Shown here one piece after another: positions 1-64,000 of a DNA stretch of 64,000 nucleotides (position 1 is its first letter; each line of letters starts with the position of its first letter). The notes beneath the pieces are model-generated. The model made no database searches, had not been told where the DNA came from, and was given only the letters and a program-made list of their open reading frames with translations. Source of the stretch: Pseudomonadota bacterium (GTDB lineage: Bacteria; Pseudomonadota; Alphaproteobacteria; Dongiales; Dongiaceae). The translations under genes were made by a program, and so were the position numbers. The stretch is taken from positions 1 to 64,000 of the forward strand of contig JAJYUT010000005.1 of NCBI GenBank assembly GCA_021792365.1. Direction: 5' to 3'.

Positions 1-1
1 C

Positions 2-148
2 ATCAAGGCGGGGCAGGAACTGGCCGTGGTCGAGGCGATGAAGATGGAGAACCTGCTGCGGGCGGAGCGCGACGGCAAGGTGGCGAAGCTGCATGCCAAG
101 GCGGGCGACAGCCTCTCCGTCGACCAGGTGATCGTCGAGTTTGCGTAG
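2..148 (+). CDS. biotin carboxyl carrier end of an acyl-CoA carboxylase alpha subunit (5' truncated by window edge)
   Basis: Only the last 48 codons are present; the gene begins before the window. They contain the biotinyl-lysine motif EAMKMEN, where the lysine of MKM is the residue biotinylated in this family, followed by the usual beta-strand tail ending in VIVEFA. The domain carries carboxybiotin between the carboxylase and carboxyltransferase centres of propionyl-CoA, acetyl-CoA or methylcrotonyl-CoA carboxylases. The tail looks most like propionyl-CoA carboxylase alpha subunits of alphaproteobacteria, but the specificity domains are outside the window, so the substrate is an inference. 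The stop codon directly abuts the ATG of the acylphosphatase gene, so the two are probably co-transcribed. Confidence 0.85.
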   Translation: MKAGQELAVVEAMKMENLLRAERDGKVAKLHAKAGDSLSVDQVIVEFA

Positions 149-433
149 ATGGCAAACCGTAGGATCGTTCACGTGTTCATCTCCGGCACCGTGCAGGGCG
201 TGTGGTTCCGCGCCTGGACGGTGCAGGAGGCGCAGGCGCGCGACCTCGACGGCTGGGTGCGCAACCGGCGCGACGGCAGGGTAGAGGCGGTGTTCGCCGG
301 CCCGTCGGCGCGGGTCGACGACATGCTCCTGGCCTGCCGCAGCGGCCCGCCCGCGGCTGAGGTCGCGGACGTGATCTCAACGCCGCAGGCCGAGGACCCC
401 GGCGCCGGCTTCCGCAAGCTGCCGACGGCGTAG
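149..433 (+). CDS. acyP: acylphosphatase
   Basis: A 94-residue protein, the normal length for acylphosphatase, which hydrolyses carboxyl-phosphate bonds of acyl phosphates in the cytoplasm. The N-terminal signature VQGVWFRAW holds the phosphate-binding arginine, and VRNRRDGRVEAVF holds the catalytic asparagine and the second conserved block. The ATG starts immediately after the stop of the upstream carboxylase subunit, which points to translational coupling. The physiological substrate of bacterial acylphosphatases is generally not known, and this sequence does not settle it. Confidence 0.93.
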   Translation: MANRRIVHVFISGTVQGVWFRAWTVQEAQARDLDGWVRNRRDGRVEAVFAGPSARVDDMLLACRSGPPAAEVADVISTPQAEDPGAGFRKLPTA

Positions 434-455
434 CCTTCAGAAAAGCCCTTCCGAA

Positions 456-1166
456 ATGCGATTGAAGAAGCTCTACCGGCGCCACCTGCGCTACCCCCTC
501 TGGCGGCTCACGCATCCCCTGGCACCCTATGAGCAATATTACGCCTGGGTGGTGACGCGGAAGCTGAAGCGGGGGCAGGCGCACCCCGCCATCGGCCCGG
601 CCGCCAAGGCCGCACGCGGCGAAGAGGAAATGCTCAAGGTGCTGCGAAAGCGCGGGTTGCGGCCGCAGCACGTCTTTGTCGATTACGGCTGCGGTAGCCT
701 GCGGCTTGGCAAGCCGATCGTCGCGTTCCTGGAGCCGGGGAGGTTCTGGGGCCTCGACCTGGCGCAGGAATTCCTCGACGAGGGCATCCGTCATATCGGT
801 CCGGACCTGGACCGCGCGAAGCGCCCGAACCTGCGGGTGATCGACGAGACCGGTCTCGCCGCGGCAAAGGCGGCGCGCCCCGACTTCATCGGCGCCTGGC
901 ATGTCTGCGGCAAGATCCCGGACCGCATCCTCGACGGCTTCTTCCGCAAGGTACTCGGCCTGATGCATGCCGGCACGCAGGTGTTCCTGCAATTCGAGGA
1001 TAGCGGCCGGCGCGAGCAGTTGCATGGCCTCGCCTGGTCGCTGCCGGAAGAGATGATGATTGCGGCCGTGAAGCGCGTCGACCCCCAGCTGAAGATCGAT
1101 ATCTTCGAGCTCAGCAGCCGGCGCCACCGCGACATGCGCTATCTCTGCGCCCATGTGCGGTATTGA
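456..1166 (+). CDS. class I SAM-dependent methyltransferase
   Basis: A 236-residue cytoplasmic protein. The block VFVDYGCGSLRLG at about residues 70-82 is a SAM-binding motif I (the GCG loop), followed by an acidic strand end in FWGLDLAQEFLDEG, as expected for a Rossmann-fold class I methyltransferase. The basic N-terminal 50 residues (LYRRHLRYPLWRL) are outside the catalytic fold. It follows acyP by 22 bases on the same strand. The substrate cannot be read from the sequence; proteins of this kind are found among both small-molecule and glycan methyltransferases. Confidence 0.75.
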   Translation: MRLKKLYRRHLRYPLWRLTHPLAPYEQYYAWVVTRKLKRGQAHPAIGPAAKAARGEEEMLKVLRKRGLRPQHVFVDYGCGSLRLGKPIVAFLEPGRFWGLDLAQEFLDEGIRHIGPDLDRAKRPNLRVIDETGLAAAKAARPDFIGAWHVCGKIPDRILDGFFRKVLGLMHAGTQVFLQFEDSGRREQLHGLAWSLPEEMMIAAVKRVDPQLKIDIFELSSRRHRDMRYLCAHVRY

Positions 1167-1204
1167 GCATAGTCGCGCTCAAATCGATTGCGCTCAAACT
1201 CACT

Positions 1205-1338
1205 TGTCATCCCGACCAAGCCGCGCAGCGGCGCAGAGCCGGGACCCATGCGGCTTCACCAGACGCAGCTCATCCAGAGCGTAGCGCGCATGCTCGGTGC
1301 ATGGGTCCCGGGTCGCGCTCCGCACGCCCGGGATGACA
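1205..1338. repeat. long palindromic repeat element, cloverleaf-capable (copy 1)
   Basis: Outer arms TGTCATCCCG (1205-1214) and CCCGGGATGACA (1327-1338) pair. Inside them CCGGGACCCATG (1239-1250) pairs with CATGGGTCCCGG (1300-1311) around a 49-base loop. The segments between outer and inner arms can each close on themselves (CCCG...CGGG on the left, CCCGGG...CCCGGG on the right), giving three arms on one outer stem. It lies between convergent genes (the methyltransferase and lipB). The layout matches the elements at 9471 and 62681, but the inner sequence differs. Confidence 0.75.
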
Positions 1339-1364
1339 GTGTAGTGGTTGGTGGTGACTGCGAT

Positions 1365-2012
1365 CTACTGCGCTGCGTTGCGCAGATCGCTTTCGAACAC
1401 CTCCTCGAACGCCGCACGGAGCGCCATGTCGAACTCGGGCATGGTGAGGATGTAGCCGAGCTGCGCGAGCGAGGTGACGCCGATGTTCTGCGCCTGCACG
1501 CCGCAGGGCACGATGCCGCCGAAATGGCTGAGGTCGGGGTCGACGTTGATCGCGATGCCGTGGAACGTCACCCAGCGCCGCACGCGTACGCCGATTGCGG
1601 CGATCTTGTCCTCGCGCCCGTGCTCGGCGACCCAGATGCCGACGCGGCCCTCGCGCCGTTCGCCGGTCACGTTGAATCGGGCGAGGGTGCGGATGATCCA
1701 TTCTTCGAGATCGCGCACGAAGCGCCGCACGTCCGGCCCGCGCGCCTTCAGATCCAGCATGACATAGGCCACGCGCTGGCCGGGACCGTGATAGGTGTAT
1801 TGCCCGCCCCGCCCAGCCTCGTAGACCGGGAAACGGCCGGGCTGGAGCAGGTCGCCCGCCTTGGCGCTGGTGCCCGCCGTGTAGAGGGGAGGGTGCTCCA
1901 GCAGCCAAATCAGCTCCGGCTGGGTCCCGGCGCGGATTGCCTCTACCCGCTCCTCCATGGACCGGAGGGCCTCCTCATAGGGCACCAGCCCCTCTGAAAT
2001 CTGCCATTCCAT
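1365..2012 (-). CDS. lipB: octanoyl-[acyl-carrier-protein]:protein N-octanoyltransferase
   Basis: A 215-residue LipB, which transfers the octanoyl group from ACP to the lipoyl domains of 2-oxoacid dehydrogenases and GcvH, the first step of endogenous lipoate synthesis. Family hallmarks are [12 protein letters not shown] (about 68-79), the conserved lysine K136 in [10 protein letters not shown], and the acyl-thioester cysteine C170 in GGIVPCGV. Length and motifs are normal. The start ATG (2010-2012) gives MEWQIS. Transcription runs left from a region shared with tRNA-Leu, and the gene ends facing the palindromic repeat. Confidence 0.96.
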
Positions 2013-2045
2013 TGATAGTCTTGCCCCTTTGCGGGCCTTTCCGCG

Positions 2046-2075
2046 CTTGATCGCGGGGTCCCGATTTGCTATTCC
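2046..2075 (+). promoter_or_regulatory. possible sigma-70 type promoter for tRNA-Leu
   Basis: CTTGATC at 2046-2052 resembles the alphaproteobacterial -35 (CTTGAC), and CTATTC at 2069-2074 lies 16 bases further as a -10. It is about 50 bases upstream of the mature tRNA 5' end. The match is imperfect and no start site is known, so this is only a candidate. Confidence 0.3.
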
Positions 2076-2126
2076 CCCGGTCGGCTTCTGACAAGGGCTA
2101 CGGCCCGCCTTTTCGGGGGCTCTGAT

Positions 2127-2211
2127 GCGGTCGTGGCGGAACTGGTAGACGCGCAGCGTTGAGGTCGCTGTGGGGCAACCCGTGGAAGTTCGAGTCTTCT
2201 CGACCGCACCA
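2127..2211 (+). tRNA. tRNA-Leu (anticodon GAG)
   Basis: An 85-base class II tRNA. The acceptor stem GCGGTCG pairs with CGACCGC (2201-2207), followed by discriminator A and an encoded CCA end. The anticodon stem CAGCG/CGCTG encloses the loop TTGAGGT, with anticodon GAG at 2161-2163, which reads CUC and CUU. A long variable arm (TGGGGCAACCCGT) identifies leucine, and the T arm has the standard TTCGAGT loop. All cloverleaf stems are paired, with one G-U in the T stem. It stands alone between lipB and the malic enzyme gene. Confidence 0.97.
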
Positions 2212-2336
2212 GCCTAACCCTGCCTAGCCATAAAGCTCTGAAAAACCGGGGAAAACCGACGAAGGCAGCCGGAGGGCGACTTTCCTTAACGGCGCCGGCG
2301 TCTATAATTCGCCGATTCGAACGGGCAGGGGACGGC

Positions 2337-4643
2337 ATGGGCGACGACATCAAGAAGGCCGGGGACAACCTGAAGGCTGGGGCGCTCGAATACCACCGCC
2401 AGCCGCGACCCGGAAAGCTGGCGATTGTTGCCACCAAGCCACTCGCCAGCCAGCGCGACCTGGCCCTGGCTTATTCCCCCGGCGTGGCCTTCGCCTGCGA
2501 GGCCATCGTAGAGGACCCCAACGCCGCTGCCGAAGTGACCAGCCGCGGCAACCTGATCGCGGTCATCACCAACGGCACTGCGGTGCTTGGCCTCGGCGCG
2601 ATCGGCCCGCTGGCCGCCAAGCCGGTGATGGAGGGCAAGGCGGTCCTCTTCAAGAAATTCGCCGATCTCGACGTGTTCGACATCGAGATCAACGAGACCG
2701 ATCCCGACAAGCTGGTCGATGTGATCGCGAGCCTGGAGCCGACCTTCGGCGGCATCAACCTGGAGGACATCAAGGCGCCGGAATGCTTCGAGGTCGAAAG
2801 CAAGCTGAAGGCGCGCATGAAGATCCCGGTCATGCACGACGATCAGCACGGCACCGCGATCATCGTGGCGGCGGCGCTGCTCAATGGCATCGAGGTTGTC
2901 GGCAAGAAGATCGACCAGGTAAGGCTGGTCGCATCCGGCGCGGGCGCCGCGGCGCTGGCCTGCCTCGACCTGCTGGTCGACCTCGGGCTCAAGATCGAGA
3001 ACATCACCGTCACGGATATCGTCGGTGTGGTCTATGAGGGCCGCACCGAGCTGATGGATCCGCGCAAGGCGCGCTATGCCAAGAAGACGAATGCGCGCAC
3101 CCTGGCGGACGTTATTCCGGGAGCCGATATTTTTCTCGGTCTTTCCGCGCCGGGTGTGCTGAAGCCGGAGATGGTGCGGCAGATGGCGAACCAGCCGCTC
3201 ATCTTCGCCCTCGCCAACCCCACGCCGGAGATCCTGCCGGAGGAGGTGAAGGCGGTGCGCCCGGACGCGGTGATCGCAACCGGCCGCTCCGACTATCCGA
3301 ACCAGGTCAACAACGTCCTCTGCTTCCCCTTCATCTTCCGCGGCGCGATCGACGTCGGGGCTACCGCGATCAACCAGGAGATGAAGGTCGCCTGCGTCAA
3401 GGCGATCGCCGACCTCGCGAAGGCCGAGGCCTCCGACATCGTGGCCAGCGCCTATGGCGGAGAGACGCCCTGCTTCGGCCCGGACTACCTGATCCCGCGG
3501 CCGTTCGATCCGCGCCTCATCGTGCAGATCGCGCCCGCCGTCGCCAAGGCGGCGATGGACAGCGGCGTTGCCACGCGGCCGATCACCGACTGGACGGCCT
3601 ATCACGACCGGTTGAACCAGTTCGTGTTCCGCTCCGGCCTCCTGATGAAGCCGCTGTTCGAGCGGGCGCGGCGCGATTGCAAGCGCGTCGTCTATGCCGA
3701 GGGCGAGGAAGAGCGCGTGCTGCGCGCCGTGCAGACGGTGGTGGACGAGAGGCTTGCGGAGCCCATCCTGATCGGCCGGCGCGGCGTGGTGGAGCGGCGC
3801 ATCGAGAAGCTCGGCTTGCGCATCCGCGAGGGCAAGCACTTCACGCTGGTCGATCCGGAGAACGATCCGCGCTACCACGAATACTGGACCTTCTATCACA
3901 GCCTGACCGAGCGCAAAGGCGTCGCGCCCGACGACGCGCGCACCATCGTGCGCACGCGCAACACCGTGATCGGCGCGCTGATGGTGCGCAAGCGCGAGGC
4001 CGACGCCCTGCTGTGCGGAACCGTCGGCCGCTTTCATTCGCATCTCGGTCACGTCAATGATTGCCTGGGCAAGGCGCCGAGCGTGCATGGCTTCTCGACC
4101 TTGACCGCGCTCATCCTCCAGACCGGCACCGTCTTCATCACCGATACCGAGGTGAAGGCCGACCCCACCGACGAAGAGATCGCCGAAACGACGGTCCTGT
4201 CGGCGGAGGTCATCCGCCGCTTCGGCCTTGCGCCCAAGGCGGCGCTGCTCTCGCATTCCAATTTCGGCACCTCCAACGAGGCGAGCGCGCGCAAGATGCG
4301 CCGCGCGCTGGGCATGATCCTGATGCGCGATGCGGACCTGGAAGTCGAGGGCGAGATGCGGGCCGACAGCGCGTTGTCCGAATCGCTGCGCGAGCGACTG
4401 TTCCCCAATTCGCGCCTCAAGGGCACTGCGAACCTGCTCATCATGCCCTCGCTCGACGCTGCCAACATCGCGCTCAACCTGCTGCGCGGCCTGGGTGAGG
4501 GGCAGACGATCGGGCCGATGCTCTTGGGCTGCGCGCGCCCGGCGCATATCCTCTCTCCCACCGCGACGGTGCGCGGGATCATCAACCTGACGGCCATCGC
4601 TGCGGTTGAAGCCCAGGACCGCAAGGCGCATGGCCGGCCCTGA
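2337..4643 (+). CDS. maeB: NADP-dependent malic enzyme with C-terminal phosphotransacetylase-like domain
   Basis: A 768-residue protein of the large hybrid malic enzyme type. It oxidatively decarboxylates malate to pyruvate, reducing NADP+ (by family) in the cytoplasm. Residues about 1-420 are the malic enzyme: [11 protein letters not shown], the divalent-metal/substrate block MHDDQHGTA, and the nucleotide-binding loop [16 protein letters not shown]. Residues about 430-760 form a phosphate acetyl/butyryltransferase-like domain ([19 protein letters not shown]), which in characterised hybrids is regulatory and does not act as a transacetylase. The mgtE start lies within its last codons, so the two genes overlap by 14 bases. 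Confidence 0.95.
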
Positions 4644-6054
4644 GTCCGCCAAGATGCAGCCCGAGGACGAAGACCGCCCGCGTGTCGAGACGGCCGACGA
4701 GGAGGAGCTTTACGGTCCCTCCCAGGAATTGCTGGAGAATGTCTCGGCCGCCCTGGCCGAAGGCGACATCCCTCAGGTCGAGGCGCTGATCGAGGATCTG
4801 CACCCGGCCGACGTCGCCGACCTCATCGAGCATCTCGAGCCCGACGAACGCAAGCTGTTCGTTGAGATCACCCGCCATGTGATCGAGCCGGAAACCATCT
4901 CGCACCTCGAGGAGACGGTGCGCGAGGCGGTGGTGGAGCAGCTCGGTCCGAAGGCCGTAGCGGAAGTGCTGAGCGAGCTCGACACCGACGACGCGGTCGA
5001 GCTGCTGGAGGACCTGGAGCCGGAGCAGCAGGAACAGGTGCTGCAGAGCGTGCCCGCCGAGGAGCGCGTGCTGCTGCAGCAGAGCCTCACCTTCCCGGAG
5101 GACAGCGCCGGCCGCCTCATGCAGCGCGCGCTGGTCGCTGTCCCCGCGCATTGGACGGTCGGTGCGACCATCGACTTCCTGCGCTCCGAGACGGAGCTGC
5201 CGGAGGACTTCTACGATCTCTTCGTGGTGGACGAGACGCACAAGCCCGCCGGCTCCGTCCCGCTGTCGCGCGTCCTGCGCTCCCCACGTGCCACGCAGCT
5301 GGCCGCCATCATGGAGACGGAGCTGCGCCTGGTGCCGGCGGACATGGATCAGGAGGCGGTCGCCTATCTGTTCCGGCAATACGCGCTGGTCTCCGCGCCG
5401 GTGGTGGACGATGCCGGCCGCCTGATCGGCGTGGTGACGGTGGACGACGTGGTGCGCGTGATCGACGAGGAGGCAGAGGAGGATCTCATGAAGATCGTCG
5501 GCGCCTCCGACACCGACTTCCATGCCCCGCCGCACGTGATCGCCTGGCAGCGCGTGCGCTGGCTGGTCGTGACCCTCATCAACACCATGATCGCGGCGAC
5601 CGTGATCTCGCAATTCCAGGATACGATTCGGCACACCGTGGCGCTGGCTGTCTTGATGCCGATCGTCGCGGCGATGGGTGGCAATGCCGGCGTGCAGGTG
5701 ATCACGGTGACGGTGCGCGCCCTGGCGACGCGCGATATCACGCCGCAGAGCAACCTTCTGCGCATCGTGGGCAAGGAGCTGGTCGTCGGCTTCCTCAACG
5801 CACTGGTGTTCGCCGCGATCCTCGGCGTGATCGCCGCCTGGTGGTTCGGCCACGTGGAGCTGGGCCTCGTCCTCGCCGGGGCGATGATCTTCAACATGGT
5901 CTGGGCCGGCATGGCCGGCACGCTCATCCCCCTCGCGATGGACCGACTGGGCTTCGATCCCGCGATCGGGGCGGGGCCATTCCTCACCACCACCACGGAC
6001 GTGCTCGGCTTCTTCTCCTTCCTCGGATTGGCGACCTTGTTCCTGGTCCAGTAG
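4630..6054 (+). CDS. mgtE: magnesium transporter MgtE
   Basis: A 474-residue MgtE channel, which lets Mg2+ into the cell and is gated by cytosolic Mg2+. In order: an N-domain of acidic helical repeats (about 30-150), a CBS domain pair (about 150-290), a plug helix, and five transmembrane segments from about 305 to the C-terminus with MGGNAGVQ and DPAIGAGPFLTTTTD, the pore-lining aspartate segment. I chose the ATG at 4630, which overlaps the end of the malic enzyme gene; a longer TTG start at 4606 and a shorter ATG at 4654 are possible. The overlap suggests co-expression with maeB, whose enzyme needs Mg2+ or Mn2+. Confidence 0.94.
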   Translation: MAGPESAKMQPEDEDRPRVETADEEELYGPSQELLENVSAALAEGDIPQVEALIEDLHPADVADLIEHLEPDERKLFVEITRHVIEPETISHLEETVREAVVEQLGPKAVAEVLSELDTDDAVELLEDLEPEQQEQVLQSVPAEERVLLQQSLTFPEDSAGRLMQRALVAVPAHWTVGATIDFLRSETELPEDFYDLFVVDETHKPAGSVPLSRVLRSPRATQLAAIMETELRLVPADMDQEAVAYLFRQYALVSAPVVDDAGRLIGVVTVDDVVRVIDEEAEEDLMKIVGASDTDFHAPPHVIAWQRVRWLVVTLINTMIAATVISQFQDTIRHTVALAVLMPIVAAMGGNAGVQVITVTVRALATRDITPQSNLLRIVGKELVVGFLNALVFAAILGVIAAWWFGHVELGLVLAGAMIFNMVWAGMAGTLIPLAMDRLGFDPAIGAGPFLTTTTDVLGFFSFLGLATLFLVQ

Positions 6055-6098
6055 GCGTGGCAGGATGCTGGTCTCCCCGAAGAGATCAGGAAAGCATC

Positions 6099-6482
6099 AT
6101 GTCCCGCCAGCTCATCTCCTCCGGATCCAGGTTCGAGGCCGAGGCCTGCTATTCCCGCGCCGTTCTGGACGGCAATTTCGTGTTCGTCTCCGGCACGACC
6201 GGCTTCGACTACGCCACCATGACGATCTCCGCCGACGTGGCGGAGCAGACCCGCCAGACGTTCCGCAACATCGAAGCCGCGCTGCAGAAGGCCGGCTCGT
6301 CGCTGAAGGACGCCGTGCGTGCGACCTATTACGTCGTCAATGCCGATGACTGGCCGAAGATCTATCCGGTGTTCAAGGAATTCCTGGCGGAGTCGCTGCC
6401 GGCCTCCACGGCGGTCATCTGCGGTCTGGTCGATCCGCGCATGAAGATCGAGATCGAGGTCACCGCACGCAAGAGAGCGTGA
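6099..6482 (+). CDS. RidA family (YjgF/YER057c/UK114) protein
   Basis: A 127-residue single-domain protein of normal RidA length. The family fold is visible in YSRAVLDGNFVFVSGTTG near the N-terminus, the central EQTRQTFRNIEAAL helix, and the C-terminal VICGLVDPRMKIEIEVTA, which contains the usual arginine that binds the carboxylate of the enamine/imine substrate. True RidA hydrolyses reactive 2-aminoacrylate, but many paralogues have other or unknown roles. The start is set by AGGAAAG eight bases before ATG 6099. Four bases separate it from the SDR gene, so the two are probably co-transcribed. Confidence 0.88.
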   Translation: MSRQLISSGSRFEAEACYSRAVLDGNFVFVSGTTGFDYATMTISADVAEQTRQTFRNIEAALQKAGSSLKDAVRATYYVVNADDWPKIYPVFKEFLAESLPASTAVICGLVDPRMKIEIEVTARKRA

Positions 6483-6485
6483 GCC

Positions 6486-7172
6486 ATGCATACCGGAACC
6501 GTCCTCGTCACCGGCGCCAATCGCGGGCTCGGACTCGAGTTCGCCCGGCAATATGCGGCGGATGGCTGGCGCGTCATCGCCTGCTGCCGGTCGCCGGGCG
6601 ATGCGCCGGCGCTGAAGAAGCTTGGCCGCAAGGTCGAGATCCACGCCCTTGACGTCGCTTCCCAGGATTCTATCCAGCACCTCGCCAAGGCGCTGAAGGG
6701 CACGCCGATCGATGTCCTCATCAACAATGCCGGCCTGCATGCCGACCGGCGGGCGTTCGGCGAGACGGATGTCGCGCTCTGGAAGACGATCCTCGCGGTC
6801 AACACCATCGCGCCGGTCCAGGTGCTCGCGGCCCTGCTCGAGAACGTCGCCTTCAGCGCGCAGAAGAAGGTGGTGAATATCAGCAGCAAGGTCGGCTCGA
6901 TCGGCGACGGGCCGAGCGGCGGCTCCTACGCCTATCGGACCTCCAAGACCGCGCTCAACATGGCAATGGTCAATGCGGCGCACGAGCTGCGGAACCACGG
7001 CATCACCATCCTGCTTCTGCACCCCGGCTGGGTGCAGACCGACATGGGCGGGCCCAACGCCACGGTGTCGATCGAGCAGAGCATCACGGGCATGCGGCGC
7101 GTGATCGACAAGGCAACCCAGGCCGAGACGGGGCATTTCTACGACTACGCGGGCCGTCAGATTCCGTGGTGA
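6486..7172 (+). CDS. short-chain dehydrogenase/reductase (SDR) family oxidoreductase
   Basis: A 228-residue classical SDR. It shows the dinucleotide-binding TGANRGLGLEFA at residues 8-19, the stabilising NNAG motif at about 80, a catalytic serine region (NISSKVGS) and the YAYRTSK active-site tyrosine/lysine at about 152-158, then VQTDMGG after the active site. The sequence resembles the C-factor/YciK-like group of small SDRs. The nucleotide preference and substrate are unknown. It lies three bases after the RidA gene, and its 3' end is followed by a short GC-rich gap before the acyl-CoA dehydrogenase. Confidence 0.88.
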   Translation: MHTGTVLVTGANRGLGLEFARQYAADGWRVIACCRSPGDAPALKKLGRKVEIHALDVASQDSIQHLAKALKGTPIDVLINNAGLHADRRAFGETDVALWKTILAVNTIAPVQVLAALLENVAFSAQKKVVNISSKVGSIGDGPSGGSYAYRTSKTALNMAMVNAAHELRNHGITILLLHPGWVQTDMGGPNATVSIEQSITGMRRVIDKATQAETGHFYDYAGRQIPW

Positions 7173-7263
7173 TGCTGGTCCATATGATGCATGACGCACA
7201 GAAAATTCTCCTGCCCCATGTTGGGGGAGGGGATGGCAGGTCGTACGCCGAAGGAGACGCTCC

Positions 7264-8406
7264 ATGACCCTGACCGAAGAGCAGCAGCAGATCGTCGATA
7301 TGACGCGCGCCTTCGCAGAGAGCGAGCTGAAGCCCCATGCGGCGGAATGGGAAGCGGCCGGCCATGTGCCGGACGAGATCGTGCGGAAGATGGGCGAGCT
7401 CGGCCTGATGGGCATGCTGGTGTCGGAGGAATGGGGCGGCGCCGGCCTCGATTACGGGACCTATGCGCTGGCGGTGGAGGAGCTGGCGGCGGGCGACGGC
7501 TCGGTCAGCACGCTCATGAGCGTGCACAGCTCCGTGGTGTGCGTGCCGATCCTCAATTTCGGAACGGAGGCGCAGAAGCAGCGCTTCCTGCGGCCGCTCG
7601 CGGCCGGCCAGATGGTCGGCGCCTTCTGCCTCACCGAGCCGGGCGCGGGATCGGACGCGGCCGCGATCAAGACCCGCGCGGTGCGCGACGGCGATTCCTA
7701 TGTGCTGAACGGCAGCAAGCAATTCATCTCCAACGGCAAGCGCTGCGGCGTCGCGCTGGTCATCGCCGTCACCGATCCCGCCGCTGGGAAGAAGGGCATC
7801 AGCGCCTTCCTGGTGCCGCAGGGCACGAAAGGCTTCGAGGTTGCACGGCTGGAGAGCAAGCTCGGCCAGCGCGCCTCGGATACGGCGCAGCTCGTGTTCC
7901 AGGACTGCCGCATCCCGGCCGATCTGCGCCTGGGCGCGGAGGGCGAGGGGCTGAGGATCGCCCTCGGCAATCTCGAGGGCGGGCGCATTGGCATCGCGGC
8001 CCAGGCCATCGGCATGGCGCGCGCCGCCTTCGAGGAGGCGCTGCGCTATTCCAAGGAGCGGAAAACCTTCGGCAAGGCCATTGCCGAGCACCAGGCGATC
8101 GCCTTCCGCCTGGCGGAGATGGCGACGCAGATCGAAGCCGCGCGTGCCCTGACGCAGCATGCCTGCGCCATGCGCGCCAGCGGCCAGCGCGCGCTGAAAC
8201 ATGCGGCGATGGCCAAGCTGTTCGCGACCGAGATGGCGGAGCAGGTGTGCTCCGACGCGATCCAGATCCATGGCGGCTATGGCTATTTGAAGGACTTCGC
8301 CGTGGAGCGGATCTATCGCGACGTGCGGGTGACCCGGATCTACGAGGGCACCAGCGACATCCAGAAGATCATCATCTCGCGCGAATTGCTGGAGCGTAAT
8401 GCATGA
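7264..8406 (+). CDS. acyl-CoA dehydrogenase
   Basis: A 380-residue flavoenzyme of the short/medium-chain acyl-CoA dehydrogenase family, forming the alpha,beta double bond of an acyl-CoA and passing electrons to ETF. Signature blocks are [15 protein letters not shown] (about 119-133) and, near the C-terminus, [10 protein letters not shown] and [10 protein letters not shown]. The glutamate in YEG is at the position of the catalytic base in butyryl/isovaleryl-type members. A clear Shine-Dalgarno sequence (GAAGGAG) precedes ATG 7264. The stop overlaps the next ATG by four bases (ATGA). Chain length specificity cannot be told. Confidence 0.94.
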
Positions 8407-9008
8407 ACGGCGGACCCATCGAGTTCTATTTCGATTTCTCCTCGCCCTACGGCTATCTGGGCGCGCAGCGCATCGACGCGATCGGCGCGGAGTTCGGGCG
8501 CGTGGTCCTGTGGCGGCCGGTCCTGCTCGGGGTGATCTTCAAGATCACCGGTCAGTCGCCGCTGGTGAGCCAGACCCTGCGCGGCCCCTATGCTGCGCGC
8601 GACATGGCCCGTAGCGCGCGCAAGCTGGGTGTGCCGTTCGCGCTGCCGGAGGGATTCCCGTTCTCCTCGGTCTATGCCTGCCGCATCTTCTACCTGCTCG
8701 ACGGCAGGTCCCCGGAGGAGGCGAAGAAATACGCCCGTGCGGTCTACCATTCTGCCTTCGCCGAGAACCGCATCGTTGCCGAACCGGAGGACGCGATCGC
8801 GCTGGCGGCCACGCTCGGCCATGATCCCAGCACCATCCGGGCCGGCATGCAGGAGCCCGCAGTCAAGGAGCGCCTGCGGGAGGAGACGCAGCAGGCGATG
8901 CACAAGGGCGTCTTCGGCTCGCCCTTCGTGATCGTGGATGGCGAGCCCTTCTGGGGCAATGACCGCCTCGGTGAAGTACGCGAATGGCTGCAGACCGGCG
9001 GGTGGTAG
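8403..9008 (+). CDS. 2-hydroxychromene-2-carboxylate isomerase / DsbA-like thioredoxin-fold protein
   Basis: A 201-residue member of the kappa-GST-like HCCA isomerase family. [13 protein letters not shown] at residues 7-19 carries the active-site serine region that replaces the Dsb[26 protein letters not shown] at the end is the other family block. True HCCA isomerase is a glutathione-dependent enzyme of naphthalene degradation. No other naphthalene genes are nearby, so the exact substrate is open. It is translationally coupled to the acyl-CoA dehydrogenase by an ATGA overlap, which hints at a role in the same acid or xenobiotic catabolism. Confidence 0.88.
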
Positions 9009-9119
9009 AAGCCGCGATTGGACTTTGGATCAAGTCCGGCCTTCTTGCGTTTCCGCCGGGTCCCGGACTGGCTACGCTCTCCTGCGTCGATTGAAAGACG
9101 TGCTGGGGAGGAGCAGGCG

Positions 9120-9446
9120 ATGACGGTCTATGTGATCGCGGACATCAAGGTGACGGACGTTTCGTGGATTCCGGAATACGCGCAGGCGGTCCTTGATATC
9201 GTGCACAAGCATGGCGGCAGATATCTCGCGCGCAGCGCCAACGTGAAGACGCTCGAGGGCAAGCCCCTGGACACCACGTTGATCGCGATCCTGCAGTTCC
9301 CGAGCGAGGAGGCGGTCCAGGCCTTCGCTTCGGACCCGGCCTACGCGCCCTATGCCAAGATGCGCAAGGAAGGCAGCGACAGCCGCTTCCAATTGGTCGA
9401 CGATACCGACGCGGCGGGAACGATCCCGTACCTGCGCAAGGGTTGA
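9120..9446 (+). CDS. DUF1330 family protein
   Basis: A 108-residue protein with the ferredoxin-like dimeric alpha/beta-barrel pattern of DUF1330: TVYVIADIKVTD at the start, then GGRYLARSANVKTLEG, and LIAILQFPSEEAVQAF with the family's aromatic/acidic pocket residues. The biochemical function of the family is not established. A GAGGAG sequence precedes ATG 9120. It is the last gene of the plus-strand run and ends facing the palindromic repeat at 9471. Confidence 0.85.
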   Translation: MTVYVIADIKVTDVSWIPEYAQAVLDIVHKHGGRYLARSANVKTLEGKPLDTTLIAILQFPSEEAVQAFASDPAYAPYAKMRKEGSDSRFQLVDDTDAAGTIPYLRKG

Positions 9447-9470
9447 GGCTTTCGAAAGCTGGCACATTCA

Positions 9471-9576
9471 TTCGTCATCCCAAGGCTTGGCCTTGGGATC
9501 CACGAGTTTGTCTGCACCGTTTCGGTCTCTCCCGGCAAAACTCGTGGATGGCAAGGCCAAGCCTTGCCATGACGAA
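9471..9576. repeat. long palindromic repeat element, cloverleaf-capable (copy 2)
   Basis: Outer arms TTCGTCAT (9471-9478) and ATGACGAA (9569-9576) pair. Central arms ATCCACGAGTTT (9498-9509) and AAACTCGTGGAT (9538-9549) enclose a 28-base spacer containing GTTTCGGTCTC. The left side arm CCCAAGG..CCTTGGG and the right side arm GGCAAGG..CCTTGCC each fold on themselves around CTTGG/CCAAG. A decayed extra half-unit follows at about 9584-9604. It sits between convergent genes. The central arms, spacer length and GTTTCGGTCTC core are shared with the copy at 62681. Confidence 0.9.
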
Positions 9577-9620
9577 GGTACGAAGGCCAAGTCTTGCCAT
9601 CACGGTTGGAGGCGGCGCGC

Positions 9621-10574
9621 TCAGACCTCGCTCAGCACCTTCGCGTATACATCGTTGTCTACATTGCCGCCGGACAGGATGAGCCCGACCTTGCCCGGCT
9701 TGCGCTGCTGGTCCTTCAGCGCGGCGGCGAGCGGCGTGGCGCCGGCGCCTTCCGCCGCATTGTGGGTATCGGCGAAATAGGCGCGCATGGCTGATCTGAT
9801 CTCGTCCTCGCCGACCCGAATGATGCGGGCCGCGCCGCGCCAGATGATGTCCAGTGCTTCCTGGACCGGGACACGGCAGGCCACGCCATCCGCGATCGTG
9901 TCGGCGCTATTGGTCGAGACGAGTTTTCCAGCCTCGAAGGAGAGGGCGTAGGCGGCCGCATTGTCCGACACCACGCCGACGATCTCGGCCTTGAGCCCGA
10001 GCGCGTCGCGCGCCTGGATGGTCGAGCAAATGCCCGATCCGAGGCCGATCGGAACATAGATGGTCACGAGATCCGGGACCGCCCGCATCAGCTCCCAGCC
10101 ATACGTCGCCACGCCATCAAGCAGCCAGGAATGGAACGAGCGCACGAAGTGCAGCTTGCGGCTCTCGGCGATCGCCTGGGTCGCCTCGTAGGTGGCCTGG
10201 AAGTCGTGCCCGGTCTCGATCAACTCCGCACCATAGGCGCGCATGGCCGCGTTCTTGGACCGGCTGTTGCCGTGCGGCACGGTGACCACGCAGGGCAGCC
10301 CGAACTGCCGCGCCGCAAAGGCGATGCTCTGGCCGTGATTGCCGCGGGTCGCGGCGATGACGCCGCGGATGTCCGGCTGCTCCTGCCGCAGCCGCGCGAC
10401 ATAGGTGAGGCCGCCGCGCACCTTGAAGGCGCCGGTCGGCAGGTGGTTCTCGTGCTTGACCCAGGTTTCGGTGCCCAGACGCTCCGAGAGCAGCGGCCAG
10501 CAGATTTGCGGGCTCGCGCCGATCGCCCCGTGCACCAGGCCGGCCGCAGCCTCGATCCGCTCTGCCGTTGCCAT
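9621..10574 (-). CDS. threonine/serine dehydratase-like PLP enzyme
   Basis: A 317-residue fold-type II PLP enzyme that by family deaminates threonine or serine to the 2-oxoacid and ammonia. The Schiff-base lysine is K51 in HLPTGAFKVRGG. The substrate loop ATRGNHGQS and the phosphate-cup segment IGLGSG (about 178-183) are present, and the C-terminal serine lies in LSGGNVD. It has no regulatory ACT domain, so it is the catabolic or racemase-like short form. The start at 10574 (MATAERIE) lies four bases after the Sel1 protein stop, indicating an operon. Serine racemase or hydroxyaspartate dehydratase activity is an alternative. Confidence 0.88.
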   Translation of the reverse strand: MATAERIEAAAGLVHGAIGASPQICWPLLSERLGTETWVKHENHLPTGAFKVRGGLTYVARLRQEQPDIRGVIAATRGNHGQSIAFAARQFGLPCVVTVPHGNSRSKNAAMRAYGAELIETGHDFQATYEATQAIAESRKLHFVRSFHSWLLDGVATYGWELMRAVPDLVTIYVPIGLGSGICSTIQARDALGLKAEIVGVVSDNAAAYALSFEAGKLVSTNSADTIADGVACRVPVQEALDIIWRGAARIIRVGEDEIRSAMRAYFADTHNAAEGAGATPLAAALKDQQRKPGKVGLILSGGNVDNDVYAKVLSEV

Positions 10575-10578
10575 GCGG

Positions 10579-11079
10579 CTACTCCGGGCGCGGCACGAAG
10601 CTGCGCGCTTCGGCCAGGGCCGCCTCGATCTGCTCGGCCGTAAGGTGCCTGGCGAGGTCGTCCCGCGCATCGGCGATGCGGGCGGCATCTTCCGGGGGAA
10701 GGTGCTGGCTGCTGGCCAGGACCAGCCAGCGATAGGAGGCGGCCTTGTCCTGCGGAACGCCCTGGCCGTGGCCATGGATGACCGCCAGGCCGAGCATGGC
10801 GCCGACATTGCCCTGCTGCGCCGCCCGCTCGTACCAGTGCCGGGCCTTGGTGAAATCGGCCGCGCCGACCCGGCCCCAGTGGTAGAAGCCGCCAAGCTCG
10901 TATTGCGCGTCGGAATTGCCGGCCTCGGCAAGTTCCTTGAGATACTGGAACGCCTCGAAGGAGCGCTTGTCGGCAAGCGCCCTGCGCACGTCCTCCATGG
11001 TGACGGCTTGCGCCGGCGCCGCCAATGGCACCGCCGCGCCGCCGAGCAACGCCAAGCAAATCAGAACCCGGACCAGCAT
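10579..11079 (-). CDS. secreted Sel1-repeat protein
   Basis: A 166-residue protein with a cleavable signal peptide (MLVRVLICLALLGGAAV...APAQA), then two Sel1-like repeats, visible as AQYELGGFYHWGRVG..DFTKARHWYERAAQQG and GAMLGLAVIHGHGQG..DKAASYRWLVLA. Sel1 repeats are alpha/alpha solenoids used for protein contacts; this one should act in the periplasm. I chose the ATG at 11079 because AGAGGG precedes it at the right distance; a longer start at 11106 would put a basic stretch before the signal peptide. No partner can be named. Confidence 0.82.
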   Translation of the reverse strand: MLVRVLICLALLGGAAVPLAAPAQAVTMEDVRRALADKRSFEAFQYLKELAEAGNSDAQYELGGFYHWGRVGAADFTKARHWYERAAQQGNVGAMLGLAVIHGHGQGVPQDKAASYRWLVLASSQHLPPEDAARIADARDDLARHLTAEQIEAALAEARSFVPRPE

Positions 11080-11152
11080 GGACCCTCTGCTCCCGCCGCG
11101 CCCCATCGGCGCGCGGTAGTCTTAATGGGTCCTGCTGCGTCTGTCGAACCGG

Positions 11153-11422
11153 TCAGTGCGTCGCGGTCGGCAAATTGAACTCGCCGGACCGGACGATCGC
11201 GACCAGGTCCTGCACGAACTCGGCGGTCGTCTCCTGGCCATGAGCCGCGACCAGCGCGAACAAGGCGGCGGAGATCGACATGGTGCCGATCGTGTCGAAC
11301 GGGATGCCGCGGTCGGAGGCGTCCTGCCAATAGGTGTTGAACATCTCGAAGCAGGCCAGGCGCTGCTCCGCGTCGGTCATCGGGCGCGGGTCTTCGAGGG
11401 CTTGAGCCAGAGCGGGTAGCAT
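11153..11422 (-). CDS. small protein of unknown function
   Basis: An 89-residue soluble protein I do not recognise. It is acidic in the first half (DPRPMTDAEQRLACFEMF), and has a central hydrophobic helix (MSISAALFALVAAHG) and an amphipathic C-terminal helix (AEFVQDLVAIVR). A strong Shine-Dalgarno sequence (AAGGAG, eight bases before the ATG) supports translation. It lies upstream of the Sel1/threonine dehydratase pair, 73 bases away, and may be in the same transcript. Confidence 0.6.
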   Translation of the reverse strand: MLPALAQALEDPRPMTDAEQRLACFEMFNTYWQDASDRGIPFDTIGTMSISAALFALVAAHGQETTAEFVQDLVAIVRSGEFNLPTATH

Positions 11423-11562
11423 CGGGTGGTCTCCTTGGTTCTTCCAACCAGGGACTACCGTCGCAAGCCTCGTGCCACTTCGTTAACAGCGGCGATTAGC
11501 CGAAAAATCAACGATCTGGCAGCGCTTGTTCAAAAATGGGTTGGGCAAGTTTTGCCGGGTCG

Positions 11563-13155
11563 CTAGGCTAGAAACGGCGCGTCCTCCCGCACCTCGATCA
11601 AGGTCGGGCCCTCGGCCGCGAGGGCCGCTGCGATCGTGTCCGTGAGAGCGGCAAGGCTGTCCGGCCGGACCGCCTCGGCGCCGAAGGCGCGGGCCAGCGC
11701 GAGGTAATCGGGGTTGCGCTGGCGCACGCCCAGTTCCGGGATGTCCCGCGCATTCATTCCCTGGGCGATCTGGCCGAAGGCGTCATTGTTCCAGAGCAGG
11801 ATGGGCAGAGGGAGGCCCAGTTCCACGGCGGTGCCCAGTTCCTGCATGGTGAACAGGAACCCGCCATCGCCCACGATGGCGATGGTCGGGCGGTCGGGGC
11901 AGGCGATCTTGCCACCGATCGCCGCCGGCACGGCGTAGCCCAGGGTCCCGAAGCCGACCGGGTGGAACCAGCGGCGCGGCACCTCGCAGGGAAAACAGAA
12001 ATTGGCGGTGTAGGCGATCTGGGTCATGTCGGTGAAGACTTGTCCGTCCCGGGGCAAAGCGGCGCGCACGGCATCGAGCACCGCGATGTGCTTTCTCTCC
12101 GGCGGCCGGATCTCCTTCGCGTTGGCCTCACGGATGGACGCGATTCGCGCCGCATCCGGCTTGCGTCGGGCGTCGATCCGCGCGCTCAGCGCGGCGAGGG
12201 TCGGGCCGGCATCGGCCAGGATGCCGACCGTCGGCGCATAATCGCGGATCAGCGTCAGGGCATCGAGATCGATCCGGATCAGCTTGCCGCTGAACGTGAG
12301 CGAGTCACTCCAATGATCTGTTTCTGCAAGTTCTGTCCCAACCGCGATGACCAGGTCCGCCTCCGCCAGCGCCGTCTGCGTCCCCTCGCTCTGCATTGTC
12401 GAACCGAGCGTCGCCGGATCTGAATCCGCGATCACGCCCTTGCCCGCCGTAGTGGTCACGGCGATCGCGCCGGACTTCCGTAGGAAGGCGCGCGCCGCCT
12501 CGGCGCAATCGACGCAGCCGCCGCCGAAGATGGCCATCGGCCGCTCGGCCGCGTCGATCAGCCTGGCCGCCGCTTCAATCTCCGCCGCCTTGGGCTGGGG
12601 CCGTTCCTCCCGCGCGCGCCGCACATCCCCCAGCGCCCCGTGCGCGCGCAGCATGTCGAGCGTGAGGTTGAGTACGGCGGGGCGCGGCCGCCCGCTCTCG
12701 AACAGGCGATAGGCAGCGGCCACGGCATCCGGCAGTTCCGCCGGATCGCGGATGGTGCGGGTGAGGCCGGTCAGCGGCTGGATCGCGGCATGCTGGTCGG
12801 TGATCTCATGCAAGCGGCCGCGGCCCTTGCCGAGGTCGTCACTGTCGTTGACGCTGGCCAGCACCAGGACCGGCACGGAATCCGAATAGGCCTGCCCGAT
12901 CGGCGTGGCCGCGTTCATCAGGCCGGGACCGGTGATGAGACAGCAGACGCCGGGCTTGCCGGAGGCGCGCGCATAGCCATCCGCCATGAAGCCGGCACCC
13001 TGTTCGTGCCGGACACCGATATGGCGCAGCTTGTGGTCCGCCAGGCCGCGATAGAGCTCCAGCGTATGAACGCCCGGAATCCCGAACACGGTGTCGACGC
13101 CATAGGCCTCCAGCAGCGCAATCGCCGCCTGCCCGCCGCGCTGGTTCGATCGCAT
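11563..13155 (-). CDS. thiamine diphosphate-dependent decarboxylase, AruI-like (5-guanidino-2-oxopentanoate decarboxylase type)
   Basis: A 530-residue three-domain ThDP enzyme of the acetolactate synthase superfamily. The N-terminal block GIPGVHTLELYRGL and RHEQGAGFMADGYARASG contains the catalytic glutamate that activates the cofactor. The central domain is degenerate for FAD binding. The C-terminal VGDGGFLFTMQEL..NNDAFGQI is the Mg-ThDP motif (GDG...NN). The N-terminal wording is closest to AruI, which decarboxylates 2-ketoarginine in the arginine transaminase pathway. That assignment rests on recalled sequence similarity; a different 2-oxoacid is possible. It is divergent from an AEC transporter, with a palindrome in between. 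Confidence 0.82.
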   Translation of the reverse strand: MRSNQRGGQAAIALLEAYGVDTVFGIPGVHTLELYRGLADHKLRHIGVRHEQGAGFMADGYARASGKPGVCCLITGPGLMNAATPIGQAYSDSVPVLVLASVNDSDDLGKGRGRLHEITDQHAAIQPLTGLTRTIRDPAELPDAVAAAYRLFESGRPRPAVLNLTLDMLRAHGALGDVRRAREERPQPKAAEIEAAARLIDAAERPMAIFGGGCVDCAEAARAFLRKSGAIAVTTTAGKGVIADSDPATLGSTMQSEGTQTALAEADLVIAVGTELAETDHWSDSLTFSGKLIRIDLDALTLIRDYAPTVGILADAGPTLAALSARIDARRKPDAARIASIREANAKEIRPPERKHIAVLDAVRAALPRDGQVFTDMTQIAYTANFCFPCEVPRRWFHPVGFGTLGYAVPAAIGGKIACPDRPTIAIVGDGGFLFTMQELGTAVELGLPLPILLWNNDAFGQIAQGMNARDIPELGVRQRNPDYLALARAFGAEAVRPDSLAALTDTIAAALAAEGPTLIEVREDAPFLA

Positions 13156-13188
13156 GCAAATACCTCATCGGATTGCCAACTTAGGCCA

Positions 13189-13202
13189 AGCTGTGTACAG
13201 CT
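13189..13202. promoter_or_regulatory. 14-bp palindrome, candidate operator
   Basis: AGCTGT-GT-ACAGCT is a perfect inverted repeat of six-base arms. It lies 34 bases upstream of the AruI-like gene start and 99 bases upstream of the AEC transporter start, in their shared 145-base region. The position suits binding of a dimeric regulator controlling both genes. No regulator gene is adjacent, so the assignment is inference. Confidence 0.35.
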
Positions 13203-13300
13203 CGGCGGGAACTATGGTAGGGCGAAGGTTGGGGATGCGGCAATCGCTGCTCCTGTGCAATAAGCGGGGGTGCTGGTCGTGAGGGCGGGGGAGCGGGTTT

Positions 13301-14179
13301 TTGCTCAGTCAACTAAGTGCGGTGGTCCTGCCGGTCCTGCTCATCGCTGGCATCGGCTTCACCTGGGCCCGGATGGGCCGCCGCTTCGACAGCGTGTTCC
13401 TGACCGACATTGCGACCAATATCGGCACGCCATGCCTGGTCGCCCACGCCCTGATGACGCTCGAGATCGACCCCAAGATGCTCGCGGAGATGGGCGTGGC
13501 GGTGCTCACGGCCATTGCGGGGTTCCTGGCGCTCGGCTTCATCGTGCTGCGCGTTCTGAAGCTCTCGATCAATTCCTACCTGCCGGCGCTGACCTTTCCA
13601 AATACCGGCAATATGGGCTTGCCGCTGGCTCTGTTCGCGTTCGAGCAGGAAGGGCTGGCCCTGGCGGTGGTCTATTTCAGCTGCACCGTCACGTTGCAAT
13701 TCACGCTGGGGATCTCGCTCTCGGCCGGAAACCTGTCGCTGTCGCGCCTCCTCCGCACACCGACGATCTATGCCGTGGCCATCTCGATCGTCCTGCTGCT
13801 GCTGGGACTCGAACTGCCCACCTGGATCGAGAACACGATCGGCGTCCTCGGCGACATCACCATTCCCATGATGCTGCTGACCCTCGGTGTCTCGCTTGCC
13901 CAGTTGAAGGTGAACGAGATGGGACGCAACCTGCTGCTGTCCGTGGTGCGGCTCACGGGCGGGTTCCTGATCGCGCTCGCGGTCGCGAAGATCTACGACC
14001 TGCCGCCGACGGCAGCGGGCGTGCTCATCATCCAGAGCGCGATGCCGGTCGCGGTGTTCAACTTCCTGTTCGCCCAGTATTACGGGCGCGCTCATGCCGA
14101 CGTGGCGGCGATGGTCGTGATCTCCACCGCGCTCTCCTTCCTCACGCTGCCGCTGCTCGCCTACTTCGTCCTGCATTGA
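13301..14179 (+). CDS. AEC (auxin efflux carrier) family transporter
   Basis: A 292-residue integral membrane protein with about ten hydrophobic segments. It has the AEC family pattern: an N-terminal VLPVLLIAGIGF helix, conserved LPALTFPNTGNMGLPLALF near the middle (the NTGN-type broken helix) and LIIQSAMPVAVFNFLFA at the C-terminal half. Family members export or import small carboxylates such as malate/malonate, or auxin-like acids. The gene starts with TTG after GGGGGAG. It is divergent from the AruI-like decarboxylase and ten bases ahead of the CocE-type hydrolase, so the cargo may be an oxo- or amino-acid product handled by those enzymes. Confidence 0.87.
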   Translation: MLSQLSAVVLPVLLIAGIGFTWARMGRRFDSVFLTDIATNIGTPCLVAHALMTLEIDPKMLAEMGVAVLTAIAGFLALGFIVLRVLKLSINSYLPALTFPNTGNMGLPLALFAFEQEGLALAVVYFSCTVTLQFTLGISLSAGNLSLSRLLRTPTIYAVAISIVLLLLGLELPTWIENTIGVLGDITIPMMLLTLGVSLAQLKVNEMGRNLLLSVVRLTGGFLIALAVAKIYDLPPTAAGVLIIQSAMPVAVFNFLFAQYYGRAHADVAAMVVISTALSFLTLPLLAYFVLH

Positions 14180-14189
14180 GGGATGTGCC

Positions 14190-16208
14190 ATGCAGGTCGT
14201 GACGGAGCTTCCGCAGCGCATCCGCTGCGTCGAGAACCTGTGGATTCCGGTGCCGGATGGTGTGCGCCTCGCCGCACGCCTGTGGCTGCCGGACAATGCC
14301 GAGGCCGAACCCGTGCCCGCCATCATCGAATGCGTGCCGTACCGCAAGCGCGACGGCCTTCGCGTCCGCGATGAGGAACTGCATTCGTATTTCGCCGGGC
14401 ACGGCTATGCCTGCCTGCGGATCGACCTCCGCGGCACGGGCGAATCCGAAGGATTGCCGGATGACGAATACACGCCCGCCGAGCAGGCCGACCTGGTAGC
14501 CGCGATTGCGTGGATCGCGGAGCAAAGCTGGTGCTCCGGCAATGTCGGCATGATGGGAATCTCCTGGGGCGGCTTCAATGCCCTCCAGGTGGCCGCGCAT
14601 CGCCCGCCCGCCTTGAAGGCGATCATCACCGTCTGCGCGTCGGACGACCGCTACAACGACGACGTCCACTACATGCAAGGCTGCCTGCTGCACGACAACT
14701 TCGCCTGGTCGTCGGCGATCTATGCCTTCGTCTCGCAGCCACCCGATCCGGCGATCGTTGGCGAGCGCTGGCGCGACATGTGGATCGAACGCCTGCGGCA
14801 CTACAAGTATCCGGCGCGCATCTGGTACGCCCATCAGCGCCGCGGCGAGTACTGGCGCCAGGGATCGGTCAGCGAGAATTACGATGCCATCGAATGCGCG
14901 GTGTTCGCGGTCGGCGGCTGGGAGGACGGCTATTCGAACGCGGTCGCGCGGCTGGTGGAAAAGCTGAAGGCGCCGTGCATCGGGCTGGTCGGGCCGTGGG
15001 GTCATGCCTATCCTCACAAGGCGCTGCCCGGCCCCGCGATCGGCTTCCTCCAGGAGGCGCTGCGCTTCTGGGACTACTGGCTGAAAGGCCGCGACACCGG
15101 CCTGATGGCCGAGCCGAAGCTCAAGGTCTGGATGAATACCTCCCACGCGCCGGACCCCTGCGCCGCGCTGCGGCCGGGCCGCTGGGTCGCACATCGGGAC
15201 TGGCCCGCGCCGCGGATCACGATGCGGGATTTCTGGCTCGGCGCGCGCGGGCTGGAGTCTACCCGGCAAGCCAAGGCCTCGCTTTCGGTCAAATCGCCGC
15301 AGAACACGGGGCTGATGACCGTCGAGTGGTGCTCCTATGGCGGCGACGATGGCGATTTCCCGGGCGATCAGCGCATCGATGACGGCTGCTCGCTCTGCTT
15401 CGACACCCTGCCGCTCGACGCGCCGCTCGCCTTTTTCGGCACGCCGCGGCTGCACCTGAGCTTCTCGGTCGACCGGCCGGTGGCCAAGGTCTGCGTGCGC
15501 CTCAACGACCTCGCGCCGGATGGCGCCTCGACACGGATCACCTTCACGCTGATCGGCCTCAATCACGCCTGGGACCAGGCCAATCCCATCGTCCTGGAGC
15601 CGGGCAAGGTCTACCGCGCCGTCATCCCGCTCAACACGATCGCGTATGAGGTGGCGGCCGGTCACCGCCTGCGGGTGGCGATCTCGACGGCGTGCTGGCC
15701 GCAGCTCTGGCCGGCGCCGGACGGAGCCACCGTCACGGTCCACGCGCACGACAGCCGACTGGCGCTGCCGGTGCGCCCGCCGCAGCCGGAAGACGCGGAG
15801 CTTCGTCCGTTCGATCCGCCGGTGAAGGCCGCTTCCGGGCCGTGGAGCACCACGCGGCCGGGCGAGTGGCGTCGCACCGTCACGCGGGACGTGGCGACCG
15901 GCGCGACCGAGCTGGTGATGGTGAAGGACGACGGCGGAATCCGCTATGACGACATCAACTGGCGGCTGGATTGCGCCGGGACCGAGCGCTACCGCATCCG
16001 GCCTGACGATCCGCTCTCGGCCGAGGCCGACTGTGTTTATCACCATGAGCTGTCGCGCGGCGATTGGGTGGCGCGCAGCGTCACGCGCACGACGCTCACG
16101 GGCGACGCGACGCATTTCCATTTCACCGCGACGGTGGACGCCTATTTGAACGGCGAGCGAATCTTCTCCGACCAGGATGTGTTCTCCATCCCGCGGGACT
16201 TCATGTAG
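14190..16208 (+). CDS. CocE/NonD family hydrolase (X-Pro dipeptidyl-peptidase-like)
   Basis: A 672-residue serine hydrolase. The alpha/beta-hydrolase half (about 1-330) has RIDLRGTGESEG, the nucleophile serine in GISWGGFNAL, the acid in GGWEDGYSN and the histidine in GPWGHAYPHK. The C-terminal half (about 340-560) is the jelly-roll X-Pro C-terminal domain typical of cocaine esterase and Xaa-Pro peptidases. No signal peptide is visible, so it is probably cytoplasmic. Members cleave esters, amides or acylated amino acids; the substrate is unknown. It is co-directional with, and ten bases from, the AEC transporter. Confidence 0.9.
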   Translation: MQVVTELPQRIRCVENLWIPVPDGVRLAARLWLPDNAEAEPVPAIIECVPYRKRDGLRVRDEELHSYFAGHGYACLRIDLRGTGESEGLPDDEYTPAEQADLVAAIAWIAEQSWCSGNVGMMGISWGGFNALQVAAHRPPALKAIITVCASDDRYNDDVHYMQGCLLHDNFAWSSAIYAFVSQPPDPAIVGERWRDMWIERLRHYKYPARIWYAHQRRGEYWRQGSVSENYDAIECAVFAVGGWEDGYSNAVARLVEKLKAPCIGLVGPWGHAYPHKALPGPAIGFLQEALRFWDYWLKGRDTGLMAEPKLKVWMNTSHAPDPCAALRPGRWVAHRDWPAPRITMRDFWLGARGLESTRQAKASLSVKSPQNTGLMTVEWCSYGGDDGDFPGDQRIDDGCSLCFDTLPLDAPLAFFGTPRLHLSFSVDRPVAKVCVRLNDLAPDGASTRITFTLIGLNHAWDQANPIVLEPGKVYRAVIPLNTIAYEVAAGHRLRVAISTACWPQLWPAPDGATVTVHAHDSRLALPVRPPQPEDAELRPFDPPVKAASGPWSTTRPGEWRRTVTRDVATGATELVMVKDDGGIRYDDINWRLDCAGTERYRIRPDDPLSAEADCVYHHELSRGDWVARSVTRTTLTGDATHFHFTATVDAYLNGERIFSDQDVFSIPRDFM

Positions 16209-16218
16209 CGAGGGGGAG

Positions 16219-16884
16219 CTACCTCAGGGGGACTTCGGTCGGCGGCAGGGATGCGCCGAAATGGGCGAGCAGGGCGGGCACCATCTGCTGCACCGATGAA
16301 TCGGCATCGACCTCGAGGCTGTCGCGTTCGACCTGGCCGCGCCAGACATACAGCCCGCTCTTGCGATCATAGACCGAGAGGCTGACGCGCAGCAGATGCC
16401 CGCCGCGCTGCGGCTCCGTCGGCGACAGGAACGCACCCCTGGTATTGTCGAAGAAATTGCCCTGCGTCAGGGGATCGTTGGCCGCGCTCTCGTCGGAATT
16501 GGTGTATGCGTCGCCGCGGACCGATCCCTGGGTCGCGCGCGGCATGCGCTGCTCCTGGCCGACGCCGCGCACCAGGACGGCGGTGACATCCAACGCATAA
16601 GGCGCATCGCGCGAGATGACGTAGCCCTGTTCCTTGAGGGCTCTGCCCGTCAACTCGACGGCGTCGTTCGCCATATTGGTATTCACGCCTGTCGAGACAT
16701 CGAACGCGGCGCCGGGGGGAAGCGGCTTGTAGCTGGTTGCGCTGGCGACTGCTATGGTACCGCCTTCGATCGCGGCTTCCTCGAACTCGAACAATCCGTC
16801 GAGCCCTTGCGCGAGCGCCGGCTGTGCCGGCAGCAGGGCAAACGCCGAAAAGACCAGAATGGCTCGCATGGGTCGCATGCTCAT
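16219..16884 (-). CDS. secreted protein of unknown function, DUF4136-like
   Basis: A 221-residue protein with a signal peptide (AILVFSAFALLPAQPALAQ, cleavage near residue 26). The mature part has an alternating strand/helix pattern with ALKEQGYVISRDAPYALDV and LLRVSLSVYDRKSGLYVWRGQVE. This is the kind of arrangement seen in DUF4136 periplasmic or lipoprotein domains, but no lipobox cysteine is present. It is convergent with the CocE gene (ten bases between stops). I cannot assign a role. Confidence 0.65.
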   Translation of the reverse strand: MSMRPMRAILVFSAFALLPAQPALAQGLDGLFEFEEAAIEGGTIAVASATSYKPLPPGAAFDVSTGVNTNMANDAVELTGRALKEQGYVISRDAPYALDVTAVLVRGVGQEQRMPRATQGSVRGDAYTNSDESAANDPLTQGNFFDNTRGAFLSPTEPQRGGHLLRVSLSVYDRKSGLYVWRGQVERDSLEVDADSSVQQMVPALLAHFGASLPPTEVPLR

Positions 16885-16938
16885 GAACCTAATGTAGGAG
16901 CCTTAACCGTCGATTACCAAGGGCGCTCGGTGGTGACA

Positions 16939-18189
16939 TCAATATCGTCCATAACGATACAGGCTGGTGTCGAGTTCCGCCGTCCGGCCCATCATCTGAT
17001 CGGCGAGCAGGCGCGCTGAGCCGCAGCCCATGGTCCATCCGAGATAGCCGTGGCCGGTGTTAAGCCACAGATTGCGCACGGGAGTTGGCCCGATATAAGG
17101 CGGTCCATCGGGTGTGGCGGGGCGGAGACAGGCCCAGTATTCCGCGCGGTCGAGCGCGATGCCGTCACGGAACAATTCGCGGCCGGTCGCAAGAATTTTC
17201 GCGAAATTCTCGGGGCCATGGGCCGTGTCATAACCGCCGACCTCCGCAACCGATGTCATGCGCACGCGCTCGCCCAGCCGTGCGAAGGCAACCAGCGTGC
17301 CTTCATCCAGGCCGCCGGTCCGCGGCGCCCGTTCCGGATCGCCGACCGGCGCGGTGATGGAATAGCCCTTGATCGGATAGATCGGCAGGTGCAGCCCGGC
17401 TTGCCGCGCAAGCTGCGGCGAGTAGCTGCCCGCCGCGAGCACGAAGGCGTCGGCCTTGATCGGCCCGCTCGCGGTTCTGAGCGCGGCGATGCGGTCGCCG
17501 TTCATGTCGAGACCGTCGATCGTGGTGGAGAGGCGGAACGTGACGCCCTGCGTCTTGCAGACTTCCGCGAGCGCCTCGGTGAAGCGCCGCGCATCGCCCA
17601 CCTCGTCCGACTTGCCGTGCAGCGCGCCGACGAATTTCGAGCCGGCATGGCCAAGGCCTGGCTCTATTGCCACCACCTCGTCCCAGGAGATCGGCGCGAT
17701 GGAGGCGCCGACCTCGCGCAGCAGCGCCAGGCTCCTGTCGTTCTCCTCCAGCTCGTGGCGGTCGCGGAACAGGTAGAGCACGCCCTGCGTGTTGCGCTGC
17801 CATTCGATGCCGGTCTCGCGCGTGACGCGGCCGGTCTCCCCCATGCTGTAGAAGCACAGCCGCGCCTTGGCTTGGGTATTGGCCCGGTGCCGGCCGGCGG
17901 TGCAGTTGCGCAGGAAGCGCAGGCCCCAGTCCAGCAATTGGCGGTTCATGTGCGGCTTGAGGCGCAGGCCGCTGTCTCTCTGCCACAGCGACGTGAGCAG
18001 CCGCCAGGGCGCGCCCGGCGCCGCCCAGGAGAACGAATGGTTTGGCGTCAGCAGGCTGGCATTCGCAAAGCTGGTCTCGCGTGCCGGGGCGGGCTGGCGG
18101 TCCAGAACCAGGACTTCATGCCCTTCCCGGGACAGGTAATAGGCGGACGCCACGCCAAGGACGCCGGCGCCGATGATCGCGATACGCAT
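16939..18189 (-). CDS. dadA: D-amino acid dehydrogenase
   Basis: A 416-residue FAD oxidoreductase of the DadA family. It deaminates D-amino acids, chiefly D-alanine, to 2-oxoacids and feeds electrons to the quinone pool at the inner face of the membrane. Visible features are the N-terminal dinucleotide fold IIGAGVLGVASAYYL, the family block PIKGYSITAP at about 275, and the C-terminal FAD closing motif NTGHGYLGWTMGCGSARLLA. Length matches DadA (about 415-435). No alanine racemase gene is next to it. The divergent region upstream holds a seven-base-arm palindrome. Confidence 0.9.
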   Translation of the reverse strand: MRIAIIGAGVLGVASAYYLSREGHEVLVLDRQPAPARETSFANASLLTPNHSFSWAAPGAPWRLLTSLWQRDSGLRLKPHMNRQLLDWGLRFLRNCTAGRHRANTQAKARLCFYSMGETGRVTRETGIEWQRNTQGVLYLFRDRHELEENDRSLALLREVGASIAPISWDEVVAIEPGLGHAGSKFVGALHGKSDEVGDARRFTEALAEVCKTQGVTFRLSTTIDGLDMNGDRIAALRTASGPIKADAFVLAAGSYSPQLARQAGLHLPIYPIKGYSITAPVGDPERAPRTGGLDEGTLVAFARLGERVRMTSVAEVGGYDTAHGPENFAKILATGRELFRDGIALDRAEYWACLRPATPDGPPYIGPTPVRNLWLNTGHGYLGWTMGCGSARLLADQMMGRTAELDTSLYRYGRY

Positions 18190-18219
18190 GGAGTGAGCGG
18201 GGTCGATCGTTGAGCGGGT

Positions 18220-18238
18220 TGTTGCGGGCGGCGCAACA
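18220..18238. promoter_or_regulatory. inverted repeat, candidate operator of dadA
   Basis: TGTTGCG (18220-18226) and CGCAACA (18232-18238) are perfect inverted arms with a five-base spacer. They lie 31 bases upstream of dadA and 55 bases upstream of the divergent secreted-protein gene. The size and spacing fit a helix-turn-helix dimer site. A transcribed hairpin is the alternative reading. Confidence 0.3.
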
Positions 18239-18292
18239 CTGCCATAATCCGGCCCGAGTCGATATCGGAATCACACTGATGCTGGAGCCGTC

Positions 18293-18790
18293 ATGCGCCA
18301 TCGTCCTGCCATCCGTTCGCTTGCGCCATCCGCTGTTCTCGCCGCGGTCATCCTGGCAGGAGGGGCCGCCTGGTCCCTTGCGCAGGCGCAATCCCAGGCC
18401 CCGGCGGGCCCCGCCATGACGCCGGAGGAGATTGCGGACTGTCTGTGCCAGAAGCAGGTGCTGGATCAGCAGCAATCGCAGGTCGACGTGCAGGGCGGCT
18501 TGCTGCAGGAGCGCCAGCAGGAGCTGAACAACCTCGATGCCCAGATCAAGGCGCAAGCGGCGCGCACGCCCTCCACCGACACCGTCGGGCAACAGGTGCT
18601 GCAGGATCTGATCGCCCAGCAGATCGCGTTGCGCAACCTGATCCAGCTCCAGATCCGTCCGGTCTATACCCAGCAGATCGGCCAGTTGCGCCAGACCATC
18701 GAGACCTACAATGCCCAGTGCACCGCGCGCCCGCGCTACGTGATCGACCTGGAGAAAGCGCAGGAGAACCTGGTCTGCCCGCAGCAGTGA
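18293..18790 (+). CDS. secreted coiled-coil protein of unknown function
   Basis: A 165-residue protein with a signal peptide ending near ...SLAQAQ (about residue 33). The mature chain is glutamine-rich and predicted helical (QKQVLDQQQSQVDVQGGLLQ; QELNNLDAQIKAQ), with four cysteines (DCLC, QCTAR, VCPQ) that could form disulfides in the periplasm. No known family is recognised. It is divergent from dadA, and its stop lies ten bases from the stop of the convergent ACT-domain gene. Confidence 0.65.
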   Translation: MRHRPAIRSLAPSAVLAAVILAGGAAWSLAQAQSQAPAGPAMTPEEIADCLCQKQVLDQQQSQVDVQGGLLQERQQELNNLDAQIKAQAARTPSTDTVGQQVLQDLIAQQIALRNLIQLQIRPVYTQQIGQLRQTIETYNAQCTARPRYVIDLEKAQENLVCPQQ

Positions 18791-18800
18791 AGCACGCCGG

Positions 18801-19328
18801 CTAGACTTGCTGCCACCGGCAGGAGAGGTTCATCTGGCCTGCGGTGTTGGCGATGGTGGCCATGCAGACGGCCTCCTTGCCGGGCGGCACCCAGATGGCC
18901 ATGCGCAGCATGAAGCGCGCCCGGCTCGCGCCCGGCGCGCTTTCCGAATTGAGCTCCACGACATTGGCCCCAATCCGGCGCAGCGCCTCGCTGAGGCGCG
19001 CGATCAGGCCGGGCGAATCGTCGCCCGCGATGTCGATCCGATGGGTGATGTGCGCCGTCTGGTCATGGGTCTCGCGAAAGGCGAAGGGGGCGACCGTCAG
19101 GTCCGCGCCCTTCATCACGGGCATGGTACGCAGCTCCTCGTCGACATCCGCGATACCGACCTCGCGCGGCAGCTTGGCCACGATGGTGAGCTTGGCGCCG
19201 GTGCCAAGCACCGCGAAGCTGGTGTCGCCGAGATTGATGCCCAGGTCATAGAGACGGCCGGTCACATCCGCGATCAAGCCGGGCCGGTCCTCGCACAGGA
19301 TGGAGATGAGCGCGGTGTTGCTCGCCAT
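18801..19328 (-). CDS. tandem ACT-domain protein, GcvR-like
   Basis: A 175-residue protein made of two ACT domains: ALISILCEDRPGLIADVTGRL (split family motif, residues 4-24) and THRIDIAGDDSPGLIARLSEAL (about 90-111). This arrangement matches GcvR, the glycine cleavage regulator that binds glycine and restrains GcvA, and related amino-acid sensing proteins. The start at 19328 has AAGGAG six bases upstream. It lies 16 bases after the FAD oxidoreductase gene and is probably co-transcribed, suggesting sensing of an amino acid such as glycine or sarcosine. No gcv genes are in the window. Confidence 0.82.
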   Translation of the reverse strand: MASNTALISILCEDRPGLIADVTGRLYDLGINLGDTSFAVLGTGAKLTIVAKLPREVGIADVDEELRTMPVMKGADLTVAPFAFRETHDQTAHITHRIDIAGDDSPGLIARLSEALRRIGANVVELNSESAPGASRARFMLRMAIWVPPGKEAVCMATIANTAGQMNLSCRWQQV

Positions 19329-19344
19329 GACTGTCTCCTTTCGC

Positions 19345-20523
19345 TCACACGACATTGGCCTCGCGGATCGCCTGGCCGTTCAGCACCCGATCATAGCCGA
19401 AACGCCTGAGATCGAGCGTACGATAGCCGCCGAACGTGACGAGCTCGCTCAGAGCGCGGCCGATTGCCGGCGATTGCTGCAGCCCGTGGCCCGAGAAGCC
19501 GTTCGCCATGAAGAAGTTCGGCACATGCGGCGCCGCGCCGATGATCACGTTCTGGTCGAGCGTATTGTAGTCGTAGTGCCCGGCCCAGGCGCGGATCAGC
19601 TTGATCGCCTCGAAGGCCGGCACCCGGTGGGCCAGGGTCGGCCAGATCATCTCCTCGAACAAGCTGTAGTCCAGCTCGAAATCCGTGCTGTCGGGATCGT
19701 TGCCTTCGTCGGGCGACACGCCGCAGATAAAGTTGGCGCCCTCCGGCCGCACCCAGACGCCGGTCGGGTCGATGGTCAGCGGCACGCCCGTCAGCTCCTC
19801 GCGACAATCGAAGACATAGACCAGCCGCTTGCGGGGCCTGACTGGCAGATCAAGTCCGATCCACGCGGCGATGCGCCAGGCATCGACTCCGCCGCAATTG
19901 ATGACCGCGCCGCACTCGATCGTGTCGCCGGAGCGCAGCGCGACGGAGGTCACGCGGTTCTGCGCGACGCGGATGCCGGCCGCCTCGTCCTGGATGTAGG
20001 TGACGCCGAGGGCGCGCGCCTTGCGCCGGAAGGCCTGCAACAGGCTGTAGGGGTCGAGCCAACCCTCGTTGCGCGGGCCGAAGCTGCCGCCGGCGAGGTC
20101 CGTGCAGTTGAGCCACGGAAATTGCGATGACATCTCGCCGGGCGTGAGCAGCCGCGTCTCCGCGCCGAGTTGGTGCTGCAGGTGCTGGTTGCCGATCAAC
20201 GTGCGCAGGCCGCCGGCGGTCGCCAGGAACAGATATCCGCCCTCGTGGAACTGCAGATCCGGCGCCTCGCTCCCGACCGCCAGATGCTCCGCGGCGGACT
20301 TGATGAAGGACGCGCCAAAGGCCGAGATCAGCACGTTCTCCGGTGTCGAGAATTGCTGCCGGATCCCGCCGGCAGAGCGCGGCGTCGCGGCTTCAGCATA
20401 GGTCGGGTCCCGCTCGATCACGGCGATGCTGCCGCCGAACGCCTTTTCTGCCGCCAGGAAATAGGCGGCGGACGAGCCGACGACACCGCCGCCGACGATC
20501 ACCACGTCGAACTTTCTCGACAT
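19345..20523 (-). CDS. FAD-dependent oxidoreductase, sarcosine oxidase beta / DAO family
   Basis: A 392-residue DAO-family flavoprotein. VVIVGGGVVGSSAAYFLA (residues 7-24) is the FAD dinucleotide motif. SAGGIRQQF follows, as in sarcosine oxidase beta and FOXRED1-like proteins. The C-terminal FFMANGFSGHGLQQSPAIGRALSEL region (about 345-370) closes the FAD site. It should oxidise a secondary amine or N-methyl amino acid. It lacks the alpha, gamma and delta subunits of heterotetrameric sarcosine oxidase nearby. It leads a two-gene unit with the ACT protein. Confidence 0.85.
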   Translation of the reverse strand: MSRKFDVVIVGGGVVGSSAAYFLAAEKAFGGSIAVIERDPTYAEAATPRSAGGIRQQFSTPENVLISAFGASFIKSAAEHLAVGSEAPDLQFHEGGYLFLATAGGLRTLIGNQHLQHQLGAETRLLTPGEMSSQFPWLNCTDLAGGSFGPRNEGWLDPYSLLQAFRRKARALGVTYIQDEAAGIRVAQNRVTSVALRSGDTIECGAVINCGGVDAWRIAAWIGLDLPVRPRKRLVYVFDCREELTGVPLTIDPTGVWVRPEGANFICGVSPDEGNDPDSTDFELDYSLFEEMIWPTLAHRVPAFEAIKLIRAWAGHYDYNTLDQNVIIGAAPHVPNFFMANGFSGHGLQQSPAIGRALSELVTFGGYRTLDLRRFGYDRVLNGQAIREANVV

Positions 20524-20688
20524 TCTATAACTCAGCTTTAGCCAATTGGTTTCATTGGATTGTTGCGCTTCGGGTCATACCCGCGCCGCGCTCCTGGCAT
20601 GCCCGGTGCTGGCATCGGTTTCCTTTGACCCGCAACCAAATCTGATGGAGTGTATTGGGGATATGATGTCCGCAACATCGGGTCAAGC

Positions 20689-21189
20689 ATGAGCCGCGCT
20701 TTCGTCAAGGAAAACGACGAGCAGGGGAACGAGCTTCCGGAACGGCCGCAGAGCCCGTATCCGAACCATATCACGCCTGCCGGCCTTGAGGCGCTTCACC
20801 AGCAACTGGCGACGCTGGAGGAGGCGCATAAGCGCATGGCCGCGCCGGTTGGCAACGAGCTGATCGACCAGGACGCGAAGCACGCGCTGGAGCGCGATAT
20901 TCGCTATGTCCAGGATCGCATCGCGCGAGCCATCGTGATCGACCCGGCGGCGCAGCCGAAGGATCGCGTGGCGTTCGGCGCCACGGTCGAGACCGAGGAC
21001 GAGGAGGGCACTCGCCGGCGTTTCCAGATCGTCGGTGAGGATGAGGCGGACGCGGCGGTGGGCAAGCTCTCCTGGGTCTCGCCTCTGGCGCGCGCGCTGA
21101 CGGACGCAACGGTCGGCGACGCCGTGATCTGGAAGCGGCCCGCCGGCGATCTTGAACTCGATATCCTCTCGATCACCTATCCGGATTGA
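20689..21189 (+). CDS. GreA/GreB family transcription elongation factor
   Basis: A 166-residue GreA/GreB-type protein that would rescue backtracked RNA polymerase by stimulating transcript cleavage. It starts MSRAFVKENDE and the PNHITPAGLEALHQQL segment corresponds to the N-terminal coiled coil start. LERDIRYVQDRIARA is the second coiled-coil strand, and the C-terminal FKBP-like domain has VGEDEAD..GKLSWVSPLARAL. The acidic tip residues (IDQDAKHALERD) are less canonical than in GreA, so activity may differ. The ATG at 20689 was chosen over a longer frame because it matches family starts. Confidence 0.85.
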   Translation: MSRAFVKENDEQGNELPERPQSPYPNHITPAGLEALHQQLATLEEAHKRMAAPVGNELIDQDAKHALERDIRYVQDRIARAIVIDPAAQPKDRVAFGATVETEDEEGTRRRFQIVGEDEADAAVGKLSWVSPLARALTDATVGDAVIWKRPAGDLELDILSITYPD

Positions 21190-21270
21190 TGCGGCTGCGC
21201 GGCACCGCGCGCGGCAAGCGCGGGTGTGCGATCTTGCCTGCTGGCTGAATCGAAAAAGACAAAACACCCT

Positions 21271-21300
21271 ATTCCGTCCGATCCCCCGATCGGACGGAAT
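21271..21300. terminator. perfect 13-bp stem-loop between convergent genes, probable bidirectional terminator
   Basis: ATTCCGTCCGATC (21271-21283) pairs perfectly with GATCGGACGGAAT (21288-21300) around a CCCC loop. It lies 82 bases after the GreA/B-like stop and 70 bases beyond the cold-shock gene stop on the other strand. On the minus strand T-rich sequence (TTTTG, TTTTT) follows within ten to twenty bases, so it serves that gene best. Confidence 0.65.
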
Positions 21301-21369
21301 GAAAGCAATTCCCGCCGTGGCTTCCGTTCGTTGCTAGCGACCACGCTCCGGCCACCGGCCGGAACGACC

Positions 21370-21708
21370 CTAGCGCGGTTCGTATCCGCCGCGAGGGCCG
21401 CCGGGACCGCGACCGCCGCCGCCGCCGAACGGGCGGCGCTGGGGAGGACGGCGTGGTGTCGCGGTGCTGGTGTCGAGCGTGATCACGCGCGTCACCTGGA
21501 CACCCTTGCGGCCTTGGCCGACTTCGCAATGGATCGTCGCGCCTTCGGGTGCGTCCTGCAGGCCGGCATCCTTCAGCGCCGAGATGTGAAGGAAGACGTC
21601 AGGTGCGCCATCGGCGGGCGTAACGAAGCCAAAACCCTTTTCCGGATTGAACCACTTGATGCGGCCCCGCAATTCACCGGCGGAACCGCCTTGATTTTGA
21701 TCGGACAT
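21370..21708 (-). CDS. cold-shock domain protein with glycine/arginine-rich tail
   Basis: A 112-residue CspA-family single-stranded nucleic acid binding protein. The cold-shock domain spans about residues 10-75 with RNP1-like KGFGFV and RNP2-like VFLHIS. The tail (RRPPQRRPFGGGGGRGPGGPRGG) is an RGG-type extension that in other proteins adds RNA affinity. The ATG at 21708 follows an in-frame TTG two codons earlier. The region upstream (to about 21870) is gene-free and long enough for the structured leader seen in many csp genes, but I see no clear motif in it. Confidence 0.93.
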   Translation of the reverse strand: MSDQNQGGSAGELRGRIKWFNPEKGFGFVTPADGAPDVFLHISALKDAGLQDAPEGATIHCEVGQGRKGVQVTRVITLDTSTATPRRPPQRRPFGGGGGRGPGGPRGGYEPR

Positions 21709-21871
21709 GTCCAACTCTCAGTCGAAGACCCCACGCGAGCGCTCCAACACCCCGGCCCACCGCAGGCGATCGGCCCAGCTGCAACGCCGCGTTTAGCATG
21801 GGGCCGATTTGCGACAAAATGCAAGCCCGATCAGGAGGGGTGAAACGAGAACTAGGTGTAAAATTCGCGGC

Positions 21872-22006
21872 TTAGCCGCCCATCTTCATGCGCTGCATCC
21901 GTGCGTTTTGCTTAGCCTCGACAAAGAGATAGGTCCCGCCAACGAGCGCCGGCGAATGCGTGTCAAATCCCACCGCTTGGCGGCGGGCGGCGGTTCTGGC
22001 AAGCAT
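21872..22006 (-). CDS. possible small protein (44 residues)
   Basis: An intact 45-codon frame in an otherwise gene-free 366-base gap. It begins with a basic stretch MLARTAARRQ, followed by ALVGGTYLFVEA and the polar, methionine-rich end KQNARMQRMKMGG. The composition looks protein-like rather than random, with about 70 percent G or C at third positions by eye. The ribosome-binding site is weak (AGG), and a TTG 27 bases further upstream would also work. I recognise no family. The rest of this gap (21709-21871 and 22007-22074) shows no other supported feature. Confidence 0.35.
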   Translation of the reverse strand: MLARTAARRQAVGFDTHSPALVGGTYLFVEAKQNARMQRMKMGG

Positions 22007-22074
22007 GGCTGCGCCTGGCCCGGGCCAGATCAACCAGGCGGCGTGCCCGCCGCGGGAGCCGCAGGCGACCCATC

Positions 22075-22920
22075 GTGAGGGGGAAAGGCATCTTGGGATT
22101 TGTGCTGAGCGTCATCATCGCCGCCGGACTCATCTATCTGGCGGCCCTGGGCTTCCTGTGGGCGACACAGCGCAGCCATATATACCGCCCCGGCATCGGT
22201 CCGCTGGACCTCATCAATTCCACCGTCGCATCCTTCATGCGCGAGGAGACGATCCGCACCTCCGATGGCCTGATCCTGACCGCGTGGTACGCGCCGGCGA
22301 AAGAGGGCCAGCGCACCATCGTCTACATCCATGGCAATGCCGGCACGCTGGGTGACAGGCATGGACGCGTGCTGCCGTACCTTGAGCGTGGGTTCGGCTT
22401 GCTGTTGGTCGGCTATCGCGGCTATGGCGGCAATCCGGGCGAACCGACGGAGGATGGGCTCTACGAGGACGGTCGCGCGCACCTGAACTGGCTGGCGCTC
22501 CAGGGCGTCAAGAACGACGATGTCGTGCTCTATGGCGAATCCCTGGGCGCCGCGATCGCGACGCAGATGGCGATCGAGCGAAAGGTCGGCGCCCTGGTGC
22601 TGGAAGCGCCGTTCGCCTCGATCCCGCTGTCGGCGCGCGACCGCTTTCCGTTGTTCGCGTTCGACATCCTCATCAAGGACAAGTTCGCCAACATCGACAA
22701 GATCGACCGGATCAACACGCCGCTGTTCATCATCCATGGCGCACGGGACAGGGTGACGCCGCAGCGTTTCGGCCGCATGCTGTTTGACCGCGCGCGCGAG
22801 CCCAAATCGGCGCTGTGGCCGACGGAGGCGGGACACAACGACCTGGCTCAGTTCGGCATGATCGAGGCGGTGTTGCGCTTCCTCGATGCGCTGCCGCCGT
22901 CAGCCTCAAAAGGCGGCTGA
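22075..22920 (+). CDS. membrane-anchored alpha/beta hydrolase (BEM46/ABHD13-like)
   Basis: A serine hydrolase of about 280 residues. It has one N-terminal transmembrane helix (VLSVIIAAGLIYLAALGFL), then an alpha/beta hydrolase fold with the oxyanion motif YIHGNAG, nucleophile serine in YGESLGAA, aspartate in IHGARDRVTP and histidine in AGHND. The layout matches BEM46/ABHD13-type proteins, whose substrates are mostly unknown. The GTG at 22075 is the first start; a TTG at 22093 lies just after GGGGGAAAGG and may be the true one. The last 15 bases overlap the convergent IscU-like gene. Confidence 0.87.
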   Translation: MRGKGILGFVLSVIIAAGLIYLAALGFLWATQRSHIYRPGIGPLDLINSTVASFMREETIRTSDGLILTAWYAPAKEGQRTIVYIHGNAGTLGDRHGRVLPYLERGFGLLLVGYRGYGGNPGEPTEDGLYEDGRAHLNWLALQGVKNDDVVLYGESLGAAIATQMAIERKVGALVLEAPFASIPLSARDRFPLFAFDILIKDKFANIDKIDRINTPLFIIHGARDRVTPQRFGRMLFDRAREPKSALWPTEAGHNDLAQFGMIEAVLRFLDALPPSASKGG

Positions 22921-23325
22921 GGCCGCGCGCTTCAGGGCTTCGAAGGGCAGCAGCACGCAATCGCGCCGGCTCTTCGCATTGTGCACCGGCCGGAAGACTT
23001 CCAGGCATTGCCAGCGCGGCTCCAAGTCGCCGCCTTCCGCCATCAGCTTGCGTGCGGCCTGGCTGATCGCCGCGAGCTCATCCGCGCCGGCGCCGCGGCA
23101 GAACTCGGCGATCGTGGCCGCGGCCGCTTCGCACAGCAGGCAGCCGCGGACGTGGTGCGCTATGGCCTCGATCTGCCCGTCCTTGACCGCGAGATCGAGC
23201 GTCACGCGATCGCCGCAGAGCGGGTTGTCCACGGTTGCGCTGCTCGTCGCACCGGGCAGGCGGCCCTTGCCGAAGGCATTGCGGGCCCGTTCGACCAGGG
23301 CGGCGTGGTAGAGGGCTTCACTCAC
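22906..23325 (-). CDS. iron-sulfur cluster scaffold protein, IscU/NifU N-terminal-like
   Basis: A 139-residue protein with the IscU fold pattern. Cysteine and aspartate ligands appear in NPLCGDRV (about 34-41), the second cysteine region in GCLLCEAAAATIAEF (about 61-75) and the third in RRDCVLLPFEAL near the end. Such scaffolds assemble [2Fe-2S] clusters. It overlaps the MocA-fusion gene by eight bases and so ends the maturation operon for the molybdenum hydroxylase, rather than sitting in an isc or suf cluster. I infer a dedicated role in cluster delivery to the CoxS-type subunit; a general SUF role is the alternative. Confidence 0.85.
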   Translation of the reverse strand: MSEALYHAALVERARNAFGKGRLPGATSSATVDNPLCGDRVTLDLAVKDGQIEAIAHHVRGCLLCEAAAATIAEFCRGAGADELAAISQAARKLMAEGGDLEPRWQCLEVFRPVHNAKSRRDCVLLPFEALKRAASAAF

Positions 23326-24940
23326 CGGACTGATCCTGCTTCAGGCCGCGATAGGCCTCCGGCGTATCGATGTCGAGGAAGATGGCGGCATTCTCCGCCT
23401 CGATCTCCGTCACCAGTTCGGCATGCTCGCCGATCAGATGCCGCGCGCCGACATCGCCGTGGAGCTCCATCATCTCGGCAAAAAAGCGGCGGTCCCAGAG
23501 CACGGGATTGCCGCGCTTGCCCTGGAACGCGGGCACGATGATGGCGCGTCCTTCGGTCGGATTGAAGGCGGCTATCATGCGGCGGAGCAGCGCGGTGCCC
23601 ACACGCGGCATGTCGCCCAGCAGGATCAGCGCGGCGTCGGCATCGGCGGTGAGCGCCTTCAAGCCGCAGCGCAGGGACGCGCTCATGCCGTCCGCGTAGT
23701 CGGGGCAGGGAACGACGCGCACGTCCTGGCCGGCGAGGGCGGCGCGCACATCCGTCTCCTGGTGGCCCGCGACCACCACGATCTCGGCGAGGTCCGCAGC
23801 CAGAGCGTGCTCCACGACACGCGCGATGATCGGCTTGCCGTTGTCGTCCATCAGCAGCTTGTTGGCGCCCATGCGGCTGGAGCGGCCGGCCGCCATGACC
23901 AGGCCCGCGACGCGCGGCCGCCGCGCTTCCGGGCGCGGGCGGGACTCGCGCGGCTGCGGCCGGGCCGAGATCTCGTTGAGCAGGCCGCCGGCACCCATGC
24001 GCCGCAAGTCGCGGGCCGTTACCGGAATATCCGCCATCAGGCGCTGCAGCACCCAGTCGAAGCCGTTGAGCTTCGGCGTGCGTGCACATCCGGGCAGGCC
24101 GATGACCGGCCTGCCGCCGATCTCGCCCAGCAGGATGAGGTTGCCCGGGTCCACCGGCATGCCGAATTGCAGCACTTTGCCGCCGCTTCGCTCGATCGCG
24201 CTGGGGATGACATCGCGCCGGTCGATGATCGCGGACCCGCCCATCACCAGCACGATATCGGCGCCATCGGTCAACGCATCCTTCACGACGGCGCCCAGCG
24301 CGCCCGGCTCATGCGGCGCGCGCAGGTCGACGGCGTCGGCGGCGCCCATCGCCGCAAGCCGGCGATTGGTGACTGCGACTGTCTTGTCGAGCAGGCTCGG
24401 TTTCATCGCTGCCAGCTCGGTCTGGATCAGCGCGACCTTGCGCGGCCGGAAGGGATGGAAGGAAAGGACCGGCCGCTGTCGCGCGACGGCAAGGCAGGCA
24501 TCCAATTGTGCACGCTTCACCGCGAAGGGGATGATCTTGACCGTCGCCGCCATCTGGTCCGGCTCCATTGCGGCGTAATCCGCCAGGGTCGCCAGCGTAA
24601 CGGCCTCGTCCACCTCGTTGATCGCATCGACCTGCGCCGCATCGACGCGCAGTATGCCGTGCGCCCGTGCATAGACATTCACGCGGCCTGTGAACGGCGC
24701 CTCCACGCGCACTCCCTCCGCGGCGAGCAGCGTACCGAGCGCGGCGGCGGCGGCATCCTCGCCCACATCGTCGGGCTCGAGCCGCGCAACCGCAATGGCG
24801 CGGTGTCCCGCTTTCTTCAGGGCCTCAATGTCGGCGGCGCTGAGCACACGGCCCTTCTTGAACGTGACCGCGCCATTGCGCAAAGCGTGCGCCAGGATGG
24901 CGCCCGCGCAGTCCTCGACCGGAAGATCCGCGAAGATCAT
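23318..24940 (-). CDS. fusion of molybdopterin-binding (MoeA/MogA-type) domain and MocA-like nucleotidyltransferase
   Basis: A 540-residue two-domain protein. Residues about 1-330 form a molybdopterin-binding domain (DIVLVMGGSAIIDRRD, GRPVIGLPGCARTPKLNGFDWVL). Residues about 345-535 are an NTP-transferase domain with VMAAGRSSRMGANKLL, CPDYADGMSASL and LLGDMPRVG. The AAG (not AGG) P-loop and the NPDY-like block favour MocA, which makes molybdopterin cytosine dinucleotide, over MobA. CO-dehydrogenase-type enzymes use that cytosine cofactor, which fits the cox genes in this window. It overlaps both neighbours by short stop/start overlaps. The cofactor preference is an inference. Confidence 0.88.
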   Translation of the reverse strand: MIFADLPVEDCAGAILAHALRNGAVTFKKGRVLSAADIEALKKAGHRAIAVARLEPDDVGEDAAAAALGTLLAAEGVRVEAPFTGRVNVYARAHGILRVDAAQVDAINEVDEAVTLATLADYAAMEPDQMAATVKIIPFAVKRAQLDACLAVARQRPVLSFHPFRPRKVALIQTELAAMKPSLLDKTVAVTNRRLAAMGAADAVDLRAPHEPGALGAVVKDALTDGADIVLVMGGSAIIDRRDVIPSAIERSGGKVLQFGMPVDPGNLILLGEIGGRPVIGLPGCARTPKLNGFDWVLQRLMADIPVTARDLRRMGAGGLLNEISARPQPRESRPRPEARRPRVAGLVMAAGRSSRMGANKLLMDDNGKPIIARVVEHALAADLAEIVVVAGHQETDVRAALAGQDVRVVPCPDYADGMSASLRCGLKALTADADAALILLGDMPRVGTALLRRMIAAFNPTEGRAIIVPAFQGKRGNPVLWDRRFFAEMMELHGDVGARHLIGEHAELVTEIEAENAAIFLDIDTPEAYRGLKQDQSGE

Positions 24941-25638
24941 CGCGTGGGCTGGCCGTGACGCGCAGACGTCAATTGCGCCAGAACGGAAATGGCAATCTCC
25001 GCCGGCGATTTCGCGCCAATGGCGAGGCCTGCCGGCCCATGGATGCGCGCAAGCGCAGCCTGATCGAAGCCAGCCTCGGCCAGGCGCTGCAGCCGCGCCG
25101 CATGGGTCTTCTTGCTGCCGAGGGCGCCGATATAGAACACCGGCGACCGCAGGGCGCGGTCCAGCGCGGGATCGTCGATCTTGGGATCGTGGGTCAGCGT
25201 GACCACGGCACTGCGCGCGTCGAGCCGGACCGCGTCCAGCGCCTCGTCCGGCCAATCGTGCCGCAGCGTGACGCCGGGGAAGCGCTCCGCCGTCGCGAAG
25301 GCGCGGCGGGGATCCACCACGATCACCTCGTAGCCGGCAAGCGCCGCCATCGGCGCCAGGGCCTGCGTGATATGGACGGCGCCGACCACGATGAGGCGCG
25401 GGTCCGGCACGCGCGCCTGCACGAGCAGGCGGCGGCCCTCGATCTCGATCTCCCCGGAGCGGTTGGCGGCCAGCGCTTCCGCGACCGCGTCGCGCTGAGC
25501 GGGCGAGAGGGAGAGCGATTGCGCCTCGTTGCCGGCCTCGAACAAGGCCTGCTCATGGCTGCCGAGATCGGTGACGAGCGCGATCGGCCGCCGCTCGGTT
25601 CTTGCCGTCACCAGGCGCGAAAGGTCGCTGGCCTTCAT
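24937..25638 (-). CDS. XdhC family protein, C-terminal Rossmann-type half
   Basis: A 233-residue protein. After about 95 residues it has LIVVGAVHITQALAPMAALAGYEVIVVDPR, a Rossmann fold of the XdhC C-terminal domain, then VVTLTHDPKIDDPAL and FYIGALGSKKTHAARL, both family blocks. XdhC proteins bind molybdenum cofactor, promote its sulfuration and insert it into xanthine-dehydrogenase-family enzymes. Here the usual N-terminal XdhC/CoxI domain is on a separate upstream gene overlapping by four bases, so the pair probably works as one heteromer. A partial first domain may remain in residues 1-90. Confidence 0.9.
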   Translation of the reverse strand: MKASDLSRLVTARTERRPIALVTDLGSHEQALFEAGNEAQSLSLSPAQRDAVAEALAANRSGEIEIEGRRLLVQARVPDPRLIVVGAVHITQALAPMAALAGYEVIVVDPRRAFATAERFPGVTLRHDWPDEALDAVRLDARSAVVTLTHDPKIDDPALDRALRSPVFYIGALGSKKTHAARLQRLAEAGFDQAALARIHGPAGLAIGAKSPAEIAISVLAQLTSARHGQPTR

Positions 25639-25958
25639 TCCAGCCGCTCGACATAGACCTGGAGCTTGCCGCCGCAGGCCAGGCCGACTTCCCAGGCCTG
25701 CTCGTTGGTGACGCCGAAATCCAGCAGGCGTGGCTTGCCGTCGGCGATCGCCTCCAGCGCCTCCCGCACCACGGCGCCTTCGATGCAGCCGCCGGAAACC
25801 GAGCCCACCATTGCCCCGCTGCCATCGACCACCAGCTGGCTGCCGGCCGGGCGGGGCGAGGAGCCCCAGGTGCTGGTGACCGTTGCGATCGCCACGTCGC
25901 GGCCGGCCTCTTTCCAGCTCAGCGCCGTCTGTAGAACATCTTCTTCCTGGTGCATCAT
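25635..25958 (-). CDS. XdhC/CoxI family protein, N-terminal domain only
   Basis: A 107-residue protein equal to the XdhC/CoxI N-terminal domain. It shows VLQTALSWKEAGRDVAIATVTSTWGSSPRPAGS with the SSPRPAG block, VSGGCIEG and GLACGGKLQV, whose cysteines are the conserved pair in this family. It starts with an ATGA overlap on the CoxE-like gene and ends with an ATGA overlap on the Rossmann-domain XdhC. It should take part in cofactor sulfuration or insertion for the molybdenum hydroxylase. Two adjacent ATG codons make the start ambiguous by one residue. Confidence 0.9.
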   Translation of the reverse strand: MMHQEEDVLQTALSWKEAGRDVAIATVTSTWGSSPRPAGSQLVVDGSGAMVGSVSGGCIEGAVVREALEAIADGKPRLLDFGVTNEQAWEVGLACGGKLQVYVERLE

Positions 25959-27190
25959 GCCGCCACCTTCGATCGGGATTCCTCGCCGCGCGAGCCGAGT
26001 TGGCTCAGCGCCGCCGCCAAGTCGCGCATGCTTTGAAGATTGTGGATCGACCTGAAATCGTCAACGTGCTTGATCATGGCTTTCGCGCCCTGGGCCTGCG
26101 GGCGATAAGCCTCATAGCGAAGAAGGGGATTGAGCCAGATCAGCCGCCGGCAGCTCTTGTGCAGCCGCTCGATCTCCTCCTCGAGGCCGATGGCGCCCTC
26201 GCGGTCCAGCCCATCGGTGATCAGCAGGACCAGCGCGCCCTGGCCCAGGACGCGCCGCGACCAGCGCCGGTTGAACTCCGCCAGGCAATGGCCGATGCGC
26301 GTGCCGCCGGACCAGTCCGGCACATGGCTCGAGATGCGGTCCAGCGCGACGTCGACATCGCGATGGCGCAGATGCCGCGTGATGTTGGTGAGCCGCGTGC
26401 CGAACAGGAAGGAGTGGACGCGATCGCGATCTGTGGTGAGCGCATGGATGAAATGCAGCGCCAGCCGCGAATAGCGGCTCATCGATCCGGAGATGTCGCA
26501 CAGCACCACCAGCGGTGGGCGCCGTCGGCGCCGTGACTTGAACTGCAGCGGAATAATGTCGGGGTCGCGCAGCCCGGCGCGCAGCGTCGCGCGCATGTCG
26601 ACGCGGCGGCCGCGCGCATCGCGCTTGAAGCGCCGCGTCGCCACGTCTTCCACCGGCAGGCGCATGAGCGCGATCGCCTTCTTGGCCTCCTGGATTTCGG
26701 CGAGGCTCATCTGCTCGAAGTCCATGTTCTGCAACAGCTCGCGGCTGGAGAAGGTGAGGGTGGCGTCGACCTCGATCTCCTCCTGCTCGGGCTCGCGCGC
26801 CTCGCCCTCCCGGCCGGCCTGGTCGCCGCGCAGGGCGTCGGCGACACGCGGGCTGATCTCCTGGTGACTCTCGTCGACCTCCTCGCGGCGAAAGGATGGC
26901 AGCATCAGCGCCATCATGCGTTGCAGGAACTGCGGGTTTCGCCAGAAGATGTGGAACGCCTGGTCGAAGATCTCGCGCTGCTCGCGCCGCTGCACGAACA
27001 CGGCATGCAGCGTCCAGTAGAAATCCTCGCGGTCGCCGATGCCGACCGCCTTCACCGCCTCGATGGCGTCGATCGCCTTGCCCGGCCCGACCGGCAGGCC
27101 GGCGGCGCGCAAGGCGCGCGCGAACTGCATGATGTTCTCCGCCAATCTGCTCATGTCGGGCCGGCTTGTTGCTTCGAGACCGGAGACCAT
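25955..27190 (-). CDS. coxE: CoxE-like VWA domain protein
   Basis: A 411-residue protein of the CoxE family. The C-terminal half (about 215-395) is a von Willebrand A domain with an intact metal-ion adhesion motif, LCDISGSMSRYS (DXSXS). The N-terminal half is helical with HIFWRNPQF and an acidic middle. CoxE works with the AAA ATPase CoxD in maturing the molybdenum-sulfur-copper or related centre of CO-dehydrogenase-type enzymes. It follows the MoxR gene by nine bases and overlaps the XdhC N-domain gene, so all are in one transcript. Confidence 0.9.
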   Translation of the reverse strand: MVSGLEATSRPDMSRLAENIMQFARALRAAGLPVGPGKAIDAIEAVKAVGIGDREDFYWTLHAVFVQRREQREIFDQAFHIFWRNPQFLQRMMALMLPSFRREEVDESHQEISPRVADALRGDQAGREGEAREPEQEEIEVDATLTFSSRELLQNMDFEQMSLAEIQEAKKAIALMRLPVEDVATRRFKRDARGRRVDMRATLRAGLRDPDIIPLQFKSRRRRRPPLVVLCDISGSMSRYSRLALHFIHALTTDRDRVHSFLFGTRLTNITRHLRHRDVDVALDRISSHVPDWSGGTRIGHCLAEFNRRWSRRVLGQGALVLLITDGLDREGAIGLEEEIERLHKSCRRLIWLNPLLRYEAYRPQAQGAKAMIKHVDDFRSIHNLQSMRDLAAALSQLGSRGEESRSKVAA

Positions 27191-27199
27191 GGCCGCGAC

Positions 27200-28117
27200 C
27201 TAGCGCCGCGCTGCGGCGATCTCCGCGCGCACTTCCTCGAGGATCCTGGCGGCTTCGGTGCCGCGGATGCGCGCGATGTCGTCCTGGTATTTGAGCAGGG
27301 CGCCGAGCGAATGGTCGATCGCATCCGGCGTCAGCGCCACCTGGTCGAGCTGCACCAGGGCGTCGGTCCAGTCGATGGTCTCCGCCACACCCGGCAGCTT
27401 GAAGAGGTCGCGGCCGCGCAGCTTCTGCACGAAGGCGACGATCTCGCGCGAAAGGTCCATGCCCGCCCCGGGCAGGCGCGCGCGCAGGATCTCCAGCTCA
27501 CGCTCCGCGCTCGGGTAGTCCACCCAATAGTAGAAGCAGCGGCGCTTCAGCGCGTCATGGATCTCGCGCGTGCGGTTGGATGTGATGACGACGATCGGCG
27601 GCTCCTGCGCCTTGATGACGCCGAGTTCCGGAATCGTCACCTGGAAATCACTCAGCAACTCCAGCAGGAAGGCCTCGAACGGCTCATCGGTGCGGTCCAG
27701 CTCGTCGATCAGCAGCACCTTCGGGCCGGCCGGCTCGCCTTCCAGCGCCTGAAGCAAAGGCCGCTTGATGAGGAAACGCTCGGAGAAGATGTCCGCCGCG
27801 ATGCGTTCCTTGGAGTCGACATGGGCCGCCTCGGCAAGGCGGATCTCCAGCATCTGGCGCGGATAGTCCCACTCATAGACCGCGCTCGCGACATCGAGCC
27901 CTTCATAGCATTGCAGGCGCACCAACGCCCGGCCCAGGGTGACGCTCAGCACCTTCGCGATCTCGGTTTTGCCGACGCCCGCTTCGCCCTCGAGGAACAG
28001 CGGGCGCCTCATTTTCAAGGACAGGAAAACGGCGGTCGCCAGGCTGCGATCGGCGATGTAGTTGCCTTGCCGCAGAAGGGTGAGGGTCTCCTCGATGTTC
28101 CGCGGGATCGCCGCCAT
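27200..28117 (-). CDS. coxD: MoxR/CoxD-family AAA ATPase
   Basis: A 305-residue AAA+ ATPase of the MoxR group. Walker A is GEAGVGKTE (about 44-52), Walker B is VLLIDELDR (about 108-116) and sensor 1 is VVITSNRTRE. MoxR ATPases pair with VWA proteins as chaperones for cofactor insertion; with the next gene encoding a CoxE-like VWA protein, CoxD is the best match. The start is only ten bases after the YdbL stop, so it can be read from the ydbH promoter, although it may have its own. Confidence 0.9.
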   Translation of the reverse strand: MAAIPRNIEETLTLLRQGNYIADRSLATAVFLSLKMRRPLFLEGEAGVGKTEIAKVLSVTLGRALVRLQCYEGLDVASAVYEWDYPRQMLEIRLAEAAHVDSKERIAADIFSERFLIKRPLLQALEGEPAGPKVLLIDELDRTDEPFEAFLLELLSDFQVTIPELGVIKAQEPPIVVITSNRTREIHDALKRRCFYYWVDYPSAERELEILRARLPGAGMDLSREIVAFVQKLRGRDLFKLPGVAETIDWTDALVQLDQVALTPDAIDHSLGALLKYQDDIARIRGTEAARILEEVRAEIAAARR

Positions 28118-28127
28118 TCATCCATCC

Positions 28128-28478
28128 CTATTTCCGGACCCATTGTCCGGAGGCATTCATGTAGTACCAGCCCGGCTTTAGGCGCTCGCTGATCGTCTTT
28201 TCGCCAACGATCGCGCCGACCTGCTCCGCAGGTACGCCCTTTTCGCCAGCAATCTGCTGATATTTCTGCAGGCGCTGGGCATTGATCGACTGCACGAGCG
28301 ATTTGACGCTCGTCGGCGCATTGGGATTGACAAGGCCAAGGAGCCCGTCTGGGCGTTCCCCAACCAGGCCGGCGGCGCGCGCATCGTCCAGCGAGTCCGC
28401 CATGGCCGGCGCCGCGAACACCATCGCCAGCGCCATCAGCAGGCTGCCCAGCAGCGACTTGATCTTGAAGCTCGTCAT
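28128..28478 (-). CDS. ydbL: YdbL family periplasmic protein (DUF1318)
   Basis: A 116-residue protein with a signal peptide (SLLMALAMVFAAPAMA, cleavage about residue 27). The mature YdbL domain has DARAAGLVGERPDGLLGL, NAQRLQKYQQIA and VGEKTISERLKPGWYYM. In enterobacteria YdbL belongs with YnbE and YdbH, and the three cooperate in lipid transport between the inner and outer membranes. Gene order here is ydbH-ynbE-ydbL, with gaps of 10 and 12 bases, matching the conserved operon. Confidence 0.9.
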   Translation of the reverse strand: MTSFKIKSLLGSLLMALAMVFAAPAMADSLDDARAAGLVGERPDGLLGLVNPNAPTSVKSLVQSINAQRLQKYQQIAGEKGVPAEQVGAIVGEKTISERLKPGWYYMNASGQWVRK

Positions 28479-28490
28479 CGCGGTGCTCCG

Positions 28491-28709
28491 TTAGAACAGA
28501 TCGGGATTATTCTGCAACAACGTGTCGACGTCACGGTCCACCTTTACGCGGACCTCCTGCTCGATCTTGACGTTGAGGTTGATCACGATCGGCTTGTCGG
28601 GAGCCTCGACCTTCACGGTCGGGGTGCACGCCGCCAGGCTCACCGCGGCAATGGCGCCGATCAGGCACGGGAGCGGGACGCGCGTTCGGCGTGGATGAAG
28701 CTGTCGCAC
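28491..28709 (-). CDS. ynbE: YnbE family lipoprotein
   Basis: A 72-residue lipoprotein. A signal sequence ends in the lipobox LAAC (cysteine about 28), giving lipidation and probable outer-membrane anchoring. The mature part (VIINLNVKIEQEVRVKVDR with NPDLF at the end) is typical of YnbE, which forms a periplasmic bridge with YdbH. The start is GTG at 28707-28709 just after the ydbH stop, with AGGGGG upstream. Confidence 0.87.
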   Translation of the reverse strand: MRQLHPRRTRVPLPCLIGAIAAVSLAACTPTVKVEAPDKPIVINLNVKIEQEVRVKVDRDVDTLLQNNPDLF

Positions 28710-28719
28710 GGAGGGCCCC

Positions 28720-31218
28720 CTATTGCAGCTCGTTCAACTGTTCTTCGATGATAGAAGGCAGGCGGTACCCCGCCAAGCCCTTGCGCAGGACCTCATCCAG
28801 TTTCCCGGACAAGTTGAGATTAAATTCGACCGGATAGCCGTTGTAGAAGCTAGGGTTGCTGCCGGCTATGTGCAAGCCCAGCTCGGCATCGCCGGTCAGC
28901 TTCCGATTCAGGCTCACGACCAGCTCCTTGTAATGGAAGTTCGACAGAGCCTGCAACGCGAGACCGACCGAGTCTCCTGCGCTACTGAGAGCCGCCGGCG
29001 CCTCGGCGGCGTCATAGCGTAGAACTCCCGGCGCATCCGCCGCGAACCTGGCGTTGTCGACGATAATGCCGTTGGGAAACAACGTGATGGGGGCAGTCCC
29101 CGAGATGGCGCCCGCGCCACTGAGGCCCGGCACGCCCGCGATCGTGAACAGCTCGCTGACGGAAAGTTGATCGATGGCGAGCGTCAGCCGCTGGCCCACG
29201 GCATTCAGCGCAATTTCGGCCGGCGCGACGCTGGCGCGCCCGCCCGCCATTTCCAGGCGGCCCTCTGCCAGCCGCAGCTTCGGCCCGTGGAGTTCGAATC
29301 GGACCAGGGCATTGGTCATCGGCAGACCGGCGACCAGCTGCTCGATCGCCAGCACCTGGTTCGGGCGGGTCGAGACCGGCCAGGGCTCGTCGATCTCGAT
29401 CACGCCGTTGAGGTTCTGGAACAGCACAGGCCCGGCCTCGCCGGTCAGCCCTTCGAGGCCCAGCTTGACCTCCGACCGCGCCTTGCCCTTCGACCAGGAG
29501 ATCGGCCCCGCCAGTTGCACCGTGCCGGAGAAGCCGTGCAGGTAGCTCTTGGCGCTCGGGAACAGATCCGCGGGCTGCAGCCCTTCCGGCTTGAAGGTGA
29601 TCGGCCCCATGTCGAGGTTGGCGGTATAACTTCGCGTGTTGAGGTTGCCGCTCAGCTTGATGCCGCCGAGCTTCACGCCGCCGCCCGCGCCGGTGATGGC
29701 ATTGAGCTGCGCCGCCAGCTTGCCGCCGTTGATGCGGCCGGTCCCGTTGAGCGTGAAGGTCGGCAGGCCGTAGCCCGCATCGAACGAGCTGACGCGCACT
29801 TCGCCCTCCACGGTCTCGCCCGTGCCGGAGAGCTGGATGAGTGCGTTGCTGGCCGAGACGCCGCGCGCCTTGTTCGTCAGTGCGATCTTGGAGCTGCTGA
29901 GGTTCCATGCCAGGCCCGCGTCGCCGCCTTCCGCCGTCACGTTCACCGCGGGGACGCGCAGATCGACCGTCTCGCCCCAGGACTTGGCGCTGAGCGCGAT
30001 GGCGCCGCTGATCGCGGCGGCGCTCCAGGTGCCGTCCCCGGTGTTCATGCGGAATGCTGTGCTGTCAGCCTTCAGCGTCACCGTGCCGGCCCCGATCGTG
30101 GTGCTCTTCGCGTCGTCGGAGATGCCCTTGTGCGTGATCTGGCTCTCGGCGGACAGGGCGGCCGCGAGCACGCCATCCACCAGCGTGACATGCACCGGCG
30201 CGGCGATCTCCGGCTGGCGGATCTGCCAGCCGGCGACTGCGATGCGCTCGTCCTCAGCGGTGACATCGGCGTTCAGGTCCAGCGTAAGACTGCCGCCCGA
30301 CAGCGCGAGCGTGGCCGAGCCCCTGGCCTGCGCCTGTGTCTTGGGCGAGAGGCCGCCGCTGAGGTCCAGCGCGATGTCGTCGATGGCGAGCGGCAGGTGC
30401 GTGGAGCGGATCTGCGCCGTTAGGGTGCCGGAAAGCGGAGCGGCGAGATACGGGTTGCGCAGCCCCTCGATCTGCAGCGAGAAGTCCAGCGGCTTGCCAT
30501 CTGGCCGCGGCGCGATGCTGGCGGCGACCTGGTCGAGGCGCAGGCTGACCTCGAGGGTGCCCTCCTGCGGCGCGATCTGCGGGGCAAAGGCCCAGAGCGG
30601 CGATTGCGGCGCCAGCGCGATGCGCACATCGCCCGTCATGACCGGCTCGTCGAGCGCGCTCGATATGTCGATTTTCGCGGCGCCCTTTGTATGGCCACCG
30701 GGATCGGTCGCCGTCAGGTCGAGCGCCAGGGCGTCTTGTCCGAGGCGCGCTGCCCCACCGATGGCGACGCCGCCCATCGGGGTCTCCAGCGCCAGATCGA
30801 GACGGTCGACGGAGATGGCGTCGGGCAGCGCGGCGCCGGGACCTGCCGGCTCATCCGCGCCGCTATCCAGCAATGGCTGCAGGTCGCCAAGCGTGACGGT
30901 GCCGCCCTCGATCCGGCCATGCGCCGAGGCCGCGCCCACGGCGACGGTCCGCAGATTGCCGCGGAGGTCATACTCCAACCGGATGTCACGCGCCTCGAAC
31001 GGCGCATCCCGGCCCAGCTTCACGTAATCGATGCGTGCCGAGGATGTGCCGATCTCGCTCACCGCGATGGCCAGGGGCACGCCATAGGTGCGCTCGACAT
31101 AGGCGGAGGCGATGGCCTCGACCAGGGGCGCGCGCCAGATCACCGCCAGGCCGGCCGCCACGGCAAGCATGATCAGGACACCGAGCAGACTGAAGGTGAC
31201 GACCGTGCGGCGTCGCAT
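28720..31218 (-). CDS. ydbH: YdbH family AsmA-like intermembrane lipid transport protein
   Basis: An 832-residue protein with a single N-terminal transmembrane helix (VVTFSLLGVLIMLAVAAGLAVIW) and a very long periplasmic beta-rich region of repeated amphipathic strands. It ends in the conserved YdbH C-terminal domain containing NGIIVDNARFAADAPG and FHYKELVVSLNRKLTGDAELGLHIAG. In E. coli YdbH, TamB and YhdP act redundantly to move phospholipids across the periplasm. It heads the operon with ynbE and ydbL. Length agrees with the family (about 850-880). Confidence 0.9.
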   Translation of the reverse strand: MRRRTVVTFSLLGVLIMLAVAAGLAVIWRAPLVEAIASAYVERTYGVPLAIAVSEIGTSSARIDYVKLGRDAPFEARDIRLEYDLRGNLRTVAVGAASAHGRIEGGTVTLGDLQPLLDSGADEPAGPGAALPDAISVDRLDLALETPMGGVAIGGAARLGQDALALDLTATDPGGHTKGAAKIDISSALDEPVMTGDVRIALAPQSPLWAFAPQIAPQEGTLEVSLRLDQVAASIAPRPDGKPLDFSLQIEGLRNPYLAAPLSGTLTAQIRSTHLPLAIDDIALDLSGGLSPKTQAQARGSATLALSGGSLTLDLNADVTAEDERIAVAGWQIRQPEIAAPVHVTLVDGVLAAALSAESQITHKGISDDAKSTTIGAGTVTLKADSTAFRMNTGDGTWSAAAISGAIALSAKSWGETVDLRVPAVNVTAEGGDAGLAWNLSSSKIALTNKARGVSASNALIQLSGTGETVEGEVRVSSFDAGYGLPTFTLNGTGRINGGKLAAQLNAITGAGGGVKLGGIKLSGNLNTRSYTANLDMGPITFKPEGLQPADLFPSAKSYLHGFSGTVQLAGPISWSKGKARSEVKLGLEGLTGEAGPVLFQNLNGVIEIDEPWPVSTRPNQVLAIEQLVAGLPMTNALVRFELHGPKLRLAEGRLEMAGGRASVAPAEIALNAVGQRLTLAIDQLSVSELFTIAGVPGLSGAGAISGTAPITLFPNGIIVDNARFAADAPGVLRYDAAEAPAALSSAGDSVGLALQALSNFHYKELVVSLNRKLTGDAELGLHIAGSNPSFYNGYPVEFNLNLSGKLDEVLRKGLAGYRLPSIIEEQLNELQ

Positions 31219-31347
31219 GGGCGGGATGGCTCCTCGTTGGCAAGCCGAAGTCTAGCGGCCCGGCGCCGCGCCGCAAAGGAGGCTTGCCGGCTTCGCGCCG
31301 CGCCAGCAAGATGATCTCAGCGGCTGAAATCAAGGGTGCAACAAGGC

Positions 31348-32862
31348 ATGAAACTGGGACTCTGGATCGCGGCGTTGGGCTTCGCGGGCCTTGCCGGTTT
31401 CATGACAGCGGACGACGCGCAAGCCGACCCCGGCAAGCTTTCGCGCACCGATTGCTGGTTCAAGGCGCCGGACAAGATCGCCGCCCGCTGCTACCGCCTG
31501 AGGGTTCCGGAAAGCCGCGCCGGGCGCAGCGACATGGCCCTCGAACTGCCGGTGGTCGTCATCTCCGTGCCGGAGACACGGCGGCGCGAGGATCCCGTCG
31601 TCTACCTGGCGGGCGGCCCCGGCGACGGCGCGTGGCTCGATGCCGACCGCATCGGGTTCTGGTGGGAGTTCGTCGCCGACAATGCCTGGGTGAACGAACG
31701 GGACCTAGTGCTGATGGATCAGCGCGGCACCGGCCTCTCGCGACCGCGCATGGATTGCCCGGAGCACGAGGTCGCGCATATCCGCTCTCTCGGCTTTGGT
31801 CTCGACCGCAGGGCCGCGCGCGAGGCCTATATGGAAGCCGCGTCGGATTGCCGTGCGCGGGTGGAGAAGGAGGGGCACGATCCGCTTTCGTACACCAGCA
31901 GGGAAAGCGCCACCGACCTGCACGACCTGAAGGGCGCGCTGAGGCTGCAGCAATGGAACGTCTATGGCTTGTCCTACGGCACGCGGCTGGCGCTCACCTA
32001 TGTGCGCGACTACCCGCACGACGTGCGCAGCCTGATCCTGGATTCGGTCTATCTGCCCGAATCCGCCTTCATTGAGGATGATGCCTGGCGCACCGACCGC
32101 GCCTTCCAGGTGCTGTTCGAGGGTTGCCGCCGCTCGCCCGATTGCGACCGCTGGTATCCCAAACTGGAGCAGCGCCTGCTGGCGCTGGTGGGCAAGCTCA
32201 ACAAGACGCCGATCGAGCGCCAGGTGGAGCTGGAAAGCGGCAGGCAGGTCAAGGTGGTGGTGACCGGCGAATTGCTGCTGAACTACCTGTTCCAGAACCT
32301 CTATAACCGCTCGGGGATCGAGACCGTGCCGCAGATCGTCGACCTGTTCGAGAAGGGCTCGCCCGCCGAGATCACCAGCGAAATCGGCTATCTCGCGGAC
32401 CTCTATGTCGACCGGCCGGATTGGGGCGACGCGCTGGGCCTGTCCATCGACTGCCACGAGGAGGTGCCCTTCAATGACCTGGCGAAGCTGCAGCGCGACT
32501 ATCTGCGCTATCCACTGCTGAAGAGCTTTGCCGAAGATGATTCCTGGGGCGTCGCTTGCGCCAACTGGCCCATGGGCCCGATCGACCCGGTCGAGAACCA
32601 GCCGATCCGTTCCGATGTGCCGGCCTTGTTGCTGGCCGGGCTCTACGATCCGATCACGCCCCCGCACTATGCGCGGCTGGCGGGCAGCCGGCTCACCAAC
32701 AGCTTCTATTTCGAGTTCCTGAGCGCCGGCCACGACGTGCTCAGCAACGAGCCCTGCGCCGGCGAACTCGCCAAGCAGTTCCTCGACGATCCCATGCGCA
32801 CCCCGGGCCACGCCTGCCTCGGCCGCCTGCGCCCGCCGGACTTCCGCCCGCCGGCGGGGTAG
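31348..32862 (+). CDS. secreted alpha/beta hydrolase with TAP-like C-terminal domain
   Basis: A 504-residue protein with a signal peptide (GLWIAALGFAGLAGFMTADDAQA). The hydrolase core has VVYLAGGPGDGAW (oxyanion loop), LMDQRGTGLS, nucleophile serine in YGLSYGTRLAL, aspartate in AGLYDPITPPH and histidine in SAGHDVLS. This matches the proline iminopeptidase/tripeptidyl aminopeptidase-like group; the substrate is not known. The site is likely periplasmic. ATG 31348 was preferred over an in-frame GTG four codons earlier. It is divergent from ydbH. Confidence 0.88.
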   Translation: MKLGLWIAALGFAGLAGFMTADDAQADPGKLSRTDCWFKAPDKIAARCYRLRVPESRAGRSDMALELPVVVISVPETRRREDPVVYLAGGPGDGAWLDADRIGFWWEFVADNAWVNERDLVLMDQRGTGLSRPRMDCPEHEVAHIRSLGFGLDRRAAREAYMEAASDCRARVEKEGHDPLSYTSRESATDLHDLKGALRLQQWNVYGLSYGTRLALTYVRDYPHDVRSLILDSVYLPESAFIEDDAWRTDRAFQVLFEGCRRSPDCDRWYPKLEQRLLALVGKLNKTPIERQVELESGRQVKVVVTGELLLNYLFQNLYNRSGIETVPQIVDLFEKGSPAEITSEIGYLADLYVDRPDWGDALGLSIDCHEEVPFNDLAKLQRDYLRYPLLKSFAEDDSWGVACANWPMGPIDPVENQPIRSDVPALLLAGLYDPITPPHYARLAGSRLTNSFYFEFLSAGHDVLSNEPCAGELAKQFLDDPMRTPGHACLGRLRPPDFRPPAG

Positions 32863-32997
32863 ATGGGGTAGGCTAAGAATCTTGCCGGGCTACCACGGCA
32901 AGTGCCAGCGCCGGATCTTCGGACGCGCGGCATAGATCCATTCCGCCAATGCCGCTTATTTCGCCAGCTCGCTCAGCGTGGTCGTCATTCTTGCCCA

Positions 32998-33714
32998 TCA
33001 GCTCAAGCCAAAGTGTAAACCCAGGTAGAAGTATTCGTCCTCCTCGAAGAACAAGAGAGTCATTTCCGCTTGCGATCGCCCTGGCCGCGCAACCGGCACG
33101 CCGTCCACTCTCGTCACGAACTGCCGATTGAAGTAGTTCGGCACCAACAAATCCTTGATCGCCTCAGGCGCGCCGAATAGGTTTCCATAACAATATGCGA
33201 ACCCGGCATTGGCGCCGCTCATCAGATCGACATCGCGATGGATGGTCGTTGCCTCTCGCAGCGCGGGAACCATCCAGGGGACGCCATCCTCGGCGCGCAG
33301 CGGGTATATCTTCGAGGGAAGCTGCGACCACTCCTTGCCGCTGTAGAACTGGCCGCCCCGGGCGCGGGTCGCGAACCCGTCCTGATCATAACTTCGCATA
33401 TACCGATCGGAAGGCAGACCGCCGATCGATGCCCGATGTGCGGCATCGACCAGTTCCTTGCGGGTGTCCGGGCTTGGCGCCCAGAACCGCGGCTTCTCAC
33501 CCGGCCAGTGCCGTTGAAGAAGGCTCTTCAAATCTGGGTCGGTCACCGGATAGCGGGCGACGCCGAAGCAGACGAGCTTGGGCAACCACTTTCTGAGGTT
33601 CCGCTTGTCCCACGGGCCTTGGGCGACCTCGGTGGCGGTCGGCACCGCCGTCCCGAAAATAAACGGCCGCTGTCCAGGAGATTGCGCGCGGCAGTCGGCT
33701 GGAAGGCTTCCCAC
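32998..33714 (-). CDS. C-terminal part of a frameshifted gene of unknown function
   Basis: A 238-residue open frame that continues the upstream frame 33543-34220 in a different phase. The first 14 or so residues are an out-of-frame reading of the other half. From about FIFGTAVPTATEVAQG onward the composition is normal coding, ending in EEDEYFYLGLHFGLS. I recognise no family. The chain is soluble with many aromatic residues and would follow the membrane anchor encoded by the other half. A single missing T near 33661-33663 would explain the split. Whether the product is made is unknown. Confidence 0.55.
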   Translation of the reverse strand: MGSLPADCRAQSPGQRPFIFGTAVPTATEVAQGPWDKRNLRKWLPKLVCFGVARYPVTDPDLKSLLQRHWPGEKPRFWAPSPDTRKELVDAAHRASIGGLPSDRYMRSYDQDGFATRARGGQFYSGKEWSQLPSKIYPLRAEDGVPWMVPALREATTIHRDVDLMSGANAGFAYCYGNLFGAPEAIKDLLVPNYFNRQFVTRVDGVPVARPGRSQAEMTLLFFEEDEYFYLGLHFGLS

Positions 33715-34220
33715 TCCGCCCGCGTCGCTTTACGGATCGAGGAGCCGAGAAACGTCAGCTTCGAGCGCTCGTTCTCGAACGCATCTTCGGAGACGTAGGC
33801 GACGCCCAGAGACAGGTCCCTGGCATTGTCGAACCAGATGACGCCGGGCAGGAAATCGGGCGGCACCTTGCCGTTCTCCGTCGTCTGGCCCTGGCAGGCA
33901 TCGGGCACAATCTGCATGACGGCGGCGCCGTCCATGGTCTCCTTGACGAAGAAAATAGGATCCCGGAACGCGTCGTAGGAGCTGCCGCCATAGCCGTAGC
34001 CGGTCACCTTGACCGCGCAGCCCACCACGATGTCGAAATCGACCGCCTCCTCGCCATGCCGGTATTTCGCGATCAGACGGAAAAAGACGCTGCGGTCCTC
34101 CGTCGATTCGGTGATCGCCGTTGCAGCGACATCCGCGGTTCTAGGCCAAAGCAGCCACGCGAGCAGCACCAGCAACACCGCCGCCAAGGCTCCGGCCCAA
34201 CCGCTCATTCCGATGCGCAT
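33543..34220 (-). CDS. N-terminal part of a frameshifted, membrane-anchored gene of unknown function
   Basis: A 225-residue open frame. It starts with one transmembrane anchor (GALAAVLLVLLAWLLWP) and continues with a periplasmic domain (VFFRLIAKYRHGEEAVDFDIVVGCAVKVTGYGYGG). From about residue 188 the sequence turns into arginine/proline/serine-rich text typical of a wrong frame, and it stops 171 bases inside the neighbouring frame. The joined protein would be about 407 residues. No known domain is recognised. The product may be a pseudogene fragment. Confidence 0.55.
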   Translation of the reverse strand: MRIGMSGWAGALAAVLLVLLAWLLWPRTADVAATAITESTEDRSVFFRLIAKYRHGEEAVDFDIVVGCAVKVTGYGYGGSSYDAFRDPIFFVKETMDGAAVMQIVPDACQGQTTENGKVPPDFLPGVIWFDNARDLSLGVAYVSEDAFENERSKLTFLGSSIRKATRAEWEAFQPTAARNLLDSGRLFSGRRCRPPPRSPKARGTSGTSESGCPSSSASASPAIR

Positions 34221-34258
34221 CTCGTTTGTCCGGTTGGATAGTGCTTCGATTGAGCGGG

Positions 34259-35206
34259 TTACTCGACCTTCTTCAGCTCATCTGTGGTGATGACGCGGTC
34301 GCGGCCGTGGCGCTTGCCGATATACATGACCTGGTCCGCGGCGTGCAGGAGGGCCTCCGCGCTGCCGGCGTCGTGCGGATACAGCGCGATGCCGATGGTG
34401 GCGCCGATCGCGAGGTCGGCGCCGGGGGCGGGCACGGTGAACCGGAGATCCTGCCGGACCCGCTCGGCGACGTTGTAGGCGACTTCGCGCGCCTCCTCGG
34501 GCGGAATCTCCACGATCACCGCGAATTCGTCGCCGCCCAGGCGCGCCGCGAAATCCTCGCGCCGCATCGCCACGCCGAACGTGCCCGCCACCTGCTGGAG
34601 CAACTGATCGCCCGCCTGGTGGCCAAGCGTGTCGTTGACGTCCTTGAAGCGATCGAGGTCGACGAACAACAGGGCGATGGTCGACCCGCTGGCCGCGGCC
34701 CACTCGACGCGCCGCGTCAGCTCCTCCTGGAACGCGAAGCGGTTCGGCAGGCCGGTCAGCATGTCGTGGGTGGCGAGGTAGTCGCTGCGCTGCTTCTGCT
34801 CGGCCAGCTCTTCAGCCAACTCCACCGATTGCGAAGCCTGGCCTTCCAGCGCCGAATGGGTCAGCTCCAGGTCGGCCAGGTATCGCTTCAGCTCTTCCTC
34901 GCGGGCCTCGGCCTCGCGCCGGAAGATCTCGTGCATTGTCCGCTCGCCGGCGAGTTCGACCTCCAGCGCGTGGATGTGCGCGTCGCGCAGGTCTACGGCA
35001 GTGTTGGCCGGGGCGGTGTTGGAGGCGCGGCGCAGGATCAGGATGCCGCCGGCCGCGCCGGCGAGCGCACCGGTGATCCCGGACATCAACGGAAACGCCT
35101 CTTGCCACGACAACGCCAGGAACGCGCCCAATGCGGCGCTGATCAAGGGCACCAGCGTCTCGCGTGCGTCGGTGGTGGACATCGAGTCTGTCTTCGAGAT
35201 GACCAT
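34259..35206 (-). CDS. membrane-anchored diguanylate cyclase (GGDEF)
   Basis: A protein of about 315 residues that makes c-di-GMP from GTP. Two transmembrane helices (LVPLISAALGAFLAL and LMSGITGALAGAAGGILIL) are followed by a coiled coil (about 85-140), then a GGDEF domain opening with THDMLTGLPNRFAFQ. The catalytic RLGGDEF is intact, and RRED five residues before it matches the RXXD product-inhibition site. The ATG at 35206 was taken; a GTG at 35221 and an ATG at 35182 are alternatives. Two PilZ proteins, possible receptors, are encoded at 44.4-45.0 kb. Confidence 0.92.
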   Translation of the reverse strand: MVISKTDSMSTTDARETLVPLISAALGAFLALSWQEAFPLMSGITGALAGAAGGILILRRASNTAPANTAVDLRDAHIHALEVELAGERTMHEIFRREAEAREEELKRYLADLELTHSALEGQASQSVELAEELAEQKQRSDYLATHDMLTGLPNRFAFQEELTRRVEWAAASGSTIALLFVDLDRFKDVNDTLGHQAGDQLLQQVAGTFGVAMRREDFAARLGGDEFAVIVEIPPEEAREVAYNVAERVRQDLRFTVPAPGADLAIGATIGIALYPHDAGSAEALLHAADQVMYIGKRHGRDRVITTDELKKVE

Positions 35207-35301
35207 GTTTTCGCCAAACACATGCGACCCAACACCGCAATCATACCATCGAAGGGTGTTAAGGGAATCCTACGACAAACATCCTCAGGGGTGAGAAAAG
35301 C

Positions 35302-35332
35302 AAAAAAGGGCGGCTCCTCTCGAAGCCGCCCT
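35302..35332 (-). terminator. intrinsic terminator of the coxGSLM operon
   Basis: On the minus strand AGGGCGGCT and AGCCGCCCT form a perfect nine-base stem with an eight-base loop, followed directly by TTTTTT (35302-35307, sharing its last T with the stem) and another T run (GCTTTT). It begins 28 bases after the coxM stop codon, so it ends that transcript. Confidence 0.85.
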
Positions 35333-35359
35333 AATTGCGAAGAAAAATTGTCCGTAATT

Positions 35360-36154
<795 letters not shown>

Positions 36155-36167
36155 GATCCGTCCTCCC

Positions 36168-38543
36168 TTACTCGGCCGCCATCTTGGCGGGCGCGCTTTG
36201 AATCGCCTGCCAGACCTTGAGCGGCGTTGCCGGCATCGAGATGTCCTGCACGCCGAGCGGCGAAAGGGCATCGATGACCGCATTGATGATCGCCGGCGGC
36301 GAGCCGATGGCCCCCACCTCGCCGACGCCCTTGGCGCCGATCGGGTTGTGCGTGCACATGGTCGATTGCGTCGCCACCTTGAAATTCGGCAGATCGTCCG
36401 CACGCGGCATGCAGTAATCCATCAGCGAACCGGTCAGCAGCTGTCCGGATTGCTCGTCGTAGACGCAGCTCTCGAGCAGCGCCTGCCCGATACCCTGGGC
36501 GACGCCGCCATGAACCTGGCCTTCGACGATCATCGGGTTGATGACGCGCCCGACATCGTCGACCGCGGTGAAGTTCACGATCTTCGTGACGCCGGTATCC
36601 GGGTCGAGTTCCACCTCGCAGATATGGCAACCGCCGGGATAGGTGAAGTTGAGCGGATCGTAGAACGCCGTCTCTTCGAGGCCAGGCTCCAGCTCGGTGA
36701 TCGGATAGTTGTGCGGCACATAGGCGGTCAAGGCCACGGTGCCGAACGGAACGCTCTTGTCGGTGCCGGCGACCGTGAAGGTGCCGTTCTTGAACTCGAC
36801 GTCCGCGACCGACGCTTCCATCAGGTGCGCCGCGATTCGCTTGGCCTTGGCGATGATCTTGTCCATCGCTTTGACGATCGCCGAACCGCCCACCGCCAGC
36901 GAGCGCGAACCGTAGGTGCCCATGCCGAACGGGATCTTGTTGGTGTCGCCGTGGCTCACCTCGACACTATCGATCGAGATGCCGAGCGTGTCGGAGACGA
37001 GCTGGGCGAAGGTCGTCTCATGGCCTTGCCCATGGCTGTGGGTGCCGGTGAACACCGTCACCGATCCGGTCGGATGGACGCGGATGGAGCCGCATTCATA
37101 GAGCCCGGCACGGGCGCCCAGGCTTCCCACCACCGCCGAGGGCGCGATGCCGCAGGCCTCGATATACGTGGAGATGCCGATGCCGCGCAGCTTGCCGCGC
37201 TTCCTGGCCTCGGCCCGTCGGCTTTCGAACCCGGCCCAGTCGGAAGCCTTGAGCGCGCCGTCCAGGGTCGCGTCGTAATCGCCGCTGTCATATTGCAGGG
37301 CGACCGGCGTCTGATAGGGGAACGCTTCCCGCGAGATGAAGTTCTTCCGACGGATTTCCACCCGGTCCATCTTCATCTCGCGCGCCGCCTTGTCGACCAG
37401 CCGCTCCAGCAGATAGGTCGCTTCCGGACGGCCCGCGCCGCGATAGGCGTCGACCACCACCGTGTTGGTGAACACGGCTTTGACTTCCGCATAGATCGCC
37501 GGGGTGGTGTAGACGCCGGCGAGCAGCGTCGCGTAGAGATAGGTCGGCACGCAGGGCGCGAAGGTGGAGAGATACGCGCCCATGTTGGCGATCGTGCTGA
37601 CCCGCAGCGCCAGGAACTTGCCGTCCTTGTCCATCGCCAATTCGGCATGGCTGACATGGTCGCGGCCCTGCGCATCGGTCAGGAAGGATTCGCTGCGCTC
37701 CGCGGTCCACTTGATGGGGCGGTGGAGCTTGCCGGCCGCCCAGGTGACCAAGGCCTCCTCCGCGTAATGGAAGATCTTGGACCCGAAGCCGCCGCCGACA
37801 TCCGGCGCCACCACGCGCAGCTTGTGCTCCGGGATCTGCAGCACGAAGGCGCCCATCAGCAGGCGGATGACGTGCGGGTTCTGGCTGGTGGTGTAGAGCG
37901 TGTATTCGCCGGTCGCGCGGTCGTAGTCGCCGACCGCGGCGCGCGGCTCCATGGCGTTCGGCACCAGGCGCTGGTTGACCAGGTCGATCTTGGTGACGTG
38001 ATGCGCCTTGGCGAAAGCCGCCTCCGTCGCCGCCTTGTCGCCCAGATGCCAGTCATAGCAGACGTTGTTCTTGGCATCCGCCCACACTTGCGGCTTGCCC
38101 GGCTTGTCGGCATCCGCCGTCGAGATGATGGCGGGCAGTTCCTTGTAGGTGACGTCGATCTTCTCGGCCGCGTCCTTGGCCTCGGCATAGGTTTCCGCGA
38201 TCACCAGGGCGACCTGGTCGCCGACATGGCGCACGCGGTCCTTGCACAGCGGGAAATGCGGCGGCTCGACCATCGGGGAGCCGTCCTTGCTGTGGATCTG
38301 CCAGCCGGCGGGCAGCCCGCCCTTGTCGTAATCCGCGCCGGTGAAGACCGCGATCACGCCGGGCGAGGATTGCGCGGCGGCGGTGTCGATCTTCACGATC
38401 TCCGCATGCGCGTGCGGCGAGCGGAGGATGTAGGCGTGGCTCTGGCCCGGGCGGTTGATGTCGTCGGTGTAGGTGCCCCGGCCGGTCAGAAAGCGGAAGT
38501 CTTCCTTGCGCTTGACGGAAGCGCCAATTCCTGTGGCGGTCAT
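36168..38543 (-). CDS. coxL: molybdopterin-binding large subunit, form II CO-dehydrogenase-like
   Basis: A 791-residue catalytic subunit of the xanthine oxidase family. The active-site loop AYRGAGR (residues 366-372) is the form II signature. Form I CO dehydrogenases have AYXCSFR with the S-selanylcysteine that binds copper, so the CO-specific residue is absent here. GGGFGSK (about 250-256) and the catalytic glutamate E742 in GVGEVGA are in place. The enzyme should bind molybdopterin cytosine dinucleotide and hydroxylate a still unknown carbon substrate; CO oxidation by form II enzymes is disputed. Four bases separate it from coxS. Confidence 0.95.
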
Positions 38544-38547
38544 GACA

Positions 38548-39015
38548 TCATCCCTTCATCGCGGCGGCACCGGCCTTCACGGCCTTGACGATGTTGTGGT
38601 AGCCCGTGCAGCGGCAGATATTGCCCTCGAGCCCGTGGCGGATCTCTTCCTCGCTCGGGCTCGCATTGTTTGTCACGAGGTCTATGGCGGTCATCACCAT
38701 GCCCGGCGTGCAGAAGCCGCATTGCAGCCCGTGATTGTCACGGAAGGCTTCCTGCATCGGATGCAGCGTTTCCCCGTTCGCCACGCCCTCGATTGTCGTC
38801 ACGCTGGCGCCGTTCGCCTGCACCGCCAATAGGGTGCAGGATTTCACGGCGCGCCCATCGACGTGCACGACGCAGGCCCCGCATTGACTGGTATCGCAAC
38901 CGATGTGGGTGCCGGTCAGGCCAAGTTTTTCGCGCAAGAACTGAACGAGCAGAGTGCGGCCTTCGACCTGTGCCGAAGCGCGCTTGCCGTTCACCGTCAT
39001 TTCCACGGTCGGCAT
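38548..39015 (-). CDS. coxS: 2Fe-2S small subunit of CO-dehydrogenase-type hydroxylase
   Basis: A 155-residue subunit with two [2Fe-2S] clusters. The N-terminal plant-ferredoxin domain has [13 protein letters not shown] and a fourth cysteine in VKSC. The C-terminal four-helix domain has QCGFCTPGM and [11 protein letters not shown]. It relays electrons from molybdenum in CoxL to FAD in CoxM. The ATG at 39015 follows GGGAGG closely. It lies upstream of coxL by four bases. Confidence 0.95.
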
Positions 39016-39189
39016 CAATCCCTCCCAGAATACTAGCGGCGGCGGGCGCCGTCGCTGCCGTAGGCCGGTTGGACCGGCCTTGCTTGCCAGCGGAACAGTT
39101 TAACGACCCGGTTCAAGCATGTGTCAAGCGCGCGCCGAGTATGAGCGTATTTTGGCTCTGGAACGACTATGGCGATGCCGTTGCCGGTG

Positions 39190-39810
39190 TCATCGCAGTG
39201 CAACCAACGCCAGGATGATCGCGATGATGACAACGAGGCCGCTGATCCATAGGACAGGAGACAGGCCACGACTTGGCCCTGCGGGCGCGGGTGCGGACCG
39301 TGTGACAGGCTGCGGCGCCAGCTCGGCAGCGACCGGCGCCTCCTCGAGCGCGGGCGCGGAAGCGGCCGCAGCGGCTTGCGCGGCAAAAGCGGCGAAGAAC
39401 TCGTCCGCCAGCTTGCGCGCAGTTCCTTCCACCAGGCGAGAGCCGAGCTGCGCCAGCTTTCCGCCGATCTGCGCGTCCGCGGCGTAATGCAGCACGGTGG
39501 CCGTTCCGTCGTCTACCGGCTCTAGCCGCACCTTGGCCCCGCCCTTGGCAAAGCCGGCGGCCCCGCCTTGGCCTTCGCCGCTGATGGTGTAGCCGGCAGG
39601 CGGATCGAGGTCGCTCAATGTCACCTTGCCGTTGAAGCCCGCCTTCACCGGGCCGATCTTGGCGATCACGCGCGCGACGAACGCGGTGTCCGATGTCTTG
39701 TTCAGCTCCTCGCAGCCGGGAATGCAGGCCTTCAGGATCTCCGGATCGTTGAGTGCGGCCCACACCGTCTCGCGCGGGGCGGGGATTCGGTAGTTGCCGG
39801 TCAGATCCAT
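39190..39810 (-). CDS. coxG: CoxG-like SRPBCC protein with C-terminal membrane anchor
   Basis: A 206-residue protein. Residues about 1-145 are an SRPBCC/CoxG ligand-binding fold (YRIPAPRETVWAALNDPEILKAC; GFNGKVTLSDLDPPAGY). A proline/alanine-rich linker follows, and a C-terminal hydrophobic helix (PVLWISGLVVIIAIILALVAL) acts as a tail anchor. CoxG is thought to help anchor CO dehydrogenase at the cytoplasmic membrane or shuttle quinones. It is the first gene of the cox operon; the 174-base gap to coxS contains no gene. GGAGAG precedes the ATG. Confidence 0.9.
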   Translation of the reverse strand: MDLTGNYRIPAPRETVWAALNDPEILKACIPGCEELNKTSDTAFVARVIAKIGPVKAGFNGKVTLSDLDPPAGYTISGEGQGGAAGFAKGGAKVRLEPVDDGTATVLHYAADAQIGGKLAQLGSRLVEGTARKLADEFFAAFAAQAAAAASAPALEEAPVAAELAPQPVTRSAPAPAGPSRGLSPVLWISGLVVIIAIILALVALR

Positions 39811-39854
39811 CTTGCTCTCCAGGTGTGCGCACGCGGCTGCCATCGAAGCGAATC

Positions 39855-39869
39855 TTGACACGTTGTCAA
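39855..39869. promoter_or_regulatory. palindromic TTGACA pair, possible shared divergent -35 or operator
   Basis: TTGACA (39855-39860), a three-base spacer CGT, then TGTCAA (39864-39869) reads TTGACA on both strands. It lies between divergent coxG (start 39810) and the DUF192 gene (start 39891). It could be overlapping -35 boxes or a regulator site. The -10 boxes at the expected distances are poor. Confidence 0.3.
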
Positions 39870-39890
39870 GCAACGTCGGACTCTGTCGGC

Positions 39891-40349
39891 ATGATCCAAA
39901 GGCTGATATCCATTTGCGCGCTGCTGCTGTCAGCGGCGTCCGTGAGCCTCGCCGCCGAGCTGCCGCGCGACGTGGTGCTGGTCGAGGCGAGGGGCAGTCA
40001 ATACCGCTTCGAGGTGGAGGTGGCGGACGAGCCCGGCGAGCGCGCCCAGGGACTGATGTATCGCGAGAGCCTCGCCGACAATGCGGGCATGCTGTTCCTC
40101 TATCCCGAGCCCCAGCCGGTCCAGTTCTGGATGAGGAACACGCCGCTTTCACTCGACATCGTGTTCGTGCGCGCGGACGGCACCATCGCGCGGATCGCGG
40201 AGAACACGGTCCCGATGTCGGAGGAGATGATACCCTCGGGCGAGCCGGTGCTGGCGGTGCTCGAAGTGAAGGCCGGCACCATGCGCCAACTCGGCGTCAC
40301 AATCGGCGACCGCGTGCGCAGCGCTGCTTTCCCTGAACCTCGCAACTAA
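39891..40349 (+). CDS. DUF192 family secreted protein
   Basis: A 152-residue protein with a signal peptide (SICALLLSAASVSLAAE). The DUF192 domain follows with VADEPGERAQGLMYRESL, GMLFLYPEPQPVQFWMRNTPLSLDIVFV and the C-terminal VKAGTMRQLGVTIGD. The fold is known structurally, but its function is not established. Its last codon overlaps the convergent haloacid dehalogenase stop by four bases. The divergent upstream region is shared with coxG. Confidence 0.88.
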   Translation: MIQRLISICALLLSAASVSLAAELPRDVVLVEARGSQYRFEVEVADEPGERAQGLMYRESLADNAGMLFLYPEPQPVQFWMRNTPLSLDIVFVRADGTIARIAENTVPMSEEMIPSGEPVLAVLEVKAGTMRQLGVTIGDRVRSAAFPEPRN

Positions 40350-41068
40350 ACGCCGAGCTGATCCGCGAGCGCGCCGAAATCCGCCGCGACCACGTCCCAA
40401 TCCTGCTCCGGCTGGAGGTCCTTGGTCTGGCCCGGCCCGTGCTCCATCGGACGCGGGACGAACGCGGTGCGCAGGCCGCAGCCGCGCGCCGCCGCGAGGT
40501 CGCCATTGTGGGCTGCCACCATGCATACCTCCTCCGGCCGCATGGCCAGGATGTCGAGGGTGCGCAGATAGGCTTCGGGCGCGGGCTTGTAGGCCCGCGC
40601 CAGTTCCGCGCCCAGAATCGCGTCCCAGGGCAGGCCGGCGCGCTTGGCCATGTCGAGCATCAGGATGAGGTTGCCATTGGAGAGTGGCGCGATGATGTAG
40701 CGCGCTTTCAGCCGCGTGAGGCCGGGCACGACGTCCCGCCAGGGATCGAGGCGATGCCAGGCCAGGTTGAGTTCCGTCAACTCCTCGGCGGGGACGCGCG
40801 CCGGTGCGATGCCGAACGCGGGCAGGATCGCCTCCAGGTTCTCCCGGTGCAGCACGTCCAGCCGCACGAATGGACGCTGCCCGCTGCGCACCGCGTTCAT
40901 CGCAGGGTCATAAAGCTTGCGCCAGGCATCGGCGAAGGCGGCGGGATCGGCGGCGCCGGCGCCATGCCGCGCCAGGAAAGGCCCGGCCTGCCGGGCAATG
41001 CCGCTGCGCCAGTCGACTACGGTGCCGAAAACATCGAAGACCAGGGCGCGGATGCCGTTCAGTGCCAT
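40346..41068 (-). CDS. haloacid dehalogenase type II family hydrolase
   Basis: A 240-residue HAD-superfamily enzyme. Motif I is LVFDVFGTVVDW with nucleophile D12. Motif II is PLSNGN (serine/asparagine). The lysine region follows in LARAYKPAPEAY, and the acidic motif at the end is MVAAHNGDL. The layout matches L-2-haloacid dehalogenases, which hydrolyse 2-haloacids to 2-hydroxyacids. The family also includes phosphatases, so the substrate is tentative. It ends tail to tail with DUF192. Confidence 0.88.
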   Translation of the reverse strand: MALNGIRALVFDVFGTVVDWRSGIARQAGPFLARHGAGAADPAAFADAWRKLYDPAMNAVRSGQRPFVRLDVLHRENLEAILPAFGIAPARVPAEELTELNLAWHRLDPWRDVVPGLTRLKARYIIAPLSNGNLILMLDMAKRAGLPWDAILGAELARAYKPAPEAYLRTLDILAMRPEEVCMVAAHNGDLAAARGCGLRTAFVPRPMEHGPGQTKDLQPEQDWDVVAADFGALADQLGV

Positions 41069-41092
41069 CGCGCCTCGACGAGTGAAGGAGGC

Positions 41093-41323
41093 CTATTCCT
41101 CGTCCCGCGCCGGAACGTATTGCGTGCCGGATTCGAGCGAGCTCCGTGCCACCGTCTTGCGGCGCGTCGGATCGTTCACCGCAACGATATGCGCGTAAGG
41201 CGTACCGTCGATGCCTTCGAACAGCGTGACGACTTCCCACACCATGTATGGCAGCCCGGCAGTGTAATACTTCGAGCCGACTGCAACGGTGGGTTGCTTC
41301 TCTCTCCTAAAGAGCTTGAACAT
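41093..41323 (-). CDS. small conserved-looking protein of unknown function
   Basis: A 76-residue soluble protein beginning with the basic MFKLFRREKQ, followed by a beta-rich middle (KYYTAGLPYMVWEVVTLFEGIDGTPYAHIVAVND) and TRRKTVARSSLES near the end. No family is recognised. It sits 24 bases upstream of the haloacid dehalogenase gene on the same strand. The stretch to the next gene (41324-41417) shows nothing clear. Confidence 0.6.
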   Translation of the reverse strand: MFKLFRREKQPTVAVGSKYYTAGLPYMVWEVVTLFEGIDGTPYAHIVAVNDPTRRKTVARSSLESGTQYVPARDEE

Positions 41324-41417
41324 CGTCTATCGCATTTCCCGCACAGGTCTGAGCAACCCTAGCACGACGGTTTTCCTGCCTCAACAGAGGCTCAGTATGA
41401 CGAGCCAGATTCACGGC

Positions 41418-42800
41418 CTAAGTGTTCCTGAGGTACCAGTCGTAGTCGAGTTCCGTCACGCGGGAGAAAAACCGGTTCTGCTCGGCGCGCTTGACCGCCA
41501 CGAAGACGCGGTGGAAGTCGGGCCCGAAATAGTCCTTCATCCGTGCCGACTCTTCGAACAGGTCCAGCGCCTTGAACCAGTTGTCCGGCAGCTTGACGCC
41601 CATCTCCGCCGCCTGGGCGTAGCCGTTGCCGACGATCGGGGCGCCCGGGTCCAGACGGTGCTTGATCCCGTGATGGATCGCCGCCAGCAGGGCCGCCACC
41701 GCCAGGTAGGGATTGGCGTCGGCGCCGCACACGCGATGCTCGATATGGCGAGTCGGAGCGGGGCCGGCCGGCACGCGAAAGCTGACCGTGCGGTTGTTGA
41801 TGCCCCAGGTCGGCGCGACCGGCGCATAGGAATTGGCGCGGAAGCGGCGGTACGAGTTGGCGTTGGGCGCGAACACCGCCATGGAATCCTCGAGCAGCGC
41901 CTGCATCCCGCCGACCGCGTATTTCACGAGTTCGGTCCCCTCCGGCGCGTCGCTGGCGAAGGCGTTCTTTCCGTTGCGGTCCGCCAGGCTGACGTGGAGA
42001 TGCATGCCGCTGCCGGCGCTGTCCGAGAACGGCTTGGCCATGAAGGTTGCCTCGACGCCATGCCTGACGGCGACGCCCTTGACCGCGCGCTTGAACATGA
42101 TCGCCTCGTCGGTGGCGCGTAGCGCGTCCGGCCGGTGGCGCAATGTCAGCTCCAACTGGCCCGGCGCATATTCGGAGATCGCGGTCTCGGCGGGGATGCC
42201 CTGCACGTCGCACGCGGCATAGAGGTCTCGGAAGAACGGGGCGAAATCGTCCAGCTCGCGCAGGCCGTAGACCTGGATGTCCCACGGCCGATAGCCGGTG
42301 ACCGGCGAGGCCGGCGGCCGCAGCGCGCCGTCCGGTCCACGCTGGCGGTCGATCAGGTAGAACTCCAGCTCGCAGGCGATCACGGGAATGAGATCGAACT
42401 CCTGAAAGCGGTCGATCACCCGCTGCAGGACGTGGCGCGGGTCGTAGGCGCAGGGGCTCCCATCCAGCTCGTACACGCTGAGCAGGACCTGCGCGCAATT
42501 GGGGCCGAGCCAGGGGGCGCGCACCAGGATGCCCGGCACCGGCCGGCCGAGCCGGTCGGCGTCGCCGTCGGCCCATACCAGGCCGCTCTCGTCCACATCC
42601 TCGCCGGTGATGTCGAGCGCCAGCATGGTGCCCGGCAGATAGCGCGCATGCTGGTAGATCGGCAGCAAATCGTGGCGGCGCAGGTTCTTGCCGCGCGGCA
42701 CGCCGCTCTGGTTGGTGAAGACGATCTGGATGGTGTCGATGTCCGGGTTCTTGGCCAGGAATTCCTCGGCCTCGGCCACATCGGCGACAAGCGCGGTCAT
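41418..42800 (-). CDS. glutamine synthetase family protein (gamma-glutamyl-amine ligase type)
   Basis: A 460-residue GS-like ligase. ACELEFYL holds metal-binding glutamates. AGSGMHLHVSL carries the histidine/ammonium-site block, and NSYRRF with PTRHIEHRVCGADANPYL is the ATP and glutamate-binding segment. The length and the N-terminus (IDTIQIVFTNQSGVPRGK) match the PuuA/GlnT-like group that joins glutamate to amines such as putrescine, rather than housekeeping GlnA, and the tyrosine adenylylation site is not evident. It follows a class III aminotransferase by 21 bases, which fits polyamine or amine catabolism; the exact amine is unknown. Confidence 0.88.
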   Translation of the reverse strand: MTALVADVAEAEEFLAKNPDIDTIQIVFTNQSGVPRGKNLRRHDLLPIYQHARYLPGTMLALDITGEDVDESGLVWADGDADRLGRPVPGILVRAPWLGPNCAQVLLSVYELDGSPCAYDPRHVLQRVIDRFQEFDLIPVIACELEFYLIDRQRGPDGALRPPASPVTGYRPWDIQVYGLRELDDFAPFFRDLYAACDVQGIPAETAISEYAPGQLELTLRHRPDALRATDEAIMFKRAVKGVAVRHGVEATFMAKPFSDSAGSGMHLHVSLADRNGKNAFASDAPEGTELVKYAVGGMQALLEDSMAVFAPNANSYRRFRANSYAPVAPTWGINNRTVSFRVPAGPAPTRHIEHRVCGADANPYLAVAALLAAIHHGIKHRLDPGAPIVGNGYAQAAEMGVKLPDNWFKALDLFEESARMKDYFGPDFHRVFVAVKRAEQNRFFSRVTELDYDWYLRNT

Positions 42801-42821
42801 GATTCTTCCTCTTGGGATCTC

Positions 42822-44186
42822 TCAGGCAAGCAACTCGGTCAGGCAACCGTCGATGGTCGCGACCAACCGGTCGACCTGGTCGGCGGAAGTGGCAGGGCTC
42901 ACCAGCGTCATGTTGTGGAACGGCGCGATGATGAAGCCGCGATTCAGCAGGTAGAGATGGATGGCCAGTTCGAGCCGCGGATGCATGGCCGCCTGGGCCT
43001 CCGTGCCGTTCTTCGGCGGCTGTGGCGCACACACGAACTCGGCGCGCGCGCCCACGTTGGAGACATGCCACGGCAGCTTGCGCTGCCTGATCCTTGCCTC
43101 GATGCCGCGCGCGAGGCGCTCGGACATCGGCAGCATGTGATCGTACGCGGCGGGCGTAATCACCTGTTCCAGGTTGGCACGCATCGCATGCAGCGCCATG
43201 GCGTTGGCGCTGAGCGTCGTGCCCATGCCGGAATAGCCGGGCGGGTTCTCCGCTTCCGCCTTGCGCATGCGCGCTTCGATCTCCGCCGTGAAGCCAAAGA
43301 CAGAGCAGGGAATGCCGCCGGCGATCGGCTTGCCGATTGTCAGGAAATCCGGTTCCAGATCATGCGTACGCGTATAGCCGCCGTAACCGGTCGAAATGGT
43401 GTGCGTCTCGTCGATCACCAGCAGCGTCCCGTGCCTGCGCGTGACGGCGCGCAACGCGTCGAGGAAGCCGGGCTGCGGCAGTACCATGCCGATATTGGTC
43501 AGGGCCGGCTCGGTCAGCACGCAGGCGACATCGCCTGGCGCCAGCGCCGCTTCCAGCGCGGGCAGGTCGTTGAACTCCACGACCTTGGTGAATTGCGTAA
43601 CGTCGTAGACCTGCCCCAGCAATCCTGGCCGGTGGATCGGCTGCCCGTCCTTCAGGCGCACGAAGGTGTCGTCGACTGCGCCGTGATAACAGCCGTGGAA
43701 GACGAGGATCTTGGGGCGTTTCGTGATCGCGCGGCACCAACGGATGACGAAACGGTTCGCATCCGTAGCGGTGGTCGCCGCCTGCCAGAAGGGCAGGCCG
43801 AACATCTTTGCCAGCAATTCGCCGACTGTCGCCACGTCCTCGGTCGGCAGCATGTAGGTAAGGCCACGCGCCGCCTGCGCGGCGATGGCGCGCGCGATCG
43901 GTTCCGGCGAATGGCCGAACATCGATCCCGTGTCCCCGAAGCAGAAATCGTCATAGGAATGCCCGTCTACATCCTCCAGGCGCGATCCCTTGGCGCCTGC
44001 GACATGGATTGGGAAGGGCGTGCCCCAGTCCAGCATCCAATGCATCGGGACACCGCGGGCCCAGTGGGCCTTGGCACGCTCGGCCAGTTCGTGGGATTTC
44101 GGGTGACGCTGAACGAAGAGATCCTTCTCACGCTGCAATAGGGCCTCGACGTTCGCGGATGGAACGCCGGCTTCCAGCTCACGCAT
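42822..44186 (-). CDS. class III PLP-dependent aminotransferase
   Basis: A 454-residue fold-type I enzyme. It has HGCYHGAVDD in the cofactor pocket, the phosphate-binding threonine region, VIDETHTI with the aspartate that contacts the pyridine nitrogen, and the Schiff-base lysine in LTIGKPIAGG. It resembles glutamate-1-semialdehyde aminomutase and omega-transaminase-like proteins, but the extra N-terminal 60 residues (PMHWMLDWGTPFPIHVAGAKG) are typical of the group annotated aspartate aminotransferase family. It probably works with the downstream GS-like ligase on an amine or amino acid. Confidence 0.87.
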   Translation of the reverse strand: MRELEAGVPSANVEALLQREKDLFVQRHPKSHELAERAKAHWARGVPMHWMLDWGTPFPIHVAGAKGSRLEDVDGHSYDDFCFGDTGSMFGHSPEPIARAIAAQAARGLTYMLPTEDVATVGELLAKMFGLPFWQAATTATDANRFVIRWCRAITKRPKILVFHGCYHGAVDDTFVRLKDGQPIHRPGLLGQVYDVTQFTKVVEFNDLPALEAALAPGDVACVLTEPALTNIGMVLPQPGFLDALRAVTRRHGTLLVIDETHTISTGYGGYTRTHDLEPDFLTIGKPIAGGIPCSVFGFTAEIEARMRKAEAENPPGYSGMGTTLSANAMALHAMRANLEQVITPAAYDHMLPMSERLARGIEARIRQRKLPWHVSNVGARAEFVCAPQPPKNGTEAQAAMHPRLELAIHLYLLNRGFIIAPFHNMTLVSPATSADQVDRLVATIDGCLTELLA

Positions 44187-44381
44187 TTTGCGGCTACTCC
44201 TGGTGACGCGCGCGAGAGTGATACTCGGGCGTATGCGGCATTCGCAAGGGGCGCGCGCTACGGTGTTGCGCCGGCGGATCCAAGACGCGATTACCCAGCG
44301 ATTTCACCGAAGCTTGTGTTAATCTATTCGCGCCGCGACCGCGTATCGGCTTTTCGGGGGAATGCGGGCGAGGATGGCTGC

Positions 44382-44726
44382 ATGAGCGAGGACGAGACCA
44401 GGGAGCGGAGGCACCAGCCGCGCTTCGATTTCGGCGGCACGGCGATGCTCGTGTTCGACGACGTCAACAAGCGTCGGACGCTGGCGATCACGAACTACCG
44501 CAATATCTCGAGAGGCGGCGCTTGCATCATCACGCCGGATTCGCAGAGCTTCCAGGTTGGCAACCATGTCTTCCTGATGCCGGACCGATATCGCAAGAAG
44601 CGCGAGGCGGTGGTGGTCGATCTCGGCACCGGCCGGCTGCACCTGCACATCGCGCGCGACGACGAACTCACCGACTTCGAGTTGGCCGAAGTGCTGCAAC
44701 GCTTTCAGAGCGCGCTGGAGAAGTGA
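44382..44726 (+). CDS. PilZ domain protein
   Basis: A 114-residue single PilZ domain. The c-di-GMP binding residues are present as RXXXR in RRHQPRF and NXSXXG in NISRGG, separated by about 25 residues as expected. It lacks other domains, so it would act through protein partners. The ATG at 44382 follows GAGGAT; a longer frame from GTG 44316 has no ribosome site. The stop forms half of the palindrome TGATCA that it shares with the next gene. Confidence 0.88.
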   Translation: MSEDETRERRHQPRFDFGGTAMLVFDDVNKRRTLAITNYRNISRGGACIITPDSQSFQVGNHVFLMPDRYRKKREAVVVDLGTGRLHLHIARDDELTDFELAEVLQRFQSALEK

Positions 44727-45041
44727 TCAGGCGTTGGCGGACTGATCGCGCAGCTTGCTGACCACCAGCAGGCCGCGAAAGCTGATCGCGACGTGCGAAG
44801 GCGTGAGCCGAACGACCGTCCCGATCGTCGGGCCGCAATGCGGCAGGTCGACCGAGAGCCGGTCGCCGATTCCGAGTCGGCGGCTGGTGCGCAGCAGGGC
44901 TCCGCTGGCGGAGACATCGACCACATGGCAGGGCGCGGAGGCGCCGTTGACCGACAGATGCGTCGGCAGGTCGACGGCATAGCGTGGAAAGGCGCGCCGG
45001 TCGGCCTTGGAGCGGCGGTCGAACGGTCTGGAGAAGCTCAT
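44727..45041 (-). CDS. PilZ domain protein
   Basis: A 104-residue single PilZ domain with RXXXR in RRAFPRYAV and DXSXXG in VDVSASGALL, both intact for c-di-GMP binding. It lies tail to tail with the PilZ gene at 44382; the two stop codons abut as TGA/TCA. The two proteins differ strongly outside the motifs, so a recent inverted duplication is unlikely. Confidence 0.88.
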   Translation of the reverse strand: MSFSRPFDRRSKADRRAFPRYAVDLPTHLSVNGASAPCHVVDVSASGALLRTSRRLGIGDRLSVDLPHCGPTIGTVVRLTPSHVAISFRGLLVVSKLRDQSANA

Positions 45042-45144
45042 GGGTCGAATCCTGTCGGTGCCTCTGTCAGGCCCAGTTTCAGTCGACCTCCCTTAATAAA
45101 GCTTTACGCCATTCCGAAGAGATCTGGAGCGGCTATTCCGGCGT

Positions 45145-46557
45145 CTACCGGGTCTGGTGATGGGTCAGGTGCTGAAAGCGCCATGCCAGGGCAACGGTCG
45201 CCGCGGCCAGCGCCGCGAGCAGAGCCCAGGTCAGCGCGTTGGGGCCCAGGCCAAGGTGATAGCCCCACCAATAGGCGGCTGGAACTCCGATGATCCAGAA
45301 GCTGACGCCGTAGATGATGGTGGGGAGCAGCGTATCGGCGCAGCCGCGCAGGGCGCCCATCAGCACGCCCTGCAGGCTGTCCACCACAACCAGCAGGCTC
45401 ACCACGCCCGCCAGGATCGGCACGAGCACGGCGAGCACGTCCGGGTCGTTGGTCAGGATGGTGGCCGCCTGCTCCGCGAACAATGCGGTCAGCACGCCCG
45501 CGACGGCCATGAGAGAGCCAGCCAAGGCGACCGCGATCCACCCCGCCCGCTGCGCATTGCGCCAGTCGCCTGCGCCCACCGCGTTGCCGACCCGTACCGC
45601 GGCCGCGGTCGCGATGCCGATGGTCAGCATATAGACGAAGCTCGTGTAGTTGATCGCCGCATGCATCGTGGCGAGCGAGATCGGCCCAAGCCAGCCCGAC
45701 ATGTTGACGATCATCATGAAGCACGCGGATTCAAGCCCGATCGCCGCTGCCAGCGGGACGCCGAGGCGCAGCAGCGCAACGAGTCCGTTCCATCCCTCTG
45801 CGTGGCGGAGCGTGATGCCGTAGCGCCGGCGATCGACGGTGAAGAGGACCAGCAACACGGCGCCCACGCCAAGCCCCCAGCGCACCACCGTGGTCGCGAT
45901 TGCCACGCCCAGGACGTCCATCGCGGGCAGGCCGAACGCGCCGGCGCCCAGGCCGTAGGCCAGCACGGCGTTCGCCACGTTGCCGACGAGCATCAGCAGC
46001 ATGGGCGGAACCGCGCGATTGATCCCCTCGAGGAAATGCGCGCATGCGATGAAGGCCAGCATACCGGGCATGCCCCAGCCGAGGACCCGCAGCACCGCGC
46101 CGCCCTCACTGGCCACTTCCGGCGGCTGGCCCAGCAGGTCGCCGAGGATGGCGGGCCCATTCGTGAAGAGCACCGCATAGACGGCACCAAGCGCGAGCGC
46201 GAGGATCAAGCCGAGGCGCCAAACCTGGCCGCAGGCCTGCGGCTTGCCGGCGCCGTCAAGCTGCGCCGTGCGCACGATCACGCCGATCAGCAGCCCGACG
46301 GCCGCGGTCTGCAGGATCGCCAGGGGGATGAGCGCGCCGCCGAACGCGGCAAGCTGCCGGTCGGCGGAGGGCAGATGGCCGACGATGGCGGTGTCCACCG
46401 TCAGCATGAGCACCAGCCCCGCGCGCGAGAGCATGACCGGCAGCGCCAGACGGGCGGTGCTGCCCAGGTGATGCCCGTGACCGTCCCCATGCGGGCTGCC
46501 GGCAAGCTGGCCGTGGCTCGCCGCCGGGGCGCCTGGCGCGGATCGATCGGTTGGCAT
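45145..46557 (-). CDS. MATE family efflux transporter
   Basis: A 470-residue polytopic protein with about twelve transmembrane helices and two MATE halves. The first begins LPVMLSRAGLVLMLTVDTAIVGHL, and the second LGVPLAAAIGLESACFMMIVNMSGWLG. It is an Na+ or H+ coupled drug or metabolite exporter. I chose the ATG at 46557, because the longer TTG start at 46638 coincides with a probable promoter. The extra N-terminal histidine/glycine-rich stretch (SPHGDGHGHHLG) is unusual and could bind metal. Confidence 0.9.
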   Translation of the reverse strand: MPTDRSAPGAPAASHGQLAGSPHGDGHGHHLGSTARLALPVMLSRAGLVLMLTVDTAIVGHLPSADRQLAAFGGALIPLAILQTAAVGLLIGVIVRTAQLDGAGKPQACGQVWRLGLILALALGAVYAVLFTNGPAILGDLLGQPPEVASEGGAVLRVLGWGMPGMLAFIACAHFLEGINRAVPPMLLMLVGNVANAVLAYGLGAGAFGLPAMDVLGVAIATTVVRWGLGVGAVLLVLFTVDRRRYGITLRHAEGWNGLVALLRLGVPLAAAIGLESACFMMIVNMSGWLGPISLATMHAAINYTSFVYMLTIGIATAAAVRVGNAVGAGDWRNAQRAGWIAVALAGSLMAVAGVLTALFAEQAATILTNDPDVLAVLVPILAGVVSLLVVVDSLQGVLMGALRGCADTLLPTIIYGVSFWIIGVPAAYWWGYHLGLGPNALTWALLAALAAATVALAWRFQHLTHHQTR

Positions 46558-46608
46558 ATGGGTTGGGGTGGCCTGGAGCGTTTGAGGCTTATTAACCTCT
46601 CCATTTTC

Positions 46609-46638
46609 AGTATATTGGCGGGGTATTGGCAAGCCCAA
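46609..46638 (-). promoter_or_regulatory. probable promoter of the MATE gene
   Basis: Reading the minus strand, TTGGGC (46638-46633) and TATACT (46614-46609) are separated by 18 bases, in an AT-rich patch of an otherwise GC-rich region. Transcription would start about 45 bases before the ATG at 46557. Confidence 0.4.
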
Positions 46639-46687
46639 CTCTGTGCGGGCGTGCCTGGTGAACGAAACGAGCGTCGCAGGCTAGGCC

Positions 46688-47653
46688 TTGCCGAAGCGGA
46701 CATCATCGGGCGAAGCGAAAAAGGCGCCCTTCAAGCAGCGTTTCCTTGCCTGGTGGGAGGGGGTCGAGCTTCCGCAGGACGGGGCGCGGCGCCTGCGCGC
46801 GGCGCCCGGGGCGGGGGACGAGGCGGATCTGTCCGCAGCAGCGCTGCCCCCGGTCAAGCTGGAGCCGTGGGAGAACGCCAGGATCCGGGTGCGGCACGCG
46901 ATCTGGGGCGAGGGGTTTCGCGGGCCTGGCGGCGCTCCCTTTGCCTTGGACCTGGTCAAGCCGTTCGCGATCAACACCGCGATGTCGATGCTGGATTTCG
47001 GCTGCGGTGCAGGCGGGCCGGCGCGGGCTATCGCCAAGGAGTTCGACGTCTGGATCACCGGCGTCGAGACCGAACGCGAGCAGGTGGAGCTGGGCCGGCT
47101 GCTCTCCACCAAGGCCGGGCTGGAGCGCCGGGCGGAGATCACCTTCTATGACCCGGAAGGCTTCGCGTCCCGATCCGGCAAGTTCGATTGCATCCTGTCG
47201 ATCGACACCTTGTTCCGCTTCGAAGCCCGCGAGTTGATCCTGGCGCGCCTGGAGAACTGCCTGAAGACGCGCGGCCAGCTCACGGTCTGCGACTACGTGC
47301 GCGGTGATGGCGTTCCGGCGGACGACCCGCTGGTCGTCTCCGCGCTGGGCGCGGAAACGCCGGCGCTCTGGACCAAGACCGAATACGAGAGGCGCTTCAC
47401 CGACCTGAAGTTCGATCTGCGGGTCAGTGAAGACCTCACCGAAAAAATTCGCCTGATGATCCTCATTGCCCTCGACGAAGTCACAAGGGTGCCGGAGGGG
47501 CGGGCCGTCATCCGCACCTTCCCCGACGCCTTCATGGCCGAGGTGAGCGACTGGGAGCGCAAGCTCAAGGCCATGGAGGCTGGCGCTCTCAAGCTGTTCC
47601 GGTTCTACGGAATCAAGATGGGGAGCACGAACCTGATGTCGAACTGGTCATAA
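46688..47653 (+). CDS. SAM-dependent methyltransferase
   Basis: A 321-residue class I methyltransferase. MLDFGCGAGGPARAIAKEF (about 99-117) is motif I with the GCGAGG loop, and the acidic residue ends the next strand in ITGVETEREQ. Motif post-I and the LSIDTLFRF strand follow. The only in-frame start near an upstream stop is TTG at 46688, preceded by AGG. It is divergent from the MATE gene. The N-terminal 80 residues are extra to the catalytic core. The substrate is unknown. Confidence 0.8.
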   Translation: MPKRTSSGEAKKAPFKQRFLAWWEGVELPQDGARRLRAAPGAGDEADLSAAALPPVKLEPWENARIRVRHAIWGEGFRGPGGAPFALDLVKPFAINTAMSMLDFGCGAGGPARAIAKEFDVWITGVETEREQVELGRLLSTKAGLERRAEITFYDPEGFASRSGKFDCILSIDTLFRFEARELILARLENCLKTRGQLTVCDYVRGDGVPADDPLVVSALGAETPALWTKTEYERRFTDLKFDLRVSEDLTEKIRLMILIALDEVTRVPEGRAVIRTFPDAFMAEVSDWERKLKAMEAGALKLFRFYGIKMGSTNLMSNWS

Positions 47654-47761
47654 AGTCTCGTGTTTTTAATGACTTATAACCGATCGACCATGGGTTGACA
47701 GGATTCGCCGCGAACTCTATGTTCCGCGCCCGACCCAAGACCGGATTTCGAGGACCGACCC

Positions 47762-47887
47762 ATGAAGATCATCAATTCGCTGAAATCGGCGAAGGCGCGC
47801 CACAAGGACTGCCGCGTCGTGCGCCGCAAGGGCCGGGTCTATGTCATCAACAAGACCAACCCGCGCTACAAGGCGCGCCAGGGCTGA
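47762..47887 (+). CDS. rpmJ: 50S ribosomal protein L36 (zinc-independent type)
   Basis: A 41-residue protein beginning [14 protein letters not shown] and ending [12 protein letters not shown], matching the L36 form of many alphaproteobacteria. It keeps one cysteine (KDC) but lacks the full C-X2-C...C-X4-H zinc ligand set of classic L36, like the YkgO paralogue. It is a single-gene unit with a GAGG ribosome site and a strong terminator 28 bases downstream. Confidence 0.93.
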
Positions 47888-47915
47888 CGCCCCGGCTGAG
47901 CCTCCGAGTCTCGAG

Positions 47916-47950
47916 CCGCGCCAATCGCAAGATTGGCGCGGTTTCGTTTT
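47916..47950 (+). terminator. intrinsic terminator of rpmJ
   Basis: CCGCGCCAATC (47916-47926) and GATTGGCGCGG (47931-47941) form a perfect 11-base stem with a GCAA tetraloop, followed by TTTCGTTTT. It ends rpmJ before the glc operon. Confidence 0.88.
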
Positions 47951-47998
47951 GGGCCCGGCACTCCCTATATTACAGCTCGGAGAAAGGCCGAGGCGACC

Positions 47999-49489
47999 AT
48001 GCTGACCATGCCGGCAGTGGATGAGGGCGCGATTTCTGCCCGCGAGGCGATCGCGGCGGATCTGGCGCGGCTGGTTGCGCCGGCTTCGGTGATCGCCGCG
48101 CCCGCCGCGCTCAAAGCCTATGAGAGCGACGGCCTCACCGCTTACCGCCAGCCGCCGCTGATCGCGGTCCTGCCGGCCAACACTGCGGAGGTCGCGGCCG
48201 TCCTCCGCTATTGCCACGCGCGCAAGCTGAAGGTGGTGCCGCGCGGCTCCGGGACTTCGCTCTCGGGCGGCGCCCTTCCGCTGGCCGATGGTGTGCTGCT
48301 CGGCCTCGGCAAGCTGAATCGCATCCTGGCGGTCGATTACGACAATCGCTGCGCCGTTGTGCAGCCGGGCGTGCCCAACCTCGCCATCTCGCACGCCGTG
48401 GCGGATCGCGGCTTCTACTATGCGCCGGATCCTTCCAGCCAGATCGCGTGCTCGATCGGCGGCAACGTCGCGGAGAATTCCGGCGGCGTGCATTGCCTGA
48501 AATATGGCCTCACCACGAACAACCTGCTGGGGCTCGAGGTCGTGCTGATGGACGGCGCGGTGATGCGCCTCGGCGGCCGGCATCTGGATGCGGCGGGCTA
48601 CGACCTCATGGGCATCCTGACGGGATCGGAAGGCCTGCTCGGCGTCGTGACCGAGGTGACCGTGCGCCTGCTGCGCCGTCCGCCGACCGCGCGCGCCCTG
48701 CTGGCTGCCTTCGCGAGCAACGAGGCGGCGGGCGAGGCGGTCGCCGCGATCATCGCCGCGGGCATCATCCCTGCGGGGATGGAGATGATGGACAAGCCGG
48801 CGGTGGCGGCGGTGGAGGACTTCGTCCATGCCGGGTATCCGCTCGATGCGGAGGCGCTGCTGATCGTCGAGCTGGACGGCACGGCGGCCGAGGTGGACGA
48901 GCTGATGGGCCGCGTGCAGGACATTGCGCAGCAGAAAGGCGCCACGTCGCTGCGGGTCAGCCAGTCGGAGCAGGAGCGGCTGGTCTTCTGGGCCGGGCGC
49001 AAGGCGGCGTTCCCGGCGGTGGGGCGCATCTCGCCGGACTATTACTGCATGGACGGGACCATTCCGCGCAGCAAGCTGCCGCTCGTCCTCACCCGCATGG
49101 CGGAGATGTCGGAGCGCTTCGGCCTCAAGGTCGCGAATGTATTCCATGCCGGCGACGGCAATCTGCATCCGCTCATCCTGTACGATGCCAATAAGCCCGG
49201 CGATCTCGACCGGGCGGAACGCTTCGGCTCGGAGATCCTGAAACTGTGCGTCGAGGTCGGCGGGGTGCTGACCGGCGAGCACGGCGTCGGCGTGGAGAAG
49301 CGCGATTTGATGCCTTCCATGTTCAGCGAGATCGACCTCGCCCAGCAGATGCGCCTCAAATGCGCCTTCGACCCGGAGCAATTGCTCAATCCCGGCAAGG
49401 TGTTCCCGACCTTGCGCCGTTGCGCGGAGCTGGGCGCGATGCATGTGAGTGGCGGCAAGCTGCCCTTCCCGGACCTGCCGAGGTTCTGA
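47999..49489 (+). CDS. glcD: glycolate oxidase subunit GlcD (FAD-linked)
   Basis: A 496-residue flavoprotein of the FAD_binding_4/lactate dehydrogenase C group. PRGSGTSLSGGALP (about 80-93) is the FAD pyrophosphate loop. IGGNVAENSGGVHCLKYG is the second block. The C-terminal GNLHPLILYD..GVLTGEHGVGVEKRD carries the conserved histidines. It oxidises glycolate (or D-lactate) to glyoxylate. glcE and glcF follow at four-base spacings, the standard glcDEF operon. No glcC regulator is next to it. Confidence 0.94.
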   Translation: MLTMPAVDEGAISAREAIAADLARLVAPASVIAAPAALKAYESDGLTAYRQPPLIAVLPANTAEVAAVLRYCHARKLKVVPRGSGTSLSGGALPLADGVLLGLGKLNRILAVDYDNRCAVVQPGVPNLAISHAVADRGFYYAPDPSSQIACSIGGNVAENSGGVHCLKYGLTTNNLLGLEVVLMDGAVMRLGGRHLDAAGYDLMGILTGSEGLLGVVTEVTVRLLRRPPTARALLAAFASNEAAGEAVAAIIAAGIIPAGMEMMDKPAVAAVEDFVHAGYPLDAEALLIVELDGTAAEVDELMGRVQDIAQQKGATSLRVSQSEQERLVFWAGRKAAFPAVGRISPDYYCMDGTIPRSKLPLVLTRMAEMSERFGLKVANVFHAGDGNLHPLILYDANKPGDLDRAERFGSEILKLCVEVGGVLTGEHGVGVEKRDLMPSMFSEIDLAQQMRLKCAFDPEQLLNPGKVFPTLRRCAELGAMHVSGGKLPFPDLPRF

Positions 49490-49493
49490 GTTC

Positions 49494-50693
49494 GTGCAGC
49501 GCCTTCAGCCGGAGAGCATCAGCGAAGTGGTCCAGACCGTGCGCGCGCATGCGGAGGCGCGGCGGCCCCTGGCGATCGAGGGCTCCGGCGGCAAGAGCGG
49601 CCTGGGCCGCCCGGTGGACGCGGAGACGACGCTCTCGCTGAGGGGCTTGAGCGGCATCACCAGCTACCAGCCCGATGAGCTTGTGCTGACCGCGTGGAGC
49701 GGCACGCCGATGCGCGAGATCTGGGAAGCGCTGGCGGAGAAGCGCCAGCATCTCGCGTTCGAGCCTGCGGCGGGCATGCTGTTCGGCAGCGGCAACGAGG
49801 CGGGCACCATCGGCGGCGTGCTGGCCAGCAACCTGTCCGGCCCGCGCCGGCCGAGCGCGGGCGCGGCGCGCGACCACTTCCTCGGCTTCAGCGCGGTGAA
49901 CGGGCTGGGCGAGGAATTCAAGGCCGGCGGCAAGGTGGTGAAGAACGTCACCGGCTACGATCTGCCGAAGCTGCTGGCGGGCTCCATGGGCACGCTGGCC
50001 ATCATGACCGAAGTGACGGTGAAGGTGCTGCCGGCGCCGGAGAAGCAGCGCACGGTGATCGTGCCGGTGCCCGATGTGGTGACCGGCCATCGCTGTCTCA
50101 TTACCCAATTGCAGGAGGCGTTCGAGATCGACGGCGCCGCGTTCCTGCCGGCCGCCGTCGCGGCGCGCTCGGGCGTAGACCTGGTGCGCGCGCCGGGCAG
50201 CGCGCTGGCGGCGATGCGCCTGACGGGGTCGCCGGTGTCGGTTGCCGATCGCTGCGCCGCCTTGCGCGCCGCTCTTGGCATGGCGACGGAGGAATTGCAC
50301 AGTGCCCGCTCGCAGGCCTTGTGGAGCGAGATCAACGAGGTCGGCTCGCTGTTGCCGGCGGAAACGGACGCGTTCTGGCGGCTGTCGGTGCCGCCGGCGT
50401 CAGGCGCGAGGATCGCCGATGAACTCGGCGAGGGCGAGGCGTGGATGATGGATTGGGGCGGCGGGCGCCTGTGGATCGCGCGTCGCGACGCATCCGCCGA
50501 GGACGCGACCCGGCTGCGCCAAGCTCTCTCCGCCATTGGCGGCCACGCGACTTTGGTGCGCGGGCCTGAGAGCCTGCGCCGCGCGATCGACGCGTTCCCG
50601 ATGGAGGCGCCGCCGGCCCTGCTGCAGCGGGTGAAGGCGTCGCTCGACCCGCACGGCATCCTGAATCCCGGCCGCATGTACCGGAGCTGGTAG
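49494..50693 (+). CDS. glcE: glycolate oxidase subunit GlcE
   Basis: A 399-residue FAD-binding subunit. It has IEGSGGKSGLGRP (FAD loop), GTIGGVLASNLSGPRRPSAG and FKAGGKVVKNVTGYDLPKLL, typical of GlcE. It starts with GTG at 49494 after GAGGTTC, four bases after the glcD stop. It forms the GlcDEF membrane-associated complex with the other two. Length agrees with the family (about 350-410). Confidence 0.93.
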   Translation: MQRLQPESISEVVQTVRAHAEARRPLAIEGSGGKSGLGRPVDAETTLSLRGLSGITSYQPDELVLTAWSGTPMREIWEALAEKRQHLAFEPAAGMLFGSGNEAGTIGGVLASNLSGPRRPSAGAARDHFLGFSAVNGLGEEFKAGGKVVKNVTGYDLPKLLAGSMGTLAIMTEVTVKVLPAPEKQRTVIVPVPDVVTGHRCLITQLQEAFEIDGAAFLPAAVAARSGVDLVRAPGSALAAMRLTGSPVSVADRCAALRAALGMATEELHSARSQALWSEINEVGSLLPAETDAFWRLSVPPASGARIADELGEGEAWMMDWGGGRLWIARRDASAEDATRLRQALSAIGGHATLVRGPESLRRAIDAFPMEAPPALLQRVKASLDPHGILNPGRMYRSW

Positions 50694-50697
50694 GAAG

Positions 50698-51999
50698 ATG
50701 CAGACCAGCTTCACCCTGGCTCAGCTGGCCAACTCCAACATCGCGGAAGCGGACAAGATCCTGCGGGCGTGCGTGCATTGCGGGTTCTGCACCGCGACCT
50801 GCCCGACCTATGTGCTGCTGGGCGACGAGCTCGATTCGCCGCGCGGGCGCATCTACCTCATCAAGGACATGCTGGAGCAGAACCGCGCGGCGGGGGAGGT
50901 CGAGGTCACGCATATCGACCGGTGCCTCTCGTGCCTCGCCTGCATGACGACCTGTCCCTCCGGCGTGCACTACATGCACCTGGTCGATCAGGCGCGCGTG
51001 CACATCGAGAAGACCTATGCCCGGCCCACGATGGATTATTGGCTGCGCCGGGTGTTGGCGACGATCCTGCCGCGGCCGCACCTGTTCCGGCTGGCCTTGA
51101 CCGGCGCCTCCCTCGCGCGCGGGCTGGGGGCGCATCGCTGGCTGCCGCAGCGCCTGCGCGCCATGGTGGGGCTTGCGAAGGACTGGCCGGCAACCCCACG
51201 CGCGACCGACCTGCCGGGCGTCTTTCCGGCTGAGGGCGCGAAGCGGGGGCGGGTCGCGATCCTGTCCGGCTGCGCGCAGCCGGTTTTGCGGCCGGAGATC
51301 AACGAGGCGGCGATCCGCCTGCTCAACCGGCTCGGCGTCGAGGTCGTGGTCGCGGAAGGCGCGGGCTGCTGCGGCGCGCTCACGCATCACATGGGGCTTG
51401 AAGAGGCCGCTCACGAAAGCGCGAAGGCGACGATCGATGCCTGGCACCGCGAGATCGCGGGCGAGGGGCTGGACGCGATCGTCATCACCACATCCGGCTG
51501 CGGCACCGTCATCAAGGATTACGGTTATATCTTCCGCAACGATCCAGAGTGGAGGGATCGCGCGCGGGCGGTGTCGGAGCGGGCGCTGGACATCACGGAA
51601 TATCTCGCGCGGCTCGGACCGCTGCCGCGAGCGGAGGGCACAAAGCCGCGGCTCGCCTATCACGCCGCCTGCTCGCTCCAGCACGGGCAGAAGGTGACGG
51701 TGGCGCCCAAGGAGCTGTTGCGTCAGGCCGGCTTCGAGGTGGCCGAGGTGCCGGAGGGGCATCTGTGCTGCGGCTCCGCCGGCACCTACAATATGCTGCA
51801 GCCGGAGCTCTCGTCCGCCTTGCGCGATCGCAAGGCGGCCAACATCAACGGCCTCGCGCCGCAGATCGTGGCGACCGGCAATATCGGCTGCATGCAGCAG
51901 CTCGAGGGGGCGGTGCAGGCGCCCATTTTGCATACGGCCGAGCTGCTGGACTGGGCGACGGGCGGACCGGTGCCGGAGCGGCTCCGCGGGCGGATCTAG
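50698..51999 (+). CDS. glcF: glycolate oxidase iron-sulfur subunit GlcF
   Basis: A 433-residue subunit with two [4Fe-4S] ferredoxin motifs, CVHCGFCTATCP (about 23-34) and CLSCLACMTTCP (about 76-87). Two CCG domains follow (CGCCGALTHHMG region and CCGSAGTYNMLQ) that bind further clusters or quinone partners. It passes electrons from glycolate to the quinone pool. It starts four bases after glcE. Confidence 0.95.
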   Translation: MQTSFTLAQLANSNIAEADKILRACVHCGFCTATCPTYVLLGDELDSPRGRIYLIKDMLEQNRAAGEVEVTHIDRCLSCLACMTTCPSGVHYMHLVDQARVHIEKTYARPTMDYWLRRVLATILPRPHLFRLALTGASLARGLGAHRWLPQRLRAMVGLAKDWPATPRATDLPGVFPAEGAKRGRVAILSGCAQPVLRPEINEAAIRLLNRLGVEVVVAEGAGCCGALTHHMGLEEAAHESAKATIDAWHREIAGEGLDAIVITTSGCGTVIKDYGYIFRNDPEWRDRARAVSERALDITEYLARLGPLPRAEGTKPRLAYHAACSLQHGQKVTVAPKELLRQAGFEVAEVPEGHLCCGSAGTYNMLQPELSSALRDRKAANINGLAPQIVATGNIGCMQQLEGAVQAPILHTAELLDWATGGPVPERLRGRI

Positions 52000-52002
52000 C
52001 CT

Positions 52003-53091
52003 CTAGCTCTCGCCGAGGCAGCGCAGCATGCGCTTCATCACGTAGTGGCCCCGCTCGACCACCATCTCCTTCCAGTCGTCCTGCTCCGGGTAGAAGGCGG
52101 CGCGGATCCGGGCCTTGATGGCGCGGCCCTTCGGCGTGCCAGTGTCGCCGCCGCCATGGGCATAGAGCCAGTTGTCGGCGCGCACCGCGTTCATCATGTC
52201 CCGCTTGTCCGGGATGGTGCCGTATTCCAGCGTGATGCCGGCGTTGTGCGCATTGGGCAGGCTCTGGTTCACCGCGATCTGGGTGTCGCCGACCACGTAA
52301 TAGGAGGATGAGGTGCCGTCATCGAAATAGGTCGCTTCGCCCCCCCACCATTGCTGCATGACCCGGTGGCCGGGATCGCGCGCGGCGTGATTGGACATGA
52401 TCTCCCCGAAGCCATAAGGCCCGATGCCGGTGTGCAGGTCGATGAAGGCCGAGTGCGTCACTCGTGCCGCGAAGGGCGAGAGGATCGCGCGCAGGGTGCG
52501 GTTGGACCAGGTCGGCTGGGTGCCGCCATAGAACACGCCTTGGGGGTCGACATACTGGCCTGACGCGACGGCGGTCTCCAGCGCGTCCATGCCGTGCACT
52601 TGCGCATAGGCGTGCAGGGCGGCGAGGTTCCGCCGCTCGCTCTCATCCGTCCATTCCTTGGGGCAGATGAAGTCGCGCAGCTGCTCGTAACCCGGGTTCT
52701 CGGGCTTGGCGTTGCCGTGATCCACGAAGTTGCGGTTGAGGTCGACATTGTCCTCCGTCACCCGCCGCACGTGAGAGAAGCCATAGGGATTGATAGCGTG
52801 GATCATGAGGATGGCGGTGTCGGCCGGCAGCGGCTCGTTGCCTGAGAGCCAGCCGACCTGGATGCCGGAGCCGCAGAAGCCTTCGGCGCCGTGGGTGCCG
52901 GAGAGCACGATCATCAGCCGGCGCGCATCCTGCGGCCCGAGCAGCGCGACGTCGGTGGTCAGGTCCTCGCCCTTCGCGCCCGCGGTGGGGTTGCCATGGG
53001 TGTGGATCGTCAGCCCGCGCGCGGCCGCCGCCTCGCGGAAGGCTGCCCGCGCTGCGGCATAGCTGGGGCGGAAAAACCGGCTGGCATTCAT
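52003..53091 (-). CDS. DUF2817 family zinc peptidase-like protein
   Basis: A 362-residue protein of the DUF2817 family, related to M14 carboxypeptidases and succinylglutamate desuccinylases. Zinc ligands are H and E in SGTHGAEGFCGSG and a later histidine in FIDLHTGIGPYG. NVDLNRNFVDH carries the conserved arginine for the substrate carboxylate. No signal peptide is present. The substrate is unknown. I took ATG 53091; an earlier in-frame ATG at 53124 is possible. It is tail to tail with glcF, three bases apart. Confidence 0.85.
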   Translation of the reverse strand: MNASRFFRPSYAAARAAFREAAAARGLTIHTHGNPTAGAKGEDLTTDVALLGPQDARRLMIVLSGTHGAEGFCGSGIQVGWLSGNEPLPADTAILMIHAINPYGFSHVRRVTEDNVDLNRNFVDHGNAKPENPGYEQLRDFICPKEWTDESERRNLAALHAYAQVHGMDALETAVASGQYVDPQGVFYGGTQPTWSNRTLRAILSPFAARVTHSAFIDLHTGIGPYGFGEIMSNHAARDPGHRVMQQWWGGEATYFDDGTSSSYYVVGDTQIAVNQSLPNAHNAGITLEYGTIPDKRDMMNAVRADNWLYAHGGGDTGTPKGRAIKARIRAAFYPEQDDWKEMVVERGHYVMKRMLRCLGES

Positions 53092-53165
53092 GTGTCTCGA
53101 CCGTTCATGCGATTCGATGTGCATTATGCATAGCTGGCGCAGTCAGCCGAGTGGTATTCTTGGCC

Positions 53166-53717
53166 ATGCGCCGTGTCCTTGCGATCCTGGTTGCCGTTCT
53201 TGGCCTTGGGTTTGCGGGTGCGCAATCGGACCAGACCGATCCGCGCCTCAAGGATCTGTTCGCGGATTTGCGCACGGCGCCGTCGCCCGAGGCCGCCGCG
53301 GGCATCGAGGGCCGGATCTGGACGATCTGGGCCCAATCGGGCGATCCCGATCTCGACAAGGTGTTCGAGATCGGCAGCCGCGCTTTGGCGATCGGGGACG
53401 CCCCGACGGCGCTCAAGATCTTCGATGCCATCGTGCGCAAGGCGCCCGGCTTCGCCGAAGGCTGGAACAAGCGGGCGACCGTCCATTACATGATGGGCAA
53501 CTACGAGGCCTCGCTCGCCGACATCGACCGCACGCTGGAGCTGGAGCCGCACCATTTCGGGGCGCTGTCGGGGCTCGGCCTCGTCAATATCGCGCTGGAG
53601 CGCGACGAGGCCGCGCTCGACGCCTTCGAGCGCGTGCTGAAGGTCACGCCGCAGAGCCCGAGCGCCCGGCTGAACCTCGAGTTCGTCAAGCAGCGGATCA
53701 AGGACAAGTCGATCTAG
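53166..53717 (+). CDS. secreted TPR protein
   Basis: A 183-residue protein with a signal peptide (RRVLAILVAVLGLGFAGAQ). At least three tetratricopeptide repeats follow: ALKIFDAIVRKAPGFAEGWNK, HYMMGNYEASLADIDRTLELEPHH and LVNIALERDEAALDAFERVLK. It acts in the periplasm as a protein-binding scaffold. ATG 53166 was preferred over GTG 53151. It is convergent with the GST gene at a two-base distance. Confidence 0.85.
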   Translation: MRRVLAILVAVLGLGFAGAQSDQTDPRLKDLFADLRTAPSPEAAAGIEGRIWTIWAQSGDPDLDKVFEIGSRALAIGDAPTALKIFDAIVRKAPGFAEGWNKRATVHYMMGNYEASLADIDRTLELEPHHFGALSGLGLVNIALERDEAALDAFERVLKVTPQSPSARLNLEFVKQRIKDKSI

Positions 53718-53719
53718 GA

Positions 53720-54373
53720 TCAACCGGTCGGCGGCTTGCCGGTATAGAGCGCCAATTGCGCAGCGAAAGCCCGCCTATAGGCGGGCCGCGCCTCGCCGCG
53801 GGCGACATAGGCGCTCAGGTTCGGATATCCGTCCAGAATGCCCGATGATCTCAGCCTGAGCAGCACCGACACCATCATCAGGTCGCCGGCGCTGAACGCA
53901 CCATCGAGCCAGTCGGCATCGCCCAGGCGAGCAGACAGCTGCTTCAGCCGGTTGCGCACGCGATCCTCGACCAGAGGCATGCGCTCCTTGCTCCAGGGCT
54001 TGTCGCCCTCAAGAAGCCTGGCATTTGCGAGCTCGAGGATCGGCGGCTCCACCGTGTTGAGCGCGGCAAACATCCACGTGATCCCACGCGCCCGGGCATT
54101 GGCACCATCCGGCAGCAGGCCCGCATGGCGCTCGGCGATATGGAGCACGATCGCGCCTGTCTCGAACAGCGCGAGATCGCCCTCCTCATAGGTCGGAATC
54201 TGGCCGAAAGGATGAAGCGCCAGATGCGCGGCTTCCTTCATCGCGCGGAACGAAACAAGCCGCACCGCGTAAGCTTGGCCCACTTCCTCAAGCGCCCAGC
54301 GGACGCGCGTGTCACGCGCCAGCCCCTTGCCTCCATCGGGTGACCGCTCAAAGGCGGTAATGGTGATGGTCAT
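53720..54373 (-). CDS. glutathione S-transferase family protein
   Basis: A 217-residue two-domain GST. The N-terminal thioredoxin-like domain has HPFGQIPTYEEGDLALFETGAI, with the cis-proline and the glutathione-binding E-T/S pair. The C-terminal helical domain contains LGDADWLDGAFSAGDLMMVSVLLRL with the N-capping aspartate. The substrate is unknown. It is divergent from the acyltransferase fusion across a 203-base gap that holds no other gene. Confidence 0.9.
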   Translation of the reverse strand: MTITITAFERSPDGGKGLARDTRVRWALEEVGQAYAVRLVSFRAMKEAAHLALHPFGQIPTYEEGDLALFETGAIVLHIAERHAGLLPDGANARARGITWMFAALNTVEPPILELANARLLEGDKPWSKERMPLVEDRVRNRLKQLSARLGDADWLDGAFSAGDLMMVSVLLRLRSSGILDGYPNLSAYVARGEARPAYRRAFAAQLALYTGKPPTG

Positions 54374-54576
54374 CGTGAGGCCTCCCGGCGAAAATGGTCC
54401 GCTCGTGTCCGGTTTGTCCGCATGGCAGACGTCGCAAAACCATACTCCATCTGGTCCGACGGGGGAGAGCCCCCCGCTAACGAAGCATTAAGCGGGCGAG
54501 CCGCACTCTCACCACGCATCTTGACAAGGCAGGCGCCGGGCCTTCGACTGGCCGTCCGGCCAGCGCGAGGGGAATC

Positions 54577-57500
54577 ATGTACGATCGCAGCTATTGGCGC
54601 CTGATCCGCGATCCGGGCTTCGCGTGGATGCTGGCGTCGCAATTTCTGGGCGCGCTCAACGACAACATCTATCGCTGGTCCATCACCTTCTTCGCCCTGG
54701 ACCTGGCGCGCCGGCCCGGCTCCGGGTGGGACGCCGACGTGCTGATCGCCGTCATCACCGCCACGTTGATGGCGCCGTTCCTGCTGTTTTCCAACTACGC
54801 CGGGCAGCTGGCGGATCGCTTCTCCAAGCGCTCCGTCCTGATCGCCGTCAAGAGCCTGGAGATCGTCGCGATGGCGGCGGCACTCGGCGCGTTCTTCCTC
54901 GGCGACATAACGGCGATGATCGTCGTGCTGTTCTTCATGGGCACGCAATCGGCGCTCTACAGCCCGGCCAAATACGGGAGCCTGCCGGAGCTGCTGCCGG
55001 ATCGCGACCTGTCGCGCGGCAACGCGCTGGTCGAGATGAGCACGTTCCTCGCCATCATCCTGGGCGGCGTGCTGGGTGGCACCATCTACGAAGCCTTCCA
55101 CGACAACCTGCCGATGATCGGCGTGATCGCCATTGGCATCGCGATCGCCGGCACGCTCTGCGCCTTTGGCATCGGCCGCACGCCGCCGGGCCGCGGCGCC
55201 AAACGCTTCACCTGGAACCCGGTAGGCGACGTCTCGATCGGCATGCGGGAGCTCTATGCCGATCGCCGGCTCTGGCTGACGGTCCTCGGCCTGAGCTATT
55301 TCTGGTTCGTCGGCGCGCTGGTGCAGCAGCTCATCCCCCTGTTCGGCGACGAGGTGCTGAAGACCGAGCCGACCCAGACGCAATTGCTGGGCGCGGTCAT
55401 CGCCATCGGCATCGCCATCGGCAGCCTGGCGGCGGGGCGCCTCTCCGGCCACAAGGTCGAGCTGGGCCTGGTGCCGATCGGCGCGGTGGGCATGGGCATC
55501 GGCGCCTTCGTGCTGGCGGGCGTTGACCAGAGCTACGCGGCGGCGGCCATCTGCCTCGCGGTCCTCGGCTTCTTCGGCGGCATGTACAGCGTACCGCTCA
55601 ACGCCATGCTGCAGCAGAAGGCGGACGAGGCCAAGCGCGGCCGCTTCATCGCCGCCAACAACGTGATGAACACCTTCGGCATCATGCTGGCTTCGGGGTT
55701 CCTGGCGGTGAGCGGCGGCTGGCTCGATCTCTCGCCCAGCGTGAACATCGCGCTCGCCGGCGTGACGGCGCTCGCAGTCATCGCCTATCTGCTGATCCTG
55801 CTGCCGGATTTCCTGATCCGCTTCTGCTTGTGGATCTTGACCCACAGCATCTACCGCATCCGCATCGTCGGGCCGGAGAACGTGCCGCTGAACGGGCCGG
55901 CGCTGCTGGTCGCCAACCATCTCTCCTTCATCGACGGGCTGCTGGTCGGCGCCTGCGTGCAGCGTTTCGTGCGCTTCATGGTCTATGCGCCGTTCTTCGA
56001 CATCCCATTGCTGGGCAGGCTGTTCAAGCTGATGCGCGCCATCCCGACGGGCGGTGGTGGCGGGCGCGGGGCGGTCGGCGCGATCCGCCGCGCGCGCGAG
56101 GAACTGGCCGCCGGCCACGTGGTCTGCATCTTCGCCGAGGGCGCGATCAGCCGCACCGGCAACATGCTGCCCTTCAAGCGCGGCTTCGAGAAGATCACGG
56201 AAGGGCTCGACGTGCCGGTCATCCCGGTGCATCTCGACCAGGTCTGGGGCAGCATCTTCAGCTTCAAGGAAGGCCGGTTCTTCTGGAAGTGGCCGAGCCG
56301 GTTCTTCTATCCCGTGACCATCACCTTCGGCAAAAAGCTGCCGGCGACCGCGCGGGCTTGGGACGTGCGGCAGAAGCTGCTGGAGATGGGCGGCGATGCC
56401 TTCCATCACCGGCGCAAGAAGGCCGACCTCGTGCATCGGCGCTTCGTCGCGCAGGCCAAACGCTCCTGGCGCCGCTTCGCCATGACGGATTCGCTCGGGC
56501 AGAGCGTGACCTTCGGGCAGGCGCTGACCGGCGCCTTTCTGCTGGCGCGCAGGCTTGACCAGACGTTGCCGGAGAATCGGCATGTGGGCGTGCTGCTGCC
56601 GGCCTCGGTCGGCGGGGCCCTGGTCAACATGGCGCTGCTGCTCGGCGGCAAGGTGCCGGTCAACCTCAACTTCACCATCGGGCCGGAGGCGATGCAGGCG
56701 GCGATCGACAAGGCCGGCATCACGCGCATCATCGCGGCCCGGCCGTTCCTCGCGAAGGCGAAATTGGACGAGCGCCCGGGCATGGTGTTTGTCGAGGACC
56801 TGATGAAGAGAATCGGCAAAGCCGAGCGCGTGTTCTACTACCTCGCGCTCCGGCTGATGCCGGCGCCTTGGATCGAGCGGATGGCCGGCGGCGGCAACAG
56901 CACGCCGGACGATCTCTGCACCATCATGTTTTCCTCGGGCTCGACCGGCACGCCCAAGGGCGTGATGCTCTCGCATCACAACATCATGTCGAACCTGGAG
57001 GCGATCGCGCAGATCCTGTGGATCCAGCCGGACGACCGCATGATGGGCGTGCTGCCCTTCTTCCATTCCTTCGGATTCACCGGGACCTTGTGCGTGCCGC
57101 TGGTCTGCGGCATCGGCGCCATCTATCACCCCAACCCGCTGGACGCGAAGACCATCGGCAAGCTGGCGCGCGAGAACAAGGCGACCATCCTCATCTCCAC
57201 GCCGACCTTCTGCCAGGCGTATCACCGCACCTGCGGGCCGGAGGATTTCAAGACGTTGCGCCACGTCGTGGTCGGCGCCGAGCGGTTGCGTCCGGACTTC
57301 GCCACGCAGTTCAAGGAGAAGTTCGGGCTCGAGATGCTGGAGGGATACGGCTGCACGGAAATGGGGCCAGTGGTTTCGGTCAACGTACCCAATGTCGTGC
57401 AGGGCGGCGAAAAGCAGGTCGGGCACAAGCCCGGCACCGTCGGCCACCCGCTGCCGGGCGTGGCGGCGAAGGTCGTCGATCCGGACACCGGGCATGACCT

Positions 57501-57984
57501 GACGGAAGGGCAGGAGGGCCTGCTGCTGCTCAAAGGGCCGGGGCGCATGGTCGGCTATCTTGCCGACGACAATGCGACTGCGGCGGCGCTGCGCGACGGC
57601 TGGTACGTCACTGGCGACATCGCGATCGTGGACGAGGACGGGTTCATCCGCATCACCGACCGACTGTCGCGCTTCTCCAAGATCGGCGGCGAGATGGTGC
57701 CGCACCTCAAGATCGAGGAGGCGATGCTGCGCATCCCGGGCGTCGAGGCGGCCTGCGTCACGGCCGTGCCCGATCTGCAGCGCGGCGAGCGGCTGGTCGG
57801 CTTCTACGTCGCGAACGCGCCGCTGGAACCGCAACTGGTCTGGCAGGCCCTGAGCGAGTCCGATCTGCCGAAGCTCTGGATACCCAAGGCGTCGGATCTG
57901 AGGCGGATCGAAGCCCTGCCGGTGCTCGGCACCGGCAAGATCGACCTACGGGCGGTCAAGGCGCTTGCGGCCGCGGCGGAATAG
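54577..57984 (+). CDS. aas: LplT-Aas fusion: lysophospholipid flippase plus acyl-ACP--phospholipid acyltransferase/synthetase
   Basis: A 1135-residue three-part enzyme. Residues about 1-410 are an MFS transporter like LplT (FLGALNDNIYRWSITFF). Residues about 430-640 are a PlsC-type acyltransferase with the HXXXXD motif NHLSFIDG and the FAEGAISRTG glycerol-phosphate block. Residues about 660-1130 are an acyl-ACP synthetase, with the AMP-binding loop MFSSGSTGTPKG and YGCTEMGP. It would bring lysophosphatidylethanolamine inward and re-acylate it. In E. coli the flippase and Aas are separate adjacent genes. GAGGGG precedes the ATG. Its last 39 bases overlap the AbrB-like gene. Confidence 0.93.
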   Translation: MYDRSYWRLIRDPGFAWMLASQFLGALNDNIYRWSITFFALDLARRPGSGWDADVLIAVITATLMAPFLLFSNYAGQLADRFSKRSVLIAVKSLEIVAMAAALGAFFLGDITAMIVVLFFMGTQSALYSPAKYGSLPELLPDRDLSRGNALVEMSTFLAIILGGVLGGTIYEAFHDNLPMIGVIAIGIAIAGTLCAFGIGRTPPGRGAKRFTWNPVGDVSIGMRELYADRRLWLTVLGLSYFWFVGALVQQLIPLFGDEVLKTEPTQTQLLGAVIAIGIAIGSLAAGRLSGHKVELGLVPIGAVGMGIGAFVLAGVDQSYAAAAICLAVLGFFGGMYSVPLNAMLQQKADEAKRGRFIAANNVMNTFGIMLASGFLAVSGGWLDLSPSVNIALAGVTALAVIAYLLILLPDFLIRFCLWILTHSIYRIRIVGPENVPLNGPALLVANHLSFIDGLLVGACVQRFVRFMVYAPFFDIPLLGRLFKLMRAIPTGGGGGRGAVGAIRRAREELAAGHVVCIFAEGAISRTGNMLPFKRGFEKITEGLDVPVIPVHLDQVWGSIFSFKEGRFFWKWPSRFFYPVTITFGKKLPATARAWDVRQKLLEMGGDAFHHRRKKADLVHRRFVAQAKRSWRRFAMTDSLGQSVTFGQALTGAFLLARRLDQTLPENRHVGVLLPASVGGALVNMALLLGGKVPVNLNFTIGPEAMQAAIDKAGITRIIAARPFLAKAKLDERPGMVFVEDLMKRIGKAERVFYYLALRLMPAPWIERMAGGGNSTPDDLCTIMFSSGSTGTPKGVMLSHHNIMSNLEAIAQILWIQPDDRMMGVLPFFHSFGFTGTLCVPLVCGIGAIYHPNPLDAKTIGKLARENKATILISTPTFCQAYHRTCGPEDFKTLRHVVVGAERLRPDFATQFKEKFGLEMLEGYGCTEMGPVVSVNVPNVVQGGEKQVGHKPGTVGHPLPGVAAKVVDPDTGHDLTEGQEGLLLLKGPGRMVGYLADDNATAAALRDGWYVTGDIAIVDEDGFIRITDRLSRFSKIGGEMVPHLKIEEAMLRIPGVEAACVTAVPDLQRGERLVGFYVANAPLEPQLVWQALSESDLPKLWIPKASDLRRIEALPVLGTGKIDLRAVKALAAAAE

Positions 57985-59004
57985 CCGGAAGACCAAGGGG
58001 GCGGCGAGCACGATGATGAAGATGCGCACGACGTGGTGGCTGGAGACATAGGCCGCATCCACGTCGAGCGACAGGGCGATGAGGCTCATTTCCGCGAGTC
58101 CGCCGGGTGCGAAGGCGAGCAGGGCGGCGGAGAAGGGGATGCCGAGCGTCACCTGCACCGCCTCTCCGAACAGCGCGGCAAGGATGAGCAGGATGACGGT
58201 GGCGACCACCGCGAGCAGCAGCGCGTGCCCGACCACCCGCGGCGCGACGCCGTCGAAGCGGGAGCCGACCATGGCGCCGACGACCACCTGCGCCGCCGCC
58301 ACAAGCCAGATCGGCGGCCGCGAGTGGGTGATGCCGATCGCGTGCACGATCGCGCTCAGCATCATCGGCCCCACCAGCGCGTAGGCGGGAATGCGCAGCG
58401 TCCTCGCCACCAGCAGGCCAACGACACCGCAGCCGGTCAGCAGCATCCAGTCGAGCCAGTTCATCGCGTTATCCGGCGTGGCGCCGGGATCGGTGGGCGC
58501 GTAATCGCCAAACCAGCGGTAACCGAACGAGAGCACGAAGATCGCGATCAGGATGCGCGTCGCATGGCTCATCGAGATCCGCCGCTCATCGCCGCCCATG
58601 GCTCCCCCGGCCAGGATCATCTCGTTCAGGCCGCCGGGCGCGGCGGAGAAGTAGGCGGTGACCATGTCGTAGCGCGCCAGCCGCCGATAGTACCACCACA
58701 CCACGACCGTGGCGACGACAACATAGAGGCCGAGCCAGGCGAAGCTGCCGAGCCAGATGACGAGGCCCTGCAGCACGTCCGGCGTGAAGGCGCTGCCCAG
58801 CATGACGCCGAGGATCGCGATGAAGACGAGGCGCAGCCGCGGCATCAGTGCCACGCGCACGCCGGAGATCGCCGCGATCGTGGTCGTTGCCATCGCCCCC
58901 AGCATCCAGGGCAGCGGCAGGTCGAGAAAATAGAACAGTGCGCCGCCGGGAATGCCGATCGCGAGCGTCGTCAGCTTGGCGCGGGTCAGGGATGGGGCGG
59001 GCAT
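57946..59004 (-). CDS. AbrB family membrane protein (ammonia monooxygenase-associated type)
   Basis: A 352-residue polytopic protein with about ten helices in two related halves. Each has the family motif: LPWMLGAMATTTIAAI with PGGLNEMILAG, then ALVGPMMLSAIVHAIG with PGGLAEMSLIAL. Despite the name AbrB, the function is not established; a role as a regulator or transporter is only suggested. I chose ATG 59004; there are longer in-frame starts without a ribosome site. It overlaps the convergent aas gene by 39 bases. Confidence 0.85.
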   Translation of the reverse strand: MPAPSLTRAKLTTLAIGIPGGALFYFLDLPLPWMLGAMATTTIAAISGVRVALMPRLRLVFIAILGVMLGSAFTPDVLQGLVIWLGSFAWLGLYVVVATVVVWWYYRRLARYDMVTAYFSAAPGGLNEMILAGGAMGGDERRISMSHATRILIAIFVLSFGYRWFGDYAPTDPGATPDNAMNWLDWMLLTGCGVVGLLVARTLRIPAYALVGPMMLSAIVHAIGITHSRPPIWLVAAAQVVVGAMVGSRFDGVAPRVVGHALLLAVVATVILLILAALFGEAVQVTLGIPFSAALLAFAPGGLAEMSLIALSLDVDAAYVSSHHVVRIFIIVLAAPLVFRLFRRGRKRLDRP

Positions 59005-59083
59005 GATGACTGGCGGAGACTTGAAACATCGAACTCGAACCCGCTCCCGCAAGCTGGGGGAGGGGGCATACCCAGTGACGACG

Positions 59084-60244
59084 TCACGCCTTCAGCCGCG
59101 CCAAAAGGCGGTCCATGAAGCTTTCGCACAGGGCGAGTTGCGACAGCGCGACGAACTCGTTGGGCTTGTGCGCCTGGTCGATGCTGCCGGGGCCGCAGAC
59201 GATGGCGGGAATGCCGGCTTCCTGGATCAGGCCCGCTTCGGTGCCGAACGCGACCTTCACCGTTGCGTTGGCCTGGGCGAGCGCCTTGGCGAGCACGGCG
59301 ATCTCCGCGTCTTCCGCCGTATTGAGACCGGGGAAAGCGGAGATCTCTTCCCACGAGAAGCCCGAATCCGGCGTGACGGCGTTCATCTCCGGCAGCAGCT
59401 TGGCTTCGGCGAAGGCGCGCACCTCGCCATAGAGCTTTTCCGGATCGATGCCGGGCAGGTAGCGGAACTCAAAATCGAAGCGGCAATCCTTCGGCACGAT
59501 GTTGAGCGCCGTTCCGCCATGGACGATGCCGGTATGCACCGTCGTCCAAGGTATATCGTAGTCGTGATCGAAGGGACCTTCCGCCGCGAAGCGCCGGGCC
59601 ATCGCCTTGAGATAGGCGATGATCTCCGCGGCGTATTCGATGGCATTGACGCCCTTCGGCGCCAGTGAGGAATGGCATTCATGGCCGTGCACGTGGCAGC
59701 GCAGGCTCTTCTTGCCCTTGTGCGCCGTGGTGACGCGCATCTCGGTCGGCTCGCCGATGATGCAGCCCTTGGGCTTGACCGGCATGTGCTTCAGCTTTTC
59801 CAGCGCGCCGCGAACGCCGAGGCAGCCAACCTCCTCGTCATAGGACAGCAGCAGATGGACCGGAGTCCTGAGATCGCCGCGGGCGAAGGCTTCGACCCAG
59901 GTCAGCGCGACCGCGACGAAGCCCTTCATGTCGCAGGTGCCGCGGCCGTGCAGCAGCCCATCCTTCTCGGTCAGCGCCCAGGGATCGCTCGACCAGTCCT
60001 GGCCGTCGATGGGCACCACGTCGGTATGGCCGGAGAGGCAGATGCCCGGCAGGTCCTTGGGACCGATGGTGGCGTAGAGATTGGCCTTCTTGCCGGTATC
60101 GTCCGGGACCAGTTCGCTGGCGATGCCGAAGCGGTCGAGGTGGTCGCGCACGAAATCGATGAGGGCGAGATTCGAGTTCCGGCTGGTCGTGTCCATGGAA
60201 ACCAGACGGCGCAGCATCTCCGTGCTGCGCGGATAATCAGCCAC
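59084..60244 (-). CDS. argE: acetylornithine deacetylase
   Basis: A 386-residue M20 metallohydrolase that removes acetyl from N-acetylornithine in arginine synthesis. Motifs: SGHTDVVP (metal histidine/aspartate), GRGTCDMKGF (bridging aspartate), SYDEEVGCLG (catalytic and metal glutamates), and HECHSSLA in the lid domain. Length is typical. It is divergent from the N-formylglutamate amidohydrolase gene. Confidence 0.95.
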   Translation of the reverse strand: MADYPRSTEMLRRLVSMDTTSRNSNLALIDFVRDHLDRFGIASELVPDDTGKKANLYATIGPKDLPGICLSGHTDVVPIDGQDWSSDPWALTEKDGLLHGRGTCDMKGFVAVALTWVEAFARGDLRTPVHLLLSYDEEVGCLGVRGALEKLKHMPVKPKGCIIGEPTEMRVTTAHKGKKSLRCHVHGHECHSSLAPKGVNAIEYAAEIIAYLKAMARRFAAEGPFDHDYDIPWTTVHTGIVHGGTALNIVPKDCRFDFEFRYLPGIDPEKLYGEVRAFAEAKLLPEMNAVTPDSGFSWEEISAFPGLNTAEDAEIAVLAKALAQANATVKVAFGTEAGLIQEAGIPAIVCGPGSIDQAHKPNEFVALSQLALCESFMDRLLARLKA

Positions 60245-60321
60245 GATCCGCTTCCTGTTGACGTGAGAGGCGATCCGGGAACAATAGCGCCTGACCTGAC
60301 AATGACAAGCCGAACCAAGCG

Positions 60322-61227
60322 ATGCCGCCGCTGGCCGATCTGGAGTGCCCCGATCTGACTTGCAACAATCTGGACCGGCATGTGCCGGGCGTCCTGCTGA
60401 GCCGCGGGCCGACCGGTCCCGCTCTGCCGCTGGTGTTCGATTCGCCCCACAGCGGACGTGACTATCCCGAGGATTTCGGCCACGCCGTTCCGGTCGCGCT
60501 GCTCCGACGCGCCGAGGATGCCTTCGTGGACGAGCTGGTCGAGACCGCGCCCAGCCACGGCGCCGCTGTGCTCACAGCATTGTTCCCGCGCGCCTATGTC
60601 GATCCCAACCGGCACGAGCATGAGATCGATCCGGTCATGCTGGGCGAGCCCTGGCCGCACCCGATCGTCGCGAGCGAGAAGGTGGAGATGGGGCTCGGGC
60701 TGGTGCGACGCCTGATCAAGGGCAATGTCGACGTCTATGACCGGCCGCTGACGGTGGCCGAGATCCTGGCCCGCATCGAGGGCTTCCATCGGCCCTATGT
60801 CGCGCAGCTCGCGCGGCTGCTCGACAACGCGCATGAAACGCATGGCGCGGCTTGGCACGTGAATTGTCATTCCATGCGCTCGGCGGGGCGCCAGCGCGGG
60901 CGGAGCATCCCGCGCGCCGACATCGTGCTGGGGGACCGCGACGGGGCAAGCTGCGATGCGGATTTCACCGCGTTCGTCACGGAGGTGGCGCGCGGTCTCG
61001 GCTATCGCGTCGCCCTCAACGACCCGTTCAAGGGCGCGGAGCTGGTGACGCGCTTCGGCCGGCCGCAGGACTCCCGGCACTCCCTGCAGATCGAGATCAA
61101 TCGCGCGCTTTACATGGACGAGGACCGGATCGAGAAGCGCGCGGACTTCGCCGCGTTCAAGCAGGACATGGACCGATTGATCGCGGCCACCTCAGACTAC
61201 GTCCGCGATCGGATCCGACAAGCGTAG
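60322..61227 (+). CDS. N-formylglutamate amidohydrolase family protein
   Basis: A 301-residue amidohydrolase with LVFDSPHSGRDYP (metal histidine), FPRAYVDPNRHEHEIDP and WHVNCHSMRSAG, characteristic of HutG-type FGase. HutG releases glutamate and formate at the end of one histidine degradation route. No other hut genes are present in the window, so a general N-formyl or related amidase role remains possible. It is 13 bases from the convergent NAD kinase stop. Confidence 0.9.
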   Translation: MPPLADLECPDLTCNNLDRHVPGVLLSRGPTGPALPLVFDSPHSGRDYPEDFGHAVPVALLRRAEDAFVDELVETAPSHGAAVLTALFPRAYVDPNRHEHEIDPVMLGEPWPHPIVASEKVEMGLGLVRRLIKGNVDVYDRPLTVAEILARIEGFHRPYVAQLARLLDNAHETHGAAWHVNCHSMRSAGRQRGRSIPRADIVLGDRDGASCDADFTAFVTEVARGLGYRVALNDPFKGAELVTRFGRPQDSRHSLQIEINRALYMDEDRIEKRADFAAFKQDMDRLIAATSDYVRDRIRQA

Positions 61228-61240
61228 GGCCGGCGGATTT

Positions 61241-62008
61241 CTAGACCTGGAACTGCTCCCGCAGGATGCGCTCTTCGAGGTGATGCTCCGGGTCAAACAG
61301 CAGGGTCAGGCCGACGCTGCCATCTTCGGTGACCGTGACATCACGCACATCGCGGATCTCGCGGAAATCGGCGGTGGCGCTGACCGGGCGCTTCTCGCGG
61401 TCGCGGATCGCGAAGCGCACCTCCGCGCGATGCGGCAGGATCGCGCCGCGCCAGCGCCGCGGCCGGAAGGCGCTGATCGGTGTCAGGGCGAGGACACCGG
61501 CGCCGAGCGGCAGGATCGGCCCGTGGGCGGAGAGGTTGTAGGCCGTGCTGCCGGCCGGCGTCGCCATGATGATGCCGTCGCAGATCAGCTCCGGCAAGCG
61601 CTGGACGCCGTCGATATGGATCGCGATCTTCGCTGCCTGTGCCGTCTGGCGCAGCAGCGACACCTCGTTGAAGGCGAGGGCGCGCTCCTCGCGGCCATTG
61701 CGGTCCTTGGCGCGCATCAGCAACGGATGGATGGTGCTGCGCTTCGCCTGGCTCAGGCGGCGCGGCAAATCGTCCGGCTCGAAGCGGTTCATCAGGAAGC
61801 CTACGGTGCCGCAATGCATGCCGAAGATCGGCTTGGGCTCGCTGATGACGCGGTGCATGACCCGCAACATGGTGCCGTCGCCGCCGAGCACGACCAGGAT
61901 GTCCGCACTCTGCCAGTCGCGTGCGCCGTAGCGCGCGGTCAACGCGGCCTCGGCCTCCTTGGCTTCGGCGCTGTCGGCGGCGATGAAGGCGAGCTTGGGC
62001 GCGGACAA
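61241..62008 (-). CDS. nadK: NAD kinase
   Basis: A 255-residue ATP-NAD kinase producing NADP+. It has LVVLGGDGTMLRVMH (GGDGT motif, about 38-52), FNEVSLLR and TPAGSTAYNLSAHGPIL (glycine-rich, binding substrates). Length is normal for the short alphaproteobacterial form. The ATG at 62008 is preceded by AGGGAG. It is divergent from the secreted-protein gene at 62090. Confidence 0.95.
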   Translation of the reverse strand: MSAPKLAFIAADSAEAKEAEAALTARYGARDWQSADILVVLGGDGTMLRVMHRVISEPKPIFGMHCGTVGFLMNRFEPDDLPRRLSQAKRSTIHPLLMRAKDRNGREERALAFNEVSLLRQTAQAAKIAIHIDGVQRLPELICDGIIMATPAGSTAYNLSAHGPILPLGAGVLALTPISAFRPRRWRGAILPHRAEVRFAIRDREKRPVSATADFREIRDVRDVTVTEDGSVGLTLLFDPEHHLEERILREQFQV

Positions 62009-62089
62009 AGGGCGGACTCCCTAACGGCGAGGGGCGGAGTATACTGACCCCTCCCGCGCCCGGAAAGCGCGGCGTTGCAGGGGGATGGG

Positions 62090-62656
62090 ATGAGCTCAAG
62101 TCTGCGCAGCTTTGCCTTGGTCGGCGCCGTTCTGGCCGGCGCCTCTTTCGTCACGGCGATTGCCGGCGCCCAGGAGGAGGGCGGCGGCAATGCCACCGCG
62201 CAGCCGACCGCCATGACACCGCAAAACCAGATCGAGGCCGACGAGGGCGATCATCACGAAGGGTACTATTACCCGAAGCCCGGCAGCTTCGAGCACTACC
62301 CGGCGCGGGTCTACACCCTGCCGGACAGCGACCGCGTGCGGCGGCAGGCCTTCGTGATCGGCCTCACCAAGCAATTGGTGGGCGCGCAATACGCGCCCAC
62401 CTACGCGGTCTTTGCCAAGGGCGCCGGCTCCGACAAGCTGATCATCGTCGCGCTCGGCGAGGGGCAGCTCAACACGATCTACCGCGCGCGGGCGCTGCTC
62501 GCGACCTTCACCTCGGTGGCGCGCTCGACCTCGTTCTTCCAGCAGAACACGCAGCCGGATGAGTCAACCTTCCTCGATCTGCTGAAGCTGCTTGGATTCA
62601 AGCAGGTGACCATCAGCGACGGCCGCGCCTTCGCGCATCAGGTCATCATCGATTGA
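62090..62656 (+). CDS. secreted protein of unknown function
   Basis: A 188-residue protein with a signal peptide (FALVGAVLAGASFVTAIAGA). It has a tyrosine/histidine-rich start to the mature part (DHHEGYYYPKPGSFEHY) and a folded C-terminal domain (QAFVIGLTKQLVGAQYAPTYAVF; LLGFKQVTISDGRAFAHQVII). No family is recognised. It likely acts in the periplasm or outer membrane. ATG 62090 is preceded by AGGGGGATGG. It ends facing the palindromic repeat at 62681. Confidence 0.7.
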   Translation: MSSSLRSFALVGAVLAGASFVTAIAGAQEEGGGNATAQPTAMTPQNQIEADEGDHHEGYYYPKPGSFEHYPARVYTLPDSDRVRRQAFVIGLTKQLVGAQYAPTYAVFAKGAGSDKLIIVALGEGQLNTIYRARALLATFTSVARSTSFFQQNTQPDESTFLDLLKLLGFKQVTISDGRAFAHQVIID

Positions 62657-62680
62657 GACGCCGCGGACAGCGGCTCTCTC

Positions 62681-62790
62681 CTTCCGTCATGGTCGTGCTC
62701 GGCACGACCATCCACGAGTTTGCCTGACGTGTTTCGGTCTCGCTCGGAGAAACTCGTGGATGGTCGGACCAAGCCCGACCATGACGAAGG
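62681..62790. repeat. long palindromic repeat element, cloverleaf-capable (copy 3)
   Basis: Outer arms CGTCAT (62685-62690) and ATGACG (62781-62786) pair. Central arms ATCCACGAGTTT (62710-62721) and AAACTCGTGGAT (62750-62761) enclose a 28-base spacer with GTTTCGGTCTC. The left side arm GGTCGTGC-TCG-GCACGACC and right arm GGTCGG-ACCAAGC-CCGACC are each self-complementary. It lies between the convergent secreted-protein gene and moaA. Confidence 0.9.
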
Positions 62791-62821
62791 AGAGTGTGGA
62801 AACGGAAAGCCGGTTGCGTGC

Positions 62822-63814
62822 TTATCCGCCCGTGACGCTCATGTGCCGCTGCACGGCGGGGCCTTTGTGGCGGCGATCAATGATGAAATCGTGGCCCTTG
62901 GGCTTGCGGCTGATGGCTTCGTCCATGGCTTCCATCAGCAGCGCGTCGTCCTCGCTCGCGCGCAGGGGCGCGCGCAGGTCGGCGGAATCGTCCTGGCCGA
63001 GGCACATGTAGAGCATGCCGGTGCAGGTGAGGCGCACGCGGTTGCAGCTTTCACAGAAGTTGTGGGTGAGGGGCGTGATGAAGCCGACGCGCTGCCCCGT
63101 CTCCGTGATGCGCGCATAGCGCGCGGGGCCGCCCGTGCGGTAGTCGATCTCCTCCAGCGTGTAGCGCGTCTTCAGCTTGGCCCGCAGCAGCGAGATCGGA
63201 AGATACTGGTCGAGCCGGTTCTCCCCGCCGATATCGCCCATCGGCATCACCTCGATGAAGGTGATGTCGTGGCCCTCGCGCCCGCACCAGTCGATCAGGT
63301 CGAAGGCTTCGTCATCGTTCACGCCCTTGAGCGCGACGGTGTTGACTTTGACCCTGATGCCGGCCGCGTTCGCGGCCTTGATGCCGTCGAGCACGGGGCC
63401 GAGCTTGCCCCAGCGCGTGATGGCGGTGAACTTCTCCGGGTCGAGCGTGTCGATCGAGACGTTGACTCGCTTCACCCCGCATTCGGCGAGCTCCACTGCA
63501 TGCTTGCCGAGCTGGCTGCCATTGGTGGTGAGGGTCAGCTCGTCGAGCGCGCCGCTCTCCAAATGCCGCGACAGGCGGCGGATCAGCCACATGACGTTCT
63601 TGCGCACCAGCGGCTCGCCGCCGGTGAGGCGCAGCTTGCGCACGCCCTTCGCGACGAAGGCGCTGCACAGCCGGTCCATCTCCTCCAGCGTCAGCAGCTC
63701 CGCCTTGGGCAAGAAGGTCATGTCCTCCGCCATGCAATAGACACAGCGGAAGTCGCAGCGGTCGGTCACCGACACGCGCAGATAGGAAATGTGCCGCCCA
63801 AACGGATCGATCAT
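62822..63814 (-). CDS. moaA: GTP 3',8-cyclase MoaA
   Basis: A 330-residue radical SAM enzyme that starts molybdenum cofactor synthesis by converting GTP to the 3',8-cyclo form. The SAM cluster ligands are C20, C24 and C27 in CDFRCVYC. The second cluster is CESC with a third cysteine 14 residues on. The protein ends in GG, the conserved tail needed for activity. It supplies cofactor for the molybdenum hydroxylase encoded elsewhere in the window. The 167 bases upstream hold no gene. Confidence 0.96.
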
Positions 63815-63981
63815 GCTGCCACCGTCATATTTGACTGAATATAGCGATCCCAGGGGCGGATTTCTTCCTCAAAAAACGTAAGGATTTGAATTGCTTGCTC
63901 CCGGCCAGCCGCCGGGCGGCGCCGTTAGCGGGGCGGTAACGGCTTTTGATCCCAGATATGGCAGTCGGGCAAAATCAGGGA

Positions 63982-64000
63982 ATGAGACACATGAATGCCG
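63982..64000 (+). CDS. possible start of a gene cut by the window edge
   Basis: An ATG at 63982 follows AGGGA at a suitable distance, with a second in-frame ATG at 63991. Only six codons are visible (MRHMNA). The product cannot be told. It would be divergent from moaA. Confidence 0.3.

Follow-up and report, generated by a model that had tools for sequence, protein, structure and literature searches.

In the window, by which we mean the whole 64,000-nucleotide stretch of DNA analysed here, a palindromic element lies between two convergent genes, one for a DUF1330 protein and one for a pyridoxal-phosphate-dependent enzyme. The features of the locus, and of a second copy elsewhere in the window, are as follows.

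9120 to 9446, plus strand: DUF1330 protein gene, its stop 26 nt ahead of the left tag
9471 to 9576, no strand assigned: whole element, a head-to-head heterodimer of two CGTC-tagged REP units with CCC and GGC stems
9473 to 9502, plus strand: left unit, with CGTC tag (9473-9476), 9-bp stem (9477-9485/9491-9499), loop CTTGG (9486-9490) and tail CCA (9500-9502), as read from the sequence and matched by a model with the same layout
9503 to 9544, no strand assigned: inner part, with conserved ends CGAGTTT and AAACTCG (9503-9509, 9538-9544) and a 28-nt spacer (9510-9537)
9545 to 9574, minus strand: right unit, with CGTC tag (9574-9571), 9-bp stem (9570-9562/9556-9548), loop (9561-9557) and tail (9547-9545), as read from the sequence
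9583 to 9604, minus strand: incomplete and degenerate third unit that follows the element closely, with 20 of 22 letters as in 9553-9574 (the right-arm end)
9621 to 10574, minus strand: gene for a pyridoxal-phosphate-dependent enzyme (PALP family), convergent, its end 46 nt past the right tag
62685 to 62786, no strand assigned: second window copy, with units GGTCGTG..CACGACC and GGTCGGG..TCCGACC and one G.T in the right unit

Palindrome architecture and family

The two 39-nt arms (9471-9509 and 9538-9576), 28 nt apart, are inverted copies at 35 of 39 positions (90% complementary), and all four mismatches fall in the CC/GG pairs of the side arms and are compensated within each arm, just as an earlier note on this DNA had described. 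Each arm reads CGTC, ATCCCAAGG or ATGGCAAGG, CTTGG, CCTTGGGAT or CCTTGCCAT and CCA, followed inward by CGAGTTT. Both the left side arm (ATCCCAAGG-CTTGG-CCTTGGGAT) and the right one, read on the minus strand (ATGGCAAGG-CTTGG-CCTTGCCAT), are fully self-complementary, each making a hairpin of its own. The window contains five matches to the pattern GTCAT..ATCCACG where 0.19 would be expected; four are the units of the two dimers, and the fifth is non-palindromic and lies inside a gene. No Rfam family matched in the window at gathering score.

The element has a predicted RNA folding energy of -63.6 kcal/mol, compared with -38.0 +/- 3.9 kcal/mol for 200 shuffled sequences. The three-armed fold proposed in the note, the clover, is predicted to lie about 4 kcal/mol above the long hairpin with RNA parameters (-55.6 against -60.0 kcal/mol, a gap of 4.4) and with DNA parameters (-35.3 against -39.6 kcal/mol, a gap of 4.3). 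Across 12 dimers of the same genome the clover minus long hairpin difference ranges from -0.8 to 24.6 kcal/mol (RNA), the widest gaps belonging to dimer L042 (24.6), which has a damaged right arm, and dimer L049 (11.0), the arms of which are without the CC/GG swap.

Judged by its predicted structure, the element is a member of the CGTC-3 class of CGTC-tagged REPs. In the parts of the 2013 survey that describe this class (Di Nocera, De Gregorio and Rocco, 2013; PMC3733652), its units carry a CGTC tag at one end that is unpaired in the unit, a 9-bp stem opening with A-T and T-A, a 5-nt loop and a CCA tail, all of which are present in both units here, and they form head-to-head dimers, predominantly heterodimers, in alphaproteobacteria. 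The same parts of the survey report CGTC-tagged REPs without an associated transposase gene, give no obvious explanation for the heterodimers and equate the Neisseria repeat dRS3 with CGTC-1 (PMC3733652). Unlike that description of CGTC-3, the units here show a tight association with a gene for a small GIY-YIG nuclease (see below); however, the absent transposase is an observation rather than a structural criterion of the class as presented there, and the assignment to CGTC-3 therefore stands. With REPINs, as far as the consulted portions of their description go (Bertels and Rainey; PMC3116915), the element shares an inverted REP doublet that can fold as a long hairpin with a clover alternative, both folds having been proposed already in the legend of Fig. 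S11, and a spacer conserved in length more than in sequence. The REPIN/RAYT system combines GTAG-type units with a tyrosine transposase in that account (PMC3116915), whereas the present one has CGTC units and a GIY-YIG nuclease and is without RAYT. Br-REP1 and Br-REP2 of Bradyrhizobium are likewise palindromic repeats in 3' regions of an alphaproteobacterium, but their consensus sequences, given in part as starting CCGGAATCTCGAG and CGAGATTCCGG, differ from the element here (PMC5082802).

Copies and covariation of the paired units

The window's own genome contains a few dozen copies of the element; a BLAST search of it gave 56 matches, many of them one copy in both orientations, and 40 of 53 first-look candidates were scored. 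Among 25 own dimers examined, 12 have at most three anchor mismatches per arm and make up the well-preserved set. The same CCC/GGC pair, in either orientation, occurs in 10 of these 12, and the covariation that the earlier note had singled out in this copy is thus not a new signal, the identical pair in ten dimers being most simply explained by one inherited event. The remaining two comprise a GGTCGTG/GGTCGGG dimer and one with equal 5' stems. Most intact own dimers have 28 bases of spacer separating their 37-base halves, a constant length with variable sequence (43% mean identity over 105 pairs). The arms of the own dimers (L031 to L054) are near-identical while their spacers are only about 43% identical, even though sister species lack some of the copies; homogenisation or selection must therefore act on the arms. 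In one own dimer (L048) extra bases split the left unit in the loop region.

Covariation at the level of the single unit, across the family, is borne out by both counts of Watson-Crick pairs and a score on aligned units. In 45 unique units near nuclease genes, picked by their fixed ends only, a mean of 6.56 of the seven inner pairs are Watson-Crick compared with 4.08 after shuffling, and all seven are intact in 33 of the 45. The covariation score of 35 aligned units, which were picked partly for pairing, is 0.769, compared with 0.191 when shuffled and at most 0.125 when slid. Where the left and right arms differ, the differing stem pairs are mostly Watson-Crick in both arms (27 of 31 in nuclease-flanking pairs, 21 of 26 in own dimers), indicating stronger conservation of the single unit than of the long hairpin. 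When stem cells that are not Watson-Crick are read on the CGTC strand, G.T outnumbers A.C in both length kinds of unit, by 12 to 2 in 87 long-kind units (p 0.013) and by 5 to 0 in 40 short-kind units (p 0.062), an excess suggesting that it is this strand which folds.

A small GIY-YIG nuclease gene between CGTC-type units

At one locus of the own genome, two units about 357 bases apart surround a small GIY-YIG gene. The genome has six GIY-YIG matches, four of them small genes, and three of these four lie, by eye, between inverted palindromes of CGTC, TGTC or GTCAC type; a strict rule flags both sides of one gene but only a single side of the second and no side of the third, owing to longer loops or a deletion in these two. 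Within this genome, the units that flank the nuclease differ from those of the dimers. The domain of the small nuclease is PF01541 (46.3 bits against a cut-off of 22.6). An identity as a group I intron endonuclease was rejected for one nuclease, as the NCBIfam match fell below its cut-off, and the lone PDB match of the nuclease search, a WD-40 chain, was not used as evidence.

With three own proteins as queries, a first survey took the best 80 of 586 confirmed loci in named genomes, picked by protein similarity and not by their flanks, and counted outward-facing units no more than 250 nt from the gene. Units were found on both sides at 47 of the 80 loci, on one side at 20 and on neither at 13; controls placed no closer than 700 bases to the gene, within these same loci, gave corresponding counts of 0, 14 and 845 of 859 positions. 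Up to 250 bp from the nuclease gene the unit density is 3.80 per kb, and farther out it is between 0 and 0.19 per kb. In a second set, made up of 29 additional loci from the genomes with a nuclease match described below, units were present on both sides at 11, on one side at 9 and on neither at 9, and the controls of this set gave 0, 3 and 51 of 54. None of 22 loci of a different small GIY-YIG family had any unit, with the qualification that three of them (L278, L280 and L281) are short and their assumed gene position may be off. Matching of upstream to downstream flanks had also been tried (62 of 80 observed pairs and 58 of 239 re-paired ones scored at least 14), and was replaced by distant positions in the same loci because the units are alike between loci, making re-pairing a poor control.

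At two loci, L138 (Bosea) and L146 (Bradyrhizobium STM 3809), both among the 13 missed by the rule, the nuclease is flanked by other inverted repeats of CGTCA or related type, that of L146 being CGTCATCGCGAGCG-like. Nucleases with CGTC-type units were also seen in Hanstruepera (a bacteroidete), an Elusimicrobiaceae MAG (on one side), Gallionellaceae and Magnetococcales (L144, L130, L143 and L148), occurrences that extend the pairing of nuclease and unit outside the alphaproteobacteria.

A search of 192 genomes of the class detected the nuclease in 60 and matches to the unit model in 72. At least ten units were present in 39 of the 60 genomes with the nuclease compared with 8 of the 132 without it, a difference for which the nominal p of 9e-18 overstates the certainty because the genomes are related, the unit model (R1) derives for the most part from nuclease loci and the top counts per genome are read as at least 38. 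Eleven of the 60 nuclease genomes had no unit at threshold. Mapped on the nuclease tree, the long or short length class of the units requires 10 changes compared with 24.1 when shuffled (none of 500 shuffles as low), a fit that might also arise through shared ancestry. In one genome of the class (G108) there are ten copies of the small GIY-YIG gene.

Orthologous sites and the proposed mode of spread

A stretch of the sister genome G001 (L176) falls within L071 of Dongia deserti, making the window's genome a congener of D. deserti by the grouping used. The ends of a nuclease element in G001 match the window arms at 93 to 95% identity across about 40 nt, and a nuclease element with like ends is present in G002; G003 (68% complete) has many dimers and a weak GIY-YIG match only. 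The window site is empty in G001, with 12 bp between the two neighbour genes; in G002 (L178, G002:C16:35600-37900) the DUF1330 and PALP genes are separated by two related genes for small secreted-like proteins, with no unit there; G003 has another neighbour and showed no unit either. For own dimers with both flanks found, and with a clear empty site defined by a gap under 50 and no unit, empty sites comprise L031, L034 and L040 in G001, L032 in G001 and G002, and L037 in G002, and filled sites comprise L032 in G003, L035 and L036 in both G001 and G002, L041 and L043 in G002, and L042 in G001; other comparisons are ambiguous. The own nuclease element L067 corresponds to a site with neither gene nor unit in G001 and to a different dimer, without a gene, in G002. 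Where the own genome has a second nuclease element, L065, the site in G002 is occupied by a head-to-head dimer (L287, G002:C9:36950-37600) whose units are similar but which lacks the gene. Intergenic DNA is too diverged between these relatives for target-site duplications, an insertion motif or boundaries to be mapped.

Together we read the window element as a non-autonomous, REPIN-like miniature element, the dimers of which are moved in trans by a relative of about 380 bp, in which units of the same kind flank one gene for a nuclease of about 95 aa with a single GIY-YIG domain, an interpretation to which we give a probability of roughly 70%. The association strongly suggests that the nuclease recognises the CGTC unit. 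It would do so on the tagged hairpin where single-stranded DNA is exposed, and, going by its GIY-YIG domain, would nick the DNA at that hairpin, whereupon dimers would be copied or moved in trans by the nuclease together with host repair; the pattern of presence and absence at orthologous sites is what points to such mobilisation. The 380-bp nuclease element would itself be autonomous. The CC/GG difference between arms may weaken the long hairpin and so keep a two-hairpin clover within reach. No GIY-YIG enzyme is known to join DNA, and insertion would consequently need host functions. Against mobilisation by the nuclease stand the loci without a unit under the flank rule (13 of 80 and 9 of 29), the 8 of 132 nuclease-less genomes with at least ten units and the 11 of 60 nuclease genomes lacking units at threshold. 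The many dimers of G003 beside its weak GIY-YIG match, the difference between nuclease-flanking and dimer units in the own genome, and the reliance of the unit model on nuclease loci also count against it. A wider version, in which the CGTC REP superfamily as a whole is mobilised by a single-domain GIY-YIG nuclease, with an autonomous element pared down to unit, 95-aa nuclease and unit (about 380 bp) and with 100-bp heterodimers derived from it, paralleling RAYT/REPIN with an unrelated enzyme and with arm heterogeneity keeping the clover accessible, is more tentative, and we rate it a little short of an even chance.

The nuclease might instead only target the repeats, for example by trimming single-stranded DNA at DNA uptake or replication, with the repeats spreading by ordinary recombination and descent. 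Association of nuclease and unit does not by itself demonstrate movement, and the Ssn enzymes of Neisseria, site-specific single-strand GIY-YIG nucleases with many homologues, are said (in a report of about 2025) to have such a role, cutting single-stranded DNA at a cognate genomic repeat; as so described, they share with the present system a single GIY-YIG domain and a cognate repeat. We nevertheless regard targeting alone as doubtful, given that both dimers and L067 are present or absent at orthologous sites and that the empty sites in G001 hold no unit. It is unlikely, too, that the nuclease gene is a homing-type passenger that invaded older, independent REP dimers: the gene does sit between the partners of a head-to-head pair, and the gene-less dimer L287 at the L065 site fits either gain or loss of a gene, but so few nuclease-less genomes are rich in units, and the L067 site in G001 lacks the unit as well as the gene.

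The genes on either side of 20 own dimers are convergent in 9 cases, tandem in 9 and divergent in 2, and most of these dimers have a stop codon within about 60 bases, positions near gene ends that fit either insertion there or a role in RNA. An RNA-level 3' element, acting as a bidirectional terminator or an mRNA stabiliser between convergent genes, would agree with this placement and with the strong RNA fold. We consider it quite unlikely in view of the absence of a terminator-like T-run site around the window element, the presence and absence of copies among sister species, and the tying of the G.T excess to the CGTC strand, though a dimer transcript carries one unit in each sense. That the element is a classic REPIN moved by a RAYT (Y1) transposase is scarcely credible despite the same inverted-doublet architecture in the REPIN descriptions consulted (PMC3116915), as the tag is CGTC and not GTAG, the own genome (called 100% complete) has no match to the RAYT domain Y1_Tnp, and among the 192 genomes at least ten units occur in 12 of the 43 with Y1_Tnp and 35 of the 149 without it (p 0.55).

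What is new here is the GIY-YIG nuclease as a partner of CGTC REP units. In the open-licence literature we found no report linking GIY-YIG proteins to REP, RAYT, REPIN or palindromic repeats. The reported work on Ssn may overlap with the nuclease-repeat link found here; if it already ties the enzyme to CGTC REPs, the architecture of the element, the derivation of the dimer from it and the comparison of sites would still be new. REP repeats are among the commonest short repeats of bacteria, and RAYT is the known enzyme of the GTAG class. For the CGTC class the enzyme was still missing in the 2013 survey (PMC3733652). The controlled association with the nuclease names a candidate enzyme for CGTC REPs and thereby a possible answer to how this family spreads, and, if the proposed mode of spread is true, would also offer a reason for heterodimers.

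Follow-up and report, generated by a model that had tools for sequence, protein, structure and literature searches.

A small GIY-YIG nuclease gene takes the place of the spacer in some copies of an inverted CGTC-REP dimer, and its enclosure between inward-facing repeats is restricted to one nuclease subfamily. The element at 62685 in the window (the whole 64,000-nt stretch of DNA that was analysed) is genuine, well past chance, and is a CGTC-REP dimer as judged by its tag, stem, loop, tail and dimer form. We consider it probable, at roughly 0.6, that this copy is a non-autonomous relative of the nuclease-bearing CGTC-REP element and is mobilised in trans by the nuclease.

CGTC-REPs are found across Alphaproteobacteria and in several more phyla, and their defining paper left open by what agent they spread. 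The occurrence of a subfamily-restricted nuclease between the same repeats makes the question of their spread directly testable, and the enclosed nuclease may be the long-missing enzyme. More tentatively, with confidence somewhat short of even, we propose a widespread transposable element whose sole protein is a GIY-YIG nuclease of ~95 aa, with CGTC-REPs as its ends and the short dimers as its non-autonomous derivatives. If true, bacterial transposition would gain a new enzyme class and a system that works without a DDE, HUH, serine or tyrosine recombinase, and a function would be found for genes mostly annotated just as 'GIY-YIG nuclease family protein', 'hypothetical protein' or 'excinuclease ABC subunit C'. 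No report linking GIY-YIG with repetitive extragenic palindromic sequences was found in the literature searched, which did not include bioRxiv or most subscription journals, and the replacement of the spacer of a CGTC-REP pair by a nuclease gene is apparently unreported so far.

The window element and its genomic copies

The two copies in the window, 62685-62786 and 9473-9574, each extend over exactly 102 bp from CGTC to GACG, and both are placed between convergent genes (Table 1). The description in the first-pass annotation agrees with the sequence: the central arms ATCCACGAGTTT and AAACTCGTGGAT, 28 nt apart, and GTTTCGGTCTC (62731-62741 and 9519-9529) are common to both copies, the outer hairpins GGTCGTGC/GCACGACC and GGTCGG/CCGACC are present, and a T-A pair of the left stem is matched by a G-C pair in the right stem. 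The plan of the 62685 element is CGTC, ATGGTCGTG-CTCGG-CACGACCAT, CCACGAGTTT, 28 nt, AAACTCGTGG, ATGGTCGGA-CCAAG-CCCGACCAT, GACG. Just past the other dimer, at 9578-9604, lies a degraded extra half (ACGAAGGCCAAGTCTTGCCATCACGG) that resembles the right arm of that dimer.

Table 1. Features of the CGTC-REP dimers in the window and their neighbours
Feature	Position	Strand	Basis
Whole 102-bp inverted CGTC-REP dimer (CGTC...GACG)	62685..62786	+	sequence, genome copies, covariance model
Left REP: CGTC tag, 9-bp stem ATGGTCGTG/CACGACCAT, loop CTCGG, tail CCA	62685..62714	+	sequence; fits CGTC-REP description (PMC3733652)
Left inner arm CCACGAGTTT	62712..62721	+	inner arms 97% identical to consensus, 67 copies
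28-nt spacer, length fixed, sequence variable; includes GTTTCGGTCTC at 62731-62741	62722..62749	.	copy comparison
Right inner arm AAACTCGTGG	62750..62759	+	copy comparison
Right REP: CGTC tag, stem ATGGTCGGG/TCCGACCAT, loop CTTGG, tail CCA	62757..62786	-	sequence
Second window copy, same dimer plan, different stems, CCCAAGG/GGCAAGG arms	9473..9574	+	sequence, covariance model; 102 bp
Gene upstream of the 62685 element, convergent with moaA; stop 28 bp before element	62075..62656	+	
moaA-like gene (molybdenum cofactor biosynthesis), convergent neighbour	62822..63814	-	identified by sequence

CGTC-REPs (Di Nocera et al. 2013, PMC3733652) have an unpaired CGTC (or TGTC/CCTC) tag, a stem of 8-9 bp starting with AT, a loop of 4-5 nt and a CCA tail. 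The tag is present at both ends of 62685-62786 and the CCA tail in both arms; the left stem has 9 bp and the right one 8 Watson-Crick pairs plus a G-T, each starting with AT and closed by a 5-nt loop. The nearest relatives are the families of that paper with a 9-bp stem and a 5-nt loop, and the likeness extends to the intergenic location, the inverted dimers with mostly unlike arms and the complementary spacer ends. Unlike those repeats, the inner arms CCACGAGTTT carry a conserved part well beyond CCA. In PMC3733652, CGTC units flank no RAYT or IS200 transposase gene and seem to be without a dedicated transposase, whereas the CGTC units described here flank a GIY-YIG nuclease gene with a putative transposase role. 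The dRS3 repeats of Neisseria (CGTC-1) are also of the CGTC-REP type, and in N. gonorrhoeae a related nuclease gene is flanked on both sides by inward dRS3-like repeats; this is a weak case, as the repeats are 160-195 bp off and of a type known to be common there. Rfam gave nothing above the gathering score in the window.

The 62685 element folds far better than shuffled sequences (z = -7.6 as DNA, -9.4 as RNA). The minimum-energy fold is one long hairpin rather than separate hairpins, and both shapes are possible. In the window, the covariance model scored this copy, which was among its building set, at 108 bits (E 9e-21). Over 67 dimers, which are inverted and mostly heterodimers, 8.5/9 positions pair within hairpins and 6.4/9 between arms, in accordance with the earlier proposal that the arms alter in sequence yet keep their shape. 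Identical stems occur in 1/67 dimers, compared with 9.4 expected on random re-pairing of the pooled arms (P ~5e-5) and 4.0 when only the right arms are shuffled (P 0.05). This scarcity agrees with a proposal made in PMC3733652, by which a dimer with unlike arms is protected from the removal of long hairpins.

About 30 copies are scattered over the element's own genome (covariance model, E <= 0.1; the weakest are doubtful), and model matches were found in 17/17 genomes of the family. Nine own-genome copies match the inner arms exactly, each with a spacer of 28 nt, a length left unbiased by the search pattern, which accepted 20-50 nt. Among 88 model-selected copies the spacer is 27-29 nt long in 82 and 28 nt in 67, a distribution partly biased by the 28-nt spacer of the model itself. 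The length is lineage-specific, because many elements in one sister genus are shorter (85-89 bp). A small extra palindrome or insert is seen in an arm or spacer of two own-genome copies (L142, L140) and of one in a congener (L171 in G003, e.g. CGCCGACGAATGTCGG).

The spacer is the most variable part of the element, and it is its length, not its sequence, that is held. In 67 copies from four genomes, identity to the consensus was 97% for the inner arms and 66% for the spacers, and pairwise identity was 53% for the spacers versus 82% for the other 74 bases (arms); selection on a core sequence, as proposed in the first-pass annotation, is unsupported by these figures. Even copy pairs sharing at least 73/74 arm bases have spacers just 57% identical, and among the nine exact-arm copies GTTTCGGTCTC, the presumed conserved core, occurs only in the two of the window. 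The conserved-core reading was rejected on these two counts. The annotation had staked that reading on core and spacer not varying elsewhere; in sequence they do vary, whereas spacer length does not. A weak consensus, CGGTCTYGCCC, is discernible inside the spacer.

A GIY-YIG nuclease gene between inward CGTC-REPs

The gene-bearing copies contain a GIY-YIG gene of ~95 aa where the short dimers have the 28-nt spacer, and measure ~390 bp from CGTC to GACG (median 392 bp). In the own genome, a gene-sized inward REP pair (C9:801071/801430) encloses a GIY-YIG ORF of about 100 aa; the first REP stands directly before the ORF and faces the second about 360 bp further on. This genome has three genes of the REP-associated subfamily. 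Two (L247, L245) lie inside inverted CGTC-REPs, in each case with one imperfect REP missed by the strict finder, and the third (L244) is accompanied by repeats of the TGTC type, recognised only by eye, in which the loops are longer.

In a survey of 84 small GIY-YIG genes of related genomes, 20 had inward CGTC-REPs on both sides by the strict rule. All of them fell into the one subfamily (20/46 versus 0/38 of the other small GIY-YIG genes); the 20/46 comprises 17/43 intact genes and three truncated or disrupted copies (L304, L328, L329) put in the subfamily by eye from their sequence, and without this by-eye assignment the comparison is 17/43 versus 3/41 (P 7e-4). The same arrangement was found at 0/10 uvrC genes, in 0/22,977 windows around moaA (79 genomes) and in 0/1,933 windows from other parts of the surveyed loci, the control windows overlapping and hence being non-independent. 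Under a relaxed rule the counts were 25/84 small GIY-YIG genes and 12/22,977 control windows. The subfamily was split off by profile score, with a clear gap from 77 to 113 bits, using a profile that was partly built from REP-flanked members and scored on protein sequence alone. A motif-based split had mis-sorted some members and was dropped.

PF01541 was matched by 16/16 enclosed nucleases. In the alignment Y21, R31, H35, E68 and N87 are invariant and Y10 nearly so, residues that we take to correspond to the catalytic residues of I-TevI, and the nuclease is predicted to be active. Fold family and size are those of UPF0213-type stand-alone GIY-YIG proteins (PDB 1zg2, 1ywl), and the REP-associated subfamily is clearly separable by profile score from the other small GIY-YIG proteins of these genomes. 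NCBIfam gave no specific family name, and PADLOC no defence-system match. The arrangement recalls REPtrons, in which a RAYT gene is flanked by REPs, in that a small nuclease gene lies inside REPs of the type amplified in the genome concerned; the enzyme is a GIY-YIG nuclease rather than the HUH/Y1 enzyme of REPtrons.

The short dimer and the ~390-bp gene-bearing element of the same genus have hairpins, inner arms CCACGAGTTT and end polarity in common. Gene-bearing elements of the R1 type (G000, G002, G003, G008, G014) carry dimer-like tails CCACGAGTT on at least one side. Their polarity agrees with that of the dimers, because their 3' ends are CCACGAGTTTGC in most cases and the dimers have TTTGC on one side and TTTCG on the other. 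In two congeners, elements that carry the gene and belong to a second CGTC class (L313 in G002, L327 in G003) seem to adjoin one and the same gene end but to point in opposite directions.

Mobility and alternative explanations

Three congeners were compared at nine matching loci, where the site was variously empty or occupied by a dimer of the same class, a dimer of a different CGTC class or a single REP. These empty sites bear out the earlier view of the dimer as a mobile, enzyme-recognised unit. G001 and G002 lack the own genome's gene-bearing element, REPs included, at the matching site, and in G003 a short dimer of another CGTC class is found there. At the G002 site matching 62685, the single REP (L162) resembles a collapsed dimer and looks like the product of a deletion between two like-oriented ATGGTCG stretches. 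In the flanks of 67 dimers the base just outside GACG is a purine in 94%, and the outward strand stays purine-rich for ~10 bases on both sides, a possible insertion preference. No excess of border direct repeats was seen for k = 2-6, hence none of the target-site duplication that marks a MITE of a DDE transposon.

Judging by the arrangement, its specificity and the empty sites, we infer that the nuclease would recognise the REP hairpin with its tail and cut at the CGTC/GACG ends. Such cutting would let both forms move into intergenic sites, the short dimers being mobilised in trans, and the short dimers may arise from the gene-bearing form through internal deletion. What the data themselves establish is the identity of the repeat, its copy number, the empty sites in relatives, the lack of a detectable Y1 transposase in the genus, and a close association of flanking CGTC-REPs with this one nuclease subfamily. 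The model is further favoured by the two flanking stems, which mostly match each other and differ from genome to genome, by the shared tails and end polarity, by the co-occurrence of the nuclease with many CGTC repeats, and by the invariant residues of the nuclease. Counting against it, a strong nuclease match is missing in 13/43 CGTC-rich genomes, over half of the nuclease genes have no REPs on both sides, target-site duplication was not seen, and GIY-YIG enzymes, familiar from homing, restriction and repair, are not known to move REPs.

The main rival is that CGTC-REP dimers existed first and were then entered by the GIY-YIG gene as a passenger or homing endonuclease, the REPs being spread by another enzyme. 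Stand-alone GIY-YIG homing enzymes exist (PMC1564403), and some CGTC-rich genomes are without the nuclease. We nevertheless regard a passenger as unlikely: near-identical arms (at most one difference) are found in 16/20 gene-bearing elements, in which some 300 bp separate the arms, versus 10/67 short dimers (P = 1e-7), so that the gene-bearing form is more than a short dimer that has received a gene. The absence of the entire unit, REPs too, from the matching site in two congeners also argues against it.

Even less probable is that selection keeps the dimers chiefly as RNA-level devices, which would terminate transcription in both directions or stabilise the 3' ends of convergent genes, with mobility of minor importance. 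The very stable folds, the preserved hairpin pairing and the convergent genes around both window copies would suit such a role, whereas several matching sites are empty in congeners and the inner arms are fixed in sequence, beyond what shape alone would require. The architecture also resembles that of REPINs, in which the mobile unit is an inverted REP pair and the spacer is conserved in length and diverse in sequence (Bertels and Rainey 2011, PMC3116915; PMC8049555), as it is here; the tag is CGTC instead of the GTAG of REPINs. An ordinary REPIN moved by a RAYT (REP-associated tyrosine transposase) is nonetheless very improbable: Y1_Tnp/RAYT (PF01797) had no match in any of G000-G003, the own genome and three congeners, while control genomes were matched as expected. 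The RAYT suggested in the first-pass annotation was rejected as the mobiliser for the four genomes of the genus, and the GIY-YIG nuclease is the better candidate.

Distribution in other genomes

The subfamily profile matched 86/240 genomes of the class (E <= 1e-8). Among 66 located class-wide members, 18 had REPs on both sides and 19 on one side by the strict rule. A slightly wider finder gave two-sided REPs in Azospirillum lipoferum 4B, Rhizobium sp. CIAT894, Shinella sp. HZN7, Neorhizobium sp. EC2-8, Sphingobium sp. TomTYG46 and a record labelled Aeromonas caviae, and REP pairs were recognisable by eye on Sinorhizobium meliloti pSymB and Novosphingobium pNL2. Photobacterium had REP-like repeats on one side, at a distance, and the finder gave no REPs beside the nuclease gene in Planktothrix and Rhizobium tumorigenes.

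The nuclease was present in 30/43 CGTC-rich versus 38/197 other genomes (P 3e-10) and, among genomes of at least 3 Mb, in 29/39 versus 14/63 (P 3e-7); phylogeny is ignored in both tests, 'CGTC-rich' rests on counting a pattern, with the cut-off of 12 chosen after the counts were seen, and the pattern also matches coding sequence in some genomes. G120, G250 and G096 are counter-cases, being CGTC-rich yet without a strong nuclease match. The related GIY-YIG gene of Planktothrix agardhii (L427, NZ_LR882964.1) has an MmeI-type enzyme on one side and drmA of a DISARM system on the other. Three PLSDB 'plasmids' of 2.2-4.9 Mb (NZ_CP119142.1, NZ_CP119140.1, NZ_AP026896.1) are apparently mislabelled chromosomes.
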